From Armatimonadetes bacterium Uphvl-Ar2 (GTDB lineage: Bacteria; Armatimonadota; Fimbriimonadia; Fimbriimonadales; Fimbriimonadaceae), in assembly GCA_002162095.1 (NCBI GenBank), contig CP021424.1:310001-374000 (forward strand): 64,000 nucleotides of DNA, in the 5' to 3' direction. The position numbers and the translations under genes were made by a program. The notes below the pieces were generated by a model. That model did no database searches, was not told the origin of the DNA, and worked only from the letters and a program-made list of their open reading frames with translations. The first letter of the stretch is position 1, and each line of letters opens with the position of its first letter. Shown piece by piece: positions 1 through 64,000 of this stretch.

Positions 1-441
1 GGCCAAGATGCAGGGCACCGGAGACTGGGCCCGCACGGCCAAAAATTCTTCGGGGTCCACCCGGTGGCCCGTGCCACCGTAGGCACCCGGGGCCAGGGCG
101 TCCACCAGCACCCGCTGAACCTGGGCGGCCTGACCTTCCCACTCTTCAAGGAGCGTGCTGGGCCTCACCGTCCACCATCGTTCAGCTGCCAAGGTGTGAT
201 TCGGGATATCCACCGCTTGCACCACATCACAATCGGCCATGCGCTCCGGCGCGAAGTGGCCGAAGACCAAAACCCGCTGGGCTGTTGCCGCCCGAAACAC
301 CGACCAGATATCGGAATCCGGACCTTGGAAACGAGGGCTTGAGGGCTCCACCACCACGCCGACGGCGTCCACGCCATGCGCCAGCGCCCACTCCATATCG
401 GCGGGCCGGGTGAACCCGCAGAACTTTACGAGCGTGGCCAA
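1..441 (-). CDS. trpF: Phosphoribosylanthranilate isomerase, 3' part cut by window edge
   Basis: Tryptophan biosynthesis: isomerises N-(5-phosphoribosyl)anthranilate to CdRP, cytoplasmic TIM barrel. Reading minus from 441 gives 147 open codons. The N-terminal strand VKFCGFTRPADMEWAL is the family's KxCG motif with the catalytic Cys. The visible end, PCILA, runs into what is usually ILAGGL in this family, so roughly the last 50-60 residues lie off the window. The start is TTG at 441, overlapping the 3' end of trpC by 16 bases; no ATG or GTG was found in this frame nearby. Same-strand overlap implies translational coupling with trpC. Confident on family, moderate on start. Confidence 0.85.
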   Translation of the reverse strand, partial: MATLVKFCGFTRPADMEWALAHGVDAVGVVVEPSSPRFQGPDSDIWSVFRAATAQRVLVFGHFAPERMADCDVVQAVDIPNHTLAAERWWTVRPSTLLEEWEGQAAQVQRVLVDALAPGAYGGTGHRVDPEEFLAVRAQSPVPCILA

Positions 442-1217
442 CCCATGACCTCGCGCACGCGGGCTTCGATGTCGGGGCTTTCGCAAAAGGCTGTACCAAT
501 CAGTACGGACCGTGCGCCCGCCGCCGCGACTCGATTTACATCCGCTTGGTTCGTCAGCGCGCTTTCGCTGACCAGCGTCGCTTTGCCCAGCAACCCCGGC
601 AGCACCGCCAGGCCGACTTCAACCGAAGTCTGGAAGGATTCCAAATCTCGGTTGTTCACCCCGATGAGCTTGGCTCCCGAGGCCACCGCTCGCTCCGCCT
701 CGGCGGGGCTGTGAACCTCGACCAGCGCATCCATCCCCAAAGACTCCGCGAGTTCCCGATACTCCCGGAGTGCGCCATCGCTCAATCCATTCACGATCAG
801 GAGCACGGCATCGGCCCCCATGGCCCGGGCTTCTTCGACGTCGTAGGCATCCACCACGAAGTCCTTTCTCAATACCGGCAGCGACACGGCCGCTCGGGCC
901 GCCCGCAGGTTGGCCTCACTTCCCCCAAAGTGTTTAACGTCGGTCAGCACGCTTAGGCAGTGCGCGCCCGCTTGCTCATAGGCTTGGGCCACGGCCACGG
1001 GGTCGAGGTTCGGCCGAATCACAGCCCGGGTCGGGCTCCCCGGTTTCACCTCGGCTATCAGCGAGACCGGCGCGGTGGCCTCCACCAAGGCCCGGTGGAA
1101 CCCGCGCGGCGCATCGGCACCGCGGATCATCGCCCGGATCTCATTGAGGGGCCGAGCCGCCATGCGCTCGGCCAGGCTCTCGCGCTTCTCGGCCAGGATC
1201 CGATCCAACAAGTTCAT
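426..1217 (-). CDS. trpC: Indole-3-glycerol phosphate synthase
   Basis: Closes CdRP to indole-3-glycerol phosphate, the fourth step of tryptophan synthesis. At 263 residues it matches the stand-alone family length. Visible motifs: PVSLIAEVKPGSPT (catalytic Lys and phosphate region), VLRKDFVVDAYDVEEARAMGADAVLLI, LIGVNNRDLESF and LVSESALTNQADV, all in the expected order of the TIM barrel. The ATG overlaps the trpD stop (ATGA, 1214-1217), and its own 3' end overlaps trpF, so the three genes form a compact unit transcribed leftward. Confidence 0.97.
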   Translation of the reverse strand: MNLLDRILAEKRESLAERMAARPLNEIRAMIRGADAPRGFHRALVEATAPVSLIAEVKPGSPTRAVIRPNLDPVAVAQAYEQAGAHCLSVLTDVKHFGGSEANLRAARAAVSLPVLRKDFVVDAYDVEEARAMGADAVLLIVNGLSDGALREYRELAESLGMDALVEVHSPAEAERAVASGAKLIGVNNRDLESFQTSVEVGLAVLPGLLGKATLVSESALTNQADVNRVAAAGARSVLIGTAFCESPDIEARVREVMGWPRS

Positions 1218-2212
1218 TCGGTGGCCACCAATGCCTCAAGAGTGGCAAGAGCGGTGCCATCACTCAGCGCCTCGCGCGCCATCTCCGCCCCTTCCGCAAT
1301 ATCCCGAGCCACTCCGGCCAGCACCAGGGTCACGGCGGCGTTCGGCACCAGGGCGGCCCCAGCCACGGCACCACCTAAAGCGTCTCGCAGGCGCTGGCTG
1401 GCTTCGGCCACCGAATCCGCCGGACCATAAAGCGACCGCTCCAAAGGCGACATCCCAAAGTCCGCCGGTGTCCATTGCCCGCTCTGCACGGTGCCGCCTT
1501 CCACCCACATGTACGCCGTCGCACTCGTGGGCGAAACCTCATCCATCCCGTCCGCCGCATGCACCACCGCCGCGCGCTCCACCCCCAAGTGAATGAGCGC
1601 CTGCGCCATCGGCTCCAGATAAGCCTCATCGTAAACCCCCACCAGCCGGTAGGGTGCCCCCGCCGGGTTGCTCAGCGGCCCCATGAGGTTAAAGATCGTG
1701 CGGAATCCCAGTTCCTTGCGCACCGGCCCCACCGCCTTAAACGCCGGATGATGGTGCGGGGCAAAAAGAAACGTCACGCCCGCCGCCTCCATTTGGCGGC
1801 GCATCAGGCCCTCGTTGGCATCCAGCCGCACGCCCCAGGCTTCCAGCACGTCCGCGCTCCCACAAGTGCTGCTCACGCTCCGGTTGCCGTGCTTGGCCAC
1901 CTTGGCGCCCGCCGCCGCCGCCACCAGGGCCGCCCCGGTGCTCAGGTTCAGGCCGGCCGGGCCACCGCCCGTGCCGCAGGTGTCTACTAGGTTCGGCGTA
2001 GCCAGGTCAACGCGGACACTGCGCTCCAGAACCGCCTCTACGCCCCCGGCCAGTTCCGCGCCGGTGTATCCCTTGCTCCGCCAGGCCGTGAGCAAGGCCG
2101 CGCGCCCCACATCGCTCGTGCTCGGGTCCAGCAGATAACGAACCGCATCGCCCGCCTGCTGCGCTGTCAGGTCGCCCTGGTTTAGCAGTCGTTCCGTTAG
2201 CGAGTTGCCCAC
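1214..2212 (-). CDS. trpD: Anthranilate phosphoribosyltransferase
   Basis: Transfers phosphoribosyl from PRPP to anthranilate. At 332 residues it is normal for the family. It shows the GTGGGP PRPP-binding loop after DTC near residue 80, KHGNRSVSS near 105-115, and the glycine-rich FLFAPHHHPAFKAVGPVRKELGFRTIFNLMGPLSNP region split here by family order. First visible gene of the leftward trp unit. Its ATG at 2212 is only 64 bases from the divergent nuoA start, so both promoters must share that short gap. No leader peptide or trp attenuator was recognised. Confidence 0.96.
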   Translation of the reverse strand: MGNSLTERLLNQGDLTAQQAGDAVRYLLDPSTSDVGRAALLTAWRSKGYTGAELAGGVEAVLERSVRVDLATPNLVDTCGTGGGPAGLNLSTGAALVAAAAGAKVAKHGNRSVSSTCGSADVLEAWGVRLDANEGLMRRQMEAAGVTFLFAPHHHPAFKAVGPVRKELGFRTIFNLMGPLSNPAGAPYRLVGVYDEAYLEPMAQALIHLGVERAAVVHAADGMDEVSPTSATAYMWVEGGTVQSGQWTPADFGMSPLERSLYGPADSVAEASQRLRDALGGAVAGAALVPNAAVTLVLAGVARDIAEGAEMAREALSDGTALATLEALVATE

Positions 2213-2276
2213 TTCCGCCCCATTCGGCCAAGTTTACTGCGAGGCTCGCGGAGACTCGGGTAACTTTGAACGGCGT

Positions 2277-2744
2277 ATGGGCGATTACTTGCCGGTGGTC
2301 TTCTTGGTCGCGATTGCGGCATTCCTTTGTGCCGCCATGGTGACCCTTTCTTGGTTGCTTGGCCCCAAGAAAGTCAGTAGCTATAAAGAGTCGCCGTACG
2401 AGTGCGGCGTGGCTCCGCTCGGCGACGCGCTCCAGCGCTTCCCCATCAAGTTCTATCTGGTGGCCATCCTCTTCGTGTTGTTCGACATTGAAGTGGTCTT
2501 CCTATGGAGCTGGCTCACTGTTTTCAAGACCGCGCCGCTTGATTTCAAGCTCTTCACCGGGGCGGTTGTGGCTGTCTATATGGCGCTGTGGATCCTGGGC
2601 GACGCCTACGTCCTCAAGGTCGGTGCCGTGGACTGGGACGACGCGACCAGCATCGCCGAAGAGAAGTACGAAGGTGCCAGCTTTGGCACGGTGCCGGTGC
2701 GACCGGTAACTCCGACCACCTCCGGCGCGGAGGGCACGCTTTAA
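2277..2744 (+). CDS. nuoA: NADH-quinone oxidoreductase subunit A
   Basis: Small membrane subunit of respiratory complex I. From the ATG at 2277 it has 155 residues and three hydrophobic segments. It carries the conserved YECGVAPLGDA and FPIKFYLVAILFVLFDIEVVFLW motifs, the latter with the acidic residues of the quinone-site loop. The open frame extends upstream to 2205, but those residues (rich in G, R and N) look non-coding and overlap the trpD promoter region, so 2277 is preferred. The C-terminal tail after the last helix is longer than usual. Followed after one base by nuoC; nuoB, normally between them, is absent. Confidence 0.93.
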   Translation: MGDYLPVVFLVAIAAFLCAAMVTLSWLLGPKKVSSYKESPYECGVAPLGDALQRFPIKFYLVAILFVLFDIEVVFLWSWLTVFKTAPLDFKLFTGAVVAVYMALWILGDAYVLKVGAVDWDDATSIAEEKYEGASFGTVPVRPVTPTTSGAEGTL

Positions 2745-2745
2745 G

Positions 2746-3351
2746 ATGCCGTTCCCGGTCGTTGACAATCGTCGGCTCGACGTTGTGCGCCTGCAAGAGG
2801 AACTGGGCACGTCTGTCCTCGCCGTCAAGGAGAATCGCGGCGACACCTACGTCATGGTGCAGCGCGACGCCATTGTGGACGCCCTGGCCCTGCTGCGCGA
2901 TGACCCGGAACTGAATTACGAATACTTCGCCGAGTGCCTGGGGGTGGACTACTTAACCTGGCCTCATGCCCGCGACCTCGACACGCGGTTTGAGGTGATT
3001 TACAATCTCTATAGTGTTGAGCACGGCGAGCGCCTCTTCCTCAAGGTCGGCACCAACGAGGGCGAACCGATCCCGACCGCCAAGCACATCTACCTCGGCG
3101 CGGAATACCCGGAGAAGGAGATTGCCGACCTCTTCGGCATCGTCTTTGAAGGCAACGAACTCGTGGGCGAGCGCTTTATGCTTCCTGACGATTGGGTGGG
3201 CTTCCCCTTGCGCAAGGATGTGGGCCTGGGCGGTGAGGACGTGGTGTTCCACGAAGGCACCACGGGACCGGCCGTGGAAGATCTGATGATGCCGCACGCG
3301 GGCGAATCCTTCGAAGGTCGCACCGGCAGCGAAGACGTCGGCGGCCGCTAG
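2746..3351 (+). CDS. nuoC: NADH-quinone oxidoreductase subunit C
   Basis: The 30-kDa peripheral subunit of complex I, 201 residues, not fused to NuoD. Recognised by FEVIYNLYSVEHGERLFLKV, the AEYPEKEIADLFGIVFEGN signature and the terminal RFMLPDDWVGFPLRKD. Starts one base after the nuoA stop, so the two are co-translated. A strong intrinsic terminator lies 27 bases downstream, showing that this nuoA-nuoC pair is closed off from nuoD, 3.7 kb further on. Confidence 0.95.
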   Translation: MPFPVVDNRRLDVVRLQEELGTSVLAVKENRGDTYVMVQRDAIVDALALLRDDPELNYEYFAECLGVDYLTWPHARDLDTRFEVIYNLYSVEHGERLFLKVGTNEGEPIPTAKHIYLGAEYPEKEIADLFGIVFEGNELVGERFMLPDDWVGFPLRKDVGLGGEDVVFHEGTTGPAVEDLMMPHAGESFEGRTGSEDVGGR

Positions 3352-3377
3352 CTTCTCCCCCAACTTCCCTTCCCCCG

Positions 3378-3409
3378 GCCCCCTTTGCTCACAGCGAAGG
3401 GGGCTTTTT
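3378..3409 (+). terminator. Intrinsic terminator after nuoC
   Basis: Perfect 8-base stem GCCCCCTT (3378-3385) / AAGGGGGC (3397-3404), 11-base loop, then five T (3405-3409). Correctly oriented to end the nuoA-nuoC transcript. Confidence 0.9.
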
Positions 3410-3648
3410 GTTGCGCCGTCAACGATCTGCCGACGTAAGTTCCTTTGCTTCTTCCAAAATCTGAAATTTAGGCCTTTAGACCCATTGCTGATTCATGAAA
3501 GTAGAAGTGGCCCAGGACTTGTGGGTACTGTTGCTTCGCCTCATTGGGGCTTCTGGTCCTTTTTTCAATTGATTAGAGAGACCGGGAACTCAGCGAGGGG
3601 TCGGCAGAGATGCCAGCCAAACCATTATCCAAGGAGAACTATCCGAAA
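3410..3648 (+). promoter_or_regulatory. Upstream region of prepilin gene 1 with conserved boxes
   Basis: 239 non-coding bases. Contains a 17-base box TTAGGCCTTTAGACCCA (3468-3484), repeated at 4675-4691 upstream of prepilin 2 with one mismatch. It also has a 20-base box starting TGGCCCAGG and ending TGGGTA (3508-3527), matching 17 of 20 bases with 5870-5889 upstream of prepilin 3. Just before the gene, an ATTATC...GGAGA-type leader is shared by all three prepilins (AAGGAG near 3630). The second box has GG and GT spaced by 10 bases, loosely like a -24/-12 promoter, but the -12 GC is not conserved, so the promoter class is undecided. Confidence 0.45.
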
Positions 3649-4557
3649 ATGACTCGAAAGGCGTTTACGCTAATTGAACTGCTCGTCGTGATCGCGATCA
3701 TCGCGATCCTCGCTGCGATCCTCTTCCCGGTCTTCGCCCAAGCGAAGGAAGCCGCCAAGAACACCGCCCTGCTCAACAACGTGAAGCAGATGGGTGTGGC
3801 CGCCAACATCTACGGGGCGGACTACGATGACCTGATGCCGGCCATGGGCACGGTGGATGGCGCCAGCGGCACCGAGTGGTGGCGCTCCGGCTGGCAGTTC
3901 ACGGTTCAGCCGTACATGAAGAACCTGCAAATCGTCGAAAACCCCAAGCGCGATAAGCCGACGGGCACCGGCGTGTTCCTGGACTTCAAGCGCATGCAGC
4001 ACTTCGCCATGCCGGCCCGCGCTGCCACCAGCAACGTGGCCACGGTTCGCACCAACAACTACTTCCAGGGCGTCCAGCTCGGTCAATCCACCCGATACGA
4101 AGGTATCGCTGGTTGGGGTGGCCCCGCTGCCGGCACGATCCCCTGGCCGGGCAGCTACGGCGCTCCGTCCTATAGCAACACGCAGATTGAAGACATCTCC
4201 AACACGGCTCTCGTGGTGGAAGGCTCCAACTGGGATGCTTGGTTCTCGCTCGTCGGTGGCGACGGTGCCTCGCTTGGCCCCCTCAACTACTGTGTGCGAT
4301 GGATCCCGGAGGACTACAATGCGAACGGCACTGCGTTCAGCTACTCGATCACCACGACCACCAAGACGGAAAACAACCGAAGTGGTCTGAAGCACGGTGG
4401 CTTTGCCTGTGCGGTTCCGCAAGGTCGCACCACCTACACCGCTGCGGACTCCAGCGCCAAGAGCGTGAACTTCCGCCAGCACTTCTACAACCCGACTCAG
4501 AGCACCAACAACACGACGGTCTTCGTCGTCAAGGGCCTGAACCCGACCGGCATCTAA
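3649..4557 (+). CDS. Prepilin-type N-terminal domain protein, tandem copy 1
   Basis: Type IV pilin-like or pseudopilin protein of 302 residues. Starts [14 protein letters not shown] with the prepilin peptidase site (short basic leader, F+1, E+5), then a hydrophobic helix to about residue 30. The C-terminal globular part has [27 protein letters not shown] and [10 protein letters not shown]. The start at 3649 is fixed by the leader sequence and an AAGGAG upstream; the frame is open from 3610 but the extra residues precede the prepilin site. Nearly identical to copies at 4829 and 6031. Related to the large DUF1559-like pilin group by layout, though the classical C-terminal ADGH motif is not seen. 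Confidence 0.88.
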
Positions 4558-4828
4558 AGCCAACCCAATACATCGAAGAAAGAGGGCACGCTGCTCTCGA
4601 TTGGTCTCCAGGGCGGACCCCTCACTCTTCAAGAGGTTCCGGAAGTTTTTTCCGGGAACCCAATTTGAGTTTACTTAGGTCTTTAGACCCACGCTTGCGG
4701 CAATGGCCCGCAAGTAGCGTGGGTAAATTGCACTACGTCAAACGGCCCGATAAGGACCGGATGACCCAGCTGAAGTGAACGGGGAAATCCCTCTGGTTCA
4801 GCGCAATTATCCAGGAGACCAATCCAAA
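4558..4828 (+). promoter_or_regulatory. Intergenic region between prepilins 1 and 2
   Basis: 271 bases without a gene. A hairpin of GGTTCCGGAA (4635-4644) with TTCCGGGAACC (4650-4660) may end transcript 1 but has no T-run after it. Then comes the 17-base TTAGG box at 4675-4691, overlapping a long inverted repeat ACCCACGCTTGCGG (4688-4701) / CCGCAAgtaGCGTGGGT (4708-4724). The leader ATTATCCAGGAGACCAATCC (4806-4825) sits directly before the prepilin 2 ATG and gives its ribosome binding site. Confidence 0.45.
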
Positions 4829-5725
4829 ATGACTCGTAAGGCGTTTACGCTGATTGAACTGCTCGTCGTGATCGCGATCATCGCGATCCTCGCTGCCATC
4901 CTCTTCCCGGTCTTCGCCCAAGCGAAGGAAGCCGCCAAGAACACCGCCCTGCTCAACAACACCAAGCAGATGGGTGTGGCCGCCAACATCTACAGCGCCG
5001 ACTACGATGACCTGATGCCCGCCATGGGAACGGTCGACGGCCTGTCCGGCACCGAATGGTGGCGCACCGGCTGGCAATTCACGGTCCAGCCGTACATGAA
5101 GAACCTGCAGATCGTCGAAAACCCGAAGCGCGATAAGCCGACCGGCAACGTTGACGAAATCGAGTTCAAGCGACTTCAGCACTTCGCCATGCCGGCTCGC
5201 GCCGCTGCGGCAACCAACACGACCGTCGTGGCCCAGGGCTACTACGGCGGTGTTCACGTCGGTTCGAACGTCCGCTACGAAGGTGTGGCCGGCTGGAGCC
5301 CGAGCACCGCTCAGTGGCTCGCCATTCCGGCGCTCCGTCCTACAGCACGACCCAAGTCGAAGACATTTCGAACACCGCGCTCATCGTGGAAGGTTCGAAC
5401 TGGGATGCTTGTTCTCGCTGGTTTCTGGTAACGGTTCCACCCTGGCCCCCTCAACTACTGCGTCGCTTGGACCCCGTCCAACTGGAACGCCAACGGTACG
5501 GCCTTCAGCTACCCGATCACCACGACCACCAAGACGGAAAACAACCGAAGTGGTCTGCGACACGGTGGCTTCGCCTGTGCGGTTCCTCGTGGTCGCTCCA
5601 CTTACACCGCGACGGACTCCAGTGCCAAGAGCATCGACTTCCGCCAGCACTTCTACAACCCGACCGCGAGCACTAACAACCCGGCGATCTTCGTGATCAA
5701 GGGTCTCAACCCGACTGGCATCTAA
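4829..5725 (+). pseudogene. Prepilin-type protein, tandem copy 2, with three compensating frameshifts
   Basis: Same family as its neighbours: [14 protein letters not shown] start at 4829, same leader and pilin helix. Relative to copies 1 and 3 it lacks one base at each of three places: about 5326-5334 (CCGGCGCTCC), 5411 (TG for TGG) and 5445 (CTGGCC for CTGGGCC). Read straight, it stops at 5431. Allowing for the three deletions it returns to the original frame and runs to the TAA at 5723-5725, with an intact tail ([20 protein letters not shown]). The corrected protein would be 299 residues, the same as copy 3 plus one. Either a recent pseudogene or local sequencing error in G/C runs. Confidence 0.75.
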
Positions 5726-5747
5726 GCCTTCCGGCTTCTCGACTCAA

Positions 5748-5782
5748 CCCCCGCTGAGCCCATCGGCTCGGCGGGGGCTTTT
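5748..5782 (+). terminator. Intrinsic terminator after prepilin 2
   Basis: Stem CCCCCGCTGAGCC (5748-5760), loop CATC, GGCTCGGCGGGGG (5765-5777) with one G-T pair, then CTTTTC. Ends the copy 2 transcript even though the reading frame is damaged. Confidence 0.88.
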
Positions 5783-6030
5783 CTTTGTGCCCAGCTTGAG
5801 TTCCCGGGCGTGGCCCGTCCTCGTGAAACTACGGGAACGCGGGACCTTTGACTCCTTACCCCGCCGTTTTGGCCAAGTTCTTGTGGGTATATTCCCGTGC
5901 CTCGCTGGGCGGTTTGTCCTCCCGAAAAATCTTGGGAACCAAACAGACTGTCACGGCGTCCGAAGGGTAGCGACAGGTCCGCTTGTCGCCTCCCTCACGG
6001 GAAACCATTATCTGGAGACCAATCAAAACA
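5783..6030 (+). promoter_or_regulatory. Upstream region of prepilin gene 3
   Basis: 248 bases without a gene. Carries the 20-base TGGCCAAG...TGGGTA box (5870-5889), followed by TATATT (5888-5893), and the shared leader ATTATCTGGAGACCAATC (6007-6024) giving a GGAGA ribosome binding site before the ATG at 6031. The TTAGG box of copies 1 and 2 is not present. Confidence 0.4.
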
Positions 6031-6927
6031 ATGACTCGAAAGGCGTTTACGCTCATCGAACTGCTCGTGGTGATCGCGATCATCGCGATCCTCGCCGCCA
6101 TCCTCTTCCCGGTCTTCGCCCAGGCGAAGGAAGCCGCCAAGAACACCGCTCTGCTCAACAACGTGAAGCAGATGGGTGTGGCCGCCAACATCTACAGCGC
6201 GGACTACGATGACCTGCTCCCGACCTTCGCCGACGGCGCCGGCTACCAAGGCGACTTCAACGACAAGATGGGTTGGCAGTTCACCACCCAGCCGTACATG
6301 AAGAACCTGCAAATCGTGGAAAACCCGAAGCGCGACAAGCCGACCGGCAACGTTGACGAAATCGAGTTCAAGCGACTCCAGCACTTCGCCATGCCGGCGC
6401 GAGCGGCCGCTTCTTCCGTACCGGCCATCGTGACCCAAGGCTACTACCAAGGTACGCACGTCGGTTCGGCCACCCGCTACGAAGGCGTGGCTGGTTACAG
6501 CCCGTCCGCCGTGCAGTGGCTCAACCCGGCCGCCGCTCCGAGCTACAGCACCACGCAGATCGAAGACATTTCGAACACCGCGCTGATCGTGGAAGGTTCG
6601 AACTGGGATGGCTGGTTCGCCATCTTCCCGTGGACGACCACCTCGGGCCCGCTCAGCAGCTGCGTCCGCTGGAACCCGTCCAACTTCAGCGCCAACGGTA
6701 CGGCCTTCAGCTACCCGATCACCACGACCACCAAGACGGAAAACAATCGAAGTGGTCTGCGACATGGTGGCTTCTCCTGTGCGATTCCGCAGGGTCGCAC
6801 CACCTACACCGCGACGGACTCCAGCGCCAAGAGCGTGAACTTCCGCCAGCACTTCTACAACCCGACTCAGAGCACCAACAACACGACGGTCTTCGTCGTC
6901 AAGGGCCTGAACCCGACCGGCATCTAA
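6031..6927 (+). CDS. Prepilin-type N-terminal domain protein, tandem copy 3
   Basis: 298 residues, intact. Begins [14 protein letters not shown] with the prepilin peptidase cleavage site and hydrophobic N-terminal helix. The middle part (after the shared [19 protein letters not shown] block) diverges most from copy 1, while the last 90 or so residues ([17 protein letters not shown] to GLNPTGI) are almost the same in all copies. That pattern suggests gene conversion or recent duplication. Secreted or envelope-anchored through the pilin helix; the exact role (major pilin, minor pilin, surface protein) cannot be told from sequence. Own leader and own terminator, so a separate transcript. Confidence 0.88.
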
Positions 6928-6947
6928 CTCTAAGTTAGGTTCCAAAG

Positions 6948-6985
6948 GCCCTGCTCCGACAAAGTCGGGGCGGGGCTTTCTCTTT
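6948..6985 (+). terminator. Intrinsic terminator after prepilin 3
   Basis: Stem GCCCTGCTCCGAC (6948-6960) / GTCGGGGCGGGGC (6964-6976) with an AAA loop and mostly paired arms, then a T-rich TTTCTCTTTT. Separates the prepilins from nuoD. Confidence 0.85.
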
Positions 6986-7016
6986 TCCGGTACCCTAGAA
7001 CCCAGCACACAAGGCC

Positions 7017-8234
7017 ATGAGTAGCGACCTCTTTATGCCCAGCACGGAGACGATCTTCACCCAGGAGAGCGAAGGCACGATGATCGTGAATATGGGGCCC
7101 CAACACCCCAGCACCCACGGCGTCCTCCGCGTCATCTGCGAACTGGATGGCGAAACCATCGTGAAGGCCAAATGTGTCATCGGCTACCTCCACACAGGCA
7201 TGGAGAAGGAGGCCGAATACCAGACCTACCACAAGTGCGTGGTGATGACCGACCGCATGGATTACCTGAATGCGAACGGCAACAACCTGGCGCACGCCCT
7301 GGCGGTGGAGAAGCTTCTGGGGATCGAAGTTCCCAAGCGCGGCCAGTACCTGCGCGTCATTTTGGCCGAGCTGAGCCGCCTGGCCAGCCACTGTGTATGG
7401 CTCGGTACGCACGCTTTGGATATGGGCGCGATGACGCCGTTCTTCTACATCATGCAGCAGCGCGAAATGGTGCTGGACATGTTCGAGATGTTCTCGGGTG
7501 TGCGCATGATGCCGAGCTGGATTGTCCCCGGCGGCCTGCGCGGCGACATCCCCGATGGCTTTGAAGTCAAGCTCCGCAACTTCCTCGAAGAATTCCCCAA
7601 GGAACTCGGCGTGGTCGAAGATCTCCTCGTCAACAACCCGATTTGGAAGGAGCGCAGCACCGGCGTGGGGGTGCTGACCGGCCCCGAAGCCCTCGCTCTG
7701 GGATGCAGCGGCCCGATCGCGCGCGCCAGCGGCGTGGCGTGGGACCTGCGCAAGAGCAACCCGTATTGCAGCTACGAAGACTTTGATTTCTTGATCCCGG
7801 TCGGCCAGCACGGCGACGTGTACGACCGCTTCCTCGTCCGCATTGCCGAAATGAAGGAGTCCTGCAAGATCCTCCGCCAGGCGATTGACGGACTTCCCTC
7901 CGGCCCCTATAACACGCTCGATCGCAAGGTGTCCCCGCCGACCCGTAGCGAACTCGATACGAGTATGGAAGCCGTCATCCACCACTTTAAGCTCTACACC
8001 GAAGGCTTCCGGCCGCCGGTGGGCGAAGCCTACGGTTGCGTGGAAGGTTCGAAGGGTGAACTTGGCTTCTACATCGTCAGCGACGGCACCAATCGCCCCT
8101 ACCGATGGCACGAGCGACCCAGTTCTTTCATGAACCTCAAGTCGCTGGAAGTGATGGCCGAAGGACGCCTGATTGCGGACGTCATCGCCATCATCGGCTC
8201 GATTGATATCGTGCTTGGTGAGATCGACCGCTAA
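7017..8234 (+). CDS. nuoD: NADH-quinone oxidoreductase subunit D
   Basis: The 49-kDa quinone-site subunit of complex I, 405 residues. Shows NMGPQHPSTHGVLR near residue 25, IGYLHTGMEKEAEYQTYHK, DRMDYLNANGNN, LGTHALDMGAMTPF and the conserved C-terminal VLGEIDR. Start at 7017 gives a short N-terminal extension before the conserved block; an internal ATG at 7080 would be the main alternative. Stands alone between terminators, unlike the usual nuoABCD arrangement. Confidence 0.96.
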   Translation: MSSDLFMPSTETIFTQESEGTMIVNMGPQHPSTHGVLRVICELDGETIVKAKCVIGYLHTGMEKEAEYQTYHKCVVMTDRMDYLNANGNNLAHALAVEKLLGIEVPKRGQYLRVILAELSRLASHCVWLGTHALDMGAMTPFFYIMQQREMVLDMFEMFSGVRMMPSWIVPGGLRGDIPDGFEVKLRNFLEEFPKELGVVEDLLVNNPIWKERSTGVGVLTGPEALALGCSGPIARASGVAWDLRKSNPYCSYEDFDFLIPVGQHGDVYDRFLVRIAEMKESCKILRQAIDGLPSGPYNTLDRKVSPPTRSELDTSMEAVIHHFKLYTEGFRPPVGEAYGCVEGSKGELGFYIVSDGTNRPYRWHERPSSFMNLKSLEVMAEGRLIADVIAIIGSIDIVLGEIDR

Positions 8235-8271
8235 GCGCTGTCATCAATCTTTACTTTTTTGGGCATTAGGG

Positions 8272-8302
8272 TGGATCGGACTGCACAGTTCGGTCCATTT
8301 TT
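8272..8302 (+). terminator. Intrinsic terminator after nuoD
   Basis: 12-base stem TGGATCGGACTG (8272-8283) / CAGTTCGGTCCA (8286-8297) with two G-T pairs, then five T. A TATGAT at 8305-8310 just beyond it could be the -10 of htpX, which would give a very short leader. Confidence 0.88.
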
Positions 8303-8320
8303 CCGTATGATCTGACTAGG

Positions 8321-9220
8321 ATGCAGTTGCTCAAGCGTATTGCTTTGTTCGCTATCGTGAACATTGCCGTCATGATCATGTTCACCATGGTCTTGCTCCT
8401 CCTGCAGTCCATGGGCGTCATCGTGCCGCAAAACCTGGGGTTTGATGCCGGCATCGCCCTGTTCTTCGGGTTTTCAGGTGCGTTTGTGAGCTTACTTATG
8501 AGCAAGTGGGCGGCCAAGACATTCATGGGAGTGAAGGTTCTCGACCCGAACGCTGAACTCAGCGGCTACGACCGATGGTTACTCGAGACCGTCCATGCCC
8601 AAGCTCAGGCGGCGGGCCTCAAGAAGATGCCTGAGGTGGGGATCTACATGTCGCCCGAAGTCAACGCCTTCGCTACAGGTCCGAGCAAGAGCAATTCTAT
8701 AGTTGCATTTAGTTCGGGCTTGCTCTCGAAGATGAGCCAAGACGAAGTGGAGGCAGTTTCGGCGCACGAGGTCGGCCATATCGCCAATGGCGACATGGTT
8801 ACTCAAACCTTGATTCAAGGCGTCATCAACACCTTCGTTATCTTCTTCGCTCGCATCATTGCGCGGATGGTTGCCACTGCTACTAGTTCCGGCGATTCGA
8901 ATAATCCGAACGGCAACATCATGGTCTTTTTCCTCGTTAATATGGCTTTGCAGATTGCGTTTGGATTCTTGGGAGGACTTATCGTCAACGCGTTCAGCCG
9001 CTACCGCGAATACAAGGCCGATGCCTTCGCGGGCAATATCGCGGGCCGCGACAAGATGATTGCCGCCTTGCGCGCCCTGCAGCGCAACAGCCAAGCAATT
9101 GACTCTCGTCACCCGGCGATGGCGACGATGAAGATCTCGAATCACCCTGGCTGGGCGCTACTGATGAGCACGCACCCGCCGCTGGAAAAGCGCATCGAAG
9201 CCCTGCAGCGCGGTCAGTAA
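8321..9220 (+). CDS. htpX: HtpX-type membrane zinc metalloprotease
   Basis: Membrane quality-control protease of family M48, 299 residues. Two N-terminal transmembrane segments (about 7-30 and 42-60), zinc site HEVGH at 149-153, two further hydrophobic segments (about 163-185 and 200-225) and the REYKADAFA motif that supplies the third zinc ligand. Sits between nuoD and nuoE with its own terminator, so it is a monocistron and not a complex I gene. Confidence 0.95.
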   Translation: MQLLKRIALFAIVNIAVMIMFTMVLLLLQSMGVIVPQNLGFDAGIALFFGFSGAFVSLLMSKWAAKTFMGVKVLDPNAELSGYDRWLLETVHAQAQAAGLKKMPEVGIYMSPEVNAFATGPSKSNSIVAFSSGLLSKMSQDEVEAVSAHEVGHIANGDMVTQTLIQGVINTFVIFFARIIARMVATATSSGDSNNPNGNIMVFFLVNMALQIAFGFLGGLIVNAFSRYREYKADAFAGNIAGRDKMIAALRALQRNSQAIDSRHPAMATMKISNHPGWALLMSTHPPLEKRIEALQRGQ

Positions 9221-9242
9221 GGCCCCGTTCGCCCGAAACCAC

Positions 9243-9280
9243 AAACCCCTCGCGGACCTTGTCCGGGAGGGGTTTGGCTT
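9243..9280. terminator. Terminator after htpX
   Basis: Perfect 9-base arms AAACCCCTC (9243-9251) / GAGGGGTTT (9267-9275) followed by GGCTTTT. Serves htpX; on the other strand it lies beyond the end of the convergent lipoprotein gene and may work for both. Confidence 0.85.
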
Positions 9281-9299
9281 TTGCGGTTACCCTTCCGAG

Positions 9300-9773
9300 C
9301 TAGGGCGACGCTGGCTTGGCGGCGGCGAGTTCTTCAAGTCGTTTCAGCGTATGCACAACAACCGGACTCTCTCCGTAAGCTCGCTGAGGCACTTCGCGCT
9401 TGAAAAGCTCCAGAGCTTCCTTTGCATTTTGCGGTGAAACTCGAGCGAAACTCACCAAGGTCGCTCCTCCCAGCTCCCACTGGTCACGTCCCGGCCCGCG
9501 AAGATAGCTGGTCACTAAGTCTCGATCTTCCCCTTCCAGCTTGCCCTTTGCCACGGCCCGCTCCAAGGCAGCATTAAGCTTCGCCGTATCCTCGCGCATT
9601 TGGGCAATCTGCTCATCCGTATGAACAGGGCCCTCACTTACGGCTGGGGCCGGTGCTGGGGGTGTAGCTGTCTGTTCAGGGGCACAGCCCGTTCCCGTTA
9701 TAGTGACCAGGCCAAAAACGATCCAGGATGTACGTAACTTCACTTCTTTCAATATAGCCGAGGTTTTTGCCAC
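9300..9773 (-). CDS. Putative lipoprotein, function unknown
   Basis: 157 residues. N-terminal hydrophobic stretch SWIVFGLVTITGTG followed by Cys near residue 30, then a Pro/Ala/Thr-rich linker (ATPPAPAPAV) and a charged, mostly helical domain. The lipobox is imperfect (Gly at -3), so lipidation is likely but not certain. GTG at 9743 is an alternative start giving a tighter signal peptide. No family recognised. Divergent from nuoE and convergent with htpX. Confidence 0.6.
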   Translation of the reverse strand: MAKTSAILKEVKLRTSWIVFGLVTITGTGCAPEQTATPPAPAPAVSEGPVHTDEQIAQMREDTAKLNAALERAVAKGKLEGEDRDLVTSYLRGPGRDQWELGGATLVSFARVSPQNAKEALELFKREVPQRAYGESPVVVHTLKRLEELAAAKPASP

Positions 9774-9838
9774 ACTGTCTCAACCTCCATCGGGCCGGTG
9801 CCCCCAATTCCGGCCCCCGAACTGCGTAGAATAGAAAC

Positions 9839-10453
9839 GTGAGCGAGTTGATTCAGTTGGGTGCCCAGCGCCCCAAGGCCCCGGCCCCCGACCAACTGGA
9901 GTTACGTTTCTCGGACAAGGCCATCGCCGAACTGGACGCCCTGCGGACCCACTACCCCACCGAGAAGGCCTGCATCCTGCCCGGACTCTGGATTGCCCAG
10001 CGCGAATACGACGGCTATCTCAGCCCCGCCGCCATCGCCGAAGTCGCTCACCGGCTCCACCGCAGTTACGCCGAAGTCGAAGGTGTGGCCACCTTCTATT
10101 CCATGTACACCACGGCCCACCAGCCGGGCCGCCACATGATTGAAGTGTGCACCTGCCTGAGCTGCCACATGTGCGGCGCTTACCGCATTGCCGATTACCT
10201 GGAAGCCAAGCTCGGCGTGAAGCTGGGCGAAACCACCCCCGATGGCGTCTTCACCATCCACGAAGTGGAGTGCCTGGACGCCTGCGACCGCGCCCCGGTG
10301 CTGCAAGTTGGCGACCAATACGTCGGCCCGGTGACCGAAGCCGATATTGACGCCCTGCTGGACCGCCTGCGCAACGAGGACAGTTCCGCCGTGGTGCAGC
10401 TCGCCGATAGCATTGTCCAAGTCCACCTCCGCGATACGGAGCGTGCAAAGTAA
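9839..10453 (+). CDS. nuoE: NADH-quinone oxidoreductase subunit E
   Basis: The 24-kDa 2Fe-2S subunit of complex I, thioredoxin-like, 204 residues, starting with GTG at 9839. Cluster ligands are Cys104 and Cys109 (VCTCLSC) and Cys145 and Cys149 (CLDAC). Two extra cysteines, 106 and 112, lie in the same loop and are unusual. YAEVEGVATFYSMY is the family signature. Followed after two bases by nuoF, the expected partner of the NADH dehydrogenase module. Confidence 0.95.
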   Translation: MSELIQLGAQRPKAPAPDQLELRFSDKAIAELDALRTHYPTEKACILPGLWIAQREYDGYLSPAAIAEVAHRLHRSYAEVEGVATFYSMYTTAHQPGRHMIEVCTCLSCHMCGAYRIADYLEAKLGVKLGETTPDGVFTIHEVECLDACDRAPVLQVGDQYVGPVTEADIDALLDRLRNEDSSAVVQLADSIVQVHLRDTERAK

Positions 10454-10455
10454 CC

Positions 10456-11790
10456 ATGGCCGAATACAAACTCCTTCTCGAACACTCGCACGAACCTGAG
10501 TTTCGCACCCTTCACGGCTACCTGGCCCGGGGCGGCTACGCCGCGCTCAACCGCGCCAAGGGCATGGAACGCCAGGCCATCATTGACGAGGTCAAGACCA
10601 GCGGCCTGCGCGGCCGAGGGGGCGCGGGCTTCCCTACCTGGATCAAGTGGAACGGCATTGAGAAGGAAAAGACCCGCCCGCACTACCTGATTTGCAACGC
10701 CGACGAAGGCGAGCCCGGCACTTTCAAAGACAAGCAGCTGATGGAAACCACGCCCTTCTTGGTGATTGAAGGGATGACCATTGCCGCGCTGGCCACCCAG
10801 GCCGATGCGGGCTACATCTACATCCGGGGCGAGTTTGTGGATGCGGCCAAGTCTCTCCGCGCCGCTATCGACGAAGCCTATGCCCACGGCTATCTCGGCC
10901 AGAACATCCTGGGCACAGGCCTCAATTTCGACCTCTACATTCACATGGGGGCGGGTAGCTACGAATGCGGCGAAGAAAGCGCCCTGATGAGCAGCCTGAT
11001 GGGCGAGCGCGGCATGCCCCGCCTCAAGTTCCCGCACGCGCCCCTGCCGACGGTGGCCGGGGTGTGGGATCAGCCCACCATCATCAACAACGTGGAAACC
11101 TACGCCGCCGCCGTGCCGATCTTGGCCAAGGGCGGAGAATGGTACGTCACCCTGGGCGCCAACACCAAGAACAGCCGGGGCACCAAGATCTTTAGCGTCA
11201 GCGCCCACGTGAACAAGCCGGGCAACTACGAAATCGAGTTCGGCACCCCGCTCATGGAATTGCTGGACCTGGCCGGAGGCATGAAGGGCGGCGCCCTCAA
11301 GGCCTGTGTGCCGGGCGGATCGAGCGTGCCGATGCTAAACGCCGAGGACTGCCAAAACGCCATCCTTGCCTACGAAGAGCTATGGGAAACCGGCTCCATG
11401 GTGGGTAGCGGCGGCTGTATGTTCCTCAATGAGCACACGTGCATCGTCAGCTACACCTGGCGCACCGCCCAGTTCTACGCGATGGAGAGCTGCGGCAAGT
11501 GCACCCCGTGCCGCGAAGGCACCAAGTGGATGCTGCAGATTTTGGAACGCATCCTGCGCGGCAATGGCCAGCCCGGCGACATGGACCTGCTGATGGAAAT
11601 CACCAAGCAGATTGATGGCCGCAGCTTCTGCGGACTGGGCGACGCCGCCGCTTGGCCGGTGGCCGGTGCGATCAAGAAGTTCCCCGAGGAGTTCGAGTAC
11701 TTCATCAAGAACGGTCGCAGCATGGTGGATACGCCCGAAGCCCGCGCCATGGCCCCGCGCTGGGCGCAACGCGCCTTCTCCGCGGTCTGA
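10456..11790 (+). CDS. nuoF: NADH-quinone oxidoreductase subunit F
   Basis: The 51-kDa NADH- and FMN-binding subunit, 444 residues. Visible: LRGRGGAGFPTW (NADH site), NADEGEPGTFKDK (FMN site), GAGSYECGEESALMSSLMG, and the 4Fe-4S motif ESCGKCTPCREG with the fourth Cys in GRSFCGLGDAAAWPV. Last nuo gene of the window; nuoG is not downstream, which again shows the scattered arrangement. Confidence 0.97.
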   Translation: MAEYKLLLEHSHEPEFRTLHGYLARGGYAALNRAKGMERQAIIDEVKTSGLRGRGGAGFPTWIKWNGIEKEKTRPHYLICNADEGEPGTFKDKQLMETTPFLVIEGMTIAALATQADAGYIYIRGEFVDAAKSLRAAIDEAYAHGYLGQNILGTGLNFDLYIHMGAGSYECGEESALMSSLMGERGMPRLKFPHAPLPTVAGVWDQPTIINNVETYAAAVPILAKGGEWYVTLGANTKNSRGTKIFSVSAHVNKPGNYEIEFGTPLMELLDLAGGMKGGALKACVPGGSSVPMLNAEDCQNAILAYEELWETGSMVGSGGCMFLNEHTCIVSYTWRTAQFYAMESCGKCTPCREGTKWMLQILERILRGNGQPGDMDLLMEITKQIDGRSFCGLGDAAAWPVAGAIKKFPEEFEYFIKNGRSMVDTPEARAMAPRWAQRAFSAV

Positions 11791-11800
11791 CCTTCGTTTC

Positions 11801-11840
11801 ATCCTTCCCCCGTGCAAAAAAGTGCATCTGGGGGAAGGAT
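11801..11840. repeat. Long inverted repeat before the cytochrome gene
   Basis: Perfect 11-base arms ATCCTTCCCCC (11801-11811) / GGGGGAAGGAT (11830-11840), with an inner TGCA/TGCA pairing around an A-run. No T-run follows on either strand, so it is a poor intrinsic terminator. It lies 18 bases upstream of the next ATG and could act as an mRNA-end stabiliser for nuoEF or a 5' leader structure. Confidence 0.7.
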
Positions 11841-11858
11841 CATCGTATCATAGGGCTC

Positions 11859-12254
11859 ATGGGCCGCCGACAACTGCCTCTTATGCTCAGCCTCAGCGCA
11901 CTGCCGCTGGCACTGGCCTTCGCCATCCCGAGTTCTTCGCAACCGCCGGTTGACCGCCAAACGGTAACCACCTTCAACGCCAACGTCAAGCCCATCCTCC
12001 AGCAAAGCTGCGTAGGCTGCCACCGCCAAGGCAACGCCAAGGGTGGCCTGGACCTGAGCACCTACGAGAGCACCATGAAGGGCGGCGTGACGCCTAAGCA
12101 TGTGGTGGCCGGCAAGCCGGATGAGAGCGTGATGCTCCGCCGCATCAAGGGCCTGGATAACAAGCCGCGCATGCCCAAGGGCCAGGCTCCCCTCAGCGCT
12201 GCCAAGGAAAACACCATCCGCAAGTGGATCCAAGACGGAGCCAAGAAGGGCTAA
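11859..12254 (+). CDS. Secreted PSC-type c-type cytochrome domain protein
   Basis: 131 residues: Sec signal peptide (LPLMLSLSALPLALAFA), then one planctomycete cytochrome C (PSC) domain with haem motif CVGCH near residue 50, GGLDLSTYEST, PDESVMLRRI and RMPKGQAPLS. Expected in the periplasm or envelope as an electron carrier or anchor. The frame is open from 11652 inside nuoF, but the signal peptide and hairpin place the start at 11859. First gene of a three-gene run with PSD1 and DUF1501 proteins. Confidence 0.9.
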   Translation: MGRRQLPLMLSLSALPLALAFAIPSSSQPPVDRQTVTTFNANVKPILQQSCVGCHRQGNAKGGLDLSTYESTMKGGVTPKHVVAGKPDESVMLRRIKGLDNKPRMPKGQAPLSAAKENTIRKWIQDGAKKG

Positions 12255-12269
12255 ACCGGCGCTGAGTCT

Positions 12270-14537
12270 ATGAACTTCAAAGGTTGGAATCGGCACTTGC
12301 TGTGGCTGGTGGCGGCGGCCCCGTTTGTCAGCCAAACCTGGCTGCAGGCCGCGCCTGCCCCGGTGACTGCGGCGCTCGAAGAGATTCCGACCTTTGAAAA
12401 AGATGTCCTGCCCATTCTTAAGGGCCACTGCACGGCCTGCCACAACCCGGACACCAGCAACGCCTTCCTCGACTTGACCACCTATGAGACCACGATGGAA
12501 GGCGGCCAGGCCGACAACAACGTGGTGGCCGGCGACCCCGAGGCCAGCAACCTCATGCGCCGCATCCTGGGCCACGGCGGCAAGCCGCAGATGCCCCTGG
12601 GCTTTGCCCCCCTGAGTCCGGAGAAGACCGAGACGATTCGCGCCTGGATCAAGGCCGGCGCCAAGCCGACCCCTGAGGGCGTGGACCTGCGCCACTGGGC
12701 GTACATCTCTCCGCAGAAGCCGAGCGTTCCGGAAGGTGCCCATCCTATCGACTACTTTGTGGGCAAAAAGCTGGCGGAACAAGGCAAGTCCTTCTCGCCC
12801 GAGGCCTCGCGCACCACGCTGATTCGGCGGCTTTCGCTGGACCTCACCGGACTCCCCCCGACGCCCGAGGAAGTGGACGCCTTTCTGGCTGACACCCGCC
12901 CCGATGCCTACGAGCGTGTGGTAGATCGTCTGCTGGCCTCGCCGCAATACGGCGAACGCCTGGCCCGCATGTGGCTGGACCTCGCCCGCTACGCCGACAG
13001 CAATGGCTACGAAAAGGACCTCGGTCGCCAGAACTGGGCGTGGCGCGATTATGTCATCAAGTCGTTCAACGCCGACAAGCCGTTTGACCAATTCACCACT
13101 GAGCAGATTGCCGGCGACCTCCTGGACGCGCCCACCCGGGAGCAACTGATTGCGACGGGTTTCCACCGCAATACTATGCTGAATGAGGAGGGTGGCACCG
13201 ACCCGCAAGAGCAGCGCTGGCAAGTGCTGGTGGACCGGGCCGCAGTGACGGGCACCGTGTGGATGGCCAGCAGCACCGGGTGCGCCCAGTGCCACGATCA
13301 CAAATTTGATCCGATTTCGCAGAAGGATTTCTACGAAACCCTGGCCTTTTGGGAGAGCGCGGACGAACCGCTGCTCGCCCTGACCCCGGAAGAAGTAAGC
13401 CCCTACGTGGAGCGGATCAAGAAGCGCGAGGAGTTCTTGCTGTCTTCGCCCGAAAGCGATGCACGCAAAGCGGCGCTCGAAAAGATTAAGAATGAGCAAG
13501 AATCGCTGGAGAAAGCGACCACCCTTGTTCTCCAAGAATCCAAAGAGCGCAAGCCCGAGACCCCCATCCGCGAGGGCGGGGTTTACCTGGCTCCGGGCGA
13601 AGTGGTACCCGCCGGAGTGCCGGAAAACCTGGCCCCGTGGCAGCCAGAAATGCCTCTTAATCGCCTGGGCCTGGCGCAGTGGCTCACCCATCGGGATAAC
13701 CCCCTGACCGCCCGCGTCACGGTCAACCGAATTTGGGAATTGATCTTCGGCCTCGGCATCGTCAAGACGCCTGGCGACTTTGGCACCCAGTCCGAGGCTC
13801 CCTCCCACCCCGAACTCCTCGATTACCTCGCCGTAGATTTCCGAGATCAAGGCTGGAGCCTCAAAAAACTCATCCGCACCATCGTGACCAGCCGCACCTA
13901 CCGGCAATCCAGTGCGGTGACCGACGCCATGCGCGCCTGGGATCCCGACAACCGCTACCTCGGCCGCGCCCCGCGCTACCGCATGGAAGCCGAGATGATC
14001 CGCGACAACGCCCTCTTCGTGAGCGGTCTGCTGGACCTCTCGATGGGCGGACCGAGCGTGTTCCCCCCGCAGCCCGAGGGCATTTGGGATAACCCCTACA
14101 GCGGCGACCAGTGGATCACCGACCCCACGAAGGATAAGAACCGCCGTGGGCTTTATACGTTCTGGAAGCGCACGGCCCCGTACCCCAGCTTCCTCACTTT
14201 CGACGCCACTAGCCGCGAGGCGTGTACCGACGTGCGTGTGCGCACCAATACGCCCCTGCAGGCGCTGGTGCTGATGAACGACCCCGTTTATCTGGAAGCC
14301 GCCGCGGCCCTGGCCGCCCGGATGGATGGCGAGAAGCCGGAGGATCGTATCCAAGAAGGTTTCCGTCTCGTCCTTGCCCGCACACCTAGCAAGGAAGAGT
14401 TCGAAGTTCTCAAGAACTACCAAGCTCTGCAAGCCAAGGTCTTTGCCGCTGCCCAGCGCGAGGATGCTGAAGAAGCCTCGTGGCGCATGCTAGCCAGCCT
14501 TCTCCTCAACCTCGACGAGGCCATCACCCGCGAATAA
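12270..14537 (+). CDS. PSD1 and PSC cytochrome C domain protein (DUF1549/DUF1553)
   Basis: 755 residues. Signal peptide to about residue 30, PSC domain with CTACH near 55 and [17 protein letters not shown]1549 starts near [11 protein letters not shown] (about 155), with [45 protein letters not shown] and a second haem-like motif [11 protein letters not shown] near 350. A charged linker around 375-435 precedes the DUF1553 part ([51 protein letters not shown]). The biochemical role of this family is not known; it pairs with DUF1501 proteins in Planctomycetes-like genomes, as here. Confidence 0.94.
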
Positions 14538-14559
14538 ACGCCCCCAGGAACCCAAGACC

Positions 14560-16017
14560 GTGAACCAGAACGAACTCGACGAAATCATCTTGAAGGACAT
14601 CACGCGGCGGCACTTCTTCCGCATGACGTCGTACGGCATCGGCACCTTGGCGCTGGGTTCCCTGCTCAATCCGGCGGCCCTCGCCGCCCCGCCCGTGGCC
14701 ACCAATCCCTTTGCCGCGCGGGCGCCCCATTTTGCCCCCAAGGCCAAGCGCGTCATCTTCCTTTTCATGGCGGGGGCGCCTTCTCAGCTCGACCTGTTTG
14801 ACCCCAAGCCCAAGCTCAATCAGCACGACCGCGAACCCATCCCGGAAGAGATTATCGAGGGCGAACGCTTCGCCTTCATCAAGGGCACGCCCAAGCTCCT
14901 GGGGTCTCCGTATGAGTTCAAGCAGCACGGCCAAAGCGGCCACTGGATCAGTAGCCTGATGCCGCACACCGCCCGCGTGGCAGACGACCTGGCGTTCATC
15001 CACAGCGTGCAAACCGACCAGTTCAACCACGCCCCGGCGCAGATCTTCTTCAACACCGGGCACCAGCTCCCGGGCCGCCCGAGCATCGGCTCGTGGCTGC
15101 TCTACGGTCTCGGCACCGAGAGCCAAGACCTCCCCGGCTTTGTGGTGCTGGTGAGCGGGCAGAACAACCCCGATGGCGGCAAGGCCTGCTGGAGTAGCGG
15201 CTTCTTGCCCTCGCACTATCAGGGCGTGGAGTTCCGGAGCAAGGGCGACCCGGTGCTCTATGTCACCGACCCCGACGGCGTGGACCGCACCTCGCGCCGG
15301 CACATGCTGGATGCTCTGCGCGAGATGAATGCCCTCAAACTGAGCGACCACGGCGACCCCGAAATCGCCACCCGCATTGCCAGCTACGAGATGGCGTTCC
15401 GCATGCAAGCCAGCGTGCCCGAACTAACCGACCTAAGCGACGAATCGCCGGAAACCCACGCCATGTACGGCACCGAACCCGGCGCGGTGAGCTTTGCCAA
15501 CAACTGCCTGCTGGCACGGCGCATGGCCGAGCGCGGCTGCCGGTTCATTCAGCTTTACCATTGGGGGTGGGATAGCCACGGCACCAACCCCAGCGACGAC
15601 ATCATGACGAGCCTGCCCGAGCGTTGCCGGCAGGTGGACCAAGCCTGCGCGGCCCTGATTGCCGACCTGAAGCAGCGCGGCATGCTGGACGACACGCTGG
15701 TGATTTGGGGCGGCGAATTTGGCCGCACGCCCATGAATGAGGAGCGCGATGGCTCGACGTTCTTGGGCCGCGACCACCACCCGCGCGCGTTTACGATCTG
15801 GATGGCGGGGGGCGGCGTCAAGGCCGGACTCTCGCTGGGGCAAACCGACGAACTGGGCTACAACGTGGTGGAAGACCCTGTGCACGTGCACGATATCAAT
15901 GCGACGATCTTGCACCTGATGGGCATGAACCACGAGCGGCTGACCTACAACCACCTGGGGCGCGAGTTCCGCTTGACCGACGTGCACGGCCAGGTGATCG
16001 AAAAACTCATCGGGTAG
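14560..16017 (+). CDS. DUF1501 domain protein
   Basis: 485 residues, GTG start at 14560. TRRHFFRM near the N-terminus followed by a hydrophobic stretch looks like a Tat signal, as in other DUF1501 proteins. Alkaline-phosphatase-like features: [42 protein letters not shown] and [19 protein letters not shown]. Forms an operon with the PSC and PSD1 genes (15 and 22 base gaps). Its last 22 codons are duplicated at 21337, directly upstream of a second copy of the following tRNA. Confidence 0.95.
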
Positions 16018-16108
16018 CCTTCGGGTCCGTTCCCGGCCGTAGCTCAGTGGATAGAGCGCTTCCCTCCGGAGGAAGAAGTCGGAGGTTCGAGTCCTCTCGG
16101 CCGGGCCA
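15951..16108 (+). repeat. 158-base direct repeat, left copy
   Basis: Covers the last 22 codons of the DUF1501 gene, the 15-base spacer and the whole tRNA-Arg. Repeated at 21337-21494 with a single difference (T at 15973, C at 21359; both Leu codons). The two copies bracket the TetR-to-SDR cassette, so they mark the ends of an inserted or duplicated segment with a period of 5,386 bases. Confidence 0.97.
16033..16108 (+). tRNA. tRNA-Arg (anticodon CCG), copy 1
   Basis: 76 bases. Acceptor CCGGCCG / CGGCCGG, D stem GCTC/GAGC, anticodon stem CTTCC/GGAAG with loop CTCCGGA (anticodon CCG, reads CGG), T arm GGAGG-TTCGAGT-CCTCT, discriminator G and encoded CCA. Complete and apparently functional; an identical copy lies at 21419. 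Confidence 0.95.
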
Positions 16109-16119
16109 ACTTCTGCGAT

Positions 16120-16710
16120 CTAATCCTCGCTCGTCTCGGAACTTGGAACACTATGCCCGAGACGCGAAGCGAACAACGCTGACATCGATTCGGGAGTCGG
16201 CATGGCATCTCTGGGTACATGCGATAGAGCGTTTCCCTGAAGTAGCGAAACGAAGCCATGCAAGAGAGACCACAGTTCGACTGCGCGCCGGATAAGCTCA
16301 TGTTCATCGACAACAGGGTAGGCTGCCCGAGTGCCTTCCAGAAGGAGCGAGAAGGCATCGCGAGATGCCTCTTCAAACTCCAAGGCACCTTGAGCGATGA
16401 AATCGCATGGACCAAACATCAAGCGAACCATTTCCGGACTTCCCTGAGCGAATCGAATGTATGCGCGACTAAGACCTGGCACCGTCACACCCTCCTCTCG
16501 AATAATCTGGGCTAGCATTCGAAAACCCACGCTTGCCACGGCAGCCAAGAGCTCGTCCTTGTCAGAAAAATAGTGGTACGGGGCGTTATGACTCACGCCG
16601 CAACGCCTAGCGACCGCCCGGAGAGAGAGTAGCTGTTGCGTCTCAGACTCGAGCATTGCGACTGCCGTTGTTACGAGTTCCTCACGCAATGACCGGCCAT
16701 CTGAGTTCAT
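16120..16710 (-). CDS. TetR/AcrR-family transcriptional regulator
   Basis: 196 residues from the ATG at 16710. N-terminal helix-turn-helix: LRAVARRCGVSHNAPYHYFSDKDELLAAVA. The C-terminal ligand domain has WSLLHGFVSLL, as in the WHG-type TetR C-terminal domain. An ATG at 16737 would add nine residues, but the palindrome at 16713-16725 would then be inside the gene, so 16710 is preferred. Divergent from the cassette it most likely represses. Its 3' end lies 11 bases from the left tRNA copy. Confidence 0.9.
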   Translation of the reverse strand: MNSDGRSLREELVTTAVAMLESETQQLLSLRAVARRCGVSHNAPYHYFSDKDELLAAVASVGFRMLAQIIREEGVTVPGLSRAYIRFAQGSPEMVRLMFGPCDFIAQGALEFEEASRDAFSLLLEGTRAAYPVVDEHELIRRAVELWSLLHGFVSLLQGNALSHVPRDAMPTPESMSALFASRLGHSVPSSETSED

Positions 16711-16712
16711 TT

Positions 16713-16725
16713 TGTCATGATGACA
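16713..16725. promoter_or_regulatory. Palindrome, probable TetR operator O1
   Basis: TGTCATGATGACA, a perfect 13-base inverted repeat directly upstream of the regulator ATG. Shares the TGTCA/TGACA half-site with the palindrome at 16779-16793. Autorepression is the simplest reading. Confidence 0.6.
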
Positions 16726-16744
16726 TGATGACAGCAACAGTGAC

Positions 16745-16793
16745 TTGACAATGTCCGGCTTGAGGTGCTATCTTCTTACTTGACAGTGTCAAG
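16745..16793 (+). promoter_or_regulatory. Cassette promoter with overlapping operator O2
   Basis: TTGACA (16745-16750), 18-base spacer, TATCTT (16769-16774) form a plausible -35/-10 pair reading right. CTTGACAGTGTCAAG (16779-16793), a perfect 15-base palindrome, covers the expected transcription start. A repressor bound here would block the cassette operon. Confidence 0.6.
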
Positions 16794-17484
16794 CACGAGA
16801 GAATTTAACGTCCAGGACAGATACCGCACCGCCGGATGGCTGATGCTTGCGCAGGTTGCGCTGATCGCCATCCCGTTCTTGACCATGAGTGGAGCCACCG
16901 GATGGCCAGCTACTACCGGAGACCCGGGCTCAAAAATGCTTCCGCTCGTATTGGAGAATCTTACTTCAATTCGTATAGGATATGGCGGCTATCTTGCATA
17001 TTCACTCCTCTTCTTTTTCACTGGTTGTGCCGCGCTACGGGCAATTCGGGAGGAACCTGATTGGATTGGTCTTGGAGCAGTAGGCATCTCGACTCTTGCG
17101 CGATGTCTCGGCATTCTTCGCTGGCTTACTGCGGCACCATCTTTGGCGTACGCGTACTCCAACGCTGAAGATTCACAGCGAGCTCAAATTGCCGCCATTT
17201 TCGATGCCATCAATAGTTATGGCGGTGGAGTCGGCGAAGCTCTCGGCGTCAGCATCTTTGCGGCGATATGGGTTTACAGGATTGGAACTGCGGCCCGTCG
17301 TAACCCAATTGTGCCCGTTTTCCTCACTCGAATGACTTTCCTGTTGGCAGCTTTCATGTTGATTCCTGTCATCGAGCTATTCGGATTTGATCTTGGTCCG
17401 GTCCTCATGCTGACAGGCACTCTGTTCCACTTTTGGCTCATTGCGTTCGGGATCCTGATGGTTCGTCGAGGGAAATCATCATGA
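16786..17484 (+). CDS. DUF4386-like multi-pass membrane protein
   Basis: Hydrophobic protein with about six transmembrane segments; the pattern DRYRTAGWLMLAQVALIAIPF, RIGYGGYLAYSLLFF and LGISTLAR-type middle segments resembles DUF4386. The frame is open from GTG 16765, but that would lie upstream of the likely transcription start. GTG 16786 (inside the operator, giving 232 residues) or the ATG at 16843 are the alternatives; no good ribosome binding site decides it. Function unknown. First gene of the operon and overlapping the next by ATGA. Confidence 0.7.
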   Translation: MSSTREFNVQDRYRTAGWLMLAQVALIAIPFLTMSGATGWPATTGDPGSKMLPLVLENLTSIRIGYGGYLAYSLLFFFTGCAALRAIREEPDWIGLGAVGISTLARCLGILRWLTAAPSLAYAYSNAEDSQRAQIAAIFDAINSYGGGVGEALGVSIFAAIWVYRIGTAARRNPIVPVFLTRMTFLLAAFMLIPVIELFGFDLGPVLMLTGTLFHFWLIAFGILMVRRGKSS

Positions 17485-17885
17485 AATGCGTCGACAGCTC
17501 GATGATCGCTCGAGCCTACGGCATCGCCGCGACACCAAAGCGTCATACCCTCGCAGACCACCTAACTTTCCTGGGTCATGCACAGGCGGCAAATGCCATT
17601 CCGCCGGCCTGTAGTCTGAGTGCCCCGGGTAAGCTATTGAAGCTGGAAGGCCTCTTTCCATGTGTCACCGCCATCCTGGTTGCGGGGGCCGCCGTCTTTA
17701 AACTCGCTCAGCAACCGACAAGGATGATCGGGCTGCAGGCGCTTGGTTACCCACCGACGCTCGTGTGGATCCTCGGTCCCGCGAAGCTCGACGCGGTCGC
17801 CGCGCTGTTGCACGAGCATGCGATCTGCGGCATCCAGTGCATCGTGGACGTCGCTACCAAGCGCCGCCTGAAGAGGGTGCCATGA
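17481..17885 (+). CDS. Short DoxX-like membrane protein, probably degenerate
   Basis: 134 residues from the ATG at 17481 (ATGA overlap with the preceding gene). The middle, ILVAGAAVFKLA...GLQALGYPP..VWILGPAKLDAVAALL, looks like the first two helices of the DoxX-like family. The usual following helices are missing and the protein ends in a basic tail (TKRRLKRV). Internal deletion or frameshift is likely. It still overlaps the next gene by ATGA, so coupling is kept. Confidence 0.5.
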   Translation: MKCVDSSMIARAYGIAATPKRHTLADHLTFLGHAQAANAIPPACSLSAPGKLLKLEGLFPCVTAILVAGAAVFKLAQQPTRMIGLQALGYPPTLVWILGPAKLDAVAALLHEHAICGIQCIVDVATKRRLKRVP

Positions 17886-18511
17886 AGCTCGCCCTCTTCG
17901 GTGCAACCGGCCTCACGGGTGGACTCGTGCTCGCTCAGGCGCTTGAGCAAGGCCACGAGGTCACTGTGCTGGTTCGTGATCCGAGCCGAGTATCGCTTAG
18001 CCATCCGCGGCTTACCGTTCTTGGAGGAAGTCCCATAAAGCCGGACGATGTCGAGCGCTGCGTTAGCGCCGCTGAGGTCGTCATCCATTGCCTTGGCATC
18101 GGCGGCAGGGGCGACGGTAAGTCCACCACGCTCATATCTGACTCCGTTAATGTCGTCCTAAAGTCAATGATGAACCAAGGCGTTCCACGCATCGTGTGTA
18201 TGTCGAATGTCGGGGCTGGCGGTAGCGGGACGTGGTTCGCGAACCGCATCGTGCTCCCGCTCTTCATCCGGTGGCTACTGCCGATCATTGAAGACAAGGA
18301 CCGTATGGAGGCCGCGCTCCGTGCGAGCTCCGTCGAGTGGGTGTCCGTACGCTTGCCAAACATCGTGGAAGGCCCGGAGAAGCCGCTGCGAATCAGCAAT
18401 GATGGCCGAGGCATCGGCCTATCGATCACCGCCTCGTCAACTGCTCGCTTTCTTCTGCAACAGGTCAGTTCGCCCGAGTGGATCCGCTCGGCCCCAAGCA
18501 TCAGTAACTGA
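17882..18511 (+). CDS. NAD(P)-binding protein, NmrA/atypical SDR type
   Basis: 209 residues. Starts MKLALFGATGLTGG, the GxxGxxG dinucleotide motif of atypical SDRs, followed by VTVLVRDPSR and VIHCLGIGG. EDKDRMEAALRASSVEWVSVRLPNIVEGP is the usual late segment. Probably a small reductase or NADPH sensor. GC-rich like the hydrolase after it. Confidence 0.85.
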   Translation: MKLALFGATGLTGGLVLAQALEQGHEVTVLVRDPSRVSLSHPRLTVLGGSPIKPDDVERCVSAAEVVIHCLGIGGRGDGKSTTLISDSVNVVLKSMMNQGVPRIVCMSNVGAGGSGTWFANRIVLPLFIRWLLPIIEDKDRMEAALRASSVEWVSVRLPNIVEGPEKPLRISNDGRGIGLSITASSTARFLLQQVSSPEWIRSAPSISN

Positions 18512-18520
18512 GGTTCACAC

Positions 18521-19342
18521 ATGAGAACCCCAGCACATCTCCGCCGAATCTCGACCCGCGTCGGCACCCTTGCGTTCGTCGATGAAGGTGCGGGGACGCC
18601 GGTCGTACTGTGGCCATCACTGTTCAGCGACCACCGCTTGTACGCGCCCCTGATGCCCATGCTTAGCAAAGATTGGCGTACGATCCGCATCGACGGCCCC
18701 GGCTTCGGTCAGAGCGATGCGCCACGCGGCGACGTACAGCCGGACGTCTATGCCGAGGCCGTAGTCGACCTGCTCGATGCGCTCGGCCTTGAACAGGTCT
18801 TCTTCGCCGGCTGCTCCTGGGGCGGCCAGATCGCCGCGCACATCGGAGTGAAGGCGCCGGACCGTGTGCGCGGCGTACTGATGATGAACGCGCCTCTCGG
18901 ACCGAGCCTCGGCGGACATTCGTTCGAGGTGTGGGGAACGCTGTGGCTCGGTTCAACCAAGTTCTGGGGCCGCGGCGTCGCGCGCTCGATGTTCTCTCCC
19001 GCGTCGCGGCAGACGTATCCCGAGCGGTTCGAGGCCTTCGCCTCCGCGTTCACGAGCTTCGACAAGGCCGCGGCCGCTGTCACCGCGCGTACCGTGCTAA
19101 CCCGATTCGCAGGGCTCGGCGAGGTGCTGCCACGTCTCGCGGTGCCAACCACGATCCTAGTTGGAGCCGAAGACCGGCTTTACCCAGTGGAGAGCATGCG
19201 TCCGTTCGCGGCGCTTGCGCCGAACTCGACTTTCCAGGTCGTCCCGTCTTGCGGACACCTGGCGCCACTCGAAGCGCCCGAAGCAGTCGTCGCGGCGCTC
19301 AAAGGACTAGCTGAAGGCATGGTACAAAGGGGAACAGCATGA
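18521..19342 (+). CDS. Alpha/beta-fold hydrolase
   Basis: 273 residues. Nucleophile elbow GCSWGG with Ser99, acid in GAEDRLYP and His in CGHLAPLE complete the triad. LWPSLFSDHRLY carries the oxyanion region and RIDGPGFGQSD the strand before the elbow. Substrate unknown; the neighbours suggest a small-molecule degradation or detoxification route. Strongly GC-rich (42 of 60 in 18781-18840). Overlaps the MDR gene by ATGA. Confidence 0.9.
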   Translation: MRTPAHLRRISTRVGTLAFVDEGAGTPVVLWPSLFSDHRLYAPLMPMLSKDWRTIRIDGPGFGQSDAPRGDVQPDVYAEAVVDLLDALGLEQVFFAGCSWGGQIAAHIGVKAPDRVRGVLMMNAPLGPSLGGHSFEVWGTLWLGSTKFWGRGVARSMFSPASRQTYPERFEAFASAFTSFDKAAAAVTARTVLTRFAGLGEVLPRLAVPTTILVGAEDRLYPVESMRPFAALAPNSTFQVVPSCGHLAPLEAPEAVVAALKGLAEGMVQRGTA

Positions 19343-20430
19343 GAGAGGTTGCGATCGCGAAGAATCGTGTTGCCATGCTAAAGACATTCGGCGGGGCCGA
19401 ATCCATCGAGGTCCTCACTGTTGATATTCCTAATCCATCGCGAAATCAAGTGCTAATCCAGGTTGAGTCATCCAGCCTTGTCTTTACGGATCTTCTAATC
19501 CGCAGAAATATGTATCCGATGTTGCGAAAGAAGCCTCCCTTTGTGCTCGGATACTCCTTTGTGGGCCATGTAATTGCAGTAGGCTTGGGAGTCACCACCG
19601 TCCAGCCTGGTGAACGAGTCGCAGACCTCACTCAAACGGGTTCAAACGCTGACTATGTTCTCAGAAGTCCAGACACCTTGGTCCGAGTACCGAAAACTCT
19701 GGACGCTGCCGAAGCCGAAACTTTAGTCTTGAGCGGCATGACCGCGTATCAGGCCCTTACCCGTTATCGAACAATGGAGCGAGGTCAGAGGGTTCTTATC
19801 ACAGGTGCAGCTGGAGCAGTAGGTCATCTTGCTGGGCAACTTTGCACAGAAATGGGGCTTACGTGGTACGGCACTTGCTCGATGCCACAACGCCCCGCCA
19901 TAGAGTCGTCAGGGGGAACGCCCATTGTCTACGATTCCCAGGAAGGTACTGCACAACTCGAACTTGAATCTAAAAATGGCTTTGACCTCATCCTTGATCT
20001 CTCTGGCGCAGACCCTCCAAGAACCTCACGACGTAGACTTAGGGAAGGTGGAGTCTTGGTGCTTCTAGGTATGCGAGCACTGTGGCATCGAGATGCGGCT
20101 GATCGGAATACCCATCTGCGAGACAAACTCTCCATTCTTAAGCACTTCTTCACAGGTATGCTACTTAAAGTTCGACAGCCACGCACAATCGCAATCTATA
20201 GTATCGCAGATCGAAAACGCGAGAAACCAGGCGAATTCAGAGAAGATCTGTCCTCCCTTTATAGGATACTTGAAGCAGGCAAGTTAAAGCCAAAGATTGC
20301 CGAGAGAATTGAACTCGAGGAAATCCGCAGGGGGCATGAGAGGCTTGAACGTGAGAAACTTCAAGGTCGCCTTGTTATTGTTCATGCGAAGCATAACTCG
20401 CAAGTACACGCACCGAGTCAAGATCATTAA
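19339..20430 (+). CDS. Zinc-independent medium-chain dehydrogenase/reductase (quinone-oxidoreductase type)
   Basis: 363 residues. GroES-like N-terminus (SLVFTDLLIRRNMYP, VLGYSFVGHVIAVG), Rossmann motif ITGAAGAVGHLAGQ, and LVLSGMTAYQAL typical of NADPH-dependent quinone/enone reductases (VAT1-like). No structural-zinc Cys cluster is seen. Base use is clearly poorer in G+C (27 of 60 in 20161-20220) than in the hydrolase it overlaps, so the cassette is a mosaic. Confidence 0.88.
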   Translation: MREVAIAKNRVAMLKTFGGAESIEVLTVDIPNPSRNQVLIQVESSSLVFTDLLIRRNMYPMLRKKPPFVLGYSFVGHVIAVGLGVTTVQPGERVADLTQTGSNADYVLRSPDTLVRVPKTLDAAEAETLVLSGMTAYQALTRYRTMERGQRVLITGAAGAVGHLAGQLCTEMGLTWYGTCSMPQRPAIESSGGTPIVYDSQEGTAQLELESKNGFDLILDLSGADPPRTSRRRLREGGVLVLLGMRALWHRDAADRNTHLRDKLSILKHFFTGMLLKVRQPRTIAIYSIADRKREKPGEFREDLSSLYRILEAGKLKPKIAERIELEEIRRGHERLEREKLQGRLVIVHAKHNSQVHAPSQDH

Positions 20431-21270
20431 ATGACTACACATCCAAAATCAACTCACTTGTCAACTGATAACACTGGAAGTTCATTGCAAACAGTGTTTG
20501 CCGTTGTAACCGGAGCATCGCAAGGTATCGGACGAAGCATAGCACTTGAGTTCGCAAGGCGCGGCATCGTGCCCATCCTTATCGCACGTGACGAAAAAAA
20601 CCTTGCCGCCGTCGCCAGCGAGATCCTCGATACATACAAGCTTGAACCTGTAACCATGAGTGCCGATTTGAGTGACCGTGCGTCGGTCAATCACTTGCTC
20701 GCGCAGTTTGAGGCTTTTCCGGGTCGCATAGAGTATGCAGTGAATAATGCTGGATTCGGCGACACCACACCGTTTATTGACTGCGACCCTTCCTCTCTTG
20801 ACGAGATGATCGAACTCAACGTGCGCGCCGTTGTCAGGATTACTCACTTCTTTTCTAACCGATTCCGGTCACAGGGTTCGGGTCGGGTGATGAATGTATC
20901 TTCAACCGCAGCCTTTCAACCAACCCCCTATTTCGCCCTGTATGGCTCTTCAAAGTCAATGATCCTGAATCTCGATCAAGCAATCAATGAAGAACTTCTC
21001 GGGACGGGGGTTCATGTCTGTACCCTTTGTCCAGGCCCGACGGCAACGCCATTCCACGCCCGTGCCTCGTCCGATCGCTCGCTACTCTCTAGGATTACAA
21101 TGTTGGACGCAGACAAGGTCGCCATAGCCGGAGTATCAGGCATGTTGCGTGGAAAGAGGCTCATCGTACCAGGCTTAACAAACCAGCTTCTTCGGCTGTT
21201 GGTTCGGCTGTCACCAAGTGCCGTATTGCCAAAGGTTTCGGCAATCCTAATGCGGCCACGTGAATCCTAA
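20431..21270 (+). CDS. Classical short-chain dehydrogenase/reductase
   Basis: 279 residues. TGASQGIG cofactor motif at 28-34, NNAG at 105-108, catalytic Ser157/158, Tyr171 and Lys175 (YGSSK). CPGPTATPF follows as usual. Starts directly after the MDR stop. Last gene of the cassette; the right repeat copy begins 66 bases later. Substrate unknown. Confidence 0.9.
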   Translation: MTTHPKSTHLSTDNTGSSLQTVFAVVTGASQGIGRSIALEFARRGIVPILIARDEKNLAAVASEILDTYKLEPVTMSADLSDRASVNHLLAQFEAFPGRIEYAVNNAGFGDTTPFIDCDPSSLDEMIELNVRAVVRITHFFSNRFRSQGSGRVMNVSSTAAFQPTPYFALYGSSKSMILNLDQAINEELLGTGVHVCTLCPGPTATPFHARASSDRSLLSRITMLDADKVAIAGVSGMLRGKRLIVPGLTNQLLRLLVRLSPSAVLPKVSAILMRPRES

Positions 21271-21336
21271 TCTCTTGATCGTACTGAGCATTGGCTTGAC
21301 TCTTCATTGCGCGCCCCACGTCGAACCGACCAACAC

Positions 21337-21494
21337 CCACCTGGGGCGCGAGTTCCGCCTGACCGACGTGCACGGCCAGGTGATCGAAAAACTCATCGGG
21401 TAGCCTTCGGGTCCGTTCCCGGCCGTAGCTCAGTGGATAGAGCGCTTCCCTCCGGAGGAAGAAGTCGGAGGTTCGAGTCCTCTCGGCCGGGCCA
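21337..21494 (+). repeat. 158-base direct repeat, right copy
   Basis: Second copy of 15951-16108, one mismatch. Its left part is a fragment of the DUF1501 gene: 22 in-frame codons and stop with no gene body in front. This shows that the copy was carried in or made by recombination. Confidence 0.97.
21419..21494 (+). tRNA. tRNA-Arg (anticodon CCG), copy 2
   Basis: Identical in all 76 bases to the tRNA at 16033, including CCA. The upstream 82 bases are also copied, so if the promoter lies within the duplicated stretch both genes are expressed. The flanking bases differ from copy 1 directly after the CCA. Confidence 0.95.
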
Positions 21495-21519
21495 GCCTAA
21501 ACGTCGTGCATTCACAAGT

Positions 21520-24500
21520 CTAAGAATAATATCCCCGTAGCTTTAACAACCTAGGTGACACTCGAAAAAATGCGTAGCCAAGGATCAAAAACAAAAATAC
21601 GGCGACTGAACGGAATAGCGTTTGAGTTGATTTTGTTCCGATACGCGACTCCAACTCTACAAACCTACCGTTGATACCAAGCAATTTAACTCTAGCCCGC
21701 TCATTTTTTATCACGAGCTTAGAGCCGTCGCGATCCACTCCTTCCCCGATAGGAATCAATGGCAAAGCCCCAAGCTCAACTACTCCCTCAATGCCCGTCA
21801 CTTCTCCTCGACCAGTCTCAGACACGCTTTCCATCTCGTTATCGCTTCTTTGCTTGCTAACAATGGCCCCAACATCACCTTCCGAACCCCTATAATCAGA
21901 AGACAACATTGCAACATTAACAAGAAACAATGACATGAGCAACACTACAACTCGTCCAGATCGCATGCCTTGACCCATCAGTAAGTAACCTGGAATCTGC
22001 GCTAAAGCCGTGAACCGACCAAAGTTTCGTGTGATATCTCGAGCTAGCCAGTGCAACGCAATACGGTCAGCCAAAACATGGTCACCCCGCTCTCTAGATT
22101 GCTGCTCCATTTGACTGTATGTGGCTTCGTTATGACTACAACTCGAAAGAAACAAGACCTTCGCAACCATCTTCTGACCCTGGTAACGAAAGCAAGTCCG
22201 AATTGCGCCCCAAGACAGATTCAGTACACTATTCCCTACTAGCGCTGGCTCGACTAAACGTGACCTCCAAATCCTAAAGACAACGCTAATAGTCAACGCC
22301 AAACAGTAAAACACTCCAAGCGTAAAAAGTGTACTACCTAACCCGACGCTTCCACCAAGCTCTACATGCTTGGCAAACAGTGAGAGCCCGGCGAAATACA
22401 ATGACAATAGGAACATTGAGCTGCATAAAACACTACACATATGGTCAACGCTAAGCAAGCCTGCGTGCCCCGCGGGGCGTGTTCCGATAGCAAGAAAGTG
22501 ATAGCCGCGCGAAATCGGTTCAAGTATCTTACCCTGTTTAAGTCCAGCACCTTCATAGTGACTTACCGTCGGAAGCACGAACTCCACCTCAGTTCCTCCG
22601 CATCTAACATCACTTACTTGAAATAACTCGTCAGAACCAAACTTTACACGCCTCGTTTGCATTTGACTCCAACCTACTACTCCTATAACAACCATAAGAA
22701 AAGCGACAGCGAGACTATCTGCTACAGGGCTCTCATTATCAAAAATACCTGAGAATTGCACAGCAACACACAATACAAACACACAAAACCACAGAAGTAG
22801 CGTAACTACTGCCTGGCTCCAAGCCCTGTCCAGCCTCTCCCATTCAGGTACTCCGGATAAACCTGGCAAGTACCCGATCTTTCCTGCTGGCCTATCTACA
22901 AGTGCTAGCGCAGGCCAATTCATTTCACATCGCTGGCGTGACTTTGGCTCACCACCTAGACAATCATCAGTTAAGACAATTAATCTCATGGCGCCAGCAA
23001 TAGTCGCATTATCCATGACTAACAGAAACTCTTTGTCTATAAGATCCCTATCCTTAGTGCCAGTAAATCGCCGAAGCCCCTCACATCGGAACGAAACACG
23101 GTCGAGTTCCAAATCACCCTGGATACTTGAATGCGGTAATCTCAAAACAAAGCTGACCTTCTTTCGCCGTCCAGGGCTAAGTACTGTCCTCGATACTATC
23201 GGATTCGCCTCATCAAACGGACCAGCTTGTACGGACCCGCCAACTGACGTACCGCTCCCACTCCAACCAGAACACAAAACCGCCCCCTGCAAGTGAATAT
23301 GACCACCAATGCGTGCACCAGGGGTAAAAAGTGACGCCTCCGAAGAGTTGTCTCCCCGAATGCCCAACTGCCGCCCAGCTCCCAAACCAGGGCCAATTCC
23401 AGTGAAAGTTGAACCCTGAAAGGCGGTTCGTGGCTGAAACCGCTGAAGCAACACGTCACCGCCTACCTTAGTGTGACCCGCATAGATACCGCAACGGATA
23501 ATGGCACCTCTGCAATCTAGGCTTCCAAAAATCTGTGAATTTGTAAGGATTATACTGAAAGCACCAACGAGCGTATCTTGGGCCGGGCCAACAAAACATG
23601 ATACGTACCGCTCATCCTCTGTACCGTATGCCGGCAAGTAATCGTCATCAGCATCTTCAGCACGGCTACCAGATCTATCAAGCGACCCAAGTCCCAGAAA
23701 GCCCTCTAAGATTGCGGACTCACATAGCACTCCACCTTCAAGAAATGCCCCCCTGAAGTCGGCATCCCCTTTGATCCTGACGCCGCTCAGATGCAATGAG
23801 GCACGCTCGTGCTTTCCCCAAAAGCCCTGTCCAACATAGGTCCTTCTCTCCGAAGTGCCTTCCGCGGATTCGACCCAAGTTGAAATTCCTGACACATCTC
23901 CTTCTACCTTCGAATTCTGGAGATCAATTCCATTTGACAAGAATGCGCCGCTGAAAATTACATCACCACCAACTTCAGCCGCCGAGAGTCGCAGACTGTA
24001 AATATGCCGACTTGGTCCGGTGGCTGATCCAATAATCGTGCGATTGCACTCATCTCCAGCTAAATAGACGCTACCTCCTATGGACGCCCCCATTAGATTT
24101 ACTCCGGACTTCATATGGGCACCGCTAACTTGGAAAGATTTGCCGACAACCAAATTATCCGCATGTATACTAACTGCGAACTGCGGAGATTGCACCTTCA
24201 TAGCACCAATATATGTTGGATAGTATCTCGACGAGTTAGTGTTGATTAGATTTGAGATGTGTTCTGGATGGGGCTTTGATGATGCATCAAATTTGCCTGT
24301 AATTGATGCGCCGGTTAAGCGGATGCCATCAAAAAGTCTCGCCCCTGATAAGATAAGGTCTCCCAAAATGCTTGAGGAATCCAGCTGGACCTGCCCCCTG
24401 ATTTCAGTGATGCCACATTTAATCGGAGTCTTTTGCCACATTGATTTTGCCTGACAACCAACGAAGGAAGAGAATCCATGGAGATGCCCTGAAGTCCGAT

Positions 24501-25866
24501 TGCCGATTTTAAAGTGCGTGGAGCTAGCCATCTGGTTCTCGTCGAACAGATCACTGTACGCTTCCGTGCTTTTTGGATACATTAACTCAGACCTTAGAGT
24601 TATTCCGGAATCACTTTGTTCGGTCTTCCGCCATTGTATCGTAAATTCGGGGGTGTACCCACAGCTCCCTTTTTGCATACCATTCCAATGCAACACATAA
24701 CCTTGCTCTAAGTTTCCCAGGGCATGCAAGTGGTCATCTTGAAGAGCGTGGATCACAGAACGATCAAGAGCCGAAATCCTTTTGGAGGCGTTAAGTGTTG
24801 CTTGCATGTCTGGTGACATTGACAGTTGGCGAATGTTGTGAGATTCGGCTTCGTCGCCGATCGCTTTTTGCCACTCGGGCTTTCGATTGTACAGTCCGAA
24901 CGTTAATACGTAGGATTCGCGGTATAGTGCTACACGAACCCGCAACACTTCAGACAGTTCAAAATTGAACACTCCGTCGCATCCTTCAACCGGTTTAGAC
25001 GATAAGTCCAGACCGCCAAGACTTGAAAACCGAGCATCAAGTTGATTTAGTATTATAGTGCCTTGCAGGAGCACGCCGCCTTTGACTTCTGATCGAGTAA
25101 GCCATAGCCCACCAACAATTTTTGTAGGGCTAAGTGTATCAGGTTGAGTAGTTTTTGGAATCGTGTTCTGATTTGTTGATGAATCTGCTGATAGTGGATC
25201 AGCATCTCGTGAGCCAGGTTGCCACACCTGCGCACTAAACATGCCACCGATCTTGGCGTTTGAAAAGATTGCCCTTTTGTTCACAGTAACGCCTCTCAAA
25301 AGGACATCACCTTGAACCTCCAATCCATGCGCGTCCAAATCGCCATTCAGAACTGAATGCAGTACGTCTGTGCTGGTATCTTGTGTCATGCGCCTGCGGA
25401 GTTTTAGTGAGCCACCAATCCTGACTTGAACGAGCCCCAGTCGATCACACTTTATCCCATCCAGTTCGATGGATGATGTTACTTGTGTATCAGTGAGGTC
25501 TACTAATCCCCAGGTACTTAGGCCTTTTTGCTTACTTTTATACGACCTACGAATTCGCAGTCCTCCTTCAATATGCGCACTCCTCATCTTAAATTTTGAC
25601 TGAATCGGCTCGAGTTTGTTGTTCTCTTCAAGTTCTGTTTCTGGCCAGGAATCTTGTAAATTACAATCAACAAATGTGACGGTGCCCAGGCAGTGACAAG
25701 CAGTCATATCAACACGAGTGAAAGATATGCCGTCAATTCGTAAGTCGCCAGTGATGATACAGCCAGGCAGGTTTAGTTCGAATGCGCGCTCCTTCGTCAG
25801 CAGTGAAGTTATATCCTCTGGCCGGAGAAGCTCTCCCTTCTTCTCAATTGTTACGGGGCGGCTCAT
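21520..25866 (-). CDS. Very long repeat protein with C-terminal membrane segments, unknown function
   Basis: 1,448 residues from the ATG at 25866; the frame is open to 25968 and earlier starts are possible. About residues 35-950 are made of degenerate repeats of the type hydrophobic-x-gA-x-I-x-G-x-hydrophobic (for example ILGDLILSGARLFDGIRLTG, GGDVIFSGAFLSNGIDLQN, KGDADFRGAFLEGGVLCES). They suggest a right-handed beta-helix, roughly like pentapeptide-repeat or so-called membrane-associated oxidoreductase proteins. C-terminal hydrophobic segments lie near 1020-1040, 1050-1066, 1143-1164, 1177-1198, 1304-1322 and 1417-1434. No signal peptide or catalytic motif was recognised. AT-richer than its surroundings (26 of 60 G/C in 22681-22740), so it is probably foreign. 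It ends 25 bases from the right tRNA copy. Confidence 0.8.
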   Translation of the reverse strand: MSRPVTIEKKGELLRPEDITSLLTKERAFELNLPGCIITGDLRIDGISFTRVDMTACHCLGTVTFVDCNLQDSWPETELEENNKLEPIQSKFKMRSAHIEGGLRIRRSYKSKQKGLSTWGLVDLTDTQVTSSIELDGIKCDRLGLVQVRIGGSLKLRRRMTQDTSTDVLHSVLNGDLDAHGLEVQGDVLLRGVTVNKRAIFSNAKIGGMFSAQVWQPGSRDADPLSADSSTNQNTIPKTTQPDTLSPTKIVGGLWLTRSEVKGGVLLQGTIILNQLDARFSSLGGLDLSSKPVEGCDGVFNFELSEVLRVRVALYRESYVLTFGLYNRKPEWQKAIGDEAESHNIRQLSMSPDMQATLNASKRISALDRSVIHALQDDHLHALGNLEQGYVLHWNGMQKGSCGYTPEFTIQWRKTEQSDSGITLRSELMYPKSTEAYSDLFDENQMASSTHFKIGNRTSGHLHGFSSFVGCQAKSMWQKTPIKCGITEIRGQVQLDSSSILGDLILSGARLFDGIRLTGASITGKFDASSKPHPEHISNLINTNSSRYYPTYIGAMKVQSPQFAVSIHADNLVVGKSFQVSGAHMKSGVNLMGASIGGSVYLAGDECNRTIIGSATGPSRHIYSLRLSAAEVGGDVIFSGAFLSNGIDLQNSKVEGDVSGISTWVESAEGTSERRTYVGQGFWGKHERASLHLSGVRIKGDADFRGAFLEGGVLCESAILEGFLGLGSLDRSGSRAEDADDDYLPAYGTEDERYVSCFVGPAQDTLVGAFSIILTNSQIFGSLDCRGAIIRCGIYAGHTKVGGDVLLQRFQPRTAFQGSTFTGIGPGLGAGRQLGIRGDNSSEASLFTPGARIGGHIHLQGAVLCSGWSGSGTSVGGSVQAGPFDEANPIVSRTVLSPGRRKKVSFVLRLPHSSIQGDLELDRVSFRCEGLRRFTGTKDRDLIDKEFLLVMDNATIAGAMRLIVLTDDCLGGEPKSRQRCEMNWPALALVDRPAGKIGYLPGLSGVPEWERLDRAWSQAVVTLLLWFCVFVLCVAVQFSGIFDNESPVADSLAVAFLMVVIGVVGWSQMQTRRVKFGSDELFQVSDVRCGGTEVEFVLPTVSHYEGAGLKQGKILEPISRGYHFLAIGTRPAGHAGLLSVDHMCSVLCSSMFLLSLYFAGLSLFAKHVELGGSVGLGSTLFTLGVFYCLALTISVVFRIWRSRLVEPALVGNSVLNLSWGAIRTCFRYQGQKMVAKVLFLSSCSHNEATYSQMEQQSRERGDHVLADRIALHWLARDITRNFGRFTALAQIPGYLLMGQGMRSGRVVVLLMSLFLVNVAMLSSDYRGSEGDVGAIVSKQRSDNEMESVSETGRGEVTGIEGVVELGALPLIPIGEGVDRDGSKLVIKNERARVKLLGINGRFVELESRIGTKSTQTLFRSVAVFLFLILGYAFFRVSPRLLKLRGYYS

Positions 25867-26000
25867 AATCTCGGAAGGTACTCGGATTGCAACCGCTTTG
25901 GCAAGTATCCGCCGGCTATTTGCGATTCCCATTCCATGTGGTCTCTGCATCAGGCCCACTTGGCGCAATCCCGATGCCCCACCTCGCGTAGGCTCAGGAG

Positions 26001-27194
26001 ATGGCCCTTGCCGCTGCCCTAACTAGCCTGCGTGAGAACTGGCGACAGTCCATTCTCAGCGCGGTGGGCGTCGCCATCGCCAGCATCGCCATCCTCCTCC
26101 TGGTCAGCATCGGCCTCGGCGTGCAAAAGGACATCTCCGCCCAGGTCGAAGACCTCGGCGTCAACATCCTCATCGTGCTCCCCGCCCGCGTCGAACTGGG
26201 CAGCATGAACTTCAACCCCAATTTCGGCGGCCAGAGCTTCCTCAGCCCGGAAGACGCCAACCGCATCGCCACCATCCCCGGCGTCCGCGAAACCGCCATG
26301 CTCACCTTCGCCGGCGGGGGCCTCAAGGTCGGCGAGAAATCCGCCTACCCCCTCACCATCGCCGCCACCCCGGCCTGGTTTGCCATGCACGACGCCAAGA
26401 TCGCGGAGGGTCAGTTCTTCAGCACCACCAGCGACGTCAAGAACCCGATCGTCCTCGGCGCCATCGCCAAGGACACCCTCTTTGGCACCGAAGAAGCTCT
26501 CGGCAAAAAGGTGCGCCTGAACGACGAGGAGTTCGAGGTCGTGGGCATCCTCAAGGATGAAGGCGACAGCGAGAGCATGTTCAGCATGCAGTCCTTCGCC
26601 AACGTGGCCTACGTTCCCTTCGATACCTGGAAGGCGAACCACCCGGACGCGCAGATCGACCGGATCATGGTGCAGTTCGACCCCGCCACGGACCCCAAAA
26701 CATTGGTCCCCGCCCTCGAAAAAACTCTCGGCGAACGGCTGGACTACCAGCAGTACAGCGTGCTGACCCAAGAGGACCTGCTCGGCCTCATCTATAAGGT
26801 GATGGGCATCCTGGGCACCCTGGTGGTCGGCCTCACCAGCATCGCCCTCTTTGTGGGCGGCGTCGGCATCATGACGGTCATGCTTATGTCCGTCAACGAG
26901 CGCCGCGTCGAAATCGGCATCCGCCAGGCCTGCGGCGCCACCCGCAAAGATATCTTCCGGCAGTTCCTCATCGAGGCCGTGCTCATCGGTCTCGCGGGGT
27001 CGTTCGCGGGGCTGGTCGTCAGCGCCCTCGTCAACTCTGTGCTCGCTGCCACTACCAGCATCAAGCCGCTCATGACATGGGGCACCGTGGCGCTGGCGTT
27101 CGGGGTGGGCGTCGGGGTGGGCGCGATCTTCGGGGCGTGGCCGGCGCGTCGAGCGGCCAACCAAGATCCGGTCGTTAGCCTAAGAAACCTCTAA
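26001..27194 (+). CDS. MacB/FtsX-type ABC transporter permease
   Basis: 397 residues: N-terminal transmembrane segment (SILSAVGVAIASIAILLLV), a periplasmic MacB-like core domain (about 45-260), then three C-terminal segments with ALFVGGVGIMTVMLMSVNERRVEIGIRQACGATRKDI, the hallmark of this permease family. No ATPase gene is next to it. The upstream side is the low-GC gene, so its partner may have been separated by the insertion. The AGGAG touches the ATG, so the real start may be slightly different. Confidence 0.92.
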   Translation: MALAAALTSLRENWRQSILSAVGVAIASIAILLLVSIGLGVQKDISAQVEDLGVNILIVLPARVELGSMNFNPNFGGQSFLSPEDANRIATIPGVRETAMLTFAGGGLKVGEKSAYPLTIAATPAWFAMHDAKIAEGQFFSTTSDVKNPIVLGAIAKDTLFGTEEALGKKVRLNDEEFEVVGILKDEGDSESMFSMQSFANVAYVPFDTWKANHPDAQIDRIMVQFDPATDPKTLVPALEKTLGERLDYQQYSVLTQEDLLGLIYKVMGILGTLVVGLTSIALFVGGVGIMTVMLMSVNERRVEIGIRQACGATRKDIFRQFLIEAVLIGLAGSFAGLVVSALVNSVLAATTSIKPLMTWGTVALAFGVGVGVGAIFGAWPARRAANQDPVVSLRNL

Positions 27195-27195
27195 G

Positions 27196-27531
27196 TTACT
27201 GGCCGTGCACGCTGCACGAGACGCGCGTGTTGCCGTTGCCAATGGTGTAGGTGCCGTTGCGCGGGCACCGGGGGATTTCCTTAATGTAGGTCGGTACGAG
27301 GTCGGCCATGGTTGGCTCATCCGCCGGAACCGCGCCGGTCGCCGCCATCCACTGCGCCTTCGCGTCGTTCATCTTGGTCCGGTTCGCTTCGCAGGCGCGC
27401 GCTTGGGTGCGTTGGCGGGCGTATTGCCAGGCGGGCACGGCCACCATCGCCAAGATGCTGATGACCAAGACCACAATCATGATCTCGATCAGCGTAAACC
27501 CTCTCTTTTTGAACTGACGATGAACCAGCAA
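27196..27531 (-). CDS. Type II secretion/pilin-like pseudopilin
   Basis: 111 residues. KKRGFTLIEIMIVVLVISILAMVAVPAW is a prepilin peptidase site plus helix. The short C-terminal part has a Cys pair (CEANRTK, IPRCPRNGTY...VSCS) as in ComGC/GspG-like pseudopilins. Different in sequence and size from the tandem prepilins at 3.6-6.9 kb. Lies 64 bases downstream of thrS on the same strand. Confidence 0.88.
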   Translation of the reverse strand: MLVHRQFKKRGFTLIEIMIVVLVISILAMVAVPAWQYARQRTQARACEANRTKMNDAKAQWMAATGAVPADEPTMADLVPTYIKEIPRCPRNGTYTIGNGNTRVSCSVHGQ

Positions 27532-27595
27532 CCTTATATCTATTGGTTGCTGATGTATCCCCGTTAGGGGTCATGGAAAAGATTGACAGGCGGCC

Positions 27596-29452
<1,857 letters not shown>

Positions 29453-29519
29453 GAGCTTGGAGAATGAACCCCAAGGATACCGCTGGAACCGAACCCGCCC
29501 CGGGTTCGTCTTATCAACC

Positions 29520-30284
29520 GTGCCTCAACCCAAACTGATGGCCCTCGCCTGCCTGGTGGCGGCATTCCCGGCAATGAGTTCGGCGGACATTCAGTCCGAC
29601 GTGCGGTCCTGGCTGATGGACGATTACGTTCGCGCCAACACCGGGGGCCTGGCGCTGCGCCTCACCGGCACCCGCACCGTGGGTTCCAATGTGGTGAACC
29701 TGTACGGCACGCTGGCCTTCCGCATCATTGAGCGGGATGGGCGATTCACGGCTCAGGTCGAGAGCAACTACTACGAAAACGGGGTGCAAGTCCAGCGCGT
29801 GGTGGGTGACGGCCAATACTTCTTTGCCTACGATGTGGCGCGCAATCGCTACGTCTCGGTGCCCTACGGCTCGTTGGATACGCTCGCCCAGCGCCCGGAC
29901 CACGTGTCCCGGCTCTGCCAAGCCTTGCGTCGCAATTCATCCGAAGGAATGGGCGCGCTCGCCCAAATCGCCGAGGACATGTACATTCGAGGGGCCGTGA
30001 AGTGGCAACCGATCATGCCCACCGCCAGCCTGAGCCTGGACCCCATGGATCCGCTGGTCGTGCGCGCCGATGCCACCACCCCGGTGCCCAGCCGCACAAC
30101 CTATGTCTTCCGCAAGGTTGATACCGAACTCCAGCGGCTCAGCGAGATCCTGCACATCGCAGACAACGGTCGCCGCCGCGACGATTGGCGAATCCAAGTC
30201 TGGACCGGCGAAATCTTTGATGACACGAGCTTCGTGTTCCGCCCGCCGGTGGGATCGCAGGCCGTGACGTCCGAACGCGGCTAA
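29520..30284 (+). CDS. Secreted protein of unknown function
   Basis: 254 residues from the GTG at 29520 (ATG 29538 also possible). Signal peptide LMALACLVAAFPAMSSA. The rest is soluble with alternating beta pattern: LALRLTGTRTVGSNVVNLYGTLAF, then FRKVDTELQRLSEI near the end. Might be an outer-membrane lipoprotein-sorting-like fold, but I cannot assign a family. Divergent from thrS with a 67-base gap; convergent overlap of 4 bases with the next gene. Confidence 0.7.
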   Translation: MPQPKLMALACLVAAFPAMSSADIQSDVRSWLMDDYVRANTGGLALRLTGTRTVGSNVVNLYGTLAFRIIERDGRFTAQVESNYYENGVQVQRVVGDGQYFFAYDVARNRYVSVPYGSLDTLAQRPDHVSRLCQALRRNSSEGMGALAQIAEDMYIRGAVKWQPIMPTASLSLDPMDPLVVRADATTPVPSRTTYVFRKVDTELQRLSEILHIADNGRRRDDWRIQVWTGEIFDDTSFVFRPPVGSQAVTSERG

Positions 30285-30631
30285 CCGAGCCGCCGCTCCA
30301 TATCCTCCCACACCTCTTCCGTGGGGGGACCGATCACCAGGCACTCGCCGGCCCACGCCGCCGCCCGCCCTGCACCGCCTAACTCGCGAATCTGAGTCGT
30401 CAATTCTACGGCCGCGGATACCACCCGGGCGTGACGAGAAGGAGGCAAAGCCGCCTGCCACTCGGACTCGGTAAGACCGGCCACCCGCCACTGCCACCGC
30501 CCGGGGGCCAGCCGCTCCCAAATTTCGGCATCGTGGAAGCCTTTGGCTCCGTCCAGCCACAGCCAGGGCTGACCCCCTTCACTGGGGAAGGGAGTCAGAA
30601 CCCGGGGCTCATAGGGGGCGCGCCACCTCAT
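30281..30631 (-). CDS. Hypothetical small protein
   Basis: 116 residues, tryptophan-rich (WLWLDGAKGF, RWQWRVAGLTESEW), soluble, no signal or known motif. Its ATG overlaps the stop of the AIM24-family gene (30628-30631), so it is co-translated with it. Supported mainly by that coupling and by codon pattern. Confidence 0.6.
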   Translation of the reverse strand: MRWRAPYEPRVLTPFPSEGGQPWLWLDGAKGFHDAEIWERLAPGRWQWRVAGLTESEWQAALPPSRHARVVSAAVELTTQIRELGGAGRAAAWAGECLVIGPPTEEVWEDMERRLG

Positions 30632-31320
30632 CCGCTGCGCGGGATGAAGGCCGCCAGCGTCTGCGCCAGACCCTGCGGTTGGTGGGTTTGCATCAGCACG
30701 CGACCCGGACCGGACATCACGGCGACAATGCCTTCACCGGAGGTGAACGATCCCAACAAGGATTTCGCGGCCTTCTGCAGTTGGTAGCCCATGCCATCTT
30801 CAAAGGCCACCAGGTGACCGGTATCGATGATGTAGCTCTGCCCCGCTTGGAGTTCGATTTCGCGGATCGCGCCGAAGCTGTTGACCAGCACCGTGCCCAC
30901 ACCCGAGGCCCGCACCATGAACACGCCCTCGCCGCCAAAGAAGTTCTTCATGTTGGCGGCCGTGCCGAGTTCCACGCTCGGGTCACTGGCCAGATAGGCA
31001 CCGCTGGTGATCATCCACGCCTTGCCCTGCAGGGTCAGTGCTCGGACTTCGCCCGGCGTCTTGGGAGCCAGCACCACTTCGCCCGGCCCGTGCGTGGCCG
31101 TGAACATGGTCTGGAAGGCCGATTCCCCACTGAGAATGCGACCAAACATCTTGCCCAATCCTCCCGATTGCGATTGCATTTCCACCGACGGCGACATCGA
31201 GGCCATGGCCCCGCTCTCCGCCCGCACGCCCTCGCCTTGCTGCAACAAAACTCGGGCGACGGCAAAGCTCGGCCCGTGCATGATTTCGTAGTTCATGTCG
31301 TTGTCATTATCTCCGTTCAT
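30628..31320 (-). CDS. AIM24 family protein (TIGR00266/DUF124)
   Basis: 230 residues from the ATG at 31320, with AAGGG upstream. MNYEIMHGPSFAVARVLLQQGEGVRAESGAMASMS is the family opening, followed by beta-rich repeats (GPGEVVLAPKTPGEVRAL, NFFGGEGVFMVRASGVGTVLVNSFGAI). Related to mitochondrial AIM24 by fold; bacterial role not established. The frame is open to 31413, but those residues overlap the divergent MATE gene. Confidence 0.9.
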   Translation of the reverse strand: MNGDNDNDMNYEIMHGPSFAVARVLLQQGEGVRAESGAMASMSPSVEMQSQSGGLGKMFGRILSGESAFQTMFTATHGPGEVVLAPKTPGEVRALTLQGKAWMITSGAYLASDPSVELGTAANMKNFFGGEGVFMVRASGVGTVLVNSFGAIREIELQAGQSYIIDTGHLVAFEDGMGYQLQKAAKSLLGSFTSGEGIVAVMSGPGRVLMQTHQPQGLAQTLAAFIPRSG

Positions 31321-31382
31321 GAGACCCTTTTCAACTAGGACTGCAAATCGTTGCACTCGCAATTCTTGTAGAGTGAAGTGAA

Positions 31383-32816
31383 GTGCAATCCCCAGAGGAG
31401 GAAGAGAAACCAAAACTTGAGAATGAGCACCGGGTGGTATGGAAGCTGGCCGGCCCCGCCGTGTTGCTCAACATTCTCCAAACCATCAACGGTTTCTTAG
31501 ACACTTCTTTCCTGGCACGCATCCAATATCAGGGCAAGCCCGACGAGGCGGCATTGGCCGGGGTGGCCTCCGCCAGCGCCCTCATCTTCCTGTTTTTCTC
31601 GGTAGGATTTGCCCTCGGCACGGCACCGACCGCCATTGTCTCACGGGCCTTTGGCGCCGGTGACCACGATGAAGTCAAGCTCGCTTCCCGAAAAAGCGTT
31701 GGCTTTTCGCTGCTTTTAGGGTTGATTGCGGTGGGCTTGGCCCTACTGGTGGCCCCCGTGGCCCGCAATTGGTTTGCCCCCGCCGACGCCCCCCGCGTGG
31801 GCGAGGTGATGGTGCAGTACCTCAGCGTGTTTGCCCTCAGCCTGCCGGCTCTCTACGTCATCCAGACCATCGCCGGGGCGTTCCGCGCGATTGGCGACGC
31901 CAAGAGCCCGCTTTACATCTCCAGCGTGCAGATTGCCTTGCACGTCATCTTCAACGTTTTCATGATCTTCCCCACCCGTAGCTGGAACGGCATCACGTTG
32001 CCCGGTTTGGGTTGGGGAGTCACCGGAGCGGCCGCTTCCATGGCCACCAGTGCCTGGATCGCGGCGGTGGCATACCTCATCTTTGCCGCCCGCAGCCCCC
32101 TAGAGATCAAGCGACCCGAGTGGCCGGAACTGCCCTGGGTCAAGCGCCTCTTGCGCCTCGCCGGGCCAGCCTGCGGCATGGCCGTGGTGCGGGTGGGCTC
32201 GTTTGCGCTGCTTCTCATGATTCTCAAGCAGGTGCCGAACGCGGAGCACGCCCTGGGCGCCATGCGGGTGGGCATCAATATTGAGGCCGTCGCCTTTATG
32301 CCCGCGTTCGGCCTCATGATTTCGGCGCAGGCCCTGGTCGGCCAATCCCTCGGAATGAAGGACCCCGATCGCGCTCGCCGCTTAGGCTGGCTGTGTGCGC
32401 ACCACTCAGCCGCCGTGGTTGGGTTCGTCTCCATCCTGTTGGCGGCTTTTGCCCCGCAGGTCGCGAACGCGATGCTTGAAGGCCAAAGCCAAGAAGTCAT
32501 TCACATCGCCGTGATGTACACCTACATCATCCTGGCCACCGAGGTGCTGTTCTCCTACGGCATGGTGTTGGTGGGGGCGATGCAGGGCGCGGGCGACATG
32601 GTGCGCCCCTTCTGGCAGACCGTCATCACGCTGTGGGGAGTGCGCCTGCCGCTGGCCGCTTGCCTGGCCTTACCCGCTGGCTGGATCCCAGGCATGCCGG
32701 GCTGGGCGCTAGGCGCCACCGGGGTGTGGTGGGCCATGTCCGTTTCGCAAACGCTGAACGGGCTGATGGCGATGTATCAGTGGAAGCAAGGCGCCTGGCA
32801 AGCCGCCCGCGTGTGA
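31383..32816 (+). CDS. MATE-family multidrug/Na+ exporter
   Basis: 477 residues, GTG start, about 12 transmembrane helices. LAGPAVLLNILQTINGFLDTSFLARI and the equivalent half-repeat LAGPACGMAVVRVGSFALL mark the two MATE halves; GALRAIGD-like AFRAIGDAKSPLY and GAMQGAGDMVRPF are the conserved loops. Inner membrane exporter of cationic compounds. Substrate unknown. Confidence 0.93.
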   Translation: MQSPEEEEKPKLENEHRVVWKLAGPAVLLNILQTINGFLDTSFLARIQYQGKPDEAALAGVASASALIFLFFSVGFALGTAPTAIVSRAFGAGDHDEVKLASRKSVGFSLLLGLIAVGLALLVAPVARNWFAPADAPRVGEVMVQYLSVFALSLPALYVIQTIAGAFRAIGDAKSPLYISSVQIALHVIFNVFMIFPTRSWNGITLPGLGWGVTGAAASMATSAWIAAVAYLIFAARSPLEIKRPEWPELPWVKRLLRLAGPACGMAVVRVGSFALLLMILKQVPNAEHALGAMRVGINIEAVAFMPAFGLMISAQALVGQSLGMKDPDRARRLGWLCAHHSAAVVGFVSILLAAFAPQVANAMLEGQSQEVIHIAVMYTYIILATEVLFSYGMVLVGAMQGAGDMVRPFWQTVITLWGVRLPLAACLALPAGWIPGMPGWALGATGVWWAMSVSQTLNGLMAMYQWKQGAWQAARV

Positions 32817-32820
32817 CGCC

Positions 32821-34017
32821 TTACTTGGCTAACGCCGACTCGAAAATCTCAAGGAACCGATCCGTAATGCGGCGGATGTCGAACGTCTCTTCGGCGTAGG
32901 CGCGCGCGTTCCGGCCCATCTGCTCGCGGCGGTCGGCATCCTGCGCCAGTTCCATCCCGGCGCGCACAAAGGCGTCCGTATCGGTGGGCGGCACCACGAT
33001 GCCCGCTTCCCGCCCCGCCACAATGCGTGCAGCCAAGTTCTCCGGCGGCACGGCCAGCAGCAGCGCCCGCCCTGCACACAAGTAGCTCAGCACCTTGCTG
33101 GGGACGCTGAAAACCCCCGCATCCGGCTCCAAAATAGCCATCAGGACGTCCGCCGTGCCGAGCACGTTCTCCAATTGTTCAAAGGGCTGGAACGGCAACG
33201 TCTTGAGGTTGCCGAGGTTCAGCTCTTGCGCGCGCTGGGCCACAAATTCCAGCCCCGCCCCGCCACTGATCACGATCACCTGCGCTCCCGGCACGCTCTG
33301 CAGGGACTTCGCCATCTGCACCAGCAACTCGGGGTTGTGCTTCATGCCCAGGGTGCCGCTGTAAACGTAAGTCAGCCCCTCGCTGGCCCCCTGCGCCGCC
33401 GCCCATTCGTTCTGGCGCGGCTTCACGCTGATCTCATCCAGCACCGCCCAGTTCTCCACCACGTGGATGTTCTCAGGCATCACGCCGGCGGGCAAGTGCG
33501 GCCGGAAATCTTCGCTAATCACCACCACCTTGCGGCTGCGCTCCAGCAGGCGGTTCTCCATGCTCTGGTAGTACTTGCCGATCGTGCCGCCGACCACCGG
33601 CACCTTGCGGCGCAGAATCCGCACCGCCGCCTGGCCAATCAAGTCTTGCACCCAAAAGAGGAACGGGATGCCCGCCTGCTCGCAGTGATCCAAGAACATG
33701 CGCTGGGCGTCCAGAGGCGTGTTGCCGCTCAGCACCAAGTCCGGTTTGAACTCGCGGATGACCTGGGTAGCGTGGCGGCCGTGCTCAATTTCACCGGCCC
33801 GGCGCTTGCGCAGGTTGCCCTTGTCAATCGGCTGGTCGAGCTTGATGGAAATCAGTTGGAGGTTGTCCGGGTCATCGGCGCGGCGTTCGTTCGGGCCTTG
33901 GGGCGTCAAGAAGCTCGAAGAGAAGACGTGGGCGACCTCGTGGCCCCGGCGGGCCAGTTCGCGGCTGAGGGTGGAGGTAAACGCGTGGCCGCTAAAGTCG
34001 TGGATTAGAATTCGCAT
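32821..34017 (-). CDS. Glycosyltransferase family 4 (WcaI-like)
   Basis: 398 residues, GT-B fold. N-terminal MRILIHDFSGHAFTSTLSRELARRGHEV, central VQDLIG and VVISEDFRPHL. C-terminal GT4 part VYSGTLGMKHNPELLVQMA, with EPDAGVFSVPSKVLSYLCAGRALLLAVP containing the nucleotide-sugar site Glu. Likely transfers a sugar onto a lipid-linked chain. Its ATG overlaps the folP stop (TGATG). Confidence 0.9.
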   Translation of the reverse strand: MRILIHDFSGHAFTSTLSRELARRGHEVAHVFSSSFLTPQGPNERRADDPDNLQLISIKLDQPIDKGNLRKRRAGEIEHGRHATQVIREFKPDLVLSGNTPLDAQRMFLDHCEQAGIPFLFWVQDLIGQAAVRILRRKVPVVGGTIGKYYQSMENRLLERSRKVVVISEDFRPHLPAGVMPENIHVVENWAVLDEISVKPRQNEWAAAQGASEGLTYVYSGTLGMKHNPELLVQMAKSLQSVPGAQVIVISGGAGLEFVAQRAQELNLGNLKTLPFQPFEQLENVLGTADVLMAILEPDAGVFSVPSKVLSYLCAGRALLLAVPPENLAARIVAGREAGIVVPPTDTDAFVRAGMELAQDADRREQMGRNARAYAEETFDIRRITDRFLEIFESALAK

Positions 34018-34853
34018 CAGTCAGTCAAGGCCCGCCAAGCCCGGAGGGCACGGGCATGCCCCCGCACATTGTGGACCCGCAAGATTCGTGCCCCGTGGGC
34101 CGCCGCAAAAAGATTGACAGCCAGGGTCGCCTCTTCCCTCTCGCTCGTCGGCAAGGGTTCGGCTTCGGTGCCCAGGATTCGGCCAAGAAAGGCCTTGCGG
34201 CTGAGGCCAATCAGCACGGGGTAGCCCAAGGCCGTGAATGCGCCCATGTGGCGAAGCAAAGCGAGGTTGTGAGCGGTGGTCTTGCCAAATCCAATGCCCG
34301 GGTCCACCCACACCTTTCGCACCCCGGCCGCTTGCACGAGTTGGGCCTGCGCACCAAGATAGGCCGCGACTTCGCCCACCACGTCGTCGTAGCTCGGGTT
34401 GCTTTGCATGGTGCGGGGCTCGCCCTGCATATGCATGATGCACGCGGTGGCCCCGAACCGGGCGCACACCTCGCGCAGTTCGGGGTTCTGGAACCCCGTC
34501 ACATCATTTAGAACCACCGCCCCGGCGGCCAGGCAGGCCTCGGCCACCACCGGCTTGGTCGTGTCAATGCTCACCCGGATGCCCTCGGCGCACAGCGCCT
34601 GCACCACCGGCACCACTCGGCGCAATTCTTCGGCTTCGGTCACGGGCTCGGCCCCGGGGCGGGTGCTTTCGCCGCCCACGTCCACCAGGTCCGCTCCGTC
34701 GGCCACCATCTGCCGCCCCGCCGCCACTGCCAGCTCGGGGTCGAGATGCAAACCCCCATCGCTGAACGAATCAGGGGTGACGTTCAGGATCCCCATCAGC
34801 GCCGGGCGGCCTTCGGGCAACACGAGGTTAGGCTCCCTTGGTGGCCAGCCCAA
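34017..34853 (-). CDS. folP: Dihydropteroate synthase
   Basis: Condenses pABA with dihydropterin pyrophosphate in folate synthesis; target of sulfonamides. 278 residues, TIM barrel. Motifs: MGILNVTPDSFSDGG, DVGGESTRPGA, ISIDT-like VSIDTTKPVVAEA, NDVTGF, VDPGIGFGKT, IGLSRKAFLGRI and HNVRGHARALRAW. Start overlaps the lysC 3' end by 26 bases; an inner start at the NLVL region would shorten it slightly. Confidence 0.97.
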   Translation of the reverse strand: MGWPPREPNLVLPEGRPALMGILNVTPDSFSDGGLHLDPELAVAAGRQMVADGADLVDVGGESTRPGAEPVTEAEELRRVVPVVQALCAEGIRVSIDTTKPVVAEACLAAGAVVLNDVTGFQNPELREVCARFGATACIMHMQGEPRTMQSNPSYDDVVGEVAAYLGAQAQLVQAAGVRKVWVDPGIGFGKTTAHNLALLRHMGAFTALGYPVLIGLSRKAFLGRILGTEAEPLPTSEREEATLAVNLFAAAHGARILRVHNVRGHARALRAWRALTD

Positions 34854-36180
34854 AGCGGGCGTGCAACGCCGAAACCGTGCGCCGCAGTTCCGATTCTGGG
34901 ATCAACACACTCAGCGAGAAGTCCGCGTCGCCGGTCTGCAACACCGGCACTTGCTCCTCGGCCAGGGTGTCCAGCACCGTGCGGAACAGGCCCGGCTGGG
35001 CCAGGGCTTCCCGCCCCACCACGCTCACCATCGTGCAGCCTTCAATGCTCGCCAGCCGGATCACGCGCGTTTCACCCAGCGGCTTGAGGAGCTCCACCTG
35101 GGTCTGTGTCTCGTGGCTCGGCTCGTCGCCCACCTGGAGAATGGCAATCTCATTGGTCTCGCCACGCAGGGGGATGACCAGGCCATCGAACAGCAACATG
35201 AACAGCCCATATTGCTCACGCGGCACCGCAAAGCCGAAGCTCGACGGGCTCAGGTTGGTCATGTAAAGATTAAAAGATTGGCGACCCAGAGTGTCATACA
35301 TCACCTGCATCAGCTGGCGCCGTGCCGTCTCCGGCAGGTCCTGCAAATCCGCCTGCAGATACACCAATTTGCCCGAGTGCGTCACGCCCGTCACCGCCGC
35401 CGTCTCGGCGTGGTCGCGGGTGGTGATCTCCGTGCCCTGGTGGTCACTAAAGGTGTTCTTCACCCACAGCGGGATGCCGAAACGCATGGCAATCTCCGCC
35501 GCGCGGGGGTGTAGCACCTTAGCGCCCAAGTGGGCGATCTCGGCCACTTCGTCGTAGCTCACGCGGCCCAGGGTGGGCGCGCCCGGCACGAAATCCGGGT
35601 CCGCCGACTTCACCCCGTCCACATCGGTGTATATCTCCACGCGCTCGGCCCGCAGGGCCGCGCCCAGGGCTGCCGCCGTCGTGTCGCTGCCGCCCCGCCC
35701 CAGGGTAGTCAGTTCCGCCCCCGGAAGCTTGCCATCCGTCCACACACCCTGGAAGCCGCAAACCACCGGGATCGCGCCCCGGCGACTCACTTCCATCAAG
35801 CCGATAGGGTTCACGCCCAAGATGCGCGCCCGGCCGTATTGGCCATCGGTGCGGATGCCCGCCTGCCCGCCGCGCATCGCCATCGCCGGGTGCCCCAGGC
35901 TCTTCAGCGTGTGCGCAAAGATCACCGACGAGAGAATCTCGCCGCAGGCCATCATCAGGTCGAGTTCGCGCACGTCCGGCTCCACCACCGGGTCAATTTC
36001 GCGAAGAAGCTGCACCAGGGTGTCGGTGGCGTAGGGTTCGCCGCGCCGGCCTATGGCACTCACCACCACCACGGGCTGGTAGCCCTGCTCCTTGCAACTG
36101 ATGACGCGCAGGGCCGCCGCATTGCGCGCTTCCTTGGTGCGCACGCTGGTGCCGCCAAACTTGAGGACCACGTACTTCAC
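34828..36180 (-). CDS. lysC: Aspartate kinase
   Basis: First step of the Lys/Thr/Met pathway. 450 residues: KFGGTSV at 7-13, GEILSSVIFAHTL, TTLGRGGSDTTAAALGAAL, TDVDGVKSADP, and two C-terminal ACT domains (about 285-360 and 370-440), including VSVVGREALAQPGLFRTVLDTLAEEQVPVLQTGDADFSLSVLI. Full-length monofunctional enzyme. Overlaps the stand-alone ACT gene upstream by 4 bases, which suggests co-regulation. Confidence 0.96.
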   Translation of the reverse strand: MKYVVLKFGGTSVRTKEARNAAALRVISCKEQGYQPVVVVSAIGRRGEPYATDTLVQLLREIDPVVEPDVRELDLMMACGEILSSVIFAHTLKSLGHPAMAMRGGQAGIRTDGQYGRARILGVNPIGLMEVSRRGAIPVVCGFQGVWTDGKLPGAELTTLGRGGSDTTAAALGAALRAERVEIYTDVDGVKSADPDFVPGAPTLGRVSYDEVAEIAHLGAKVLHPRAAEIAMRFGIPLWVKNTFSDHQGTEITTRDHAETAAVTGVTHSGKLVYLQADLQDLPETARRQLMQVMYDTLGRQSFNLYMTNLSPSSFGFAVPREQYGLFMLLFDGLVIPLRGETNEIAILQVGDEPSHETQTQVELLKPLGETRVIRLASIEGCTMVSVVGREALAQPGLFRTVLDTLAEEQVPVLQTGDADFSLSVLIPESELRRTVSALHARFGLATKGA

Positions 36181-36728
36181 GCCGCGCCTCCCGAGTTGGC
36201 TTCGCCCAAGTCTCGCAGGCGCGCCGCGAGGGCTTCGGCTTCCGAGTCCGGCACCACGATGAGGAGGCGGTCATGAGAATCGCCCAGGTGCTCGAGCTCG
36301 ACACCCGAGCGGATGACTTCCGCCAGCACTCGCGAGATCAGGCCTTCCTCATCGCGCATGTTCACCGCGTGGATGATCAGGAGGCTGCGTTCGGCATGGA
36401 AGCTGGTGTGGTAGCCGTGCGGCGTCAGGCACTGCTCTACGGCCACCGCGCGGCTCTCCGAGACCACAAATGAGAGCCCCGTCGGGGTCAGCTTGAGAAA
36501 GTCAATGCTCACGCCGGCATCGGCGATGTAAGCCAACACGCGGCGGCGTGACTCGGCCAGCCCGCCCGTGAGCTGCGAGATGTGGACCCGCACCAGCCCC
36601 GGCCGGACCTCGACCCGGTGGATGCCGCGCGGCTTTTCAAACTCGGTTTCCCCGGCCAGCAGGGGCACTTCATCGCCGAACGAGTAGTCGCGGCGCAGGG
36701 GTTCGGAGATCGGGGTGAAGTCGCTCAA
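36177..36728 (-). CDS. Stand-alone ACT-domain protein
   Basis: 183 residues from a TTG start at 36728, one base after the aldo/keto reductase stop. The open frame runs on to 36794, but inside that gene. Two ACT-like halves: GLVRVHISQLTGGLAESRRRVLAYIADAGVSIDFLKL and LLIIHAVNMRDEEGLISRVLAEVIRSGVELEHLGDS, both similar in layout to the regulatory half of aspartokinase. No catalytic domain. The 4-base overlap with lysC suggests a separate regulatory subunit or amino-acid sensor. Confidence 0.75.
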   Translation of the reverse strand: MSDFTPISEPLRRDYSFGDEVPLLAGETEFEKPRGIHRVEVRPGLVRVHISQLTGGLAESRRRVLAYIADAGVSIDFLKLTPTGLSFVVSESRAVAVEQCLTPHGYHTSFHAERSLLIIHAVNMRDEEGLISRVLAEVIRSGVELEHLGDSHDRLLIVVPDSEAEALAARLRDLGEANSGGAA

Positions 36729-36729
36729 T

Positions 36730-37680
36730 TCAGCTCGCCAGGATTCGTTCCACTTCAGTCCAGATTTCGGCGGGCACTTCGCGGCCCGCGGCACCTACGT
36801 TCTCTTCCAGTTGCTCGATGCGGGTGGCCCCCACAATGACGCTGCTCACGTTCGGCTGGCGCAGGCACCAGGCCAGCGCAAACTGCCCCAGCGTCAAGTC
36901 CACTTGGGCCGCCAAGGGAGCGAGTTGCTCCACCTTGCTCAGCACTTCATCGCGCATCAGGTTCGCCATGAACTGGTTGCTGGTTTCGTCCGCGCCTCGG
37001 CTCCCCGCCGGTGCGCCCTGGCCGGGCTTGTATTTGCCCGTCAGGATGCCCTGGGCGAGCGGGCTGAACACCACCTGCCCCAGCCCCAGCTTCTCGCTGG
37101 TGGGGATCACGTCGGCCTCAATATCGCGGGCGAACATGTTGTAGGGCGGCTGGTTGCTCACCGGCAACGTGCACAGCCACTCTCGGCTGGTGCGGACGAC
37201 ATCTTGAATCTGGTCGGCCGACCACACGCTCACGCCCCAGTAGTGCACCTTGCCCTGGCGCACCAGGTCATCAATGGCGCGCACCATCTCCTCCATCGGG
37301 GTGTCCGGATCGTAGCGGTGGAACTGCATCAGGTCCACGTAATCCATCTGCAGGCGCTTGAGGCTGGCATTGACCGATTCGACAATGTGCTTGCGGCTGA
37401 GGCCCCGGTCGTTTACGCCATCCGACATCGGCCAGAAGCACTTGGTGGCCACAAAAAGGTCTTCGCGGCGAATCCCCTTCACGGCCTTGCCCAAAGAAAT
37501 CTCGGCTTCTCCCCGGTTGTAGACATCGGCGGTATCGAAGAAATTCACCCCGAGATCGAAGGCACGCCTCACGATCGAAGCCGTGGTGTCATCCGAGATG
37601 GTGCGTCCGTGGGTCAGCCACCCGCCGAGGCCCACTTCACTTACCCGTACGCCGCTCCGACCGAGCCGCCGATATTCCAT
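36730..37680 (-). CDS. Aldo/keto reductase (K+ channel beta-subunit type)
   Basis: 316 residues, NADPH-dependent TIM-barrel reductase. FFDTADVYNRGEAEISLG gives the catalytic Asp and Tyr, VATKCFWP the Lys and MQFHRYDPDTPMEE the His. LGLGQVVFSPLAQGILTGKY and SVIVGATRIEQLEENV are cofactor segments. Substrate not predictable. Head of the lysC unit on the minus strand. Confidence 0.93.
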   Translation of the reverse strand: MEYRRLGRSGVRVSEVGLGGWLTHGRTISDDTTASIVRRAFDLGVNFFDTADVYNRGEAEISLGKAVKGIRREDLFVATKCFWPMSDGVNDRGLSRKHIVESVNASLKRLQMDYVDLMQFHRYDPDTPMEEMVRAIDDLVRQGKVHYWGVSVWSADQIQDVVRTSREWLCTLPVSNQPPYNMFARDIEADVIPTSEKLGLGQVVFSPLAQGILTGKYKPGQGAPAGSRGADETSNQFMANLMRDEVLSKVEQLAPLAAQVDLTLGQFALAWCLRQPNVSSVIVGATRIEQLEENVGAAGREVPAEIWTEVERILAS

Positions 37681-37712
37681 GCCCCGAGGTTACCGAAGCG
37701 GGGCGGGTTGAA

Positions 37713-39608
37713 CTAGGAAGAGGGGACTTCGAGAAGGAGCGCGGACCGGAATTGACCGACCACCCGGAGGTCTCCCGAGCGAAGGGAATCTGCCAACAAA
37801 CGCCTCCACTTCAAATCCAGATTCTCGTTCATCGCCGCGGATTCCTCGGCCGAATACGGCATACCACCTTCGATCAATCCGGCCGCCTGCAACCACCGCT
37901 CGCGGTCCTCGCGGGCCCAAAACCGCAGGGCCACATAGACGTGGGTGACCTGGTTGTCGCGCAGGGTTTGCCGATATTCGGGGCCGGTTTGGACTTTCTC
38001 GTGATTGATGAGCATGCTGTGGCCGGGGTTGGCCCACATGTAGTTGCGGTCCAGCAGGAACCCGAACACCTCATCGTAGAGCGCGATTTTGGAGTCCGCC
38101 GGGAGTTGATTGAGGGTGGGGGCATCGGCGGCAAACGGCACCAGGGCCTGCCGGTATTCGGTGGGCGAAATCTGCCCGCTGACCACGCGCAGTTGATCCT
38201 GCCCCTGCATGTTCCAGATCATCCCCATCGTGTAAATGGCCTGCCCGAAGAGGGCGGCCGCTAGCACCGGCTGCCACTTACGATCTCTGAGGAGTGGCGC
38301 AGCCGCCAGGGCAATGGGCGGGATGAGAAAGGCGAGGTAGCGGCTTTGCTGACTGAGCGCAAACCAGCCCAGCATGAGGATGGCGACAGCGGCGAGCGCG
38401 GCCCGGCCCGGCTTATCAGTGCGGCCACTCGCCCAGGCGGCCACGGCCAACAGGATGATGGCGAAGCCGACCGCCCCGGTCGGGAAGCCTCCGCCCTCGG
38501 TTTGCCGGGGGTTGGTGTAGCGGCCGGGCTGGTACGCCAGGCCGAGCGTGGCGTGGCCCAGCGCGGTGGGCTGCTTGCCCACTCCGAACGAGGCTTGCTC
38601 ATTGGCGTAGATGTCCGCGCGCCACTGATCCCAACCGCGTCCGCCGAACGCCGAGTAGAAGAACGGGAACACCGGGTTACCGGTGAGGGCGGCATTGCGG
38701 AAAAAGACCGGCAGGGCGAAAGCAAGGGCCACGGCCCCGATGAGCAGGGCTTCTTTGATCCGCTTTTGGCGAGCGGCGGCCACGAGAGCGACGACGGCAC
38801 CCGCAAGGGCCACCTGGAGGCCCGTGTATTTGCTGGCCAGACCCAGCCCAAGCAGTGCGGCGGCCACCCACCAGGGCGCTCGATCTTCTTCCTTGGCGAA
38901 GAAGTGGAGCATGAGATAAACGAGGCCAAGACCCGCCCACGCCCCGTGCAGACCATCGATGTAAGCGGTGCCTGCCTCCCACGCCACCACCGGCGCGCCC
39001 ATCCAGAGGAGAACGCCCAGCCACGCGGCGTTGGGATTGGCAGTGCGCCTTAAGAGCCCGAAGAGGGAGATCGCCCCCGCCACCGTGCCCCAAAGCATGT
39101 GGGCCTTGGCACCGGCCTCTCCTAACGGCCACCCGATGAGATAAAGGCTATCGGCAGCAAATGGGAAATAAGAGTGGTGAATGAAAGGAATGGGCGCGAT
39201 GCGGCCCTCGGATATCCACAACTTCGGGACGGCCAAGTGGTACGCCAGCGAATCCCATTCGGTCGTGGGGGCCAACACACTGAACAGCGCCAAAACAAAC
39301 AATAATGCCGCCACAATCATGGCGAAAAAGCTCATTCCTTCTGGTTTGGTGATGCTGAATGGGGGGCGAGTTTTGGCGGCGGAAATGACCCCGGCTGCCA
39401 GCAAAATGATGGCGATCCACGGGGCAAGTGCGACGCCGCCCAGGTGCCCAACCAGGAACACCAGCGTGCCCACAATGCCCATCCCGAGGAGGGCGCCGAG
39501 CCCCCAGATTTCGGCCGGATCGAGGTGATTGGCCTTGGCGTGCAGTCGGGCGCCCACCGCCCATCCGGCCAGCACCCAAAGCAGCCCCATCAGAATCACG
39601 CCCGCCAT
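37713..39608 (-). CDS. GT-C-like polytopic membrane glycosyltransferase
   Basis: 631 residues, about 12 hydrophobic segments. TTEWDSLAYHLAVPKLW after the first helices looks like the acidic loop of GT39/ArnT-like GT-C enzymes, and FIHHSYFPFAADSLYLIGWPLGE and SKYTGLQVAL fit. Soluble C-terminal domain from about 480. Would use a polyprenyl-phosphate sugar donor. Could also be a membrane protein of unknown function with the same fold. Confidence 0.75.
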   Translation of the reverse strand: MAGVILMGLLWVLAGWAVGARLHAKANHLDPAEIWGLGALLGMGIVGTLVFLVGHLGGVALAPWIAIILLAAGVISAAKTRPPFSITKPEGMSFFAMIVAALLFVLALFSVLAPTTEWDSLAYHLAVPKLWISEGRIAPIPFIHHSYFPFAADSLYLIGWPLGEAGAKAHMLWGTVAGAISLFGLLRRTANPNAAWLGVLLWMGAPVVAWEAGTAYIDGLHGAWAGLGLVYLMLHFFAKEEDRAPWWVAAALLGLGLASKYTGLQVALAGAVVALVAAARQKRIKEALLIGAVALAFALPVFFRNAALTGNPVFPFFYSAFGGRGWDQWRADIYANEQASFGVGKQPTALGHATLGLAYQPGRYTNPRQTEGGGFPTGAVGFAIILLAVAAWASGRTDKPGRAALAAVAILMLGWFALSQQSRYLAFLIPPIALAAAPLLRDRKWQPVLAAALFGQAIYTMGMIWNMQGQDQLRVVSGQISPTEYRQALVPFAADAPTLNQLPADSKIALYDEVFGFLLDRNYMWANPGHSMLINHEKVQTGPEYRQTLRDNQVTHVYVALRFWAREDRERWLQAAGLIEGGMPYSAEESAAMNENLDLKWRRLLADSLRSGDLRVVGQFRSALLLEVPSS

Positions 39609-39637
39609 CCCGGCCAGTATACGGTAGCCTGAAAGCC

Positions 39638-40423
39638 ATGGGGCGACTCGCGCGGATCTACCAAGTGTTCTGGCGAAGCAGCCTGGTGCGCGAGCTCGAA
39701 TTCAAGGCGAACTTCTACGCCAAGATGCTGGAAAACGTGGTGTGGGCCGTGTTTTTCGCCATCGTCGTCAGCATCCTCTATTCGCACACCAAGAGCATCG
39801 CGGGCTGGACCAAAGGCGAGGGCTTTGTGCTAAGCAGTGCCGCGTTCTTACTCATTGCCACGTTCAACGCTCTATTCTCATCCGTCAAGGAGATCCCTGA
39901 GCATGTCCGCCGGGGCACCCTGGATTTCATTGCCGTGCGCCCCGTGGATAGCCAGTTTTGGGTGAGCCTAAGGCGATTTAACTTCAACGAGATCGGGGCG
40001 ATCTTGGCGGGGATCGGCATGCTGATTTACGGCCTGAACGTGGATGGAATCCAGCCTGCCCCGGGCGACTGGGCGGCGTTCGCTTTCTCCCTGTTTTGTG
40101 CCGGCATCATCTACTATTCCATCGACTTCGCGATGATGACGCTGGGGATCTACTTTGTCCGCGTGGACAACCTGTGGGTCTTGGGCGACACGATGATGAC
40201 CATTGCCCGGAACCCGGTGGATATCTATGGGCTGGTGGCGCAAAGGTTCTTCTTATACGTCCTTCCTATCGCTTTGCTGGGCACCGTACCGGCCCGGCAG
40301 CTCACCCGCGGCGCCACCGTGCATGACCTCACTCTAAGCTTGGCGTGGGCTTTGGCGTTGTTTGTGGGCTCACGCCTCTTTTGGCGGCACGCGTTGCGGG
40401 CGTATTCGAGCGCCAGCAGTTAG
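39638..40423 (+). CDS. ABC-2 type transporter permease
   Basis: 261 residues, six predicted helices. Matches the ABC-2 permease group with KANFYAKMLENVVWAVFFAIVVS, SSVKEIPEHVRRGTLDFIAVRPVDSQFWVSLR and IARNPVDIYG. No ATPase next to it. The frame is open upstream to 39428, but those residues lie antisense to the GT-C gene, so the ATG at 39638 is taken. Confidence 0.85.
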   Translation: MGRLARIYQVFWRSSLVRELEFKANFYAKMLENVVWAVFFAIVVSILYSHTKSIAGWTKGEGFVLSSAAFLLIATFNALFSSVKEIPEHVRRGTLDFIAVRPVDSQFWVSLRRFNFNEIGAILAGIGMLIYGLNVDGIQPAPGDWAAFAFSLFCAGIIYYSIDFAMMTLGIYFVRVDNLWVLGDTMMTIARNPVDIYGLVAQRFFLYVLPIALLGTVPARQLTRGATVHDLTLSLAWALALFVGSRLFWRHALRAYSSASS

Positions 40424-42672
40424 CCGCCGAGGCCAATCAGCGACTGGCCACGCGTCCCTTGGCCGAACGGGCTGCCGCCCGGAAGCGCCTTGATACGCAG
40501 GAATAGGCCGACCTGCCGGCCGCTGCGGAACCCCACCCGCGAATCCGAGAACTCAAACACCATCTCCGCGCAGTGCAGGTCGTAGATCAGCTGCCATTGC
40601 TGCGAATCCAGTTGCTTGGTGTAACCGTTGTAGTCGAAGAGGGCGGCCGCCGTGATCTGCCCCGCACGGAATCCTTCAATAATCGCATTCACCCCACCCC
40701 ATACCGACCTTCGTGCGTCGTACCGGGTGCCAAGAGTCAGGCGCAAATCACCTTGCTGGATGATCGCATCGAGGCGACCCTGGTTCCAAACGGATGAGAA
40801 CGTATCGTAGTCAATAAACAGCCGGGCGGTGAGCCCCGGAGGGGCGAGATACTCCGCGCGAATCCCGACCTGTTGCCAAGGCGTAACTCCCCGGAAACCC
40901 GAGTAGAAGTCGTAACCCGTTTGTACGCCCAAAGAGGTGCGGGGATCAATTTGATAGCTCGCATCCAGACTAAGGGAGTCTGCTCGTCCGGTGCGGTCGG
41001 CCTGGATGGGAGTAAAGCCCACGGGCTTGAGATATCGGTAGGTCAGATTCAGGCTCGACTGTGGCCCAAACTGATACGAACTACGGATATCTGAGCGCAG
41101 AACGTATTGCGCCGTGTCGTCACTATAGATTCCTTGTTGGAGACGCGTTTGATAAGAAGTGCTGAGCGCGCCCACCCGGCGAGAACCCGAAATTCCCGAA
41201 TCCAAGAAGAATCTCGAGATCGGCCGTTGGCGCACCGGGTCTCGCCATTCACCCAGACTTCCCTGGATATCAAATCTTAGGCCTGGCTTGGTAGGAAACC
41301 ATCCCAGTCGGTCGCCATCTGACTTGAAGCTGAGAATTGGCGTACGATCCCGATTGTTGTTGAAGTTTCTTGACTCGCTGATGGGGATGCTTCGTTCGTA
41401 GAGGAGTTCCGCATCCACGGCACCCAGATTCTGCTGAGCGAGGAAGCGCAGGTCCATACGCTCGCTCTCCACGGCACTTGAGACCCCGCGGCTCTGGCTT
41501 CGGTTCCAGGTCAGGTTGATGTCGGTAATGAGGCCGCGGCCACCCCGCGTGCGCTGATCCCGGCGTGAGTTACCAACACCCCATGTGCGGCGATCTCGAA
41601 GAGAAACGGACTCGGCCACGGAGCTAAACCCCGAAGTTGACGTGCCCGTCCGGTAGCCAGAGAGATTGAATCCACCCTCGGCATAGTTGGCACGCAGACT
41701 CGTGGTTGTGGTCTCCGGGGCAAAGGCATAGTTGTTCCGCAAGAAGATACCATCAAAACTCAGATTTCCCCCGCCCAACTTGCCGTTATAGTTTTGGCTG
41801 GCCGTGAGCGAGGGGCTATTACCAAACAGTGAGTAGATTCGGCTCGTGCCACTATTGTTCGTATACTCCGCCCCTACCCCAAAGCCCAGCCTGCTCATGG
41901 CATCGGCCAGGATATCAACTACCTCGCGGCTCCCTACCGGCGTGGCAAATCGAGACTTGATAAAATAACCTTCGTCGCGGCTTTGGCCGATGAGCGGTAA
42001 GTAGCGAGGATTGCTGTTTTCTAAGAGCGGGATGGTCAGCGCGGGAAGCTTGAGAATGGTGGAGCCAAGGATGTTGATTCTCGCCCCGCGCAGAATGATG
42101 CGATCGGAGGGAAATATCTCAATCCGGTCGGCCCCTAAGTGATAGTGAGGATGCGACTCTCCACACGTTGTGCATCTGCCAGAGACGATAAAGTAACCGC
42201 GCTCATTGCCGTTGGCTTCGCCCGCGCGGACGTAAAGATCATCCGTCACCCGCCCGTCAAACCAACTCGGCCCCAGCCGGAACCGAGCGTCCGTTAGACT
42301 CGTGCGCTGGAATCGCAAGTCCGCCGAAATTCGCTCGGCCTGAATGTCATCCCCGGCCCCGATGACACTCGCCCCACCACTCACTTCCACGCGGTCGTTG
42401 GCCTCGTCAATAATGGCCGTCTCCCCGGTGATGTTCCGCTCGCCAATCTTGACCGCCGCGCCGTTCGTCAGGCGGATCACCTTGCCGCTGCGGTCCACCG
42501 AGCCCGCCCGCTCGATTCGGATGGGAGGTGTGCCCGAAGGGGGAGTGGGAGTCACTTCCCCTTCTGTCTTGGGCGGCAGACTGCGAATGGCGGCACTTAG
42601 CGCCGTGCCGTAGTCCACGGCCGACCCCAAGCAAACCCCAAGCAAGGCGACGATAAGAGCAAGCTTCCTCAC
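40420..42672 (-). CDS. lptD: LptD-like LPS-assembly outer membrane protein
   Basis: 750 residues from a GTG at 42672 (GTGA overlap with the LptF/G gene). Signal peptide KLALIVALLGVCLG, an OstA/LptA-like jellyroll (AAVKIGERNITGETAIIDEANDRVEVSGGASV, about 60-200) and a long beta-barrel part (from about 250) of alternating polar and aromatic strands. Inserts LPS-type glycolipid in the outer membrane. Its presence shows a diderm cell. Overlaps the ABC-2 gene end by 4 bases. Confidence 0.85.
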   Translation of the reverse strand: MRKLALIVALLGVCLGSAVDYGTALSAAIRSLPPKTEGEVTPTPPSGTPPIRIERAGSVDRSGKVIRLTNGAAVKIGERNITGETAIIDEANDRVEVSGGASVIGAGDDIQAERISADLRFQRTSLTDARFRLGPSWFDGRVTDDLYVRAGEANGNERGYFIVSGRCTTCGESHPHYHLGADRIEIFPSDRIILRGARINILGSTILKLPALTIPLLENSNPRYLPLIGQSRDEGYFIKSRFATPVGSREVVDILADAMSRLGFGVGAEYTNNSGTSRIYSLFGNSPSLTASQNYNGKLGGGNLSFDGIFLRNNYAFAPETTTTSLRANYAEGGFNLSGYRTGTSTSGFSSVAESVSLRDRRTWGVGNSRRDQRTRGGRGLITDINLTWNRSQSRGVSSAVESERMDLRFLAQQNLGAVDAELLYERSIPISESRNFNNNRDRTPILSFKSDGDRLGWFPTKPGLRFDIQGSLGEWRDPVRQRPISRFFLDSGISGSRRVGALSTSYQTRLQQGIYSDDTAQYVLRSDIRSSYQFGPQSSLNLTYRYLKPVGFTPIQADRTGRADSLSLDASYQIDPRTSLGVQTGYDFYSGFRGVTPWQQVGIRAEYLAPPGLTARLFIDYDTFSSVWNQGRLDAIIQQGDLRLTLGTRYDARRSVWGGVNAIIEGFRAGQITAAALFDYNGYTKQLDSQQWQLIYDLHCAEMVFEFSDSRVGFRSGRQVGLFLRIKALPGGSPFGQGTRGQSLIGLGG

Positions 42673-43742
42673 TCGTTCCGCCTCGAAACTAACACCGCAA
42701 TCAATAGGAAGATCGCATTGGGCAGCCACGCGGAGACAATGGGCGACGCCCACCCATTCCGCCCCACGATGTCCTTGCAAATCACATAAAAGTTGTAATA
42801 AGCCAGGACCAAACCGAAACTTATCAGCACCCCGCTAAAGGCACCCATGCGCGCAAAACGAATGGAAGTCACCGCGCCGGTGATGGCAAAAATCAAACAG
42901 CTGGCGGGCAGGCTGAACTTGACGTGATAGGCCACCTCCAGCAGCCGTGTGGTATCCCCGCGCTCCCGTGCCTGCGTGATGGCCAGGCGGAGATCCTCCG
43001 CGTTCATCTCCTCGGCCATCGGCGCGCCAAAGAGGTCGGCAATGCGGATCGGTTCGTTGATCCGCAGCGGGTCCTTGCTCTCTAATACGTGAATTCTATC
43101 GCCATCAAAGATGCGCACTTCCGGCTCTTGTAATGTCCACACCCCGCGGGCGTAGCTCCCCACCTTGCTCCGGTAAGTCCACTCCTCATTCGGGTTCGGC
43201 CGTTCGATGGCCAAGATGTTACGAAGCTGGACCGAGCCATCGGGCTGGCGGATGACAGACTCAACCTGAACCGTGTATCGATCCAGCTTCATCATCACGT
43301 TGCTGGTGAATTCCGGAGCTGTGCCCAGCACGCCTACCTGCGCCTGCACTTCGCGGTAGCGCTCGGCGGACCACGGGATGAGCCGCTCCACCACCATCCA
43401 GTTCGCCACGGTGGTCAGCAATCCCACCACCACCACCGGCCACAGCACCCGGCGCACCGGCACCCCCGCCGCGCGCATGGCCGTGATCTCATTTTCACGC
43501 GTTAGGCGAGACAGAGCCAATGACACCCCTAGCGTCACCCCCACCGGCAATGTCAGGCTCAGCCAGCCCGGCAACTTGAGCAACACCAATTGGGCCACCA
43601 TCACCTGCGGGATATTCGCGACATTCAGCTCTTTAAAAATGGCAATGACATCATTGGCCATAAAGAGCATGGCAATGACAATTACCCCCGAGAAAAGCGG
43701 CACGCCCATCTCCCGCCAAATGTAGCGATCGAGCTTCCTCAT
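42669..43742 (-). CDS. LptF/LptG-type permease (YjgP/YjgQ family)
   Basis: 357 residues: MRKLDRYIWREMGVPLFSGVIVIAMLF opening, the first helices with LPGWLSLTLPVGVTLGVSLALSRLTRENEITAMRAAGV, a periplasmic beta-jellyroll (about 130-260), and three C-terminal helices. Extracts lipid from the inner membrane with the LptB ATPase. Only one such gene here; the partner copy is elsewhere or the protein acts as a homodimer. Coupled to lptD. Confidence 0.93.
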   Translation of the reverse strand: MRKLDRYIWREMGVPLFSGVIVIAMLFMANDVIAIFKELNVANIPQVMVAQLVLLKLPGWLSLTLPVGVTLGVSLALSRLTRENEITAMRAAGVPVRRVLWPVVVVGLLTTVANWMVVERLIPWSAERYREVQAQVGVLGTAPEFTSNVMMKLDRYTVQVESVIRQPDGSVQLRNILAIERPNPNEEWTYRSKVGSYARGVWTLQEPEVRIFDGDRIHVLESKDPLRINEPIRIADLFGAPMAEEMNAEDLRLAITQARERGDTTRLLEVAYHVKFSLPASCLIFAITGAVTSIRFARMGAFSGVLISFGLVLAYYNFYVICKDIVGRNGWASPIVSAWLPNAIFLLIAVLVSRRNE

Positions 43743-44563
43743 TTGGACTCCCCGCCCAAACGAAAGGCACGCATTAAGAAATAAACTCCCGCGGCGATCT
43801 CAAGCAACACAAGCCCCACCACCACCGGCACCGGCAACGCCGCCCCCGCCGTAATGGGAATGAGAAGAACCACCACCACCCCGGCCAGCCATGTGGTCAC
43901 CCAACGGTTCAGTTTTAGGTTCGGGTTGAACGCCCCCCGAGCGGCCAGAGCCAAATAGGGCGCCCCGCAACCCGGGCAAAAGGCGCCGCCCAAGCCGACC
44001 ATCTGGCCGCAGCTTCGGCAGGCAATCTCGGCGAAGTAGCGAGGATGAATCCCCGATTCTTTCCACTTCGTAATCGCGGCAATCTCCCAGCGAAACTGAT
44101 CTTTTGCCCGACCCGCTAATGCTTTATCCGCCAGCGCCACCGCGTGCCCCTTTAGGTTGCAAGCGTACGCACATTCCGCCACCTTAAACTGCATCACGGG
44201 ATTCGTAGGATTGCGGCCAAGATGGTCATAAGCGTTCTCCAAAAGGTCAACGTTCAGCTGCGAGTGCTCGGTGGCTCCCTGCACGATCCGCACCACTGGA
44301 AAAGCGATCGTGAGGAGCACCATTGCCCCAAAGACGATGACGGAGAGAGTGGGGTTCGCCGCCGTCGTCACAAAGTGACCGAGTCCGATCCCGGCGAAGA
44401 TCAGGCCAAACGCAACCGGCGGATCGAGCTCGCCATCAATCCCAGATCGCACTCCAAACAGCACCCATGCCAACGCCACCGGCCACACAAAAATGGCGGA
44501 GGCAAAGGCGTTCGGATTGGCCTGAACCCGGGTCAGGAACCCCAGCAACTCCAGGTCCATCAT
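43739..44563 (-). CDS. Membrane protein with zinc ribbon
   Basis: 274 residues. Helices near 20-37, 52-68 and 75-95, a soluble helical part with VDLLENAYDHLGRNPTNPVMQFKVAECAYACNLKGHAVALADKAL (TPR-like), a CxxC...CxxC zinc ribbon (CRSCGQ...CPGCGA), then two helices at the C-terminus. Function unknown. Overlaps both neighbours by 4 bases in a run from plsY to lptD. Confidence 0.72.
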   Translation of the reverse strand: MMDLELLGFLTRVQANPNAFASAIFVWPVALAWVLFGVRSGIDGELDPPVAFGLIFAGIGLGHFVTTAANPTLSVIVFGAMVLLTIAFPVVRIVQGATEHSQLNVDLLENAYDHLGRNPTNPVMQFKVAECAYACNLKGHAVALADKALAGRAKDQFRWEIAAITKWKESGIHPRYFAEIACRSCGQMVGLGGAFCPGCGAPYLALAARGAFNPNLKLNRWVTTWLAGVVVVLLIPITAGAALPVPVVVGLVLLEIAAGVYFLMRAFRLGGESK

Positions 44564-45195
44564 GGCGGCGGCGCAGCCTTCTTGCCAATCTTCGGCTCTT
44601 CGCCCTTGCGCAATCGCTCAAAGTTGGCGCGGTGCTTCACGATGATGTAGATCGCCACCAGCACATAAGCGGCCGAGACGGCCGGCGACAAACCCAGCAT
44701 CAGGGCCGCGACGGCCGCGCTTGCCGCCCCCACCACACTGGAAACACTGACGTAGCGGGTCAGGGCAAGGCAAACCAGGAACATCCCAAAGCCAATCACG
44801 CCTCCCAGCCAGGCCGTCCCGAGCAAGGCCCCCAAGCCAGTCGCCACCCCCTTGCCCCCCTTGAACTTCAGGAACGGACTCAGGGTATGGCCAACAATCG
44901 CCATTAAGCCGGCATAAAGTGCGTGGTCCTGCGGCAACAGGCCGGGCACGTAGCCAAAGCCCTGCTGATCCGCGAGATACTTGGCCGCCAGTGCCGGTGC
45001 ACTGCCCTTGGCCACATCGAGGAGAAATGCCATGATGCCCGGCCCCCATCCCACATTGCGGACTACGTTTGTGGCGCCCGGGTTTCCGCTGCCCATCTTG
45101 CGGATGTCCACCCCAAAGGCCAGCCCCATCCACACGCTAAACGGCAAGGCCCCAATGAGGTACGCCCCCAGCAACACTCCCAGATAGGTCACCAT
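44560..45195 (-). CDS. plsY: Glycerol-3-phosphate acyltransferase PlsY
   Basis: 211 residues, membrane enzyme that acylates glycerol-3-phosphate from acyl-phosphate. GSGNPGATNVVRNVGWGPG (G3P site), HTLSPFLKFKGGKGVATGLGALLG and the third conserved loop region are present, with five helices. Overlaps the glnE end by 7 bases. Confidence 0.96.
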   Translation of the reverse strand: MVTYLGVLLGAYLIGALPFSVWMGLAFGVDIRKMGSGNPGATNVVRNVGWGPGIMAFLLDVAKGSAPALAAKYLADQQGFGYVPGLLPQDHALYAGLMAIVGHTLSPFLKFKGGKGVATGLGALLGTAWLGGVIGFGMFLVCLALTRYVSVSSVVGAASAAVAALMLGLSPAVSAAYVLVAIYIIVKHRANFERLRKGEEPKIGKKAAPPP

Positions 45196-47675
45196 TCTTG
45201 CAGCCTCCGCACGCCCTTGTCAAAAATCCTGCGTACGTCCGCTTGCCCCTGCTGGATGGCTCGCAGCAGGTCGTTCCCGGTTTCGTACTTCAGAACTTCG
45301 GCCAAGGCGTCTAGTTTATCTGGGTTCTCCGGCACGACATCGGCATCAAAGGCCAACACGGCAAGCGCCAATCTCATGCGCTGCCATAGCTGATACGTTT
45401 GGCGCAGGGTGCCCACATCCTCCGCGGGCAAGATGCGCGAGTTTTCTAGGCTGTTTAATTCCGCGCGCAGTCCATCGGCCACCGGCGGTCGCCACGCGGG
45501 CACCTTCATTAAGGCCAGGTGGATCAGCCACTCCACATCTTCCGTGCCCCCGGGCGAGTGCCGAATCTGACGCTTCCAGTGGTGCGCCGGCACCCGCTCT
45601 GTCTCAATCCGGTGCTTCATCGCGAGGAGTTCTTCAAACTCTTCCCCGCTCAGCGGCTGGGCCAGCAAGTCTTCAATCTCGGGGCGTGCCGTCGGGGCAT
45701 CCCCCAGCACTCTCGAGCGCGAAATGGCCATGCGCTCCCAAGTTTCCAAGCGCTCGGCGCGGTATTTGCGGAAGGAAGCCGCGTTGGTGGCCAGGGGTCC
45801 GCTCCGCCCCTCCGGCCGCAAGCGCAGGTCCATCGTCAGGGGCGCCCCTGCTTGGCGCACGGCCTGCACCCGCGCCACCAGTTGCTCTGCCTCGGCCTCA
45901 CTGCCCCACACCCACAGGTCACAGTCGGAGGTCATGCCCAGGTTTCGGCCCGCATAGCTACCCAGACAAACAATCTCTAAACCTTGCCGGTTCATGTGGA
46001 ACCACTCATCCAGCACCCGGCTCCACTCCTCCCCAAAGGCACTTTCCGTCAGCAAGGCCCGCACGGCCGCCAGTAGCCAGGCCCGGCGCAGGGCGGGGGC
46101 CGAGCCATCCCGCACCTGCGGCACCATGTCCTCAAATTCGCCGCTCAGCAGCCACTCCGTCACCACTGGGTCTTGCCCCAGGTACGGCATCAGCGCCGGG
46201 GCCGCCCGGGAAAGCCATGTCACTCTCGCTAGGGAGTCACGGTTCTCGCGCAGAGATTCCGCCCAGCCCTCGCCGGGCAGGGCCCCCAGCCACGGGTCGG
46301 CCGCCTTCGGCCAGACACTCGCTGTGCTTTCTTCGCTGCGGCGCCCCAGGATTGCGGTGTAGAGTTCTCGCACCTCCCGGCGTGTGCGCTCCAGCCCTTC
46401 ACGGAACACCTCCCCGTCCGGCTCGCCCATGCTCTTGGCCAGGGCCGTCCAGTCCTCGGCCCGAGAGGGCAATTGGTGCGTTTGCAGGTCGTCGCCTAAT
46501 TGCAGCCGGTGTTCCACTTGCCGGAAGAATAAGTAGGCCTCCCGCAGCCGTTGCGCTTCCGCCGCTTGCAACCACCCGTGCTGGCTCAGGGCCGCCAATA
46601 CATCCAGCGTGGAAAAGCCCTGCAAGTCGGGCTGATCGTGACCGTGCAAAAGCTGCAAGATTTGAGCGGCAAACTCAATGTCGCGGATCCCCCCGGGCGA
46701 CCGCTTCAGATCATCTTCGCCCTTAAAGTTATCCAGTTGGGTGCGCATTTGGCGCAGGCCATCAATCACCCATTCGCCACGCGCCGGACGGAACACCACG
46801 CGCCCGCGTAGCTCTTGCCACCGCTGCGCATCACTCTCAGGACCCACGATGACGCGGCTCCGGATCATGGCCAGTTGCTCCCAAGGCTCGGCATGATTCT
46901 TGAAGTAAGCCTCCACCGCCCGCCAGCGCATGGCCAGGGGACCACTGCTCCCAAACGGCCGCAAGCGCGTATCCACCCGGTAAAGCGCCCCCCGGCCCAT
47001 ACGGTCGCTGAGGGCGCGCCCCAAGGCGATCAGGGCTTTGGTCACCAGGCTTTCCGTGGCCTCATCCGTGTCATCCGGCAACACATAAACCAAGTCAATG
47101 TCGCTGGATAGGTTCAGCTCGTGGCCGCCCAGCTTGCCGTAAGCGACGATCGTGGCCGGGAACGCCCCACTCGCACCGTGCCGCTGGCTGGTCTCGGCCC
47201 ACACCACCTCGGTCGCGCTGCGCACCAATCCCACGGCCAGTTCGCTCAGGGCTGCCCACACTTGGTCCGGCGTCCACATGCCGGTGAGGTCATGCACCAG
47301 GCACCGGAGCACCCCGCGCTGCTTGACGTAGCGCAGTCGGTCCAATTGGTGCGAATACGAGACGCTCCCGGCCACCAACCGACGGGCCGTCGCCTGCGCA
47401 TCCTCGGCAGTAATGGGGAACATCCATTCCTCCGGCGAGAGCACCAGGGTGCCGAGTTCAGGGTTCTGAACGAAGACTTGCGTCCAGTATTCGCTGGCCC
47501 CCAGCAGGCGCACCACCGCCTCGCGCCCCAGCGCAAAGGACTGGAGGCTCTGCAGCGTCAGTTCCGGCTGAGATTGCGACCGAAGCCACCGGTCCAGACG
47601 CACCCGCGCTGCCACCGGATCGGGAGCCCAACGCTCCCACTCATCCGGGCGGATCGCGTCGTCCAGCGTGATCAT
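45189..47675 (-). CDS. glnE: Glutamine synthetase adenylyltransferase/deadenylase, short form
   Basis: 828 residues (E. coli enzyme about 946). The N-terminal nucleotidyltransferase (deadenylase) has AYGKLGGHELNLSSDIDLVYVL, and the C-terminal one has CLGSYAGRNLGMTSDCDLWVWG, less canonical but with both Asp. Linker helices such as SPGGIRDIEFAAQILQL and SPGGTEDVEWLIHLALM follow each domain as in the family. Start ATG 47675 overlaps the nth stop (ATGA). Controls GlnA by adenylylation. Confidence 0.93.
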   Translation of the reverse strand: MITLDDAIRPDEWERWAPDPVAARVRLDRWLRSQSQPELTLQSLQSFALGREAVVRLLGASEYWTQVFVQNPELGTLVLSPEEWMFPITAEDAQATARRLVAGSVSYSHQLDRLRYVKQRGVLRCLVHDLTGMWTPDQVWAALSELAVGLVRSATEVVWAETSQRHGASGAFPATIVAYGKLGGHELNLSSDIDLVYVLPDDTDEATESLVTKALIALGRALSDRMGRGALYRVDTRLRPFGSSGPLAMRWRAVEAYFKNHAEPWEQLAMIRSRVIVGPESDAQRWQELRGRVVFRPARGEWVIDGLRQMRTQLDNFKGEDDLKRSPGGIRDIEFAAQILQLLHGHDQPDLQGFSTLDVLAALSQHGWLQAAEAQRLREAYLFFRQVEHRLQLGDDLQTHQLPSRAEDWTALAKSMGEPDGEVFREGLERTRREVRELYTAILGRRSEESTASVWPKAADPWLGALPGEGWAESLRENRDSLARVTWLSRAAPALMPYLGQDPVVTEWLLSGEFEDMVPQVRDGSAPALRRAWLLAAVRALLTESAFGEEWSRVLDEWFHMNRQGLEIVCLGSYAGRNLGMTSDCDLWVWGSEAEAEQLVARVQAVRQAGAPLTMDLRLRPEGRSGPLATNAASFRKYRAERLETWERMAISRSRVLGDAPTARPEIEDLLAQPLSGEEFEELLAMKHRIETERVPAHHWKRQIRHSPGGTEDVEWLIHLALMKVPAWRPPVADGLRAELNSLENSRILPAEDVGTLRQTYQLWQRMRLALAVLAFDADVVPENPDKLDALAEVLKYETGNDLLRAIQQGQADVRRIFDKGVRRLQEW

Positions 47676-48379
47676 CCCACCCCCTGGCGCGGGCACGGGG
47701 CCGCCACCACGCATTCGGCACACCGGGGTCGCGGGGCGCGGCACACCATGCGCCCGTGCTGGATCAATAACGAGTGATACGCGAAAGCCAACTCCGCCGG
47801 AACCACCTTCAGCAGGTCATCGTGGGCTTGGTTGGCGGTGGTTTTCGGGCCAATCAAGCCCAGGCGCATGCTCACGCGGTGCACGTGCGTGTCCACCGGA
47901 ATCACGCCCTTACCAAAGCCAAAGCACAGCACAATTGCGGCCGTTTTTGGCCCGACCCCAGGCAAGGTCTGTAGCCAGACCATGGCCTGAGGCACGGGCA
48001 TCACCCGCAGAGGATCGAGTGTGTAATCCCCAAAGGCCTCGTTCAGTGCCTTCAAGCTCCCCACAATGAACTTGCCCTTCTGGTTGGCCAGCCCCGCGCC
48101 TTTCACAATCTCCGCCACACGCTCTGGCCCCGCCTGTACCACGTCTTCCCATTCCGGCAAAGTGGAACGGAGCAAGGTAAAGGCCGGGAAACTGTTGGCA
48201 TCCGCCGAATGCTGGCTGAGAATGCAGCAGATGAGTTCGTCCACCGGGTCAAAGCGATTGACATAGCGCGGCCAGCCGTACTGCGTTTCCAGGGTTTTCA
48301 CCAGGGCCCGGACGTCAGGTGCCCCCGATGCCTGGCGGGTACCCTTACCGTTGCGTAAGGGAGATTTTTGTCCGGCCAC
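47672..48379 (-). CDS. nth: Endonuclease III
   Basis: 235 residues. DNA glycosylase/AP lyase of base-excision repair. Helix-hairpin-helix LPGVGPKTAAIVL with the catalytic Lys, VDTHVHRVSMRLG with the catalytic Asp, and the 4Fe-4S motif C-x6-C-x2-C-x5-C (CRAPRPRCAECVVAAPC). The N-terminal 20 residues are basic and may be over-extended. Divergent from the manC-like gene. Confidence 0.95.
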   Translation of the reverse strand: MAGQKSPLRNGKGTRQASGAPDVRALVKTLETQYGWPRYVNRFDPVDELICCILSQHSADANSFPAFTLLRSTLPEWEDVVQAGPERVAEIVKGAGLANQKGKFIVGSLKALNEAFGDYTLDPLRVMPVPQAMVWLQTLPGVGPKTAAIVLCFGFGKGVIPVDTHVHRVSMRLGLIGPKTTANQAHDDLLKVVPAELAFAYHSLLIQHGRMVCRAPRPRCAECVVAAPCPRQGVG

Positions 48380-48412
48380 AGGCTGAACTTACCCCCCACA
48401 GAAACGCATATT

Positions 48413-49459
48413 ATGGGAAATCGCAAGTGCGTCATCATGGCGGGTGGATCGGGCCAACGGTTCTGGCCGGTCTCTCGCCCCGAACGGCCGAAGCAGTTTT
48501 TGCGCCTGGCCGACCCGGAGAAATCACTCCTCCAGCAAGCGGTGGAACGCGCGGAAGCGATTGCCGGCCCCGGCAACTTTGTGGTGCAGACCACGCCGGG
48601 CCTTGTGATTCCCAGCCGCCGCGAACTCCCCGAGTTGGCCCACGAGCAAGTGGACTCCGAGCCCATCCAGCGCAACACCATGGGCGCGATCCTGTGGGCC
48701 GTGGCGCGGCTGATCTCCCAGAGCGAAGACAACTGGCGCGGCATCGAGATGGCCGTGCTGACCGCTGACCACCGGATTGACCCGCTGGACGGCTTCCTCA
48801 AGACCGTCGAAGATGCCTTTGTGATGGCCCGCGAGCACAAGGCCATCGTTACCATTGGCATTGAGCCCAGCCGCCCCGATACGGGCTTCGGCTACATCGA
48901 GGTCGGCCAAGAGGTCGCCCCGGGCTACATGGTCAAGCGCTTCCGCGAGAAGCCCAACCGCGACACCGCCGTGGGATTCTTGAAGCAAGGCGGGTTCCTG
49001 TGGAACTCCGGCATGTTCTTCTGGACGCTGGACACCTTTGACCGAGCCCTCGAGCAGGCGGACCAGAGCCTGCACATGGCCCTTCACCGCATCGTGCAAG
49101 CCCTGCGGGCCGACAACCACGCCGAGGCCGTCGCCATCTTCAGCGAGATCGGCAACGACCCCGTGGACATCGCGCTGGTGGAGCACTGCCGCACCGTGGC
49201 CGTGGTGAAGGCGCAGTTCGATTGGGATGACCTGGGCTCCTGGGATAGCATCAACCGAAGTCTGCCCAGCGATGATGCCGACAACGTAGGCGTGGGCCGC
49301 ATTCGGGCCGTGGAGTCCAACGGCAACGTGATCTACAACGAAGTGGAAGGCCTGCGGGTGAACCTGCTGGGCGTGGAAGATATGGTCATGGTGGTCACGG
49401 AAGACGAAATCCTTCTCTGCCCCCGCGACCGCAGTCAGGACGTTCGCCGACTCACGTAA
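48413..49459 (+). CDS. Mannose-1-phosphate guanylyltransferase
   Basis: 348 residues from the ATG at 48413. GTP-binding opening VIMAGGSGQRFWPVSRPERPKQFL, the mid segment FGYIEVGQ, and FREKPN. Makes GDP-mannose for the polysaccharide locus. No fused C-terminal isomerase domain as in bifunctional ManC. The frame is open from 48368, but those residues overlap the nth start region. Ends 25 bases inside the convergent phosphatase gene. Confidence 0.93.
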   Translation: MGNRKCVIMAGGSGQRFWPVSRPERPKQFLRLADPEKSLLQQAVERAEAIAGPGNFVVQTTPGLVIPSRRELPELAHEQVDSEPIQRNTMGAILWAVARLISQSEDNWRGIEMAVLTADHRIDPLDGFLKTVEDAFVMAREHKAIVTIGIEPSRPDTGFGYIEVGQEVAPGYMVKRFREKPNRDTAVGFLKQGGFLWNSGMFFWTLDTFDRALEQADQSLHMALHRIVQALRADNHAEAVAIFSEIGNDPVDIALVEHCRTVAVVKAQFDWDDLGSWDSINRSLPSDDADNVGVGRIRAVESNGNVIYNEVEGLRVNLLGVEDMVMVVTEDEILLCPRDRSQDVRRLT

Positions 49460-50001
49460 TCGCGCACCAAGCCCCGCCAGTCATCCCCGGCGCTCAACAG
49501 CCCGGGGATGTTTGCGTTTTGGGCGGCTTCAATATCAGTATCCCTGTCACCGACCAAGAAGGAGCGCCCCCAATCAATGGCAAAATCTTGCCCTGCGACA
49601 TGCAGCATGCCGGGTGCCGGTTTTCGGGCCGGGCAGGGGTCGTGCGGCAAGTGGCGGCAGTGGTAGATCGCATCCACCCGGGCATGGGCGAGCACCCAAT
49701 CATGCAAAGCCAAGACTTGCGGCTCGGTTGCGAGGCCACGTGCAATCGCCGACTGATTGGTAACAACGATCACCCAGTAGCCATGCGCCTTCAGCCATTC
49801 GATGCCCGCCCGTGCCCCGTGCATCCATTGCCAGTCGCGGACATGGCGCACATAGCCGAAGTCCACATTCACCACGCCATCCCGGTCGAGAAAGGCGGCC
49901 GGACGTGGCGGACCCGTCGGACGCCCGTAGCGAGGCCCATCACAAGCGCAATGGGCAAAACGAACATGCCGCCGATACCGGTTGGTATCAGCGGCATGCA
50001 T
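49435..50001 (-). CDS. gmhB: HAD-IIIA phosphatase, GmhB-like
   Basis: 188 residues. FLDRDGVVNVDFGYV has the HAD nucleophile DxD, VVTNQSAIARG motif II, Cys/His residues CRHLPHDPCPARKPAPGML that could form the GmhB zinc loop, and VGDRDTDIEAAQNANI motif IV. Typical reaction: dephosphorylation of heptose 1,7-bisphosphate for LPS core. The first 30 residues are not conserved, so a start nearer 49915 is possible. Shares its last 25 bases with the convergent gene. Confidence 0.83.
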   Translation of the reverse strand: MHAADTNRYRRHVRFAHCACDGPRYGRPTGPPRPAAFLDRDGVVNVDFGYVRHVRDWQWMHGARAGIEWLKAHGYWVIVVTNQSAIARGLATEPQVLALHDWVLAHARVDAIYHCRHLPHDPCPARKPAPGMLHVAGQDFAIDWGRSFLVGDRDTDIEAAQNANIPGLLSAGDDWRGLVRDYVSRRTS

Positions 50002-50017
50002 GGATCGGCTCCGGGGC

Positions 50018-52093
50018 TTAGCCCTTGGCCAATCGGGCGCCGGCGCTGCGGTCCTTGTTGATGACCAAGCCCAGCACGTTGGCGTGAGCGTAGTCCAACA
50101 TTGCGACCGATTCGCGCAGGTCGCTCTTGCTCGGCGACACCAGGTCGGTGACGAAGAGCACCGTCGGCACGTGTGTCACGAGCGACTGGGCGTCGGCATA
50201 CACAAAGCCCGGGGCCGTATCGAAGACCAGGAAGTCCGCCTTGGACTTCAGCACTTCGATCAGCTTGCCCATGTTGGCCGAGCCGAGCAGTTCGGTCGGG
50301 TTCGTCACCCGCTCCCCAGCCGTCAGCACTTGCAGACCCGGAGTGGCCGTTTCTTGCAGCACTTCGTCCAGGATCGTCGGGTTGAGAGCGGCTTCCGAGA
50401 GGCCCTTCTCATCCTTCAGGTTGAACATCTTGTGCAAAGCCGGGGCGCGCAGGTTGGCGTCGACCAGGATGACCCGCTTGCCTTCCAAGGCCAGCGCCAC
50501 GGCGAAGTTCGACGCAATGACGGACTTCCCTTCGTTCGGTCGCGCACTCGCGATCACAAAGGCCCCGACGTTCTCCTCCGCCGTGGCCAGCAAAACACTT
50601 GACCTTAAGAGCCGGTAGTTTTCAAAGGCACGGGCACGGGCCGGGTCCGAGATGACCGGAGAGGCCGATCGGGCTCGAATCGGGATGCGCGCCAGCACGT
50701 CCTTCTCCGTCACGTAGGTGGCGTTGTCGGCCGTGTTGACCTTGTCCTGAGCGATATCAATCGAGATACCGATCAGCGCGCCCAGCACCAGCCCGAGCAC
50801 AGCGCCCAGGAGCAGGTTGACCGGGATGTTCGGTCGGATCTTGCGGGCCGGCTGCGCCGACGTGATGACTTCCACCGGAGTGGAGAGTTCGTTGTTGCGC
50901 AGCTGAAGCTCGTCGCGGGTGGCCGTGAGGCGGCGCAGACTTTCCTGGCGCTCCGCCAGTTGGCGACCGAGTTCACTGATCTTGGCAACCAGCGGCGTGA
51001 GCTGATCCAACGACGACGACCGTTGTGAAACGGCGGACTGCGCTTGACTGACTTGAGCTTCCAGCGAACGGACTTCACCTTGCGCCAGCGCGACTTGCTG
51101 CTTCCAGTAGTCCACGTTCGGGTTGCGGGTGTCTTCGCGGCGGACGAACTCGCTCTTCAGGGCGTTCACGCGCTCTTCTTGCTCGCGAATGCGCTCGTCA
51201 ATCGCGCGCACTTGCGGGGCATCTTCAAAGAAGGTCACCAGCAGCGCATCGCGTTGCGCCTTCAGCGTGTCCAGTTCCTTTTCTTCGGCCAGTCGCTGCT
51301 CGATGTTAGTGGTAGTCGTCGTGGTCACCCGATTCCCACTGCCCTCGGCCGAAGCGGCCTGCTGCAGAGCGGAGAGTCGGTTGCGGGCGCCGTTCAGCGC
51401 ACCAATGAGGTCGTTAAGTCGGTTTTCGGCAGTAGCCTTGGTCTGCGAACGCACCCCGGCTTCCGTGCTCAGGTCCACCACGCCGGATTGGCTGCGGGCT
51501 GTGCTGAGATCTGTTTCGAGCTTGGCCACCAGTCGGGCTTCATCCGCCAGTCGCGCATTCACAAACTGCAAGGAGCGGCTGATGCGGTCGCGCTGTTCCG
51601 TTTCTCGGTAAAGGCGATACTGCTCAAGGAAGGCGTTCGTCAATTGAACGGCCTTGTCCTCGCGCTCGGCGACCACGCTCAGCTGAACGATCTGAGTGGT
51701 GCCCACCTGGTTCACGCGGACTTCCGGAAGCTTGTCCAGGTCTGCCGCCGTCTGCGGGGCGGGGAGGCCGGCTTGGTCGAGCGCCCGATAGAATATCTTG
51801 GCCCCTTGCAGGAGCTGCATCTGGGTGAGAACGTCGAGGTCCACCACCGGGTCGGTGATTTGGTTCACCGCACTGTTGGGGTTTACGCCTCGGGTGGCCT
51901 GCGTCGTCCCTTCGAGGCGCATTTGCGCAAAGGAGAGGTAACCCGGCCGCTGGCTCATGGTGTACAGCCCGGCGGCAATCAAGCCCAGGAGCAGCATCCC
52001 CAAGACCCACCACTTTTGGCGCTTAAAAACGCCTAACAGGTCCTGAAACGTCAGGTCGCTCAGGCTCGCGGTCAGTGGCCGTTCTCGTCTCAT
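50018..52093 (-). CDS. Wzz/Etk-type chain-length determinant with tyrosine-kinase-like ATPase domain
   Basis: 691 residues from the ATG at 52093. Wzz N-terminus with helix WWVLGMLLLGLIAAGLYTM, periplasmic coiled coils (about 150-430), a second helix (INLLLGAVLGLVLGALIGIS-like at about 440). The cytoplasmic P-loop part follows: ASARPNEGKSVIASN (Walker A), VILVDANLRAP (A') and LVFDTAPG-type FLVFDTAPGF (B). The usual C-terminal Tyr cluster is lacking (it ends SAGARLAKG). Controls polymer length and export of the polysaccharide. Confidence 0.9.
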   Translation of the reverse strand: MRRERPLTASLSDLTFQDLLGVFKRQKWWVLGMLLLGLIAAGLYTMSQRPGYLSFAQMRLEGTTQATRGVNPNSAVNQITDPVVDLDVLTQMQLLQGAKIFYRALDQAGLPAPQTAADLDKLPEVRVNQVGTTQIVQLSVVAEREDKAVQLTNAFLEQYRLYRETEQRDRISRSLQFVNARLADEARLVAKLETDLSTARSQSGVVDLSTEAGVRSQTKATAENRLNDLIGALNGARNRLSALQQAASAEGSGNRVTTTTTTNIEQRLAEEKELDTLKAQRDALLVTFFEDAPQVRAIDERIREQEERVNALKSEFVRREDTRNPNVDYWKQQVALAQGEVRSLEAQVSQAQSAVSQRSSSLDQLTPLVAKISELGRQLAERQESLRRLTATRDELQLRNNELSTPVEVITSAQPARKIRPNIPVNLLLGAVLGLVLGALIGISIDIAQDKVNTADNATYVTEKDVLARIPIRARSASPVISDPARARAFENYRLLRSSVLLATAEENVGAFVIASARPNEGKSVIASNFAVALALEGKRVILVDANLRAPALHKMFNLKDEKGLSEAALNPTILDEVLQETATPGLQVLTAGERVTNPTELLGSANMGKLIEVLKSKADFLVFDTAPGFVYADAQSLVTHVPTVLFVTDLVSPSKSDLRESVAMLDYAHANVLGLVINKDRSAGARLAKG

Positions 52094-52274
52094 GTTTCTC
52101 GTCCAGATTTCACGGGAAGGTCGCCATGCCGCAGGCACGGATACCCCTTTCCCATACTCGGCATAGTCTACCTACGTCATCAGGGACGCACGACGCAATC
52201 CAAACGTCGCAAGGTCTTACTTCCCCGTATATCCACGATGGGCCATGCGTCAGATGATATGGAAGGTGGGAAGC

Positions 52275-54479
52275 ATGGTGAACCGCGTCTATGGCGAAAC
52301 GATCTCACGGGCGGTGGCTCGAACGGTCGCCCTTTCCACTGTGTTGGCGGGGGTGATGGCGATGTCCCCGGCCCGAACCGTTTTCTATGTCTCTCCTTCG
52401 GGCAACGACTCGTACAACGGGCGTTCGGCTACGTATACGGGAGCGAGTGGCCCGAAGCGTACGATTAACTCGGCCCTGGCCGAGATTCGCAACCTGCGAC
52501 AAACCAACCGATTGGCGGCCGAAGGCGCCGAAATCGTGGTTCGCCCGGGTACCTACAACCTCCGCGAGGACCGGGTGGACATCACGGCCGCCGATAGTGG
52601 TACGGTCAATGCCCCGCTGATCATCCGCGCGGAAGTGCCCGGCACGGCGATTCTGGACGGTGCGCACAGGGTGACTCGATGGATTCGGCCGGCGCGAAGC
52701 GATCTTGCGATCTTAACTCCAGAAGCACGTCAGAAAGTGTACGTTGGGCTCTTGGACGCGCGCGTCTTTCCCAACCTGGGTCAGCTAGAAGCGTGGCAAG
52801 CGCAAAATGAACTCAGTACGAATCGTCTTCCGACGGCCCCCGAGGTCTTCGAGGGCAACGAGCGAATGCGCCTGGCCCAGTGGCCGAATGCCGGCACCGG
52901 AACGGCCGTGACGGGCGTAAGCCCGAACAATACCAAGGACATTCCGGCCATCACGGCCGATCTCGCGGGATTCCGCACGCCGTCTGGTACGCCCGACGTG
53001 TGGACGGTCGGCGACTTCACCAAGCGTAGCTTTCACGAAAACATGGAGCGCGTATCTAGCTGGAATCCGCAGACCGGCGAAGTGGTTTACGACCTTACCG
53101 GCCCGGACAGGTGGTTTGGCTCTCGCCATCCGGAGAACCAGTATCCGGAAACGCACCCGAACTATGTATCACGTGTTCGATTTGTCAACTCCCTCTATGA
53201 GTTGGATAGCCCGGGTGAGTTCTACATCGACCGCACCAACCGAAAGATTTTTGTCTGGTTGAACAACCCGGACAATCGCCGTAATGTGGCGATCTCTCTG
53301 CTGCAAGGTGGCATCGTCAGCATTGACAACGCCTCCCACGTGACCGTTAAGGGTCTGGTGCTTCAGCGTGGTCGCCACGATGGCGTGCGCGTGACCGATA
53401 GCCGCAACATCACGGTTGAAGATGTGACCATCAACAATGTCGGCGCGGCTGGCGTACGTATGCTGGCCACCTCCGACAGTGTCGTGCGACGAGCAATCAT
53501 CACTGAAGTCGGCGGCACCGGGGTCCATGTGGAGAGCGGGGACCGCACCACCCTGCGCAACGGGAACGTTGTGGTCGAACAAAGCGAAATCAGCCGCACG
53601 GGCCGGGTGCAGCGCTTCTGGCGCCCCGCGATTCACCTCAAGGGTGTAGGTTTGATCGCACGTAACAACTACATCAGCGACCTCCCGCACTCGGCCATCA
53701 CGTTCGACGGAAATCTCCACTTGATCGAAAAGAACGTGATCCGCAACACGGGCCAAGATGCCACCGACACGGGGGCCATCTATGCCAACCATGACTGGAC
53801 GGAGTGGGGCACCCGCGTGGAATACAACGTGATCGAGGGCCACGCCCGCCGCATGGACTCGGCCTTCTTCAACCCGGCCATCTACCTCGACGGCGCCTCT
53901 TCGGGCTGGACGATCAAGGGCAATGTCTTCAAGAGCTGCGACGTGGGTGTCTTCGTTCTGGGCGGCCACAACAACACGATCGTGGACAATGTGGCCTCCG
54001 ACTGCTACGCGAGCCTCCTGATCTACGCCTTCGAGTCATCCAATCCCCAGGCCTACTTGGCCGGTTGGCGAACGCTGGCGAGCCGCGCCCCCTATAGCAG
54101 TTCGGTTTGGCAAACCACCTTCCCGGGCCTGAGTGCCCTGCTAGCCCGCCCGGACAGCGAGTTGATGATCCCGCGCAATAACGTGGTTCGCAACTTCGTG
54201 ACCTTCCAATCCCGACGCGGCTCCCTGCTGACTGGCAAGTCTTGGTGGGATAACCCGGTCCTCATCACGCCGTCCGTGACGGCCACGAATGAAAACCAGG
54301 TGACCGGGATGCTGACCACGCGAGATGCCAGCATGTTCGAGAATGCCTTTGCCAACGACTTCCGGCCCCGCGCCGGGACGCCGGCCGCGGAACTCGGATT
54401 CAACCCGGTGGCCCCGAATGAAGCCGGGCGTACGGACAGCACCGCGACCATGCGCTCAACGGCGCGCTTCGGCTGGTAA
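52275..54479 (+). CDS. Secreted right-handed beta-helix protein
   Basis: 734 residues from the ATG at 52275, chosen for GGAAGGTGGG just upstream. Signal peptide RTVALSTVLAGVMAMSPA, then FYVSPSGNDSYNGRSATYTGASGPKRTINSALAEI as in pectate-lyase-like proteins, and beta-helix coils (SRNITVEDVTINNVGAAGVRM, GVGLIARNNYISDL, GWTIKGNVFKSC, NNTIVDNVASDC). Lyase, epimerase or binding protein for the exopolysaccharide; catalytic residues cannot be assigned. Its own terminator lies inside the convergent gene. Confidence 0.87.
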   Translation: MVNRVYGETISRAVARTVALSTVLAGVMAMSPARTVFYVSPSGNDSYNGRSATYTGASGPKRTINSALAEIRNLRQTNRLAAEGAEIVVRPGTYNLREDRVDITAADSGTVNAPLIIRAEVPGTAILDGAHRVTRWIRPARSDLAILTPEARQKVYVGLLDARVFPNLGQLEAWQAQNELSTNRLPTAPEVFEGNERMRLAQWPNAGTGTAVTGVSPNNTKDIPAITADLAGFRTPSGTPDVWTVGDFTKRSFHENMERVSSWNPQTGEVVYDLTGPDRWFGSRHPENQYPETHPNYVSRVRFVNSLYELDSPGEFYIDRTNRKIFVWLNNPDNRRNVAISLLQGGIVSIDNASHVTVKGLVLQRGRHDGVRVTDSRNITVEDVTINNVGAAGVRMLATSDSVVRRAIITEVGGTGVHVESGDRTTLRNGNVVVEQSEISRTGRVQRFWRPAIHLKGVGLIARNNYISDLPHSAITFDGNLHLIEKNVIRNTGQDATDTGAIYANHDWTEWGTRVEYNVIEGHARRMDSAFFNPAIYLDGASSGWTIKGNVFKSCDVGVFVLGGHNNTIVDNVASDCYASLLIYAFESSNPQAYLAGWRTLASRAPYSSSVWQTTFPGLSALLARPDSELMIPRNNVVRNFVTFQSRRGSLLTGKSWWDNPVLITPSVTATNENQVTGMLTTRDASMFENAFANDFRPRAGTPAAELGFNPVAPNEAGRTDSTATMRSTARFGW

Positions 54480-54486
54480 AGCGACC

Positions 54487-55896
54487 TTAGCTCGCATCAT
54501 CAACCGTCGGGGCTCCCGGGCCCCGGCGGTTTTTGATATTTTTGAGGCTCTCATAAAAGGCCCTTGGGGAAAGTAGTGCCCGCCAGAATTCGATGGGCGA
54601 TTCATCGATGACCCGGAACGCCCGCGACGTGACGTAAAGGCACAGCACCAATTCGTTCAGGAACCAGGCAGCGGCCGCCCCCTCCAGCCCCCACTGCCGG
54701 GAGGCCAAAAACACGGCCACCAACATGAACGCCTGGAAGCCAAACACAATCGTGCCTAAGCGCGAACCCTTGTTGATGCTCATAGGCACGATGTAGCTCA
54801 TGCTCCAGATGCTGTTCAGCACGATAGAGCCCGCGATGAGAGCGTACACGTAAGGCTGGAACTGGAGCTTGTCCCCTTGGAGCCAGAGGCGATACACCGT
54901 TGGCGCGGCCAACGCCATGGCCCCCGTGACCAAGAGGGTGATCCAAAAGGAAACCCGGCTTGCCTTGCGGTGGAGTAGACGAGACTCTTTGATTTCCCCC
55001 CGGCCCAACATTCGGGCCAGTTCCACCCAAAGGATGTTGGAGAACGCCCGGGAAATCTGCGACGCAAACCGGGCCAGCGTCCGCATGGAGGAGTAATTCG
55101 TGGCAATGGTGGCCGACGCCATCGCCTGCGTGATAGTGGACTTGGTCCCATCATTCGCCACGACCTGGCTCCCCACGGCCGCGCTGTAGCCTAGCCCTTC
55201 CTTGAGCAACGGCCAGGGTAACTCGCGGAACTGGAAGGAAGGAGCCTTGGGAATCCAGGGCACCACCGCCCGGAGGTTGAAATAGGTGAACACCAAGCTA
55301 AAGAGCTTGCCCAGAGCGTAGCCCACGCCGTACATGGCCACCGACTGCGTGAAATGCGCCATGGCGAGGCCGCAAGCGACCTCAACGATGTTGAGGAACG
55401 TGATAACGATGAGCCCGTATGCGTACTTGTCGCCGGCGCGATACCCCGCATCCATCATCCCCGTATGCTGCGCAAAGAAGGCCGCCAGAACCAAGCCACT
55501 GGCCATGATGGTGAGATCACGGGCCGCCACCAGATCGCTCTGCACAAAGGCTTGCCACGGCACAAACTGCACGACCCCCAGTAGGGCAAGCAGCCAGGGC
55601 ACAGTGACCAGCCACAGCAGGTTCCATCCCGAGTTGTAGAGCGAAACGGTGCGGTCGCGGTCGCCACGGCCTTCGGCCATCAGCATCTCATTCCCGACAG
55701 ATTGCTGCACGTTGAGCGCTTGCAGACTCAGCACCATGTTGATGGCGATCATCTGATTCCAGATGCTCATGGAGTCTTCGCCGAACCAGTGCCGGAGCAA
55801 CGGCAACTGCGCCAACTGGATGACGATCTGGGAAAATTGGCTGGCGCCATTGGCCAGCAAACCGGACCGGAACGCACGGCGGGGGGCTGGACTCAT
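54487..55896 (-). CDS. Polysaccharide flippase, Wzx/MurJ-like
   Basis: 469 residues, about 12 helices. The order of GASQFSQIVIQLAQLPLLRHWFG, GYALGKLFSLVFTYFNLRAVVP and LKEGLGYSAAVGSQVVANDGTKSTI matches the oligosaccharide flippase family (MOP superfamily). Would move lipid-linked repeat units to the periplasm. Its C-terminal 16 or so residues (GPGAPTVDDAS) overlap a terminator hairpin for the beta-helix gene. Confidence 0.86.
   Translation of the reverse strand: MSPAPRRAFRSGLLANGASQFSQIVIQLAQLPLLRHWFGEDSMSIWNQMIAINMVLSLQALNVQQSVGNEMLMAEGRGDRDRTVSLYNSGWNLLWLVTVPWLLALLGVVQFVPWQAFVQSDLVAARDLTIMASGLVLAAFFAQHTGMMDAGYRAGDKYAYGLIVITFLNIVEVACGLAMAHFTQSVAMYGVGYALGKLFSLVFTYFNLRAVVPWIPKAPSFQFRELPWPLLKEGLGYSAAVGSQVVANDGTKSTITQAMASATIATNYSSMRTLARFASQISRAFSNILWVELARMLGRGEIKESRLLHRKASRVSFWITLLVTGAMALAAPTVYRLWLQGDKLQFQPYVYALIAGSIVLNSIWSMSYIVPMSINKGSRLGTIVFGFQAFMLVAVFLASRQWGLEGAAAAWFLNELVLCLYVTSRAFRVIDESPIEFWRALLSPRAFYESLKNIKNRRGPGAPTVDDAS
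54502..54534 (+). terminator. Terminator of the beta-helix gene, inside the 3' end of the flippase gene
   Basis: Stem AACCGTCGGGGC (54502-54513) / GCCCCGGCGGTT (54520-54531) with one G-T pair, then TTTTT-type run to 54534. Oriented for the plus-strand gene. Confidence 0.75.
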
Positions 55897-55999
55897 GTCC
55901 GCTCACCGGGGAAAATCCCCACAAGGCCCCAACGCACGCCTTAGTTTATCTACCTTCCCTTAAAATGGCCTCAGTCTTGCGGTAGGTAGACTCAAACCG

Positions 56000-57073
56000 A
56001 TGGCAAACATTCTCTACGTTGGCCCCGACGCGGTGGGATCTACCAGTCGCCAACGGAAGAATGTGCTTGAAGGTTTGGGCCATCGCGTCCGCAACATCTC
56101 CACGTCCCCGCCCGAAGGGGCATCCGGGCTGGTCCGGCGGGCCTACGACATCACGCAGTTTTTGCACCGGCAAGGACGGTCAAAGCGGATTCCCGGCCTC
56201 GTCCCGGATTTCTCACGGCAGATTCTCTCGGCCTTGCGCTCCGACCCCTTTGAGATTCTGTGGGTCGACAAGGGCATTCTCATTGCCCGAGAAACCTTAG
56301 AAGAGGCAAAGCGCGTACGACCCGATCTGCTCGTAGTGGGCTTGGTGCTGGACGCCATGACGATGCCGCACAACCAGACGCGGGTCTTCACCCAGGCGCT
56401 CCCGGCCTATGATGTGATGATTACCAATAAGTCGTTCGAAGTGCCTTTCTACGAGTTTCGGGGCGTGAAGCGGACGTACTTTATGGACAACTGCTATCAC
56501 ATGGGCACCCATCGCCCCGTGACTCTCACGGCGAATGAACAGCGGCGCTTCGGCGCGGACCTCAGCTTTGTGGGCGAGCACGAATGGCAGCGCGAAATCT
56601 CCATCTACCGCCTCGGCGAAGCCGGACTCAATGGCCTGGTCATTGGGGCCTGGCAGGGTTGCCGCCAGCACGAGAACTTTCGGTACTCCTTCGAGCGGGT
56701 GTGGGGTGACGATTACGCGAAGGCCATCTGTGGCTCCAAGATTCAGCTCGGGTTCTTGCGCCACATCAACCAAGACACCCAAACCACGCGATCTGTCGAG
56801 ATCCCGGCTTGCGGCGTATTTATGCTGGCCGAGCGGTCCGACGAGCACGAAGCCTTGTTCGCCGAAGGCAAAGAAGCCGCTTACTTTGACTCGGACGAAG
56901 AATTAGTCGACAAAGCCCGCTACTACTTGGCGCATGAAGATGAGCGCGCGGCGATTGCCCGCGCCGGACACGAACGCTGTGTGAGAGATGGATACAGTTA
57001 CCGCGCGCGATTGACCCGGATCATGGCGCAGATTGATGCGGATTTCGGGCGACAATTTAGCGTTTCGCCTTAA
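56000..57073 (+). CDS. CgeB-like glycosyltransferase
   Basis: 357 residues. MANILYVGPDAVGSTSRQRKNVLEGLGH opening, IHDNCYHMG-like FMDNCYHMGTHRP and LSFVGEHEWQREISIYRL, then LRHINQDTQTTRSVEIPACGVFMLAER with the GT-B nucleotide-sugar site. Resembles spore-maturation CgeB and O-antigen glycosyltransferases. Ends 17 bases inside the convergent GT4 gene. Confidence 0.8.
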   Translation: MANILYVGPDAVGSTSRQRKNVLEGLGHRVRNISTSPPEGASGLVRRAYDITQFLHRQGRSKRIPGLVPDFSRQILSALRSDPFEILWVDKGILIARETLEEAKRVRPDLLVVGLVLDAMTMPHNQTRVFTQALPAYDVMITNKSFEVPFYEFRGVKRTYFMDNCYHMGTHRPVTLTANEQRRFGADLSFVGEHEWQREISIYRLGEAGLNGLVIGAWQGCRQHENFRYSFERVWGDDYAKAICGSKIQLGFLRHINQDTQTTRSVEIPACGVFMLAERSDEHEALFAEGKEAAYFDSDEELVDKARYYLAHEDERAAIARAGHERCVRDGYSYRARLTRIMAQIDADFGRQFSVSP

Positions 57074-58217
57074 TAGCGTCTTCGGCCACCGCTAAGAAAT
57101 CCCGAACGGAACCCTCAACACTAAAGTGCTCCTTGAAGCACGGCCGTGCTTGCTGGCTCATGGCTTCGCGTCCTTCTGCCCCCAGGCCTTCCCATTCGCG
57201 TAGAAGTTGGGTGGCTCCCGCTTGCGTATCGAGGGCCACAATGCCCGCTTTCGCCGCGATGACCTCGCGCCAGATATTGACCTTGTCGCTGATCAGCGTG
57301 GGTTTGCCGGCGGACAAGGCCTCAGCCACCACAATGCCAAAGTTCTCTTGGTGGCTAGGCAAAACGAAGGCCTCGGCGGCGGCAAAGGCACCCCATTTGC
57401 GTTCACCCTTCAGCATTCCCGGCCACACAATACGGTCCGCCACGCCCGCCGCCTGAGCTTCACTGCGCAGGGTTTCGATCCAATTCACTTGGTCCGGGCC
57501 GGCAATCACCAGCATCACGTCGGGGTTCTGACCATAGACCTCGCCGAACGCCCGCACCAGCAGGTCACACCCCTTCTTCGGATGAACCCGGCTGAGGAAC
57601 AGGAGCACTCGCTTGCCCTGCAGCTCAGGAAACTCTTGCAAGAACGCCGCCCGCATGGCCTCGGCGTCACCCACGATCCCCCGGGTGCCATAGGCCACCA
57701 CTTGCTGGCGGAACCGATAAGGACGGAACCGATTCTCGGCCAAGCGGCGCTCTTCCTCGGTGGTGAACATCACCGCGTGGGCGCGTTCTAGCACGGGCGC
57801 TAAGAAGCGCGGCCAGTAGATCATCTTCTTCAGGCGCTTGAGCTTGTTCTCATCGAACCAAGGATCGAGCATCCCGTGCGTCCACACCACATAGGGGGTG
57901 CGAGAATTCTTGAGCCCCGGCCCCATCGCCGCCACCCCTTGCTGCCAAATCCCGTGGCCGCTGATAAAGTCGAACTCGTCCGCATGGGCCGCCAGCCAAG
58001 GCGCAAGATCAGCGCAGTGCCCATAAATGCCTTGCCCCGGACCGAGGCTGACAAGTTGCAACGGGAAGCCGTCGGCGTAGGCAGGGTTCGGGCCGTCCAG
58101 CGCCACCACGGTCACCTCGTGGCCTAGCTCCTGCAGGCGTTGACCACGCTGTAAGATGCCCTCGATCGGTCCCCCTTCCTCGGGGTCGGCCGACCGGATG
58201 ACATGGAGGATTTTCAT
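57057..58217 (-). CDS. Glycosyltransferase family 4
   Basis: 386 residues, GT-B fold. MKILHVIRSADPEEGGPIEGILQRGQRLQELGHEVTVV opening, VWTHGMLDPW, LFLSRVHPKKGCDLLVRAF and PSHQENFGIVVAEALSAGKPTLIS with the E-x7-E motif. Probably adds a hexose to the repeat unit. Overlaps the polymerase gene by ATGA. Confidence 0.93.
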   Translation of the reverse strand: MKILHVIRSADPEEGGPIEGILQRGQRLQELGHEVTVVALDGPNPAYADGFPLQLVSLGPGQGIYGHCADLAPWLAAHADEFDFISGHGIWQQGVAAMGPGLKNSRTPYVVWTHGMLDPWFDENKLKRLKKMIYWPRFLAPVLERAHAVMFTTEEERRLAENRFRPYRFRQQVVAYGTRGIVGDAEAMRAAFLQEFPELQGKRVLLFLSRVHPKKGCDLLVRAFGEVYGQNPDVMLVIAGPDQVNWIETLRSEAQAAGVADRIVWPGMLKGERKWGAFAAAEAFVLPSHQENFGIVVAEALSAGKPTLISDKVNIWREVIAAKAGIVALDTQAGATQLLREWEGLGAEGREAMSQQARPCFKEHFSVEGSVRDFLAVAEDAIKAKR

Positions 58218-59788
58218 GGGCGCGTATCGGGCGAAACGACACGTCCCATCCCGCGCGGTCTCTCGTAGGCATACGGAGCCTCACGAGTGCGCCGAGTCAT
58301 CGTATTGGCAAAGAACACTATCACCGCCGAGAAGATCGCATAGACAATGAGGTCTTGGAACAGAAACACAATCTGGGCCGCGATTGTGCGCTCCGCAAAC
58401 ACCTGCGTGGCTTGGTAGATGATTCCTAAGCCCAGGATGTTGCGTGAGAGTCCGTCGCCAAACAGGAGGCTGATGAACAGCCCGTACGCCACCAGAGTCA
58501 AGAAAGCGGTGAGGAAGACGCACCACCACCCGTAGGCGTTGAATGCATCGGCAAAGAAGCCCAACGTGATCTGCGTGGTGAAGTCGGTAGGGCCGACCAA
58601 GCCGATCGCCTTTTGCCCGAGGTCATTGGCCGTCCCGATGACAGGCTTATTCGGGTTGTTGGCAAAGCGCGGGATGACCATGGCCCACCCATGGTAGATC
58701 CGGCCCCCGCCATCGTAGCCCTCGAGGTTCGTGCGATAGATAACACTGGAAACCCAGTTGATGAGCGCGTGCCGTTCTTTGAGGTTACTGGCCTCGCGGA
58801 AATAGTGCGTACGGCGCTCATCTTCGGTCACAACCTGGGCGTCCTCGACTTCTTTCTTTCGGAACTTCTCAGGCTCGGTGATGACCTCGGTGAAGACCTT
58901 AGCCATCGTCGTTAAACGCTCGGTCTGCGTTCCGGTTCGCACCTCGTTTCGAGCGTAGAGCGCGTACGGAGACAGCACCAACTGGAAGAACAGGGCAAGG
59001 CCAATGATCAAGCCGTACTGTTTGAACTTGAACTGGAAGCCAAACATGTGCGCCGAGAGCACGAGAGTGACAACCGCCCACACCATCTCTTGCCGCACAG
59101 CAAAGATGATCCCCCCGGCAATGGAAATGAGCACGCTGGTGATGTTCGTCCAGTGCAACCATTTCTTACCGTTACTCTTGACGATGGCGTATGCCGTGCC
59201 CAACACAATTGGGAGGTACTGAATGAAGTGGAACTGGCGTAGCGGACCAATTACCCCACCAACATAGAGGCCACCTTCATCGGCAACCCCAAACCGGTTG
59301 ACCGCGTACCACCGCACCGCCGAAATCACGAGCAGAATCACGGCAAGAATGAACAGCCGATCTTCAGTTGGCTTCAGCACGATGAGCGGCTTCGCCTTGC
59401 CTATGCGGAGGAAATCAAGGAACAAGCTTCCCAAAATCAGTCCCAAGAAGCCAACGTTGTAGACCTGCAGCGTCTGAATCGGCACGTACATGATCTCGTC
59501 TGCGGGTTGCCAATGCAATACCTTCATGACCATGGCCGCTCCCACGTGCTGAATGAAGAAAAGGAGCAGGCAGCAGCCAAGAACCGACGCGACGCCCTTG
59601 GTTCGGGAGAACACGACTCCAAACTGAAGCCAAAGGAGGCTCATCCACAGGGAAAACTCCAGGGACGTGCCGGTGGCGAGCTGACCGATGAGCACCAGAG
59701 ACAGCAAAATGAGGTGAATCGGCCAGAACCAACGCATGGCCGTGGATTCACTTCTCAGCGGCATATCTCGGATGACAGTCGTGCTCAA
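58214..59788 (-). CDS. Wzy-like polysaccharide polymerase
   Basis: 524 residues, about 12 helices and a large periplasmic loop (about 285-380) with many charged residues, the layout of O-antigen/oligosaccharide repeat unit polymerases. Sequence conservation in this family is low, so the call rests on topology and position between glycosyltransferase genes. A polytopic protein of other function cannot be excluded. Confidence 0.68.
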   Translation of the reverse strand: MSTTVIRDMPLRSESTAMRWFWPIHLILLSLVLIGQLATGTSLEFSLWMSLLWLQFGVVFSRTKGVASVLGCCLLLFFIQHVGAAMVMKVLHWQPADEIMYVPIQTLQVYNVGFLGLILGSLFLDFLRIGKAKPLIVLKPTEDRLFILAVILLVISAVRWYAVNRFGVADEGGLYVGGVIGPLRQFHFIQYLPIVLGTAYAIVKSNGKKWLHWTNITSVLISIAGGIIFAVRQEMVWAVVTLVLSAHMFGFQFKFKQYGLIIGLALFFQLVLSPYALYARNEVRTGTQTERLTTMAKVFTEVITEPEKFRKKEVEDAQVVTEDERRTHYFREASNLKERHALINWVSSVIYRTNLEGYDGGGRIYHGWAMVIPRFANNPNKPVIGTANDLGQKAIGLVGPTDFTTQITLGFFADAFNAYGWWCVFLTAFLTLVAYGLFISLLFGDGLSRNILGLGIIYQATQVFAERTIAAQIVFLFQDLIVYAIFSAVIVFFANTMTRRTREAPYAYERPRGMGRVVSPDTRP

Positions 59789-59819
59789 TGAATTCTATTC
59801 TCGGTGCTTTCTGTTCGTC

Positions 59820-61007
59820 TCACGACTCTTTCCAGAGCTTGGTGAGTGCTTCGGCGAGTTGGTCACCGTATGACTGCCAACCCGCAAGTCGCTGAACCCG
59901 GGCCAGGGATTTCTCGGACATTTGGGCTTGACGAGCACGATCGTTGGCCAACAAGGTCATTTTGTCACAAAGACTGTCGGGGTCGCGGATCGGTACCAGA
60001 AATCCTTCGTCACCTTCGTCAATCAGGTCAAAGGCACCCGTGTTGGTGGTGGCGAGCACCGGGCAACCGCAAGCCATGGCCTCGGCCAAGACCATCCCAA
60101 ACCCATCCTCGACACTCGGCAAGACGAGCAAGTGACTCGTTGAAAAAAGCTGCCTTAGGTCAGCAACATTCACTTTTCCGCGTATGTGGACATCGGGACG
60201 TCCCTCGTACTGGGCAATGAGCGGACGGATATCCTTGCGGACCGAACCCACCATGTGCAGCTGCTTCCCTGGCACATCGAGTTTGTCAAAGGCTTTGAGC
60301 AGATGAGGAATCCCCTTGCGATACGAGATCTGTCCGGCGAACGCAATCCGGAACTCATCGTCTCGGGGCTTACCCTCCGGAAAGAAATCCTTGAGATTGA
60401 CTCCCAGGGGCACGCAAGCCACGCGCTCCGGCGCAAATCCGCGTTCGAGAAATGAGTTGCGCGCAAAGCTCGATGGCGTCATGATCAAGTCGGCCTGGGC
60501 GTACTCTGCCTCCTCACGCGCGATGATCCGGGGGTCAACGGCCTGCCGACGAATGCCATGGTCGTCGTACTCCCGTTGGATGAGTTCGTATTGCGTCCGG
60601 ATGTGAGAACAGGGCCGGTCGCAGACGTACTTCATTCCCTTTCTCTTGGCCTGCGCTCCTGTCTTCACTCCCGCAGATGACATGGCCATCACGACGTCGG
60701 CATTCGGCAAACGCTTTGCGACAAATCGGTCAAAACAAGATGACGAGAGAAACTCCAGCAAGAAATGAAATCCCGTCAGTGGCTGTCCCAGAAGATCGTG
60801 CGCAACGTAAGGCACCCGCCAATACGGATAGGTGGTTACGCGGTCGACGGGAAAGTCACTCCAGCCTAGCTTCGCGCGTGGGTAGCCCGCAAAGAGCCGC
60901 TCCAGGAGCCCGCGCTCGTGCAACATCTGTGCGGCGTGTATGTAGTGAAACTTGCCGGATGTGCTCACAACGACTCGAGGGCGAATCGCAGACGTTTTTT
61001 CCCTCAT
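59820..61007 (-). CDS. Glycosyltransferase family 4
   Basis: 395 residues from the ATG at 61007 (61010 also ATG; the open frame reaches 61052). VVVSTSGKFHYIHAAQMLHERGLLERLF, VCDRPCSHIRTQYELIQ, IAFAGQISYRKGIPHLLKAF and PSVEDGFGMVLAEAMACGCPVLAT with the E-x7-E motif. Related to group 1 enzymes of capsule and exopolysaccharide loci. Confidence 0.9.
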   Translation of the reverse strand: MREKTSAIRPRVVVSTSGKFHYIHAAQMLHERGLLERLFAGYPRAKLGWSDFPVDRVTTYPYWRVPYVAHDLLGQPLTGFHFLLEFLSSSCFDRFVAKRLPNADVVMAMSSAGVKTGAQAKRKGMKYVCDRPCSHIRTQYELIQREYDDHGIRRQAVDPRIIAREEAEYAQADLIMTPSSFARNSFLERGFAPERVACVPLGVNLKDFFPEGKPRDDEFRIAFAGQISYRKGIPHLLKAFDKLDVPGKQLHMVGSVRKDIRPLIAQYEGRPDVHIRGKVNVADLRQLFSTSHLLVLPSVEDGFGMVLAEAMACGCPVLATTNTGAFDLIDEGDEGFLVPIRDPDSLCDKMTLLANDRARQAQMSEKSLARVQRLAGWQSYGDQLAEALTKLWKES

Positions 61008-61108
61008 CATCGTTGGCCTAATTGTCAGATCGGGACGCCACGCGCATCCCATAACCCTGCGGGCGGAGAATACCAGCAGACAGCTGGCCTCCTCCGCGTC
61101 TCTCAGGT

Positions 61109-61768
61109 TTAGATTTTGCCTTGACTGGTCCGCTCCACTTCGTCGATGTAGGCAGCGGCAAAGGCGTCCAAGTCTTCCTTGGAAATATCGTAGAGCGAGA
61201 TGAATCGATAGAACGAACCGGCCTGCGGCTTACCGCTTCGGAACTCACGGGTGATGAAATCCCACCACATGGCATCGAAAGAATCGTAGAACTTCTTGTC
61301 CGGACCCTTGAAGGTGAACAGCGAGATCGCCGGTCCTCGCTCCTTGTGGTCCATCTCGATGTACTTCACCGGAATCTTGCCGAACGACTTGGTTTCAATC
61401 GTCCGCAGTTCGATGTGCTTCATTTCCCAGCCCTGGCCCTGGAAGCACCACTGCTGGTCGTGGAACGAGTCGCTGTCGTCGCTGGCAATCAGCACCGCAT
61501 CAATGCGTTGGCCGGCGTTGTTCTCATACACCCGGGAGACGATGCCAAACGGCTTCAGCATCTCGTAGGTGACCTCGTCCATCTTGTAAGACTGATTCGG
61601 GTCGGAGTCGCTCTTGACGAATCGATAGCCCAGGATTTCATCCTTCGGCATCATTTCTTCAACTTGGTCTTCCGTCGGCCGGACGTAACCGGTCAAGGTT
61701 GACCGGAAATTGGCCAAGGCCCCCACGGCCAAGAACAGGGCGATGACGACAAAGATCTTCTGCTTCAT
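61109..61768 (-). CDS. EpsI-like exosortase-associated protein
   Basis: 219 residues. One N-terminal hydrophobic segment (FVVIALFLAVGALANF), then a periplasmic domain. HDQQWCFQGQGWEMKHIE corresponds to the W..GxGW region of EpsI/DUF3485 proteins, which are often fused to or next to exosortase. Overlaps the exosortase gene by ATGA (61765-61768), strong support for the pairing. Confidence 0.78.
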   Translation of the reverse strand: MKQKIFVVIALFLAVGALANFRSTLTGYVRPTEDQVEEMMPKDEILGYRFVKSDSDPNQSYKMDEVTYEMLKPFGIVSRVYENNAGQRIDAVLIASDDSDSFHDQQWCFQGQGWEMKHIELRTIETKSFGKIPVKYIEMDHKERGPAISLFTFKGPDKKFYDSFDAMWWDFITREFRSGKPQAGSFYRFISLYDISKEDLDAFAAAYIDEVERTSQGKI

Positions 61769-62688
61769 GACTTCTTCTTAAACTCCAGGCCCTTGGTGAT
61801 GAGATACAGCAGGTAGAAGCACAAGGCCAGGGCAATGTAACCGCTGTAGTCGTGGAAATCGTGGCCCGCCTTCTCGCCGTATTCATTCCCCACCATGCCT
61901 ATCATGGCGATGCGAACGCCGTTGATGAACACGGAAAGCGGAATGGCGATGGTGGCCAGGATCAAGTTGGCAAAGAACTGCAACCGCGAGATGATCATAA
62001 AGAACACCACGGCCGCGCTGATGGCGATGGTCGTTTTGAGGCCGCTACAGGCTGCCGCTACGAACAAAGTGAACTTATCGAGGTTGATCGTCACCGAGTC
62101 GGTGCGGAACGGCTTGTAGCCCAGCACATCCAAAATTTGGTAGGCAACCTCCGTGCTCACTTGCTGGAGCGGCAGGGTCGCGCGGTCGATGATGCGGTCC
62201 AGAATCGGGAAACCGAGGATGAGGTAGGCAATGGCTGGGGCGAGCGCCCACGCCCAGCGCCAGCCTGCGACCAGCACCACCGAAAGCCAAATCGCCGCAA
62301 TACACAGCACGCTCTGGATGAACGGCTGCTCCAGGCGCATGCTCATGGCGGCGGCACCCAAGATCGGTACCAGGCCCACCAGGGCCACCCACGTGCCTTT
62401 CACCGGGATGTCCTTGATCTTCGGCCACATGGTCCAAACCAAGAAGCCGGAACAAAGGGGTACCAGCAGGCCGTGGGCATAGTGGCTGTCCATGTCCATC
62501 CACTGCCGCCAAACCAGCTTGAAGAACGGCAGGAACGCAAAAATCAGCGCGCCAATGGCCAGCATGACGAGTTGGAATTGGGGGTTACGTCCCCAAGCAA
62601 GCACCTCATCTAGCGATAGGCGGCGCTCATCAGCGTCCACCGGTGGGGTGGTCGTCTGGACTTCGTTCAGTACGGCCTCGGTATCCAT
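61765..62688 (-). CDS. Exosortase (transpeptidase-like membrane protein)
   Basis: 307 residues, about eight helices. Catalytic Cys214 in AACSGLK, Arg259 in FINGVRI and His279 in HDFHDYSGY: the Cys-Arg-His set of the exosortase/archaeosortase family. DSHYAHGLLVPLCSGFLVW is the conserved N-terminal loop. Cleaves and anchors PEP-CTERM-type proteins. No PEP-CTERM-tailed protein is visible in the window, so substrates lie elsewhere. Subfamily (A-type or other) cannot be fixed by eye. Confidence 0.92.
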   Translation of the reverse strand: MDTEAVLNEVQTTTPPVDADERRLSLDEVLAWGRNPQFQLVMLAIGALIFAFLPFFKLVWRQWMDMDSHYAHGLLVPLCSGFLVWTMWPKIKDIPVKGTWVALVGLVPILGAAAMSMRLEQPFIQSVLCIAAIWLSVVLVAGWRWAWALAPAIAYLILGFPILDRIIDRATLPLQQVSTEVAYQILDVLGYKPFRTDSVTINLDKFTLFVAAACSGLKTTIAISAAVVFFMIISRLQFFANLILATIAIPLSVFINGVRIAMIGMVGNEYGEKAGHDFHDYSGYIALALCFYLLYLITKGLEFKKKS

Positions 62689-62751
62689 AGTTCAGTGCCT
62701 CTCCTTCAACCTTCGTGCCAAACAGAAGGTTCCCGGCAAGTGACCCAAGCC

Positions 62752-63423
62752 TTAGTAAGCACCCTTACGTTTGAGGATGGCCCCGAGGGTGCGGCCAATA
62801 ATGCGCAGATCTTGCCGGATCGATGCCTCGTAATAATACTGGCGATCCAGCCGTACGCGCTCTTCAAACTCAAGTTCACTGCGCCCTTCGCACTGCCAGA
62901 GTCCCGCGCACGAGGGCTTCATTCGCAGATAGAACTCAATGCTGTCGCCGTAGCGATCCCATTCCGGCGGCAGGATGGGGCGCGGCCCCACCAGGCTCAT
63001 TTCGCCCTTCACCACGTTCAGCAGTTGGGGCAATTCGTCAATGCTCAGGCTGCGCATCTTGTCGCCGAAGCGGATGAGGCGCGGATCGTTCTTGAGTTTG
63101 AGGTTCTTTTGGTACTCAGCGAATAGCTCAGGGTCGCGCCGCAGCACCTCGTCGGCGTTGCGCACCATCGTGCGGAACTTGAGCATCCGGAAGCGCTTGC
63201 CATTGAGGCCCACGCGCTCGGACCAATAGAAGATCGGGAAGCCATCTCCGGTGACGACGGCCAGAGAAGCCAAAAGGAAGACGGGGAAAAGGACGATCAA
63301 CCCTATAACGCCGAGGACAATGTCCAGGCCGCGCTTCATGAACCGATACGAAGGTTCTTCATACCGGGGCAGGCGTTCGGGCGGAGTCATGCCCGCTGCG
63401 CTTGCCTTGTCTATCGGAATCAC
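62752..63423 (-). CDS. Undecaprenyl-phosphate sugar-1-phosphate transferase
   Basis: 223 residues from the GTG at 63423, preceded by AGAGGG; the longer frame to 63543 looks non-coding. One helix (LDIVLGVIGLIVLFPVFLLASLAVV) and the catalytic block FYWSERVGLNGKRFRMLKFRTM, LSIDELPQLLNVVKGEMSLVGPRPI. Priming enzyme of the WcaJ/EpsL type that starts the lipid-linked chain. Position next to exosortase is common in exosortase genomes. Confidence 0.93.
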   Translation of the reverse strand: MIPIDKASAAGMTPPERLPRYEEPSYRFMKRGLDIVLGVIGLIVLFPVFLLASLAVVTGDGFPIFYWSERVGLNGKRFRMLKFRTMVRNADEVLRRDPELFAEYQKNLKLKNDPRLIRFGDKMRSLSIDELPQLLNVVKGEMSLVGPRPILPPEWDRYGDSIEFYLRMKPSCAGLWQCEGRSELEFEERVRLDRQYYYEASIRQDLRIIGRTLGAILKRKGAY

Positions 63424-63600
63424 GGTTTCCCTCTTCTGTTGGTGCCCTGATCTCAAATCAAATGAACCTCGAAAACCGTCCAACCTGGTTTTCGGGGAAA
63501 AGCGCCACCTTCTGTAGACGGAAATTGTTGGACGCTTGTTCACCGATTATACTAGCGGGGCCTGCTTCCATTTCGTAAGGAATCGCGCTCTTAACCGCCC

Positions 63601-64000
63601 GTGAACAAAGCCTCCGCCCTGTTTCGTCTGACTCGACCGCGCCAGTGGACCAAGAACCTCCTGGTGTTCGCGGCCATTCTTTTCGCGGGTCAGACGGGAA
63701 GCGCTGCCGCCTGGCAAGCGGCGGGCCTCACTTTTGTGGCGTTCATTTTTGCCAGCGCCAGCGTGTACGCCATCAACGATGTGCGCGACCGCCACGCCGA
63801 CGCCGAGCATGAGAAGAAGCGCCACCGCCCCGTCGCCAGTGGACTGGTGAGCCCGGGCACGGCCCTGGTGCTAGCGGCAGTCTTGGTGGTGGGGGCCTTG
63901 GCGCTGGGGTTTAGTATCAATTCCGCGACGCTCGCGGCCGTGGCGAGCTACCTTCTGCTTCAGTTCGCCTATGTCTATAAGCTGAAAACGGTGGCCCTCC
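63601..64000 (+). CDS. UbiA-family prenyltransferase, 5' part (decaprenyl-phosphate phosphoribosyltransferase-like)
   Basis: 133 codons from the GTG at 63601, running off the window. RLTRPRQWTKNLLVFAAILFAG and YAINDVRDRHADAEHEKKRHRPVASG (first Asp-rich motif) match the bacterial UbiA subfamily that includes the mycobacterial phosphoribosyltransferase for arabinan synthesis. Several helices. Whether the substrate is PRPP or a polyprenyl diphosphate cannot be decided from this part. Confidence 0.85.
   Translation, partial: MNKASALFRLTRPRQWTKNLLVFAAILFAGQTGSAAAWQAAGLTFVAFIFASASVYAINDVRDRHADAEHEKKRHRPVASGLVSPGTALVLAAVLVVGALALGFSINSATLAAVASYLLLQFAYVYKLKTVAL

Follow-up and report, generated by a model that had tools for sequence, protein, structure and literature searches.

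How a bacterial genome came to hold, between a tRNA gene and a transporter gene, one reading frame for a giant protein of repeats that ends in membrane segments, and what such a protein might do, are the questions raised by this locus. We studied it within the whole 64,000-nucleotide stretch of DNA analyzed here (the window). The first-pass annotation, made from the letters alone, had described an open reading frame of about 1,450 residues with repeats followed by membrane segments and with lowered G+C content, and both descriptions hold: there are 1,448 codons (Table 1), and G+C is 0.479 (GC3 0.44) versus 0.617 in the rest of the window once the 16-26 kb region is excluded, that is, 48% versus ~62%. 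An alternative upstream start exists (TTG at 25968), and the extension it would add is not conserved; the alignment with the homolog in the sister genome G001 begins at the same Met-Ser as the window protein.

Table 1. Features of the giant gene, its product, and its borders (positions in the window)
Feature	Residues	Position	Strand	Basis or remark
Giant repeat/membrane protein gene	1,448 aa	21520..25866	minus	Intact; ATG 25866, stop 21520
N-terminal block, predicted beta-helix of 22-residue coils	1-290	24997..25866	minus	AlphaFold2 model, strand pattern
Low-confidence, non-repetitive insertion	291-484	24415..24996	minus	pLDDT < 50 throughout
Second putative beta-helix block, long inter-coil loops	485-1000	22867..24414	minus	Repeat motifs
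Extra predicted transmembrane segments 1-4	1019-1197	22276..22812	minus	Hydropathy, loop charges
Conserved linker, predicted cytosolic, YSQMEQQSRERGDHVLADRIALHW ... LLMGQGMRSG	1240-1304	21955..22149	minus	Profile-profile match
C-terminal predicted transmembrane hairpin, TM5 - 92-residue loop - TM6	1305-1435	21562..21954	minus	Hydropathy, profile-profile match
tRNA-Arg (CCG), second copy		21419..21494	plus	Left border; 25 bp from the gene's stop codon
MacB-like ABC transporter permease		26001..27194	plus	Right border; Pfam MacB_PCD + FtsX on G001 ortholog

Repeat unit and fold

Hydrophobic autocorrelation of the window protein peaks most strongly at 11 residues and next at 5, 16, and 22 (residue spacings of 5 and 6 also peak beside the 11/22 period), and the repeat unit is therefore a coil of 22 residues that consists of two halves of 11 each, AxIxGxLxLxG and AxLxxGIxLxG, and is interrupted by loops. 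The period of 35-40 residues proposed at first is the spacing over some of these loops only. Within residues 1-960 there are 14 occurrences of the pattern [IV]xGx[LVFI]x[LAVFI]x[GRSN], whereas 5,000 shuffles averaged 0.34 and never exceeded 3. The initial impression that no domain could be recognized also has to be revised, both by the membership of the C terminus in a widespread family (below) and by Pfam family PF13576 (Pentapeptide_3), which scores 36.9-37.2 bits over the whole window protein against a curated cutoff of 27, in short, scattered matches, and which matches all seven aligned homologs (best 3e-30).

In the AlphaFold2 model, pLDDT over residues 1-215 is mostly 70-90 except in loops (around residues 70-90, 160-168, and 217-245), and comparison of the N-terminal model with solved right-handed beta-helices in VIA-align gives Z scores of 14-17 (for example, Z 16.9 and rmsd 2.9 Å over 237 residues). 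Residues 1 to about 290 are thus modeled as a right-handed beta-helix; beyond them model confidence is too low. The second block has moderate to low pLDDT and is the region most conserved between the sister species, with amino acid identity to G001 of at most 76% in 150-residue windows. The VIA-align list is that of a generic right-handed beta-helix and says nothing about function. A Foldseek search with a 990-residue model gave zero matches with E < 0.001, and sequence searches against solved structures returned no relatives.

Membrane domain and short relatives

At least six hydrophobic segments had been expected at the C terminus, and hydropathy finds six strong ones (residues ~1019-1039, 1046-1067, 1146-1166, 1174-1197, 1305-1324, and 1417-1435), with a weaker seventh window near residue 947, inside the repeats. 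No signal peptide or hydrophobic N terminus is visible by hydropathy in the window protein, and basic residues (K+R) outnumber acidic ones (D+E) by 14 to 7 in the linker and 3 to 0 at the C terminus; the loop between TM5 and TM6 also carries many charges. From hydropathy, loop charge, and the missing signal peptide, the repeats are predicted to be cytosolic, with both termini inside. The model obtained for the membrane part has a mean pLDDT of 35.7, too poor for a structure search. Neither giant nor short members match Ion_trans_2 (PF07885) in Pfam, and among solved channels a match to MthK reaches only E = 3.2.

The C-terminal part of the protein links it to a family of shorter proteins in Streptomyces, Shinella, and Rhizobium, which share 22-residue coils of the form GA.ITG.LDL..., a helical linker ('YEQLA..YR..GH...A..V ... 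VGYGYRP', its first part more fully 'YEQLA..YR..GH..EAR.V'), and a C-terminal hairpin. When the giant C terminus was compared with the linker and hairpin of the short family in hhalign, the match had 93.6% probability and a score of 53, where shuffled controls reached at most 18; an independent run gave 90.4% over 167 columns that span the entire hairpin (score 40; shuffled, 8.4), and the tool's own run of the same comparison gave 47%. The link is undetectable with the window and G001 sequences alone. A 558-aa protein in G033 is matched by the profiles of both families and bridges the giant and short forms. By these profile matches, which are confined to linker and hairpin, the two C termini are homologous.

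Short members have 480-800 aa, two transmembrane segments, and a motif 'YALD.LLP...FGQ' that is degenerate in the window protein ('VELGALPLIPIGE'), whereas giant members have 1,439-1,640 aa and, in most cases, about four further segments; the window protein, with 1,448 aa and six segments, lies outside the short family's range on both counts, and its segments 1-4 have no counterpart there. It is a giant version of a widespread short family, with far longer repeats and four extra predicted transmembrane segments, and an apparently orphan protein now has a family. Related proteins begin directly with the repeat region, and in short relatives a strongly basic linker precedes the first transmembrane segment. 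N-terminal hydrophobic segments in short relatives from G033 and G135 look, by eye, like extensions upstream of the conserved 'LTPSEKQ/LPSEAS' start. Database names are 'membrane-associated oxidoreductase,' 'oxidoreductase,' or 'hypothetical' in Streptomyces and 'hypothetical' in Shinella and Rhizobium, with 'pentapeptide repeat' also in use; a Pfam scan of relatives revealed no enzyme domain in any of those covered, which leaves the oxidoreductase name unsupported. A class widely given that name is thus a beta-helix on a membrane hairpin with no visible enzyme domain.

Transfer and distribution

The tRNA-Arg/MacB adjacency is kept in G001, G002, G008, and G011, and the giant gene occupies this site in the sister genomes G000 and G001. 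There the flanks are 93-97% identical in nucleotides and the giant proteins only 49% identical in amino acids, and fourfold sites differ at 72% in the giant gene (saturated) versus 11-28% in its neighbors. In the congener G002 the same site holds only 735 bp, with a TMEM175-like short gene. The acquisition by transfer suspected at the outset is borne out by this pattern, which indicates that horizontal transfer placed the gene next to tRNA-Arg(CCG) and that one or more of the sister species afterward exchanged its allele. We rejected rapid positive selection as an explanation for the 49% identity, because fourfold sites are saturated here and are not in a control pair, G019 and G093 (11% in the giant gene, 2-14% in neighbors). 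One of the clues first offered for transfer, the adjoining 5.4-kb cassette, belongs to a separate event, because the sister genome carries the gene without the cassette. Site-specific integration was considered as well: inspection by eye showed no copy of the tRNA 3' end at the right border, and the ORFs listed in the vicinity include no integrase. That sister species carry alleles diverged to saturation at this one site marks the gene as one exchanged between populations, as is typical of genes of interaction or conflict.

The giant gene occurs in seven of 113 genomes of its order, once as a contig-edge fragment only, and outside the order in none among 291 genomes of the phylum. In several genomes it adjoins ABC permease or vWA genes. 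Viral contigs contained no relatives of the window protein, and neither did plasmids when it was the query; plasmid relatives emerged only when the query was the G013 protein. Searches of genome contigs returned nothing with the single window protein and one match, UBA2785 (which is G001), with the pair alignment. In the literature we found no published study of this repeat and hairpin family and no member of known function.

Candidate functions and known systems

Our leading interpretation, to which we give somewhat less than an even chance, is that the window protein is a transferred, lineage-specific giant of its family in which a cytosolic pentapeptide-type rod works through docking and relay. 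A cytosolic beta-helix of 22-residue coils, anchored through the conserved helical linker to the C-terminal hairpin, would have been lengthened in this lineage to ~950 residues, insertions included, and would have gained four transmembrane segments. The rod could then offer an intracellular docking or sensing surface to a large partner, whose binding the linker ('Y.Q....R..GD..AD' - 'G.G.R') might relay to the hairpin, which may respond by altering membrane state or the assembly of membrane proteins. Of this picture, the analysis shows the architecture, the tie to the short family, and the transfer; placement of the rod in the cytosol is a prediction, and docking with relay is an inference from it.

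The beta-helix and C-terminal membrane domain suggested at first have stood; the external adhesin-like or shielding stalk drawn from them has not, and we regard it as very improbable. Many secreted proteins do share the fold, but the protein lacks a signal peptide, its loop charges would place both termini inside, and relatives start directly with repeats, so that neither a signal peptide nor the extracytoplasmic passenger of a secreted adhesin or autotransporter is seen; the membrane domain is C-terminal, residues 1-1010 contain 18 cysteines, and the basic linker of the short relatives points the same way. An envelope-organizing scaffold, a membrane-anchored beta-helix positioning envelope or cell-junction proteins by analogy with HglK, is somewhat unlikely. 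HglK affects glycolipid localization and septal junctions (PMC8145042), and the permease or vWA neighbors would suit such a role, but the patchy, transferred distribution is unlike that of a core envelope factor, the domain order differs from that of HglK, and no neighbor is conserved.

We think it unlikely that the protein is a single-gene anti-phage or anti-plasmid effector, in which the cytosolic rod would sense an invader component and the hairpin, perhaps joined by the four extra segments, would open a pore or disrupt the membrane. Its variable tRNA-adjacent site, patchy spread, and allele replacement would fit, as would the defense- or mobility-like neighbors of some of its relatives: a NERD-UvrD helicase 4.8 kb from the copy in G013 (PADLOC 2.4e-64); near the copy in G079, an MzaA-like protein and an IS110 transposase; near the short protein of G033, HD-CE and a weak nuclease-like match; and, adjoining an Acaryochloris plasmid relative, Trypco1 and caspase-like/ATPase genes. 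However, the neighbors of plasmid relatives are inconsistent, and no defense gene adjoins the gene in the window, G001, G019, or G093; the window protein matches no PADLOC family (up to E = 10), no NCBIfam family, and no PHROG significantly, and no pore family was detected. The anti-phage sensor of the first-pass annotation is a candidate that draws no support from the window or from PADLOC. A fuller version, in which a very long cytosolic sensor opens or assembles its own hairpin, with six segments in the giant form, divergent alleles beside the tRNA are exchangeable, and the shorter plasmid relatives are a widespread, mis-annotated class of the same immune effector, strikes us as quite improbable.

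Among known systems, besides the short family, the pentapeptide superfamily and HglK bear comparison with the window protein. HglK bears 36 pentapeptide repeats of the AxLxx type, and its transmembrane part comes first. The window protein has neither a strict five-residue period nor a 20-residue coil; its period of 11/22 therefore marks a variant coil, set apart from canonical pentapeptide proteins. With MfpA, Qnr, and AlbG it shares a right-handed beta-helix of short hydrophobic repeats, but those proteins are small and soluble, with 20-residue coils of four pentapeptides (PMC8145042), whereas the coils of the window protein have 22 residues and it carries long insertions as well as a membrane domain. 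HglK of the heterocyst-forming cyanobacteria Anabaena/Nostoc, with four predicted transmembrane spans and pentapeptide repeats (reviewed in PMC8145042), resembles it, in a comparison made without alignment, in combining such repeats with several transmembrane segments.

Repeats, fold, and membrane topology

The giant protein contains 14 occurrences of the motif [IV]xGx[LVFI]x[LAVFI]x[GRSN] in residues 1-960, compared with a mean of 0.34 and a maximum of 3 in shuffled sequences (n = 5,000). Its repeat period is 11 and 22 residues, and the unit is therefore a 22-residue coil rather than one of the pairs of 35-40 residues described in the first-pass annotation. That annotation had also recognized no domain indicative of a function; the protein matches Pfam Pentapeptide_3 above cutoff (36.9 bits vs. 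27), as do 7/7 aligned homologs. The proposed beta-helix stands for part of the protein: AlphaFold2, with a shallow two-sequence alignment, predicts it confidently over most of residues 1-215 and gives weaker helix coils beyond, and VIA-align superposes residues 1-327 on a large number of right-handed beta-helices, with Z reaching 16.9; these matches speak for the fold alone. Residues 291-484 (about 190) form a low-confidence insertion without repeats.

Six hydrophobic segments were found within residues 1019-1435, in agreement with the earlier count of at least six. Positive charges predominate in the linker after segment 4 (K+R 14 vs. D+E 7) and after segment 6 (3 vs. 0), the short loops 1-2 and 3-4 carry none, and the N terminus is not hydrophobic. 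Based on hydropathy and charge we predict an N-in/C-in topology, and because of this charge pattern and the nature of the N terminus the repeats are predicted to be cytosolic.

Relatives and the shared C-terminal domain

Beyond the genome analyzed here (G000), the full giant form (1,439-1,640 aa) occurs in its sister genome G001 and in G019, G093, G013, and G079; in G076 there is a fragment, at the edge of its contig. Counting G000 and the fragment, it is present in 7/113 genomes of the order and, phylum-wide (291 genomes), in none beyond those seven. An eighth match in the order, a 558-aa protein of G033, is one of the short forms of this order, which are also seen in G037, G004, G105, and G026. 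Plasmid tblastn with the G013 protein as query recovered shorter proteins of Streptomyces, Rhizobium, Microvirga, and Roseomonas; a further search, with one of these as query, led to Shinella, Acaryochloris, Rhodococcus, and Nonomuraea. On the Acaryochloris plasmid pMB04 (L071), two neighboring ORFs together make up the short relative; a Trypco1 gene lies immediately upstream of them, and caspase-like/ATPase genes are nearby. A few kilobases from the G013 giant copy (L012:2805-4124) and the G033 short copy (L082:1111-1935) lie proteins with ‘W..DPRC.V......R...GW.PERA’ repeats, which match no Pfam family above cutoff.

The short relatives have coils of the giant-protein kind (‘GARITGRLDL’), a linker with ‘PYEQLA..YR..GH..EAR.VL’ and also ‘TVGYGYRP’, and two transmembrane segments around ‘YALDLLLPI..FGQ’. 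Some are annotated as “membrane-associated oxidoreductase,” although Pfam found no enzyme domain in those scanned. With hhalign, five giant C termini matched nine short ones at 90.4% (score 40.1 across 167 columns, against at most 8.4 in 200 column shuffles), and giant C termini matched 14 short ones at 93.6% (score 53.1, 88 columns; best shuffle, 18.0); a separate profile comparison gave 47% (E 0.0002) in identical register. This signal vanishes when the giant side comprises only the window and G001 sequences, and the case for a shared domain therefore rests on the family profile. Profiles of both families match the G033 protein. We conclude that the giant protein is an expanded variant of the short family, with additional coils, with insertions, and, ahead of the linker, with four transmembrane segments that the short members lack.

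Insertion and allele replacement next to tRNA-Arg

Features of the giant gene region in the window
Feature	Coordinates	Details
Direct repeat around cassette	15942-16108 / 21328-21494	167 bp, 3 mismatches
Cassette	16109-21494	5.4 kb: TetR regulator, DUF4386, DoxX-like, NAD-binding, hydrolase, ADH-like, SDR
tRNA-Arg(CCG)	21419-21494	25 bases from giant gene's end
Giant gene	21520-25866	Minus strand; ATG 25866, stop 21520; 1,448 codons, 0 internal stops
MacB-like permease gene	26001-27194	Divergent, 134 bases from giant gene's start; Pfam on G001 ortholog

The low G+C noted earlier is borne out (0.479, with 0.441 at third positions, whereas the rest of the window, with 16-26 kb set aside, has 0.617). 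The adjacent cassette, whose proximity was previously taken as a sign of transfer, is missing from G001, which has the giant gene; gene and cassette were therefore inserted separately at this site. Each repeat copy spans the 3' terminus of a DUF1501-like gene together with a complete tRNA-Arg(CCG). No integrase was seen among the ORFs, and the cassette looks to have been inserted by homologous recombination rather than by tRNA-end integration.

The tRNA also lies close to the MacB gene in G001, the congener G002, G008, and G011. In G002, which lacks the giant gene, the interval is ~735 bases and contains a TMEM175-family (PF06736) potassium-channel-like gene (L037:2690-3295). A PIF1-like helicase gene occupies it in G008 (L038:2648-4036; Pfam) and G011 (L039:2399-3748; sequence likeness), so interval content varies across the family.

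Comparison of the sister genomes supports transfer. Between G000 and G001, flanks are 93-97% identical up to the gene edge, whereas the giant proteins are 49% identical and the fourfold-degenerate sites of their genes differ at 72% (saturated) vs. 11-28% in neighbors. Saturation of silent sites cannot result from selection acting on the protein, which is ruled out as the cause; at least one of the two alleles has therefore been replaced by a long-diverged one. In the control pair G019/G093, fourfold sites differ at 11% in the giant genes and 2-14% in neighbors; the giant proteins are 89% identical vs. 98-99% for most neighbors (88% for an adjacent 188-aa gene), so the family is also fairly fast-evolving. 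The MacB-like gene of G000 and G001 (87% aa identity, 28% fourfold difference; other neighbors 98-99% and 11-20%) looks as if the replacement extended into it.

Candidate functions

PADLOC and NCBIfam returned zero matches for the giant protein, and its sole PHROGs match was insignificant. We prefer to view it as a cytosolic rod that would dock or sense a partner and signal via the membrane hairpin, because defense- or mobility-like genes are absent around the giant copies of G000, G001, G019, and G093. This absence also speaks against a conflict effector, for which defense-like genes beside homologs, as raised in the first-pass annotation, or mobility-like ones are found only in scattered cases (background rate not computed). 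The G013 copy has a NERD-UvrD helicase in its neighborhood, the G079 copy has an MzaA-like protein, an M78 peptidase, and IS110, and the G033 short protein has HD-CE; the Acaryochloris locus described above is a further case.

Pentapeptide repeats have been described as scaffolds within such conflict systems (PMC7159879). The rivals to the docking or sensing rod are this effector role and, by analogy with HglK (PMC8145042), a possible role in envelope organization.
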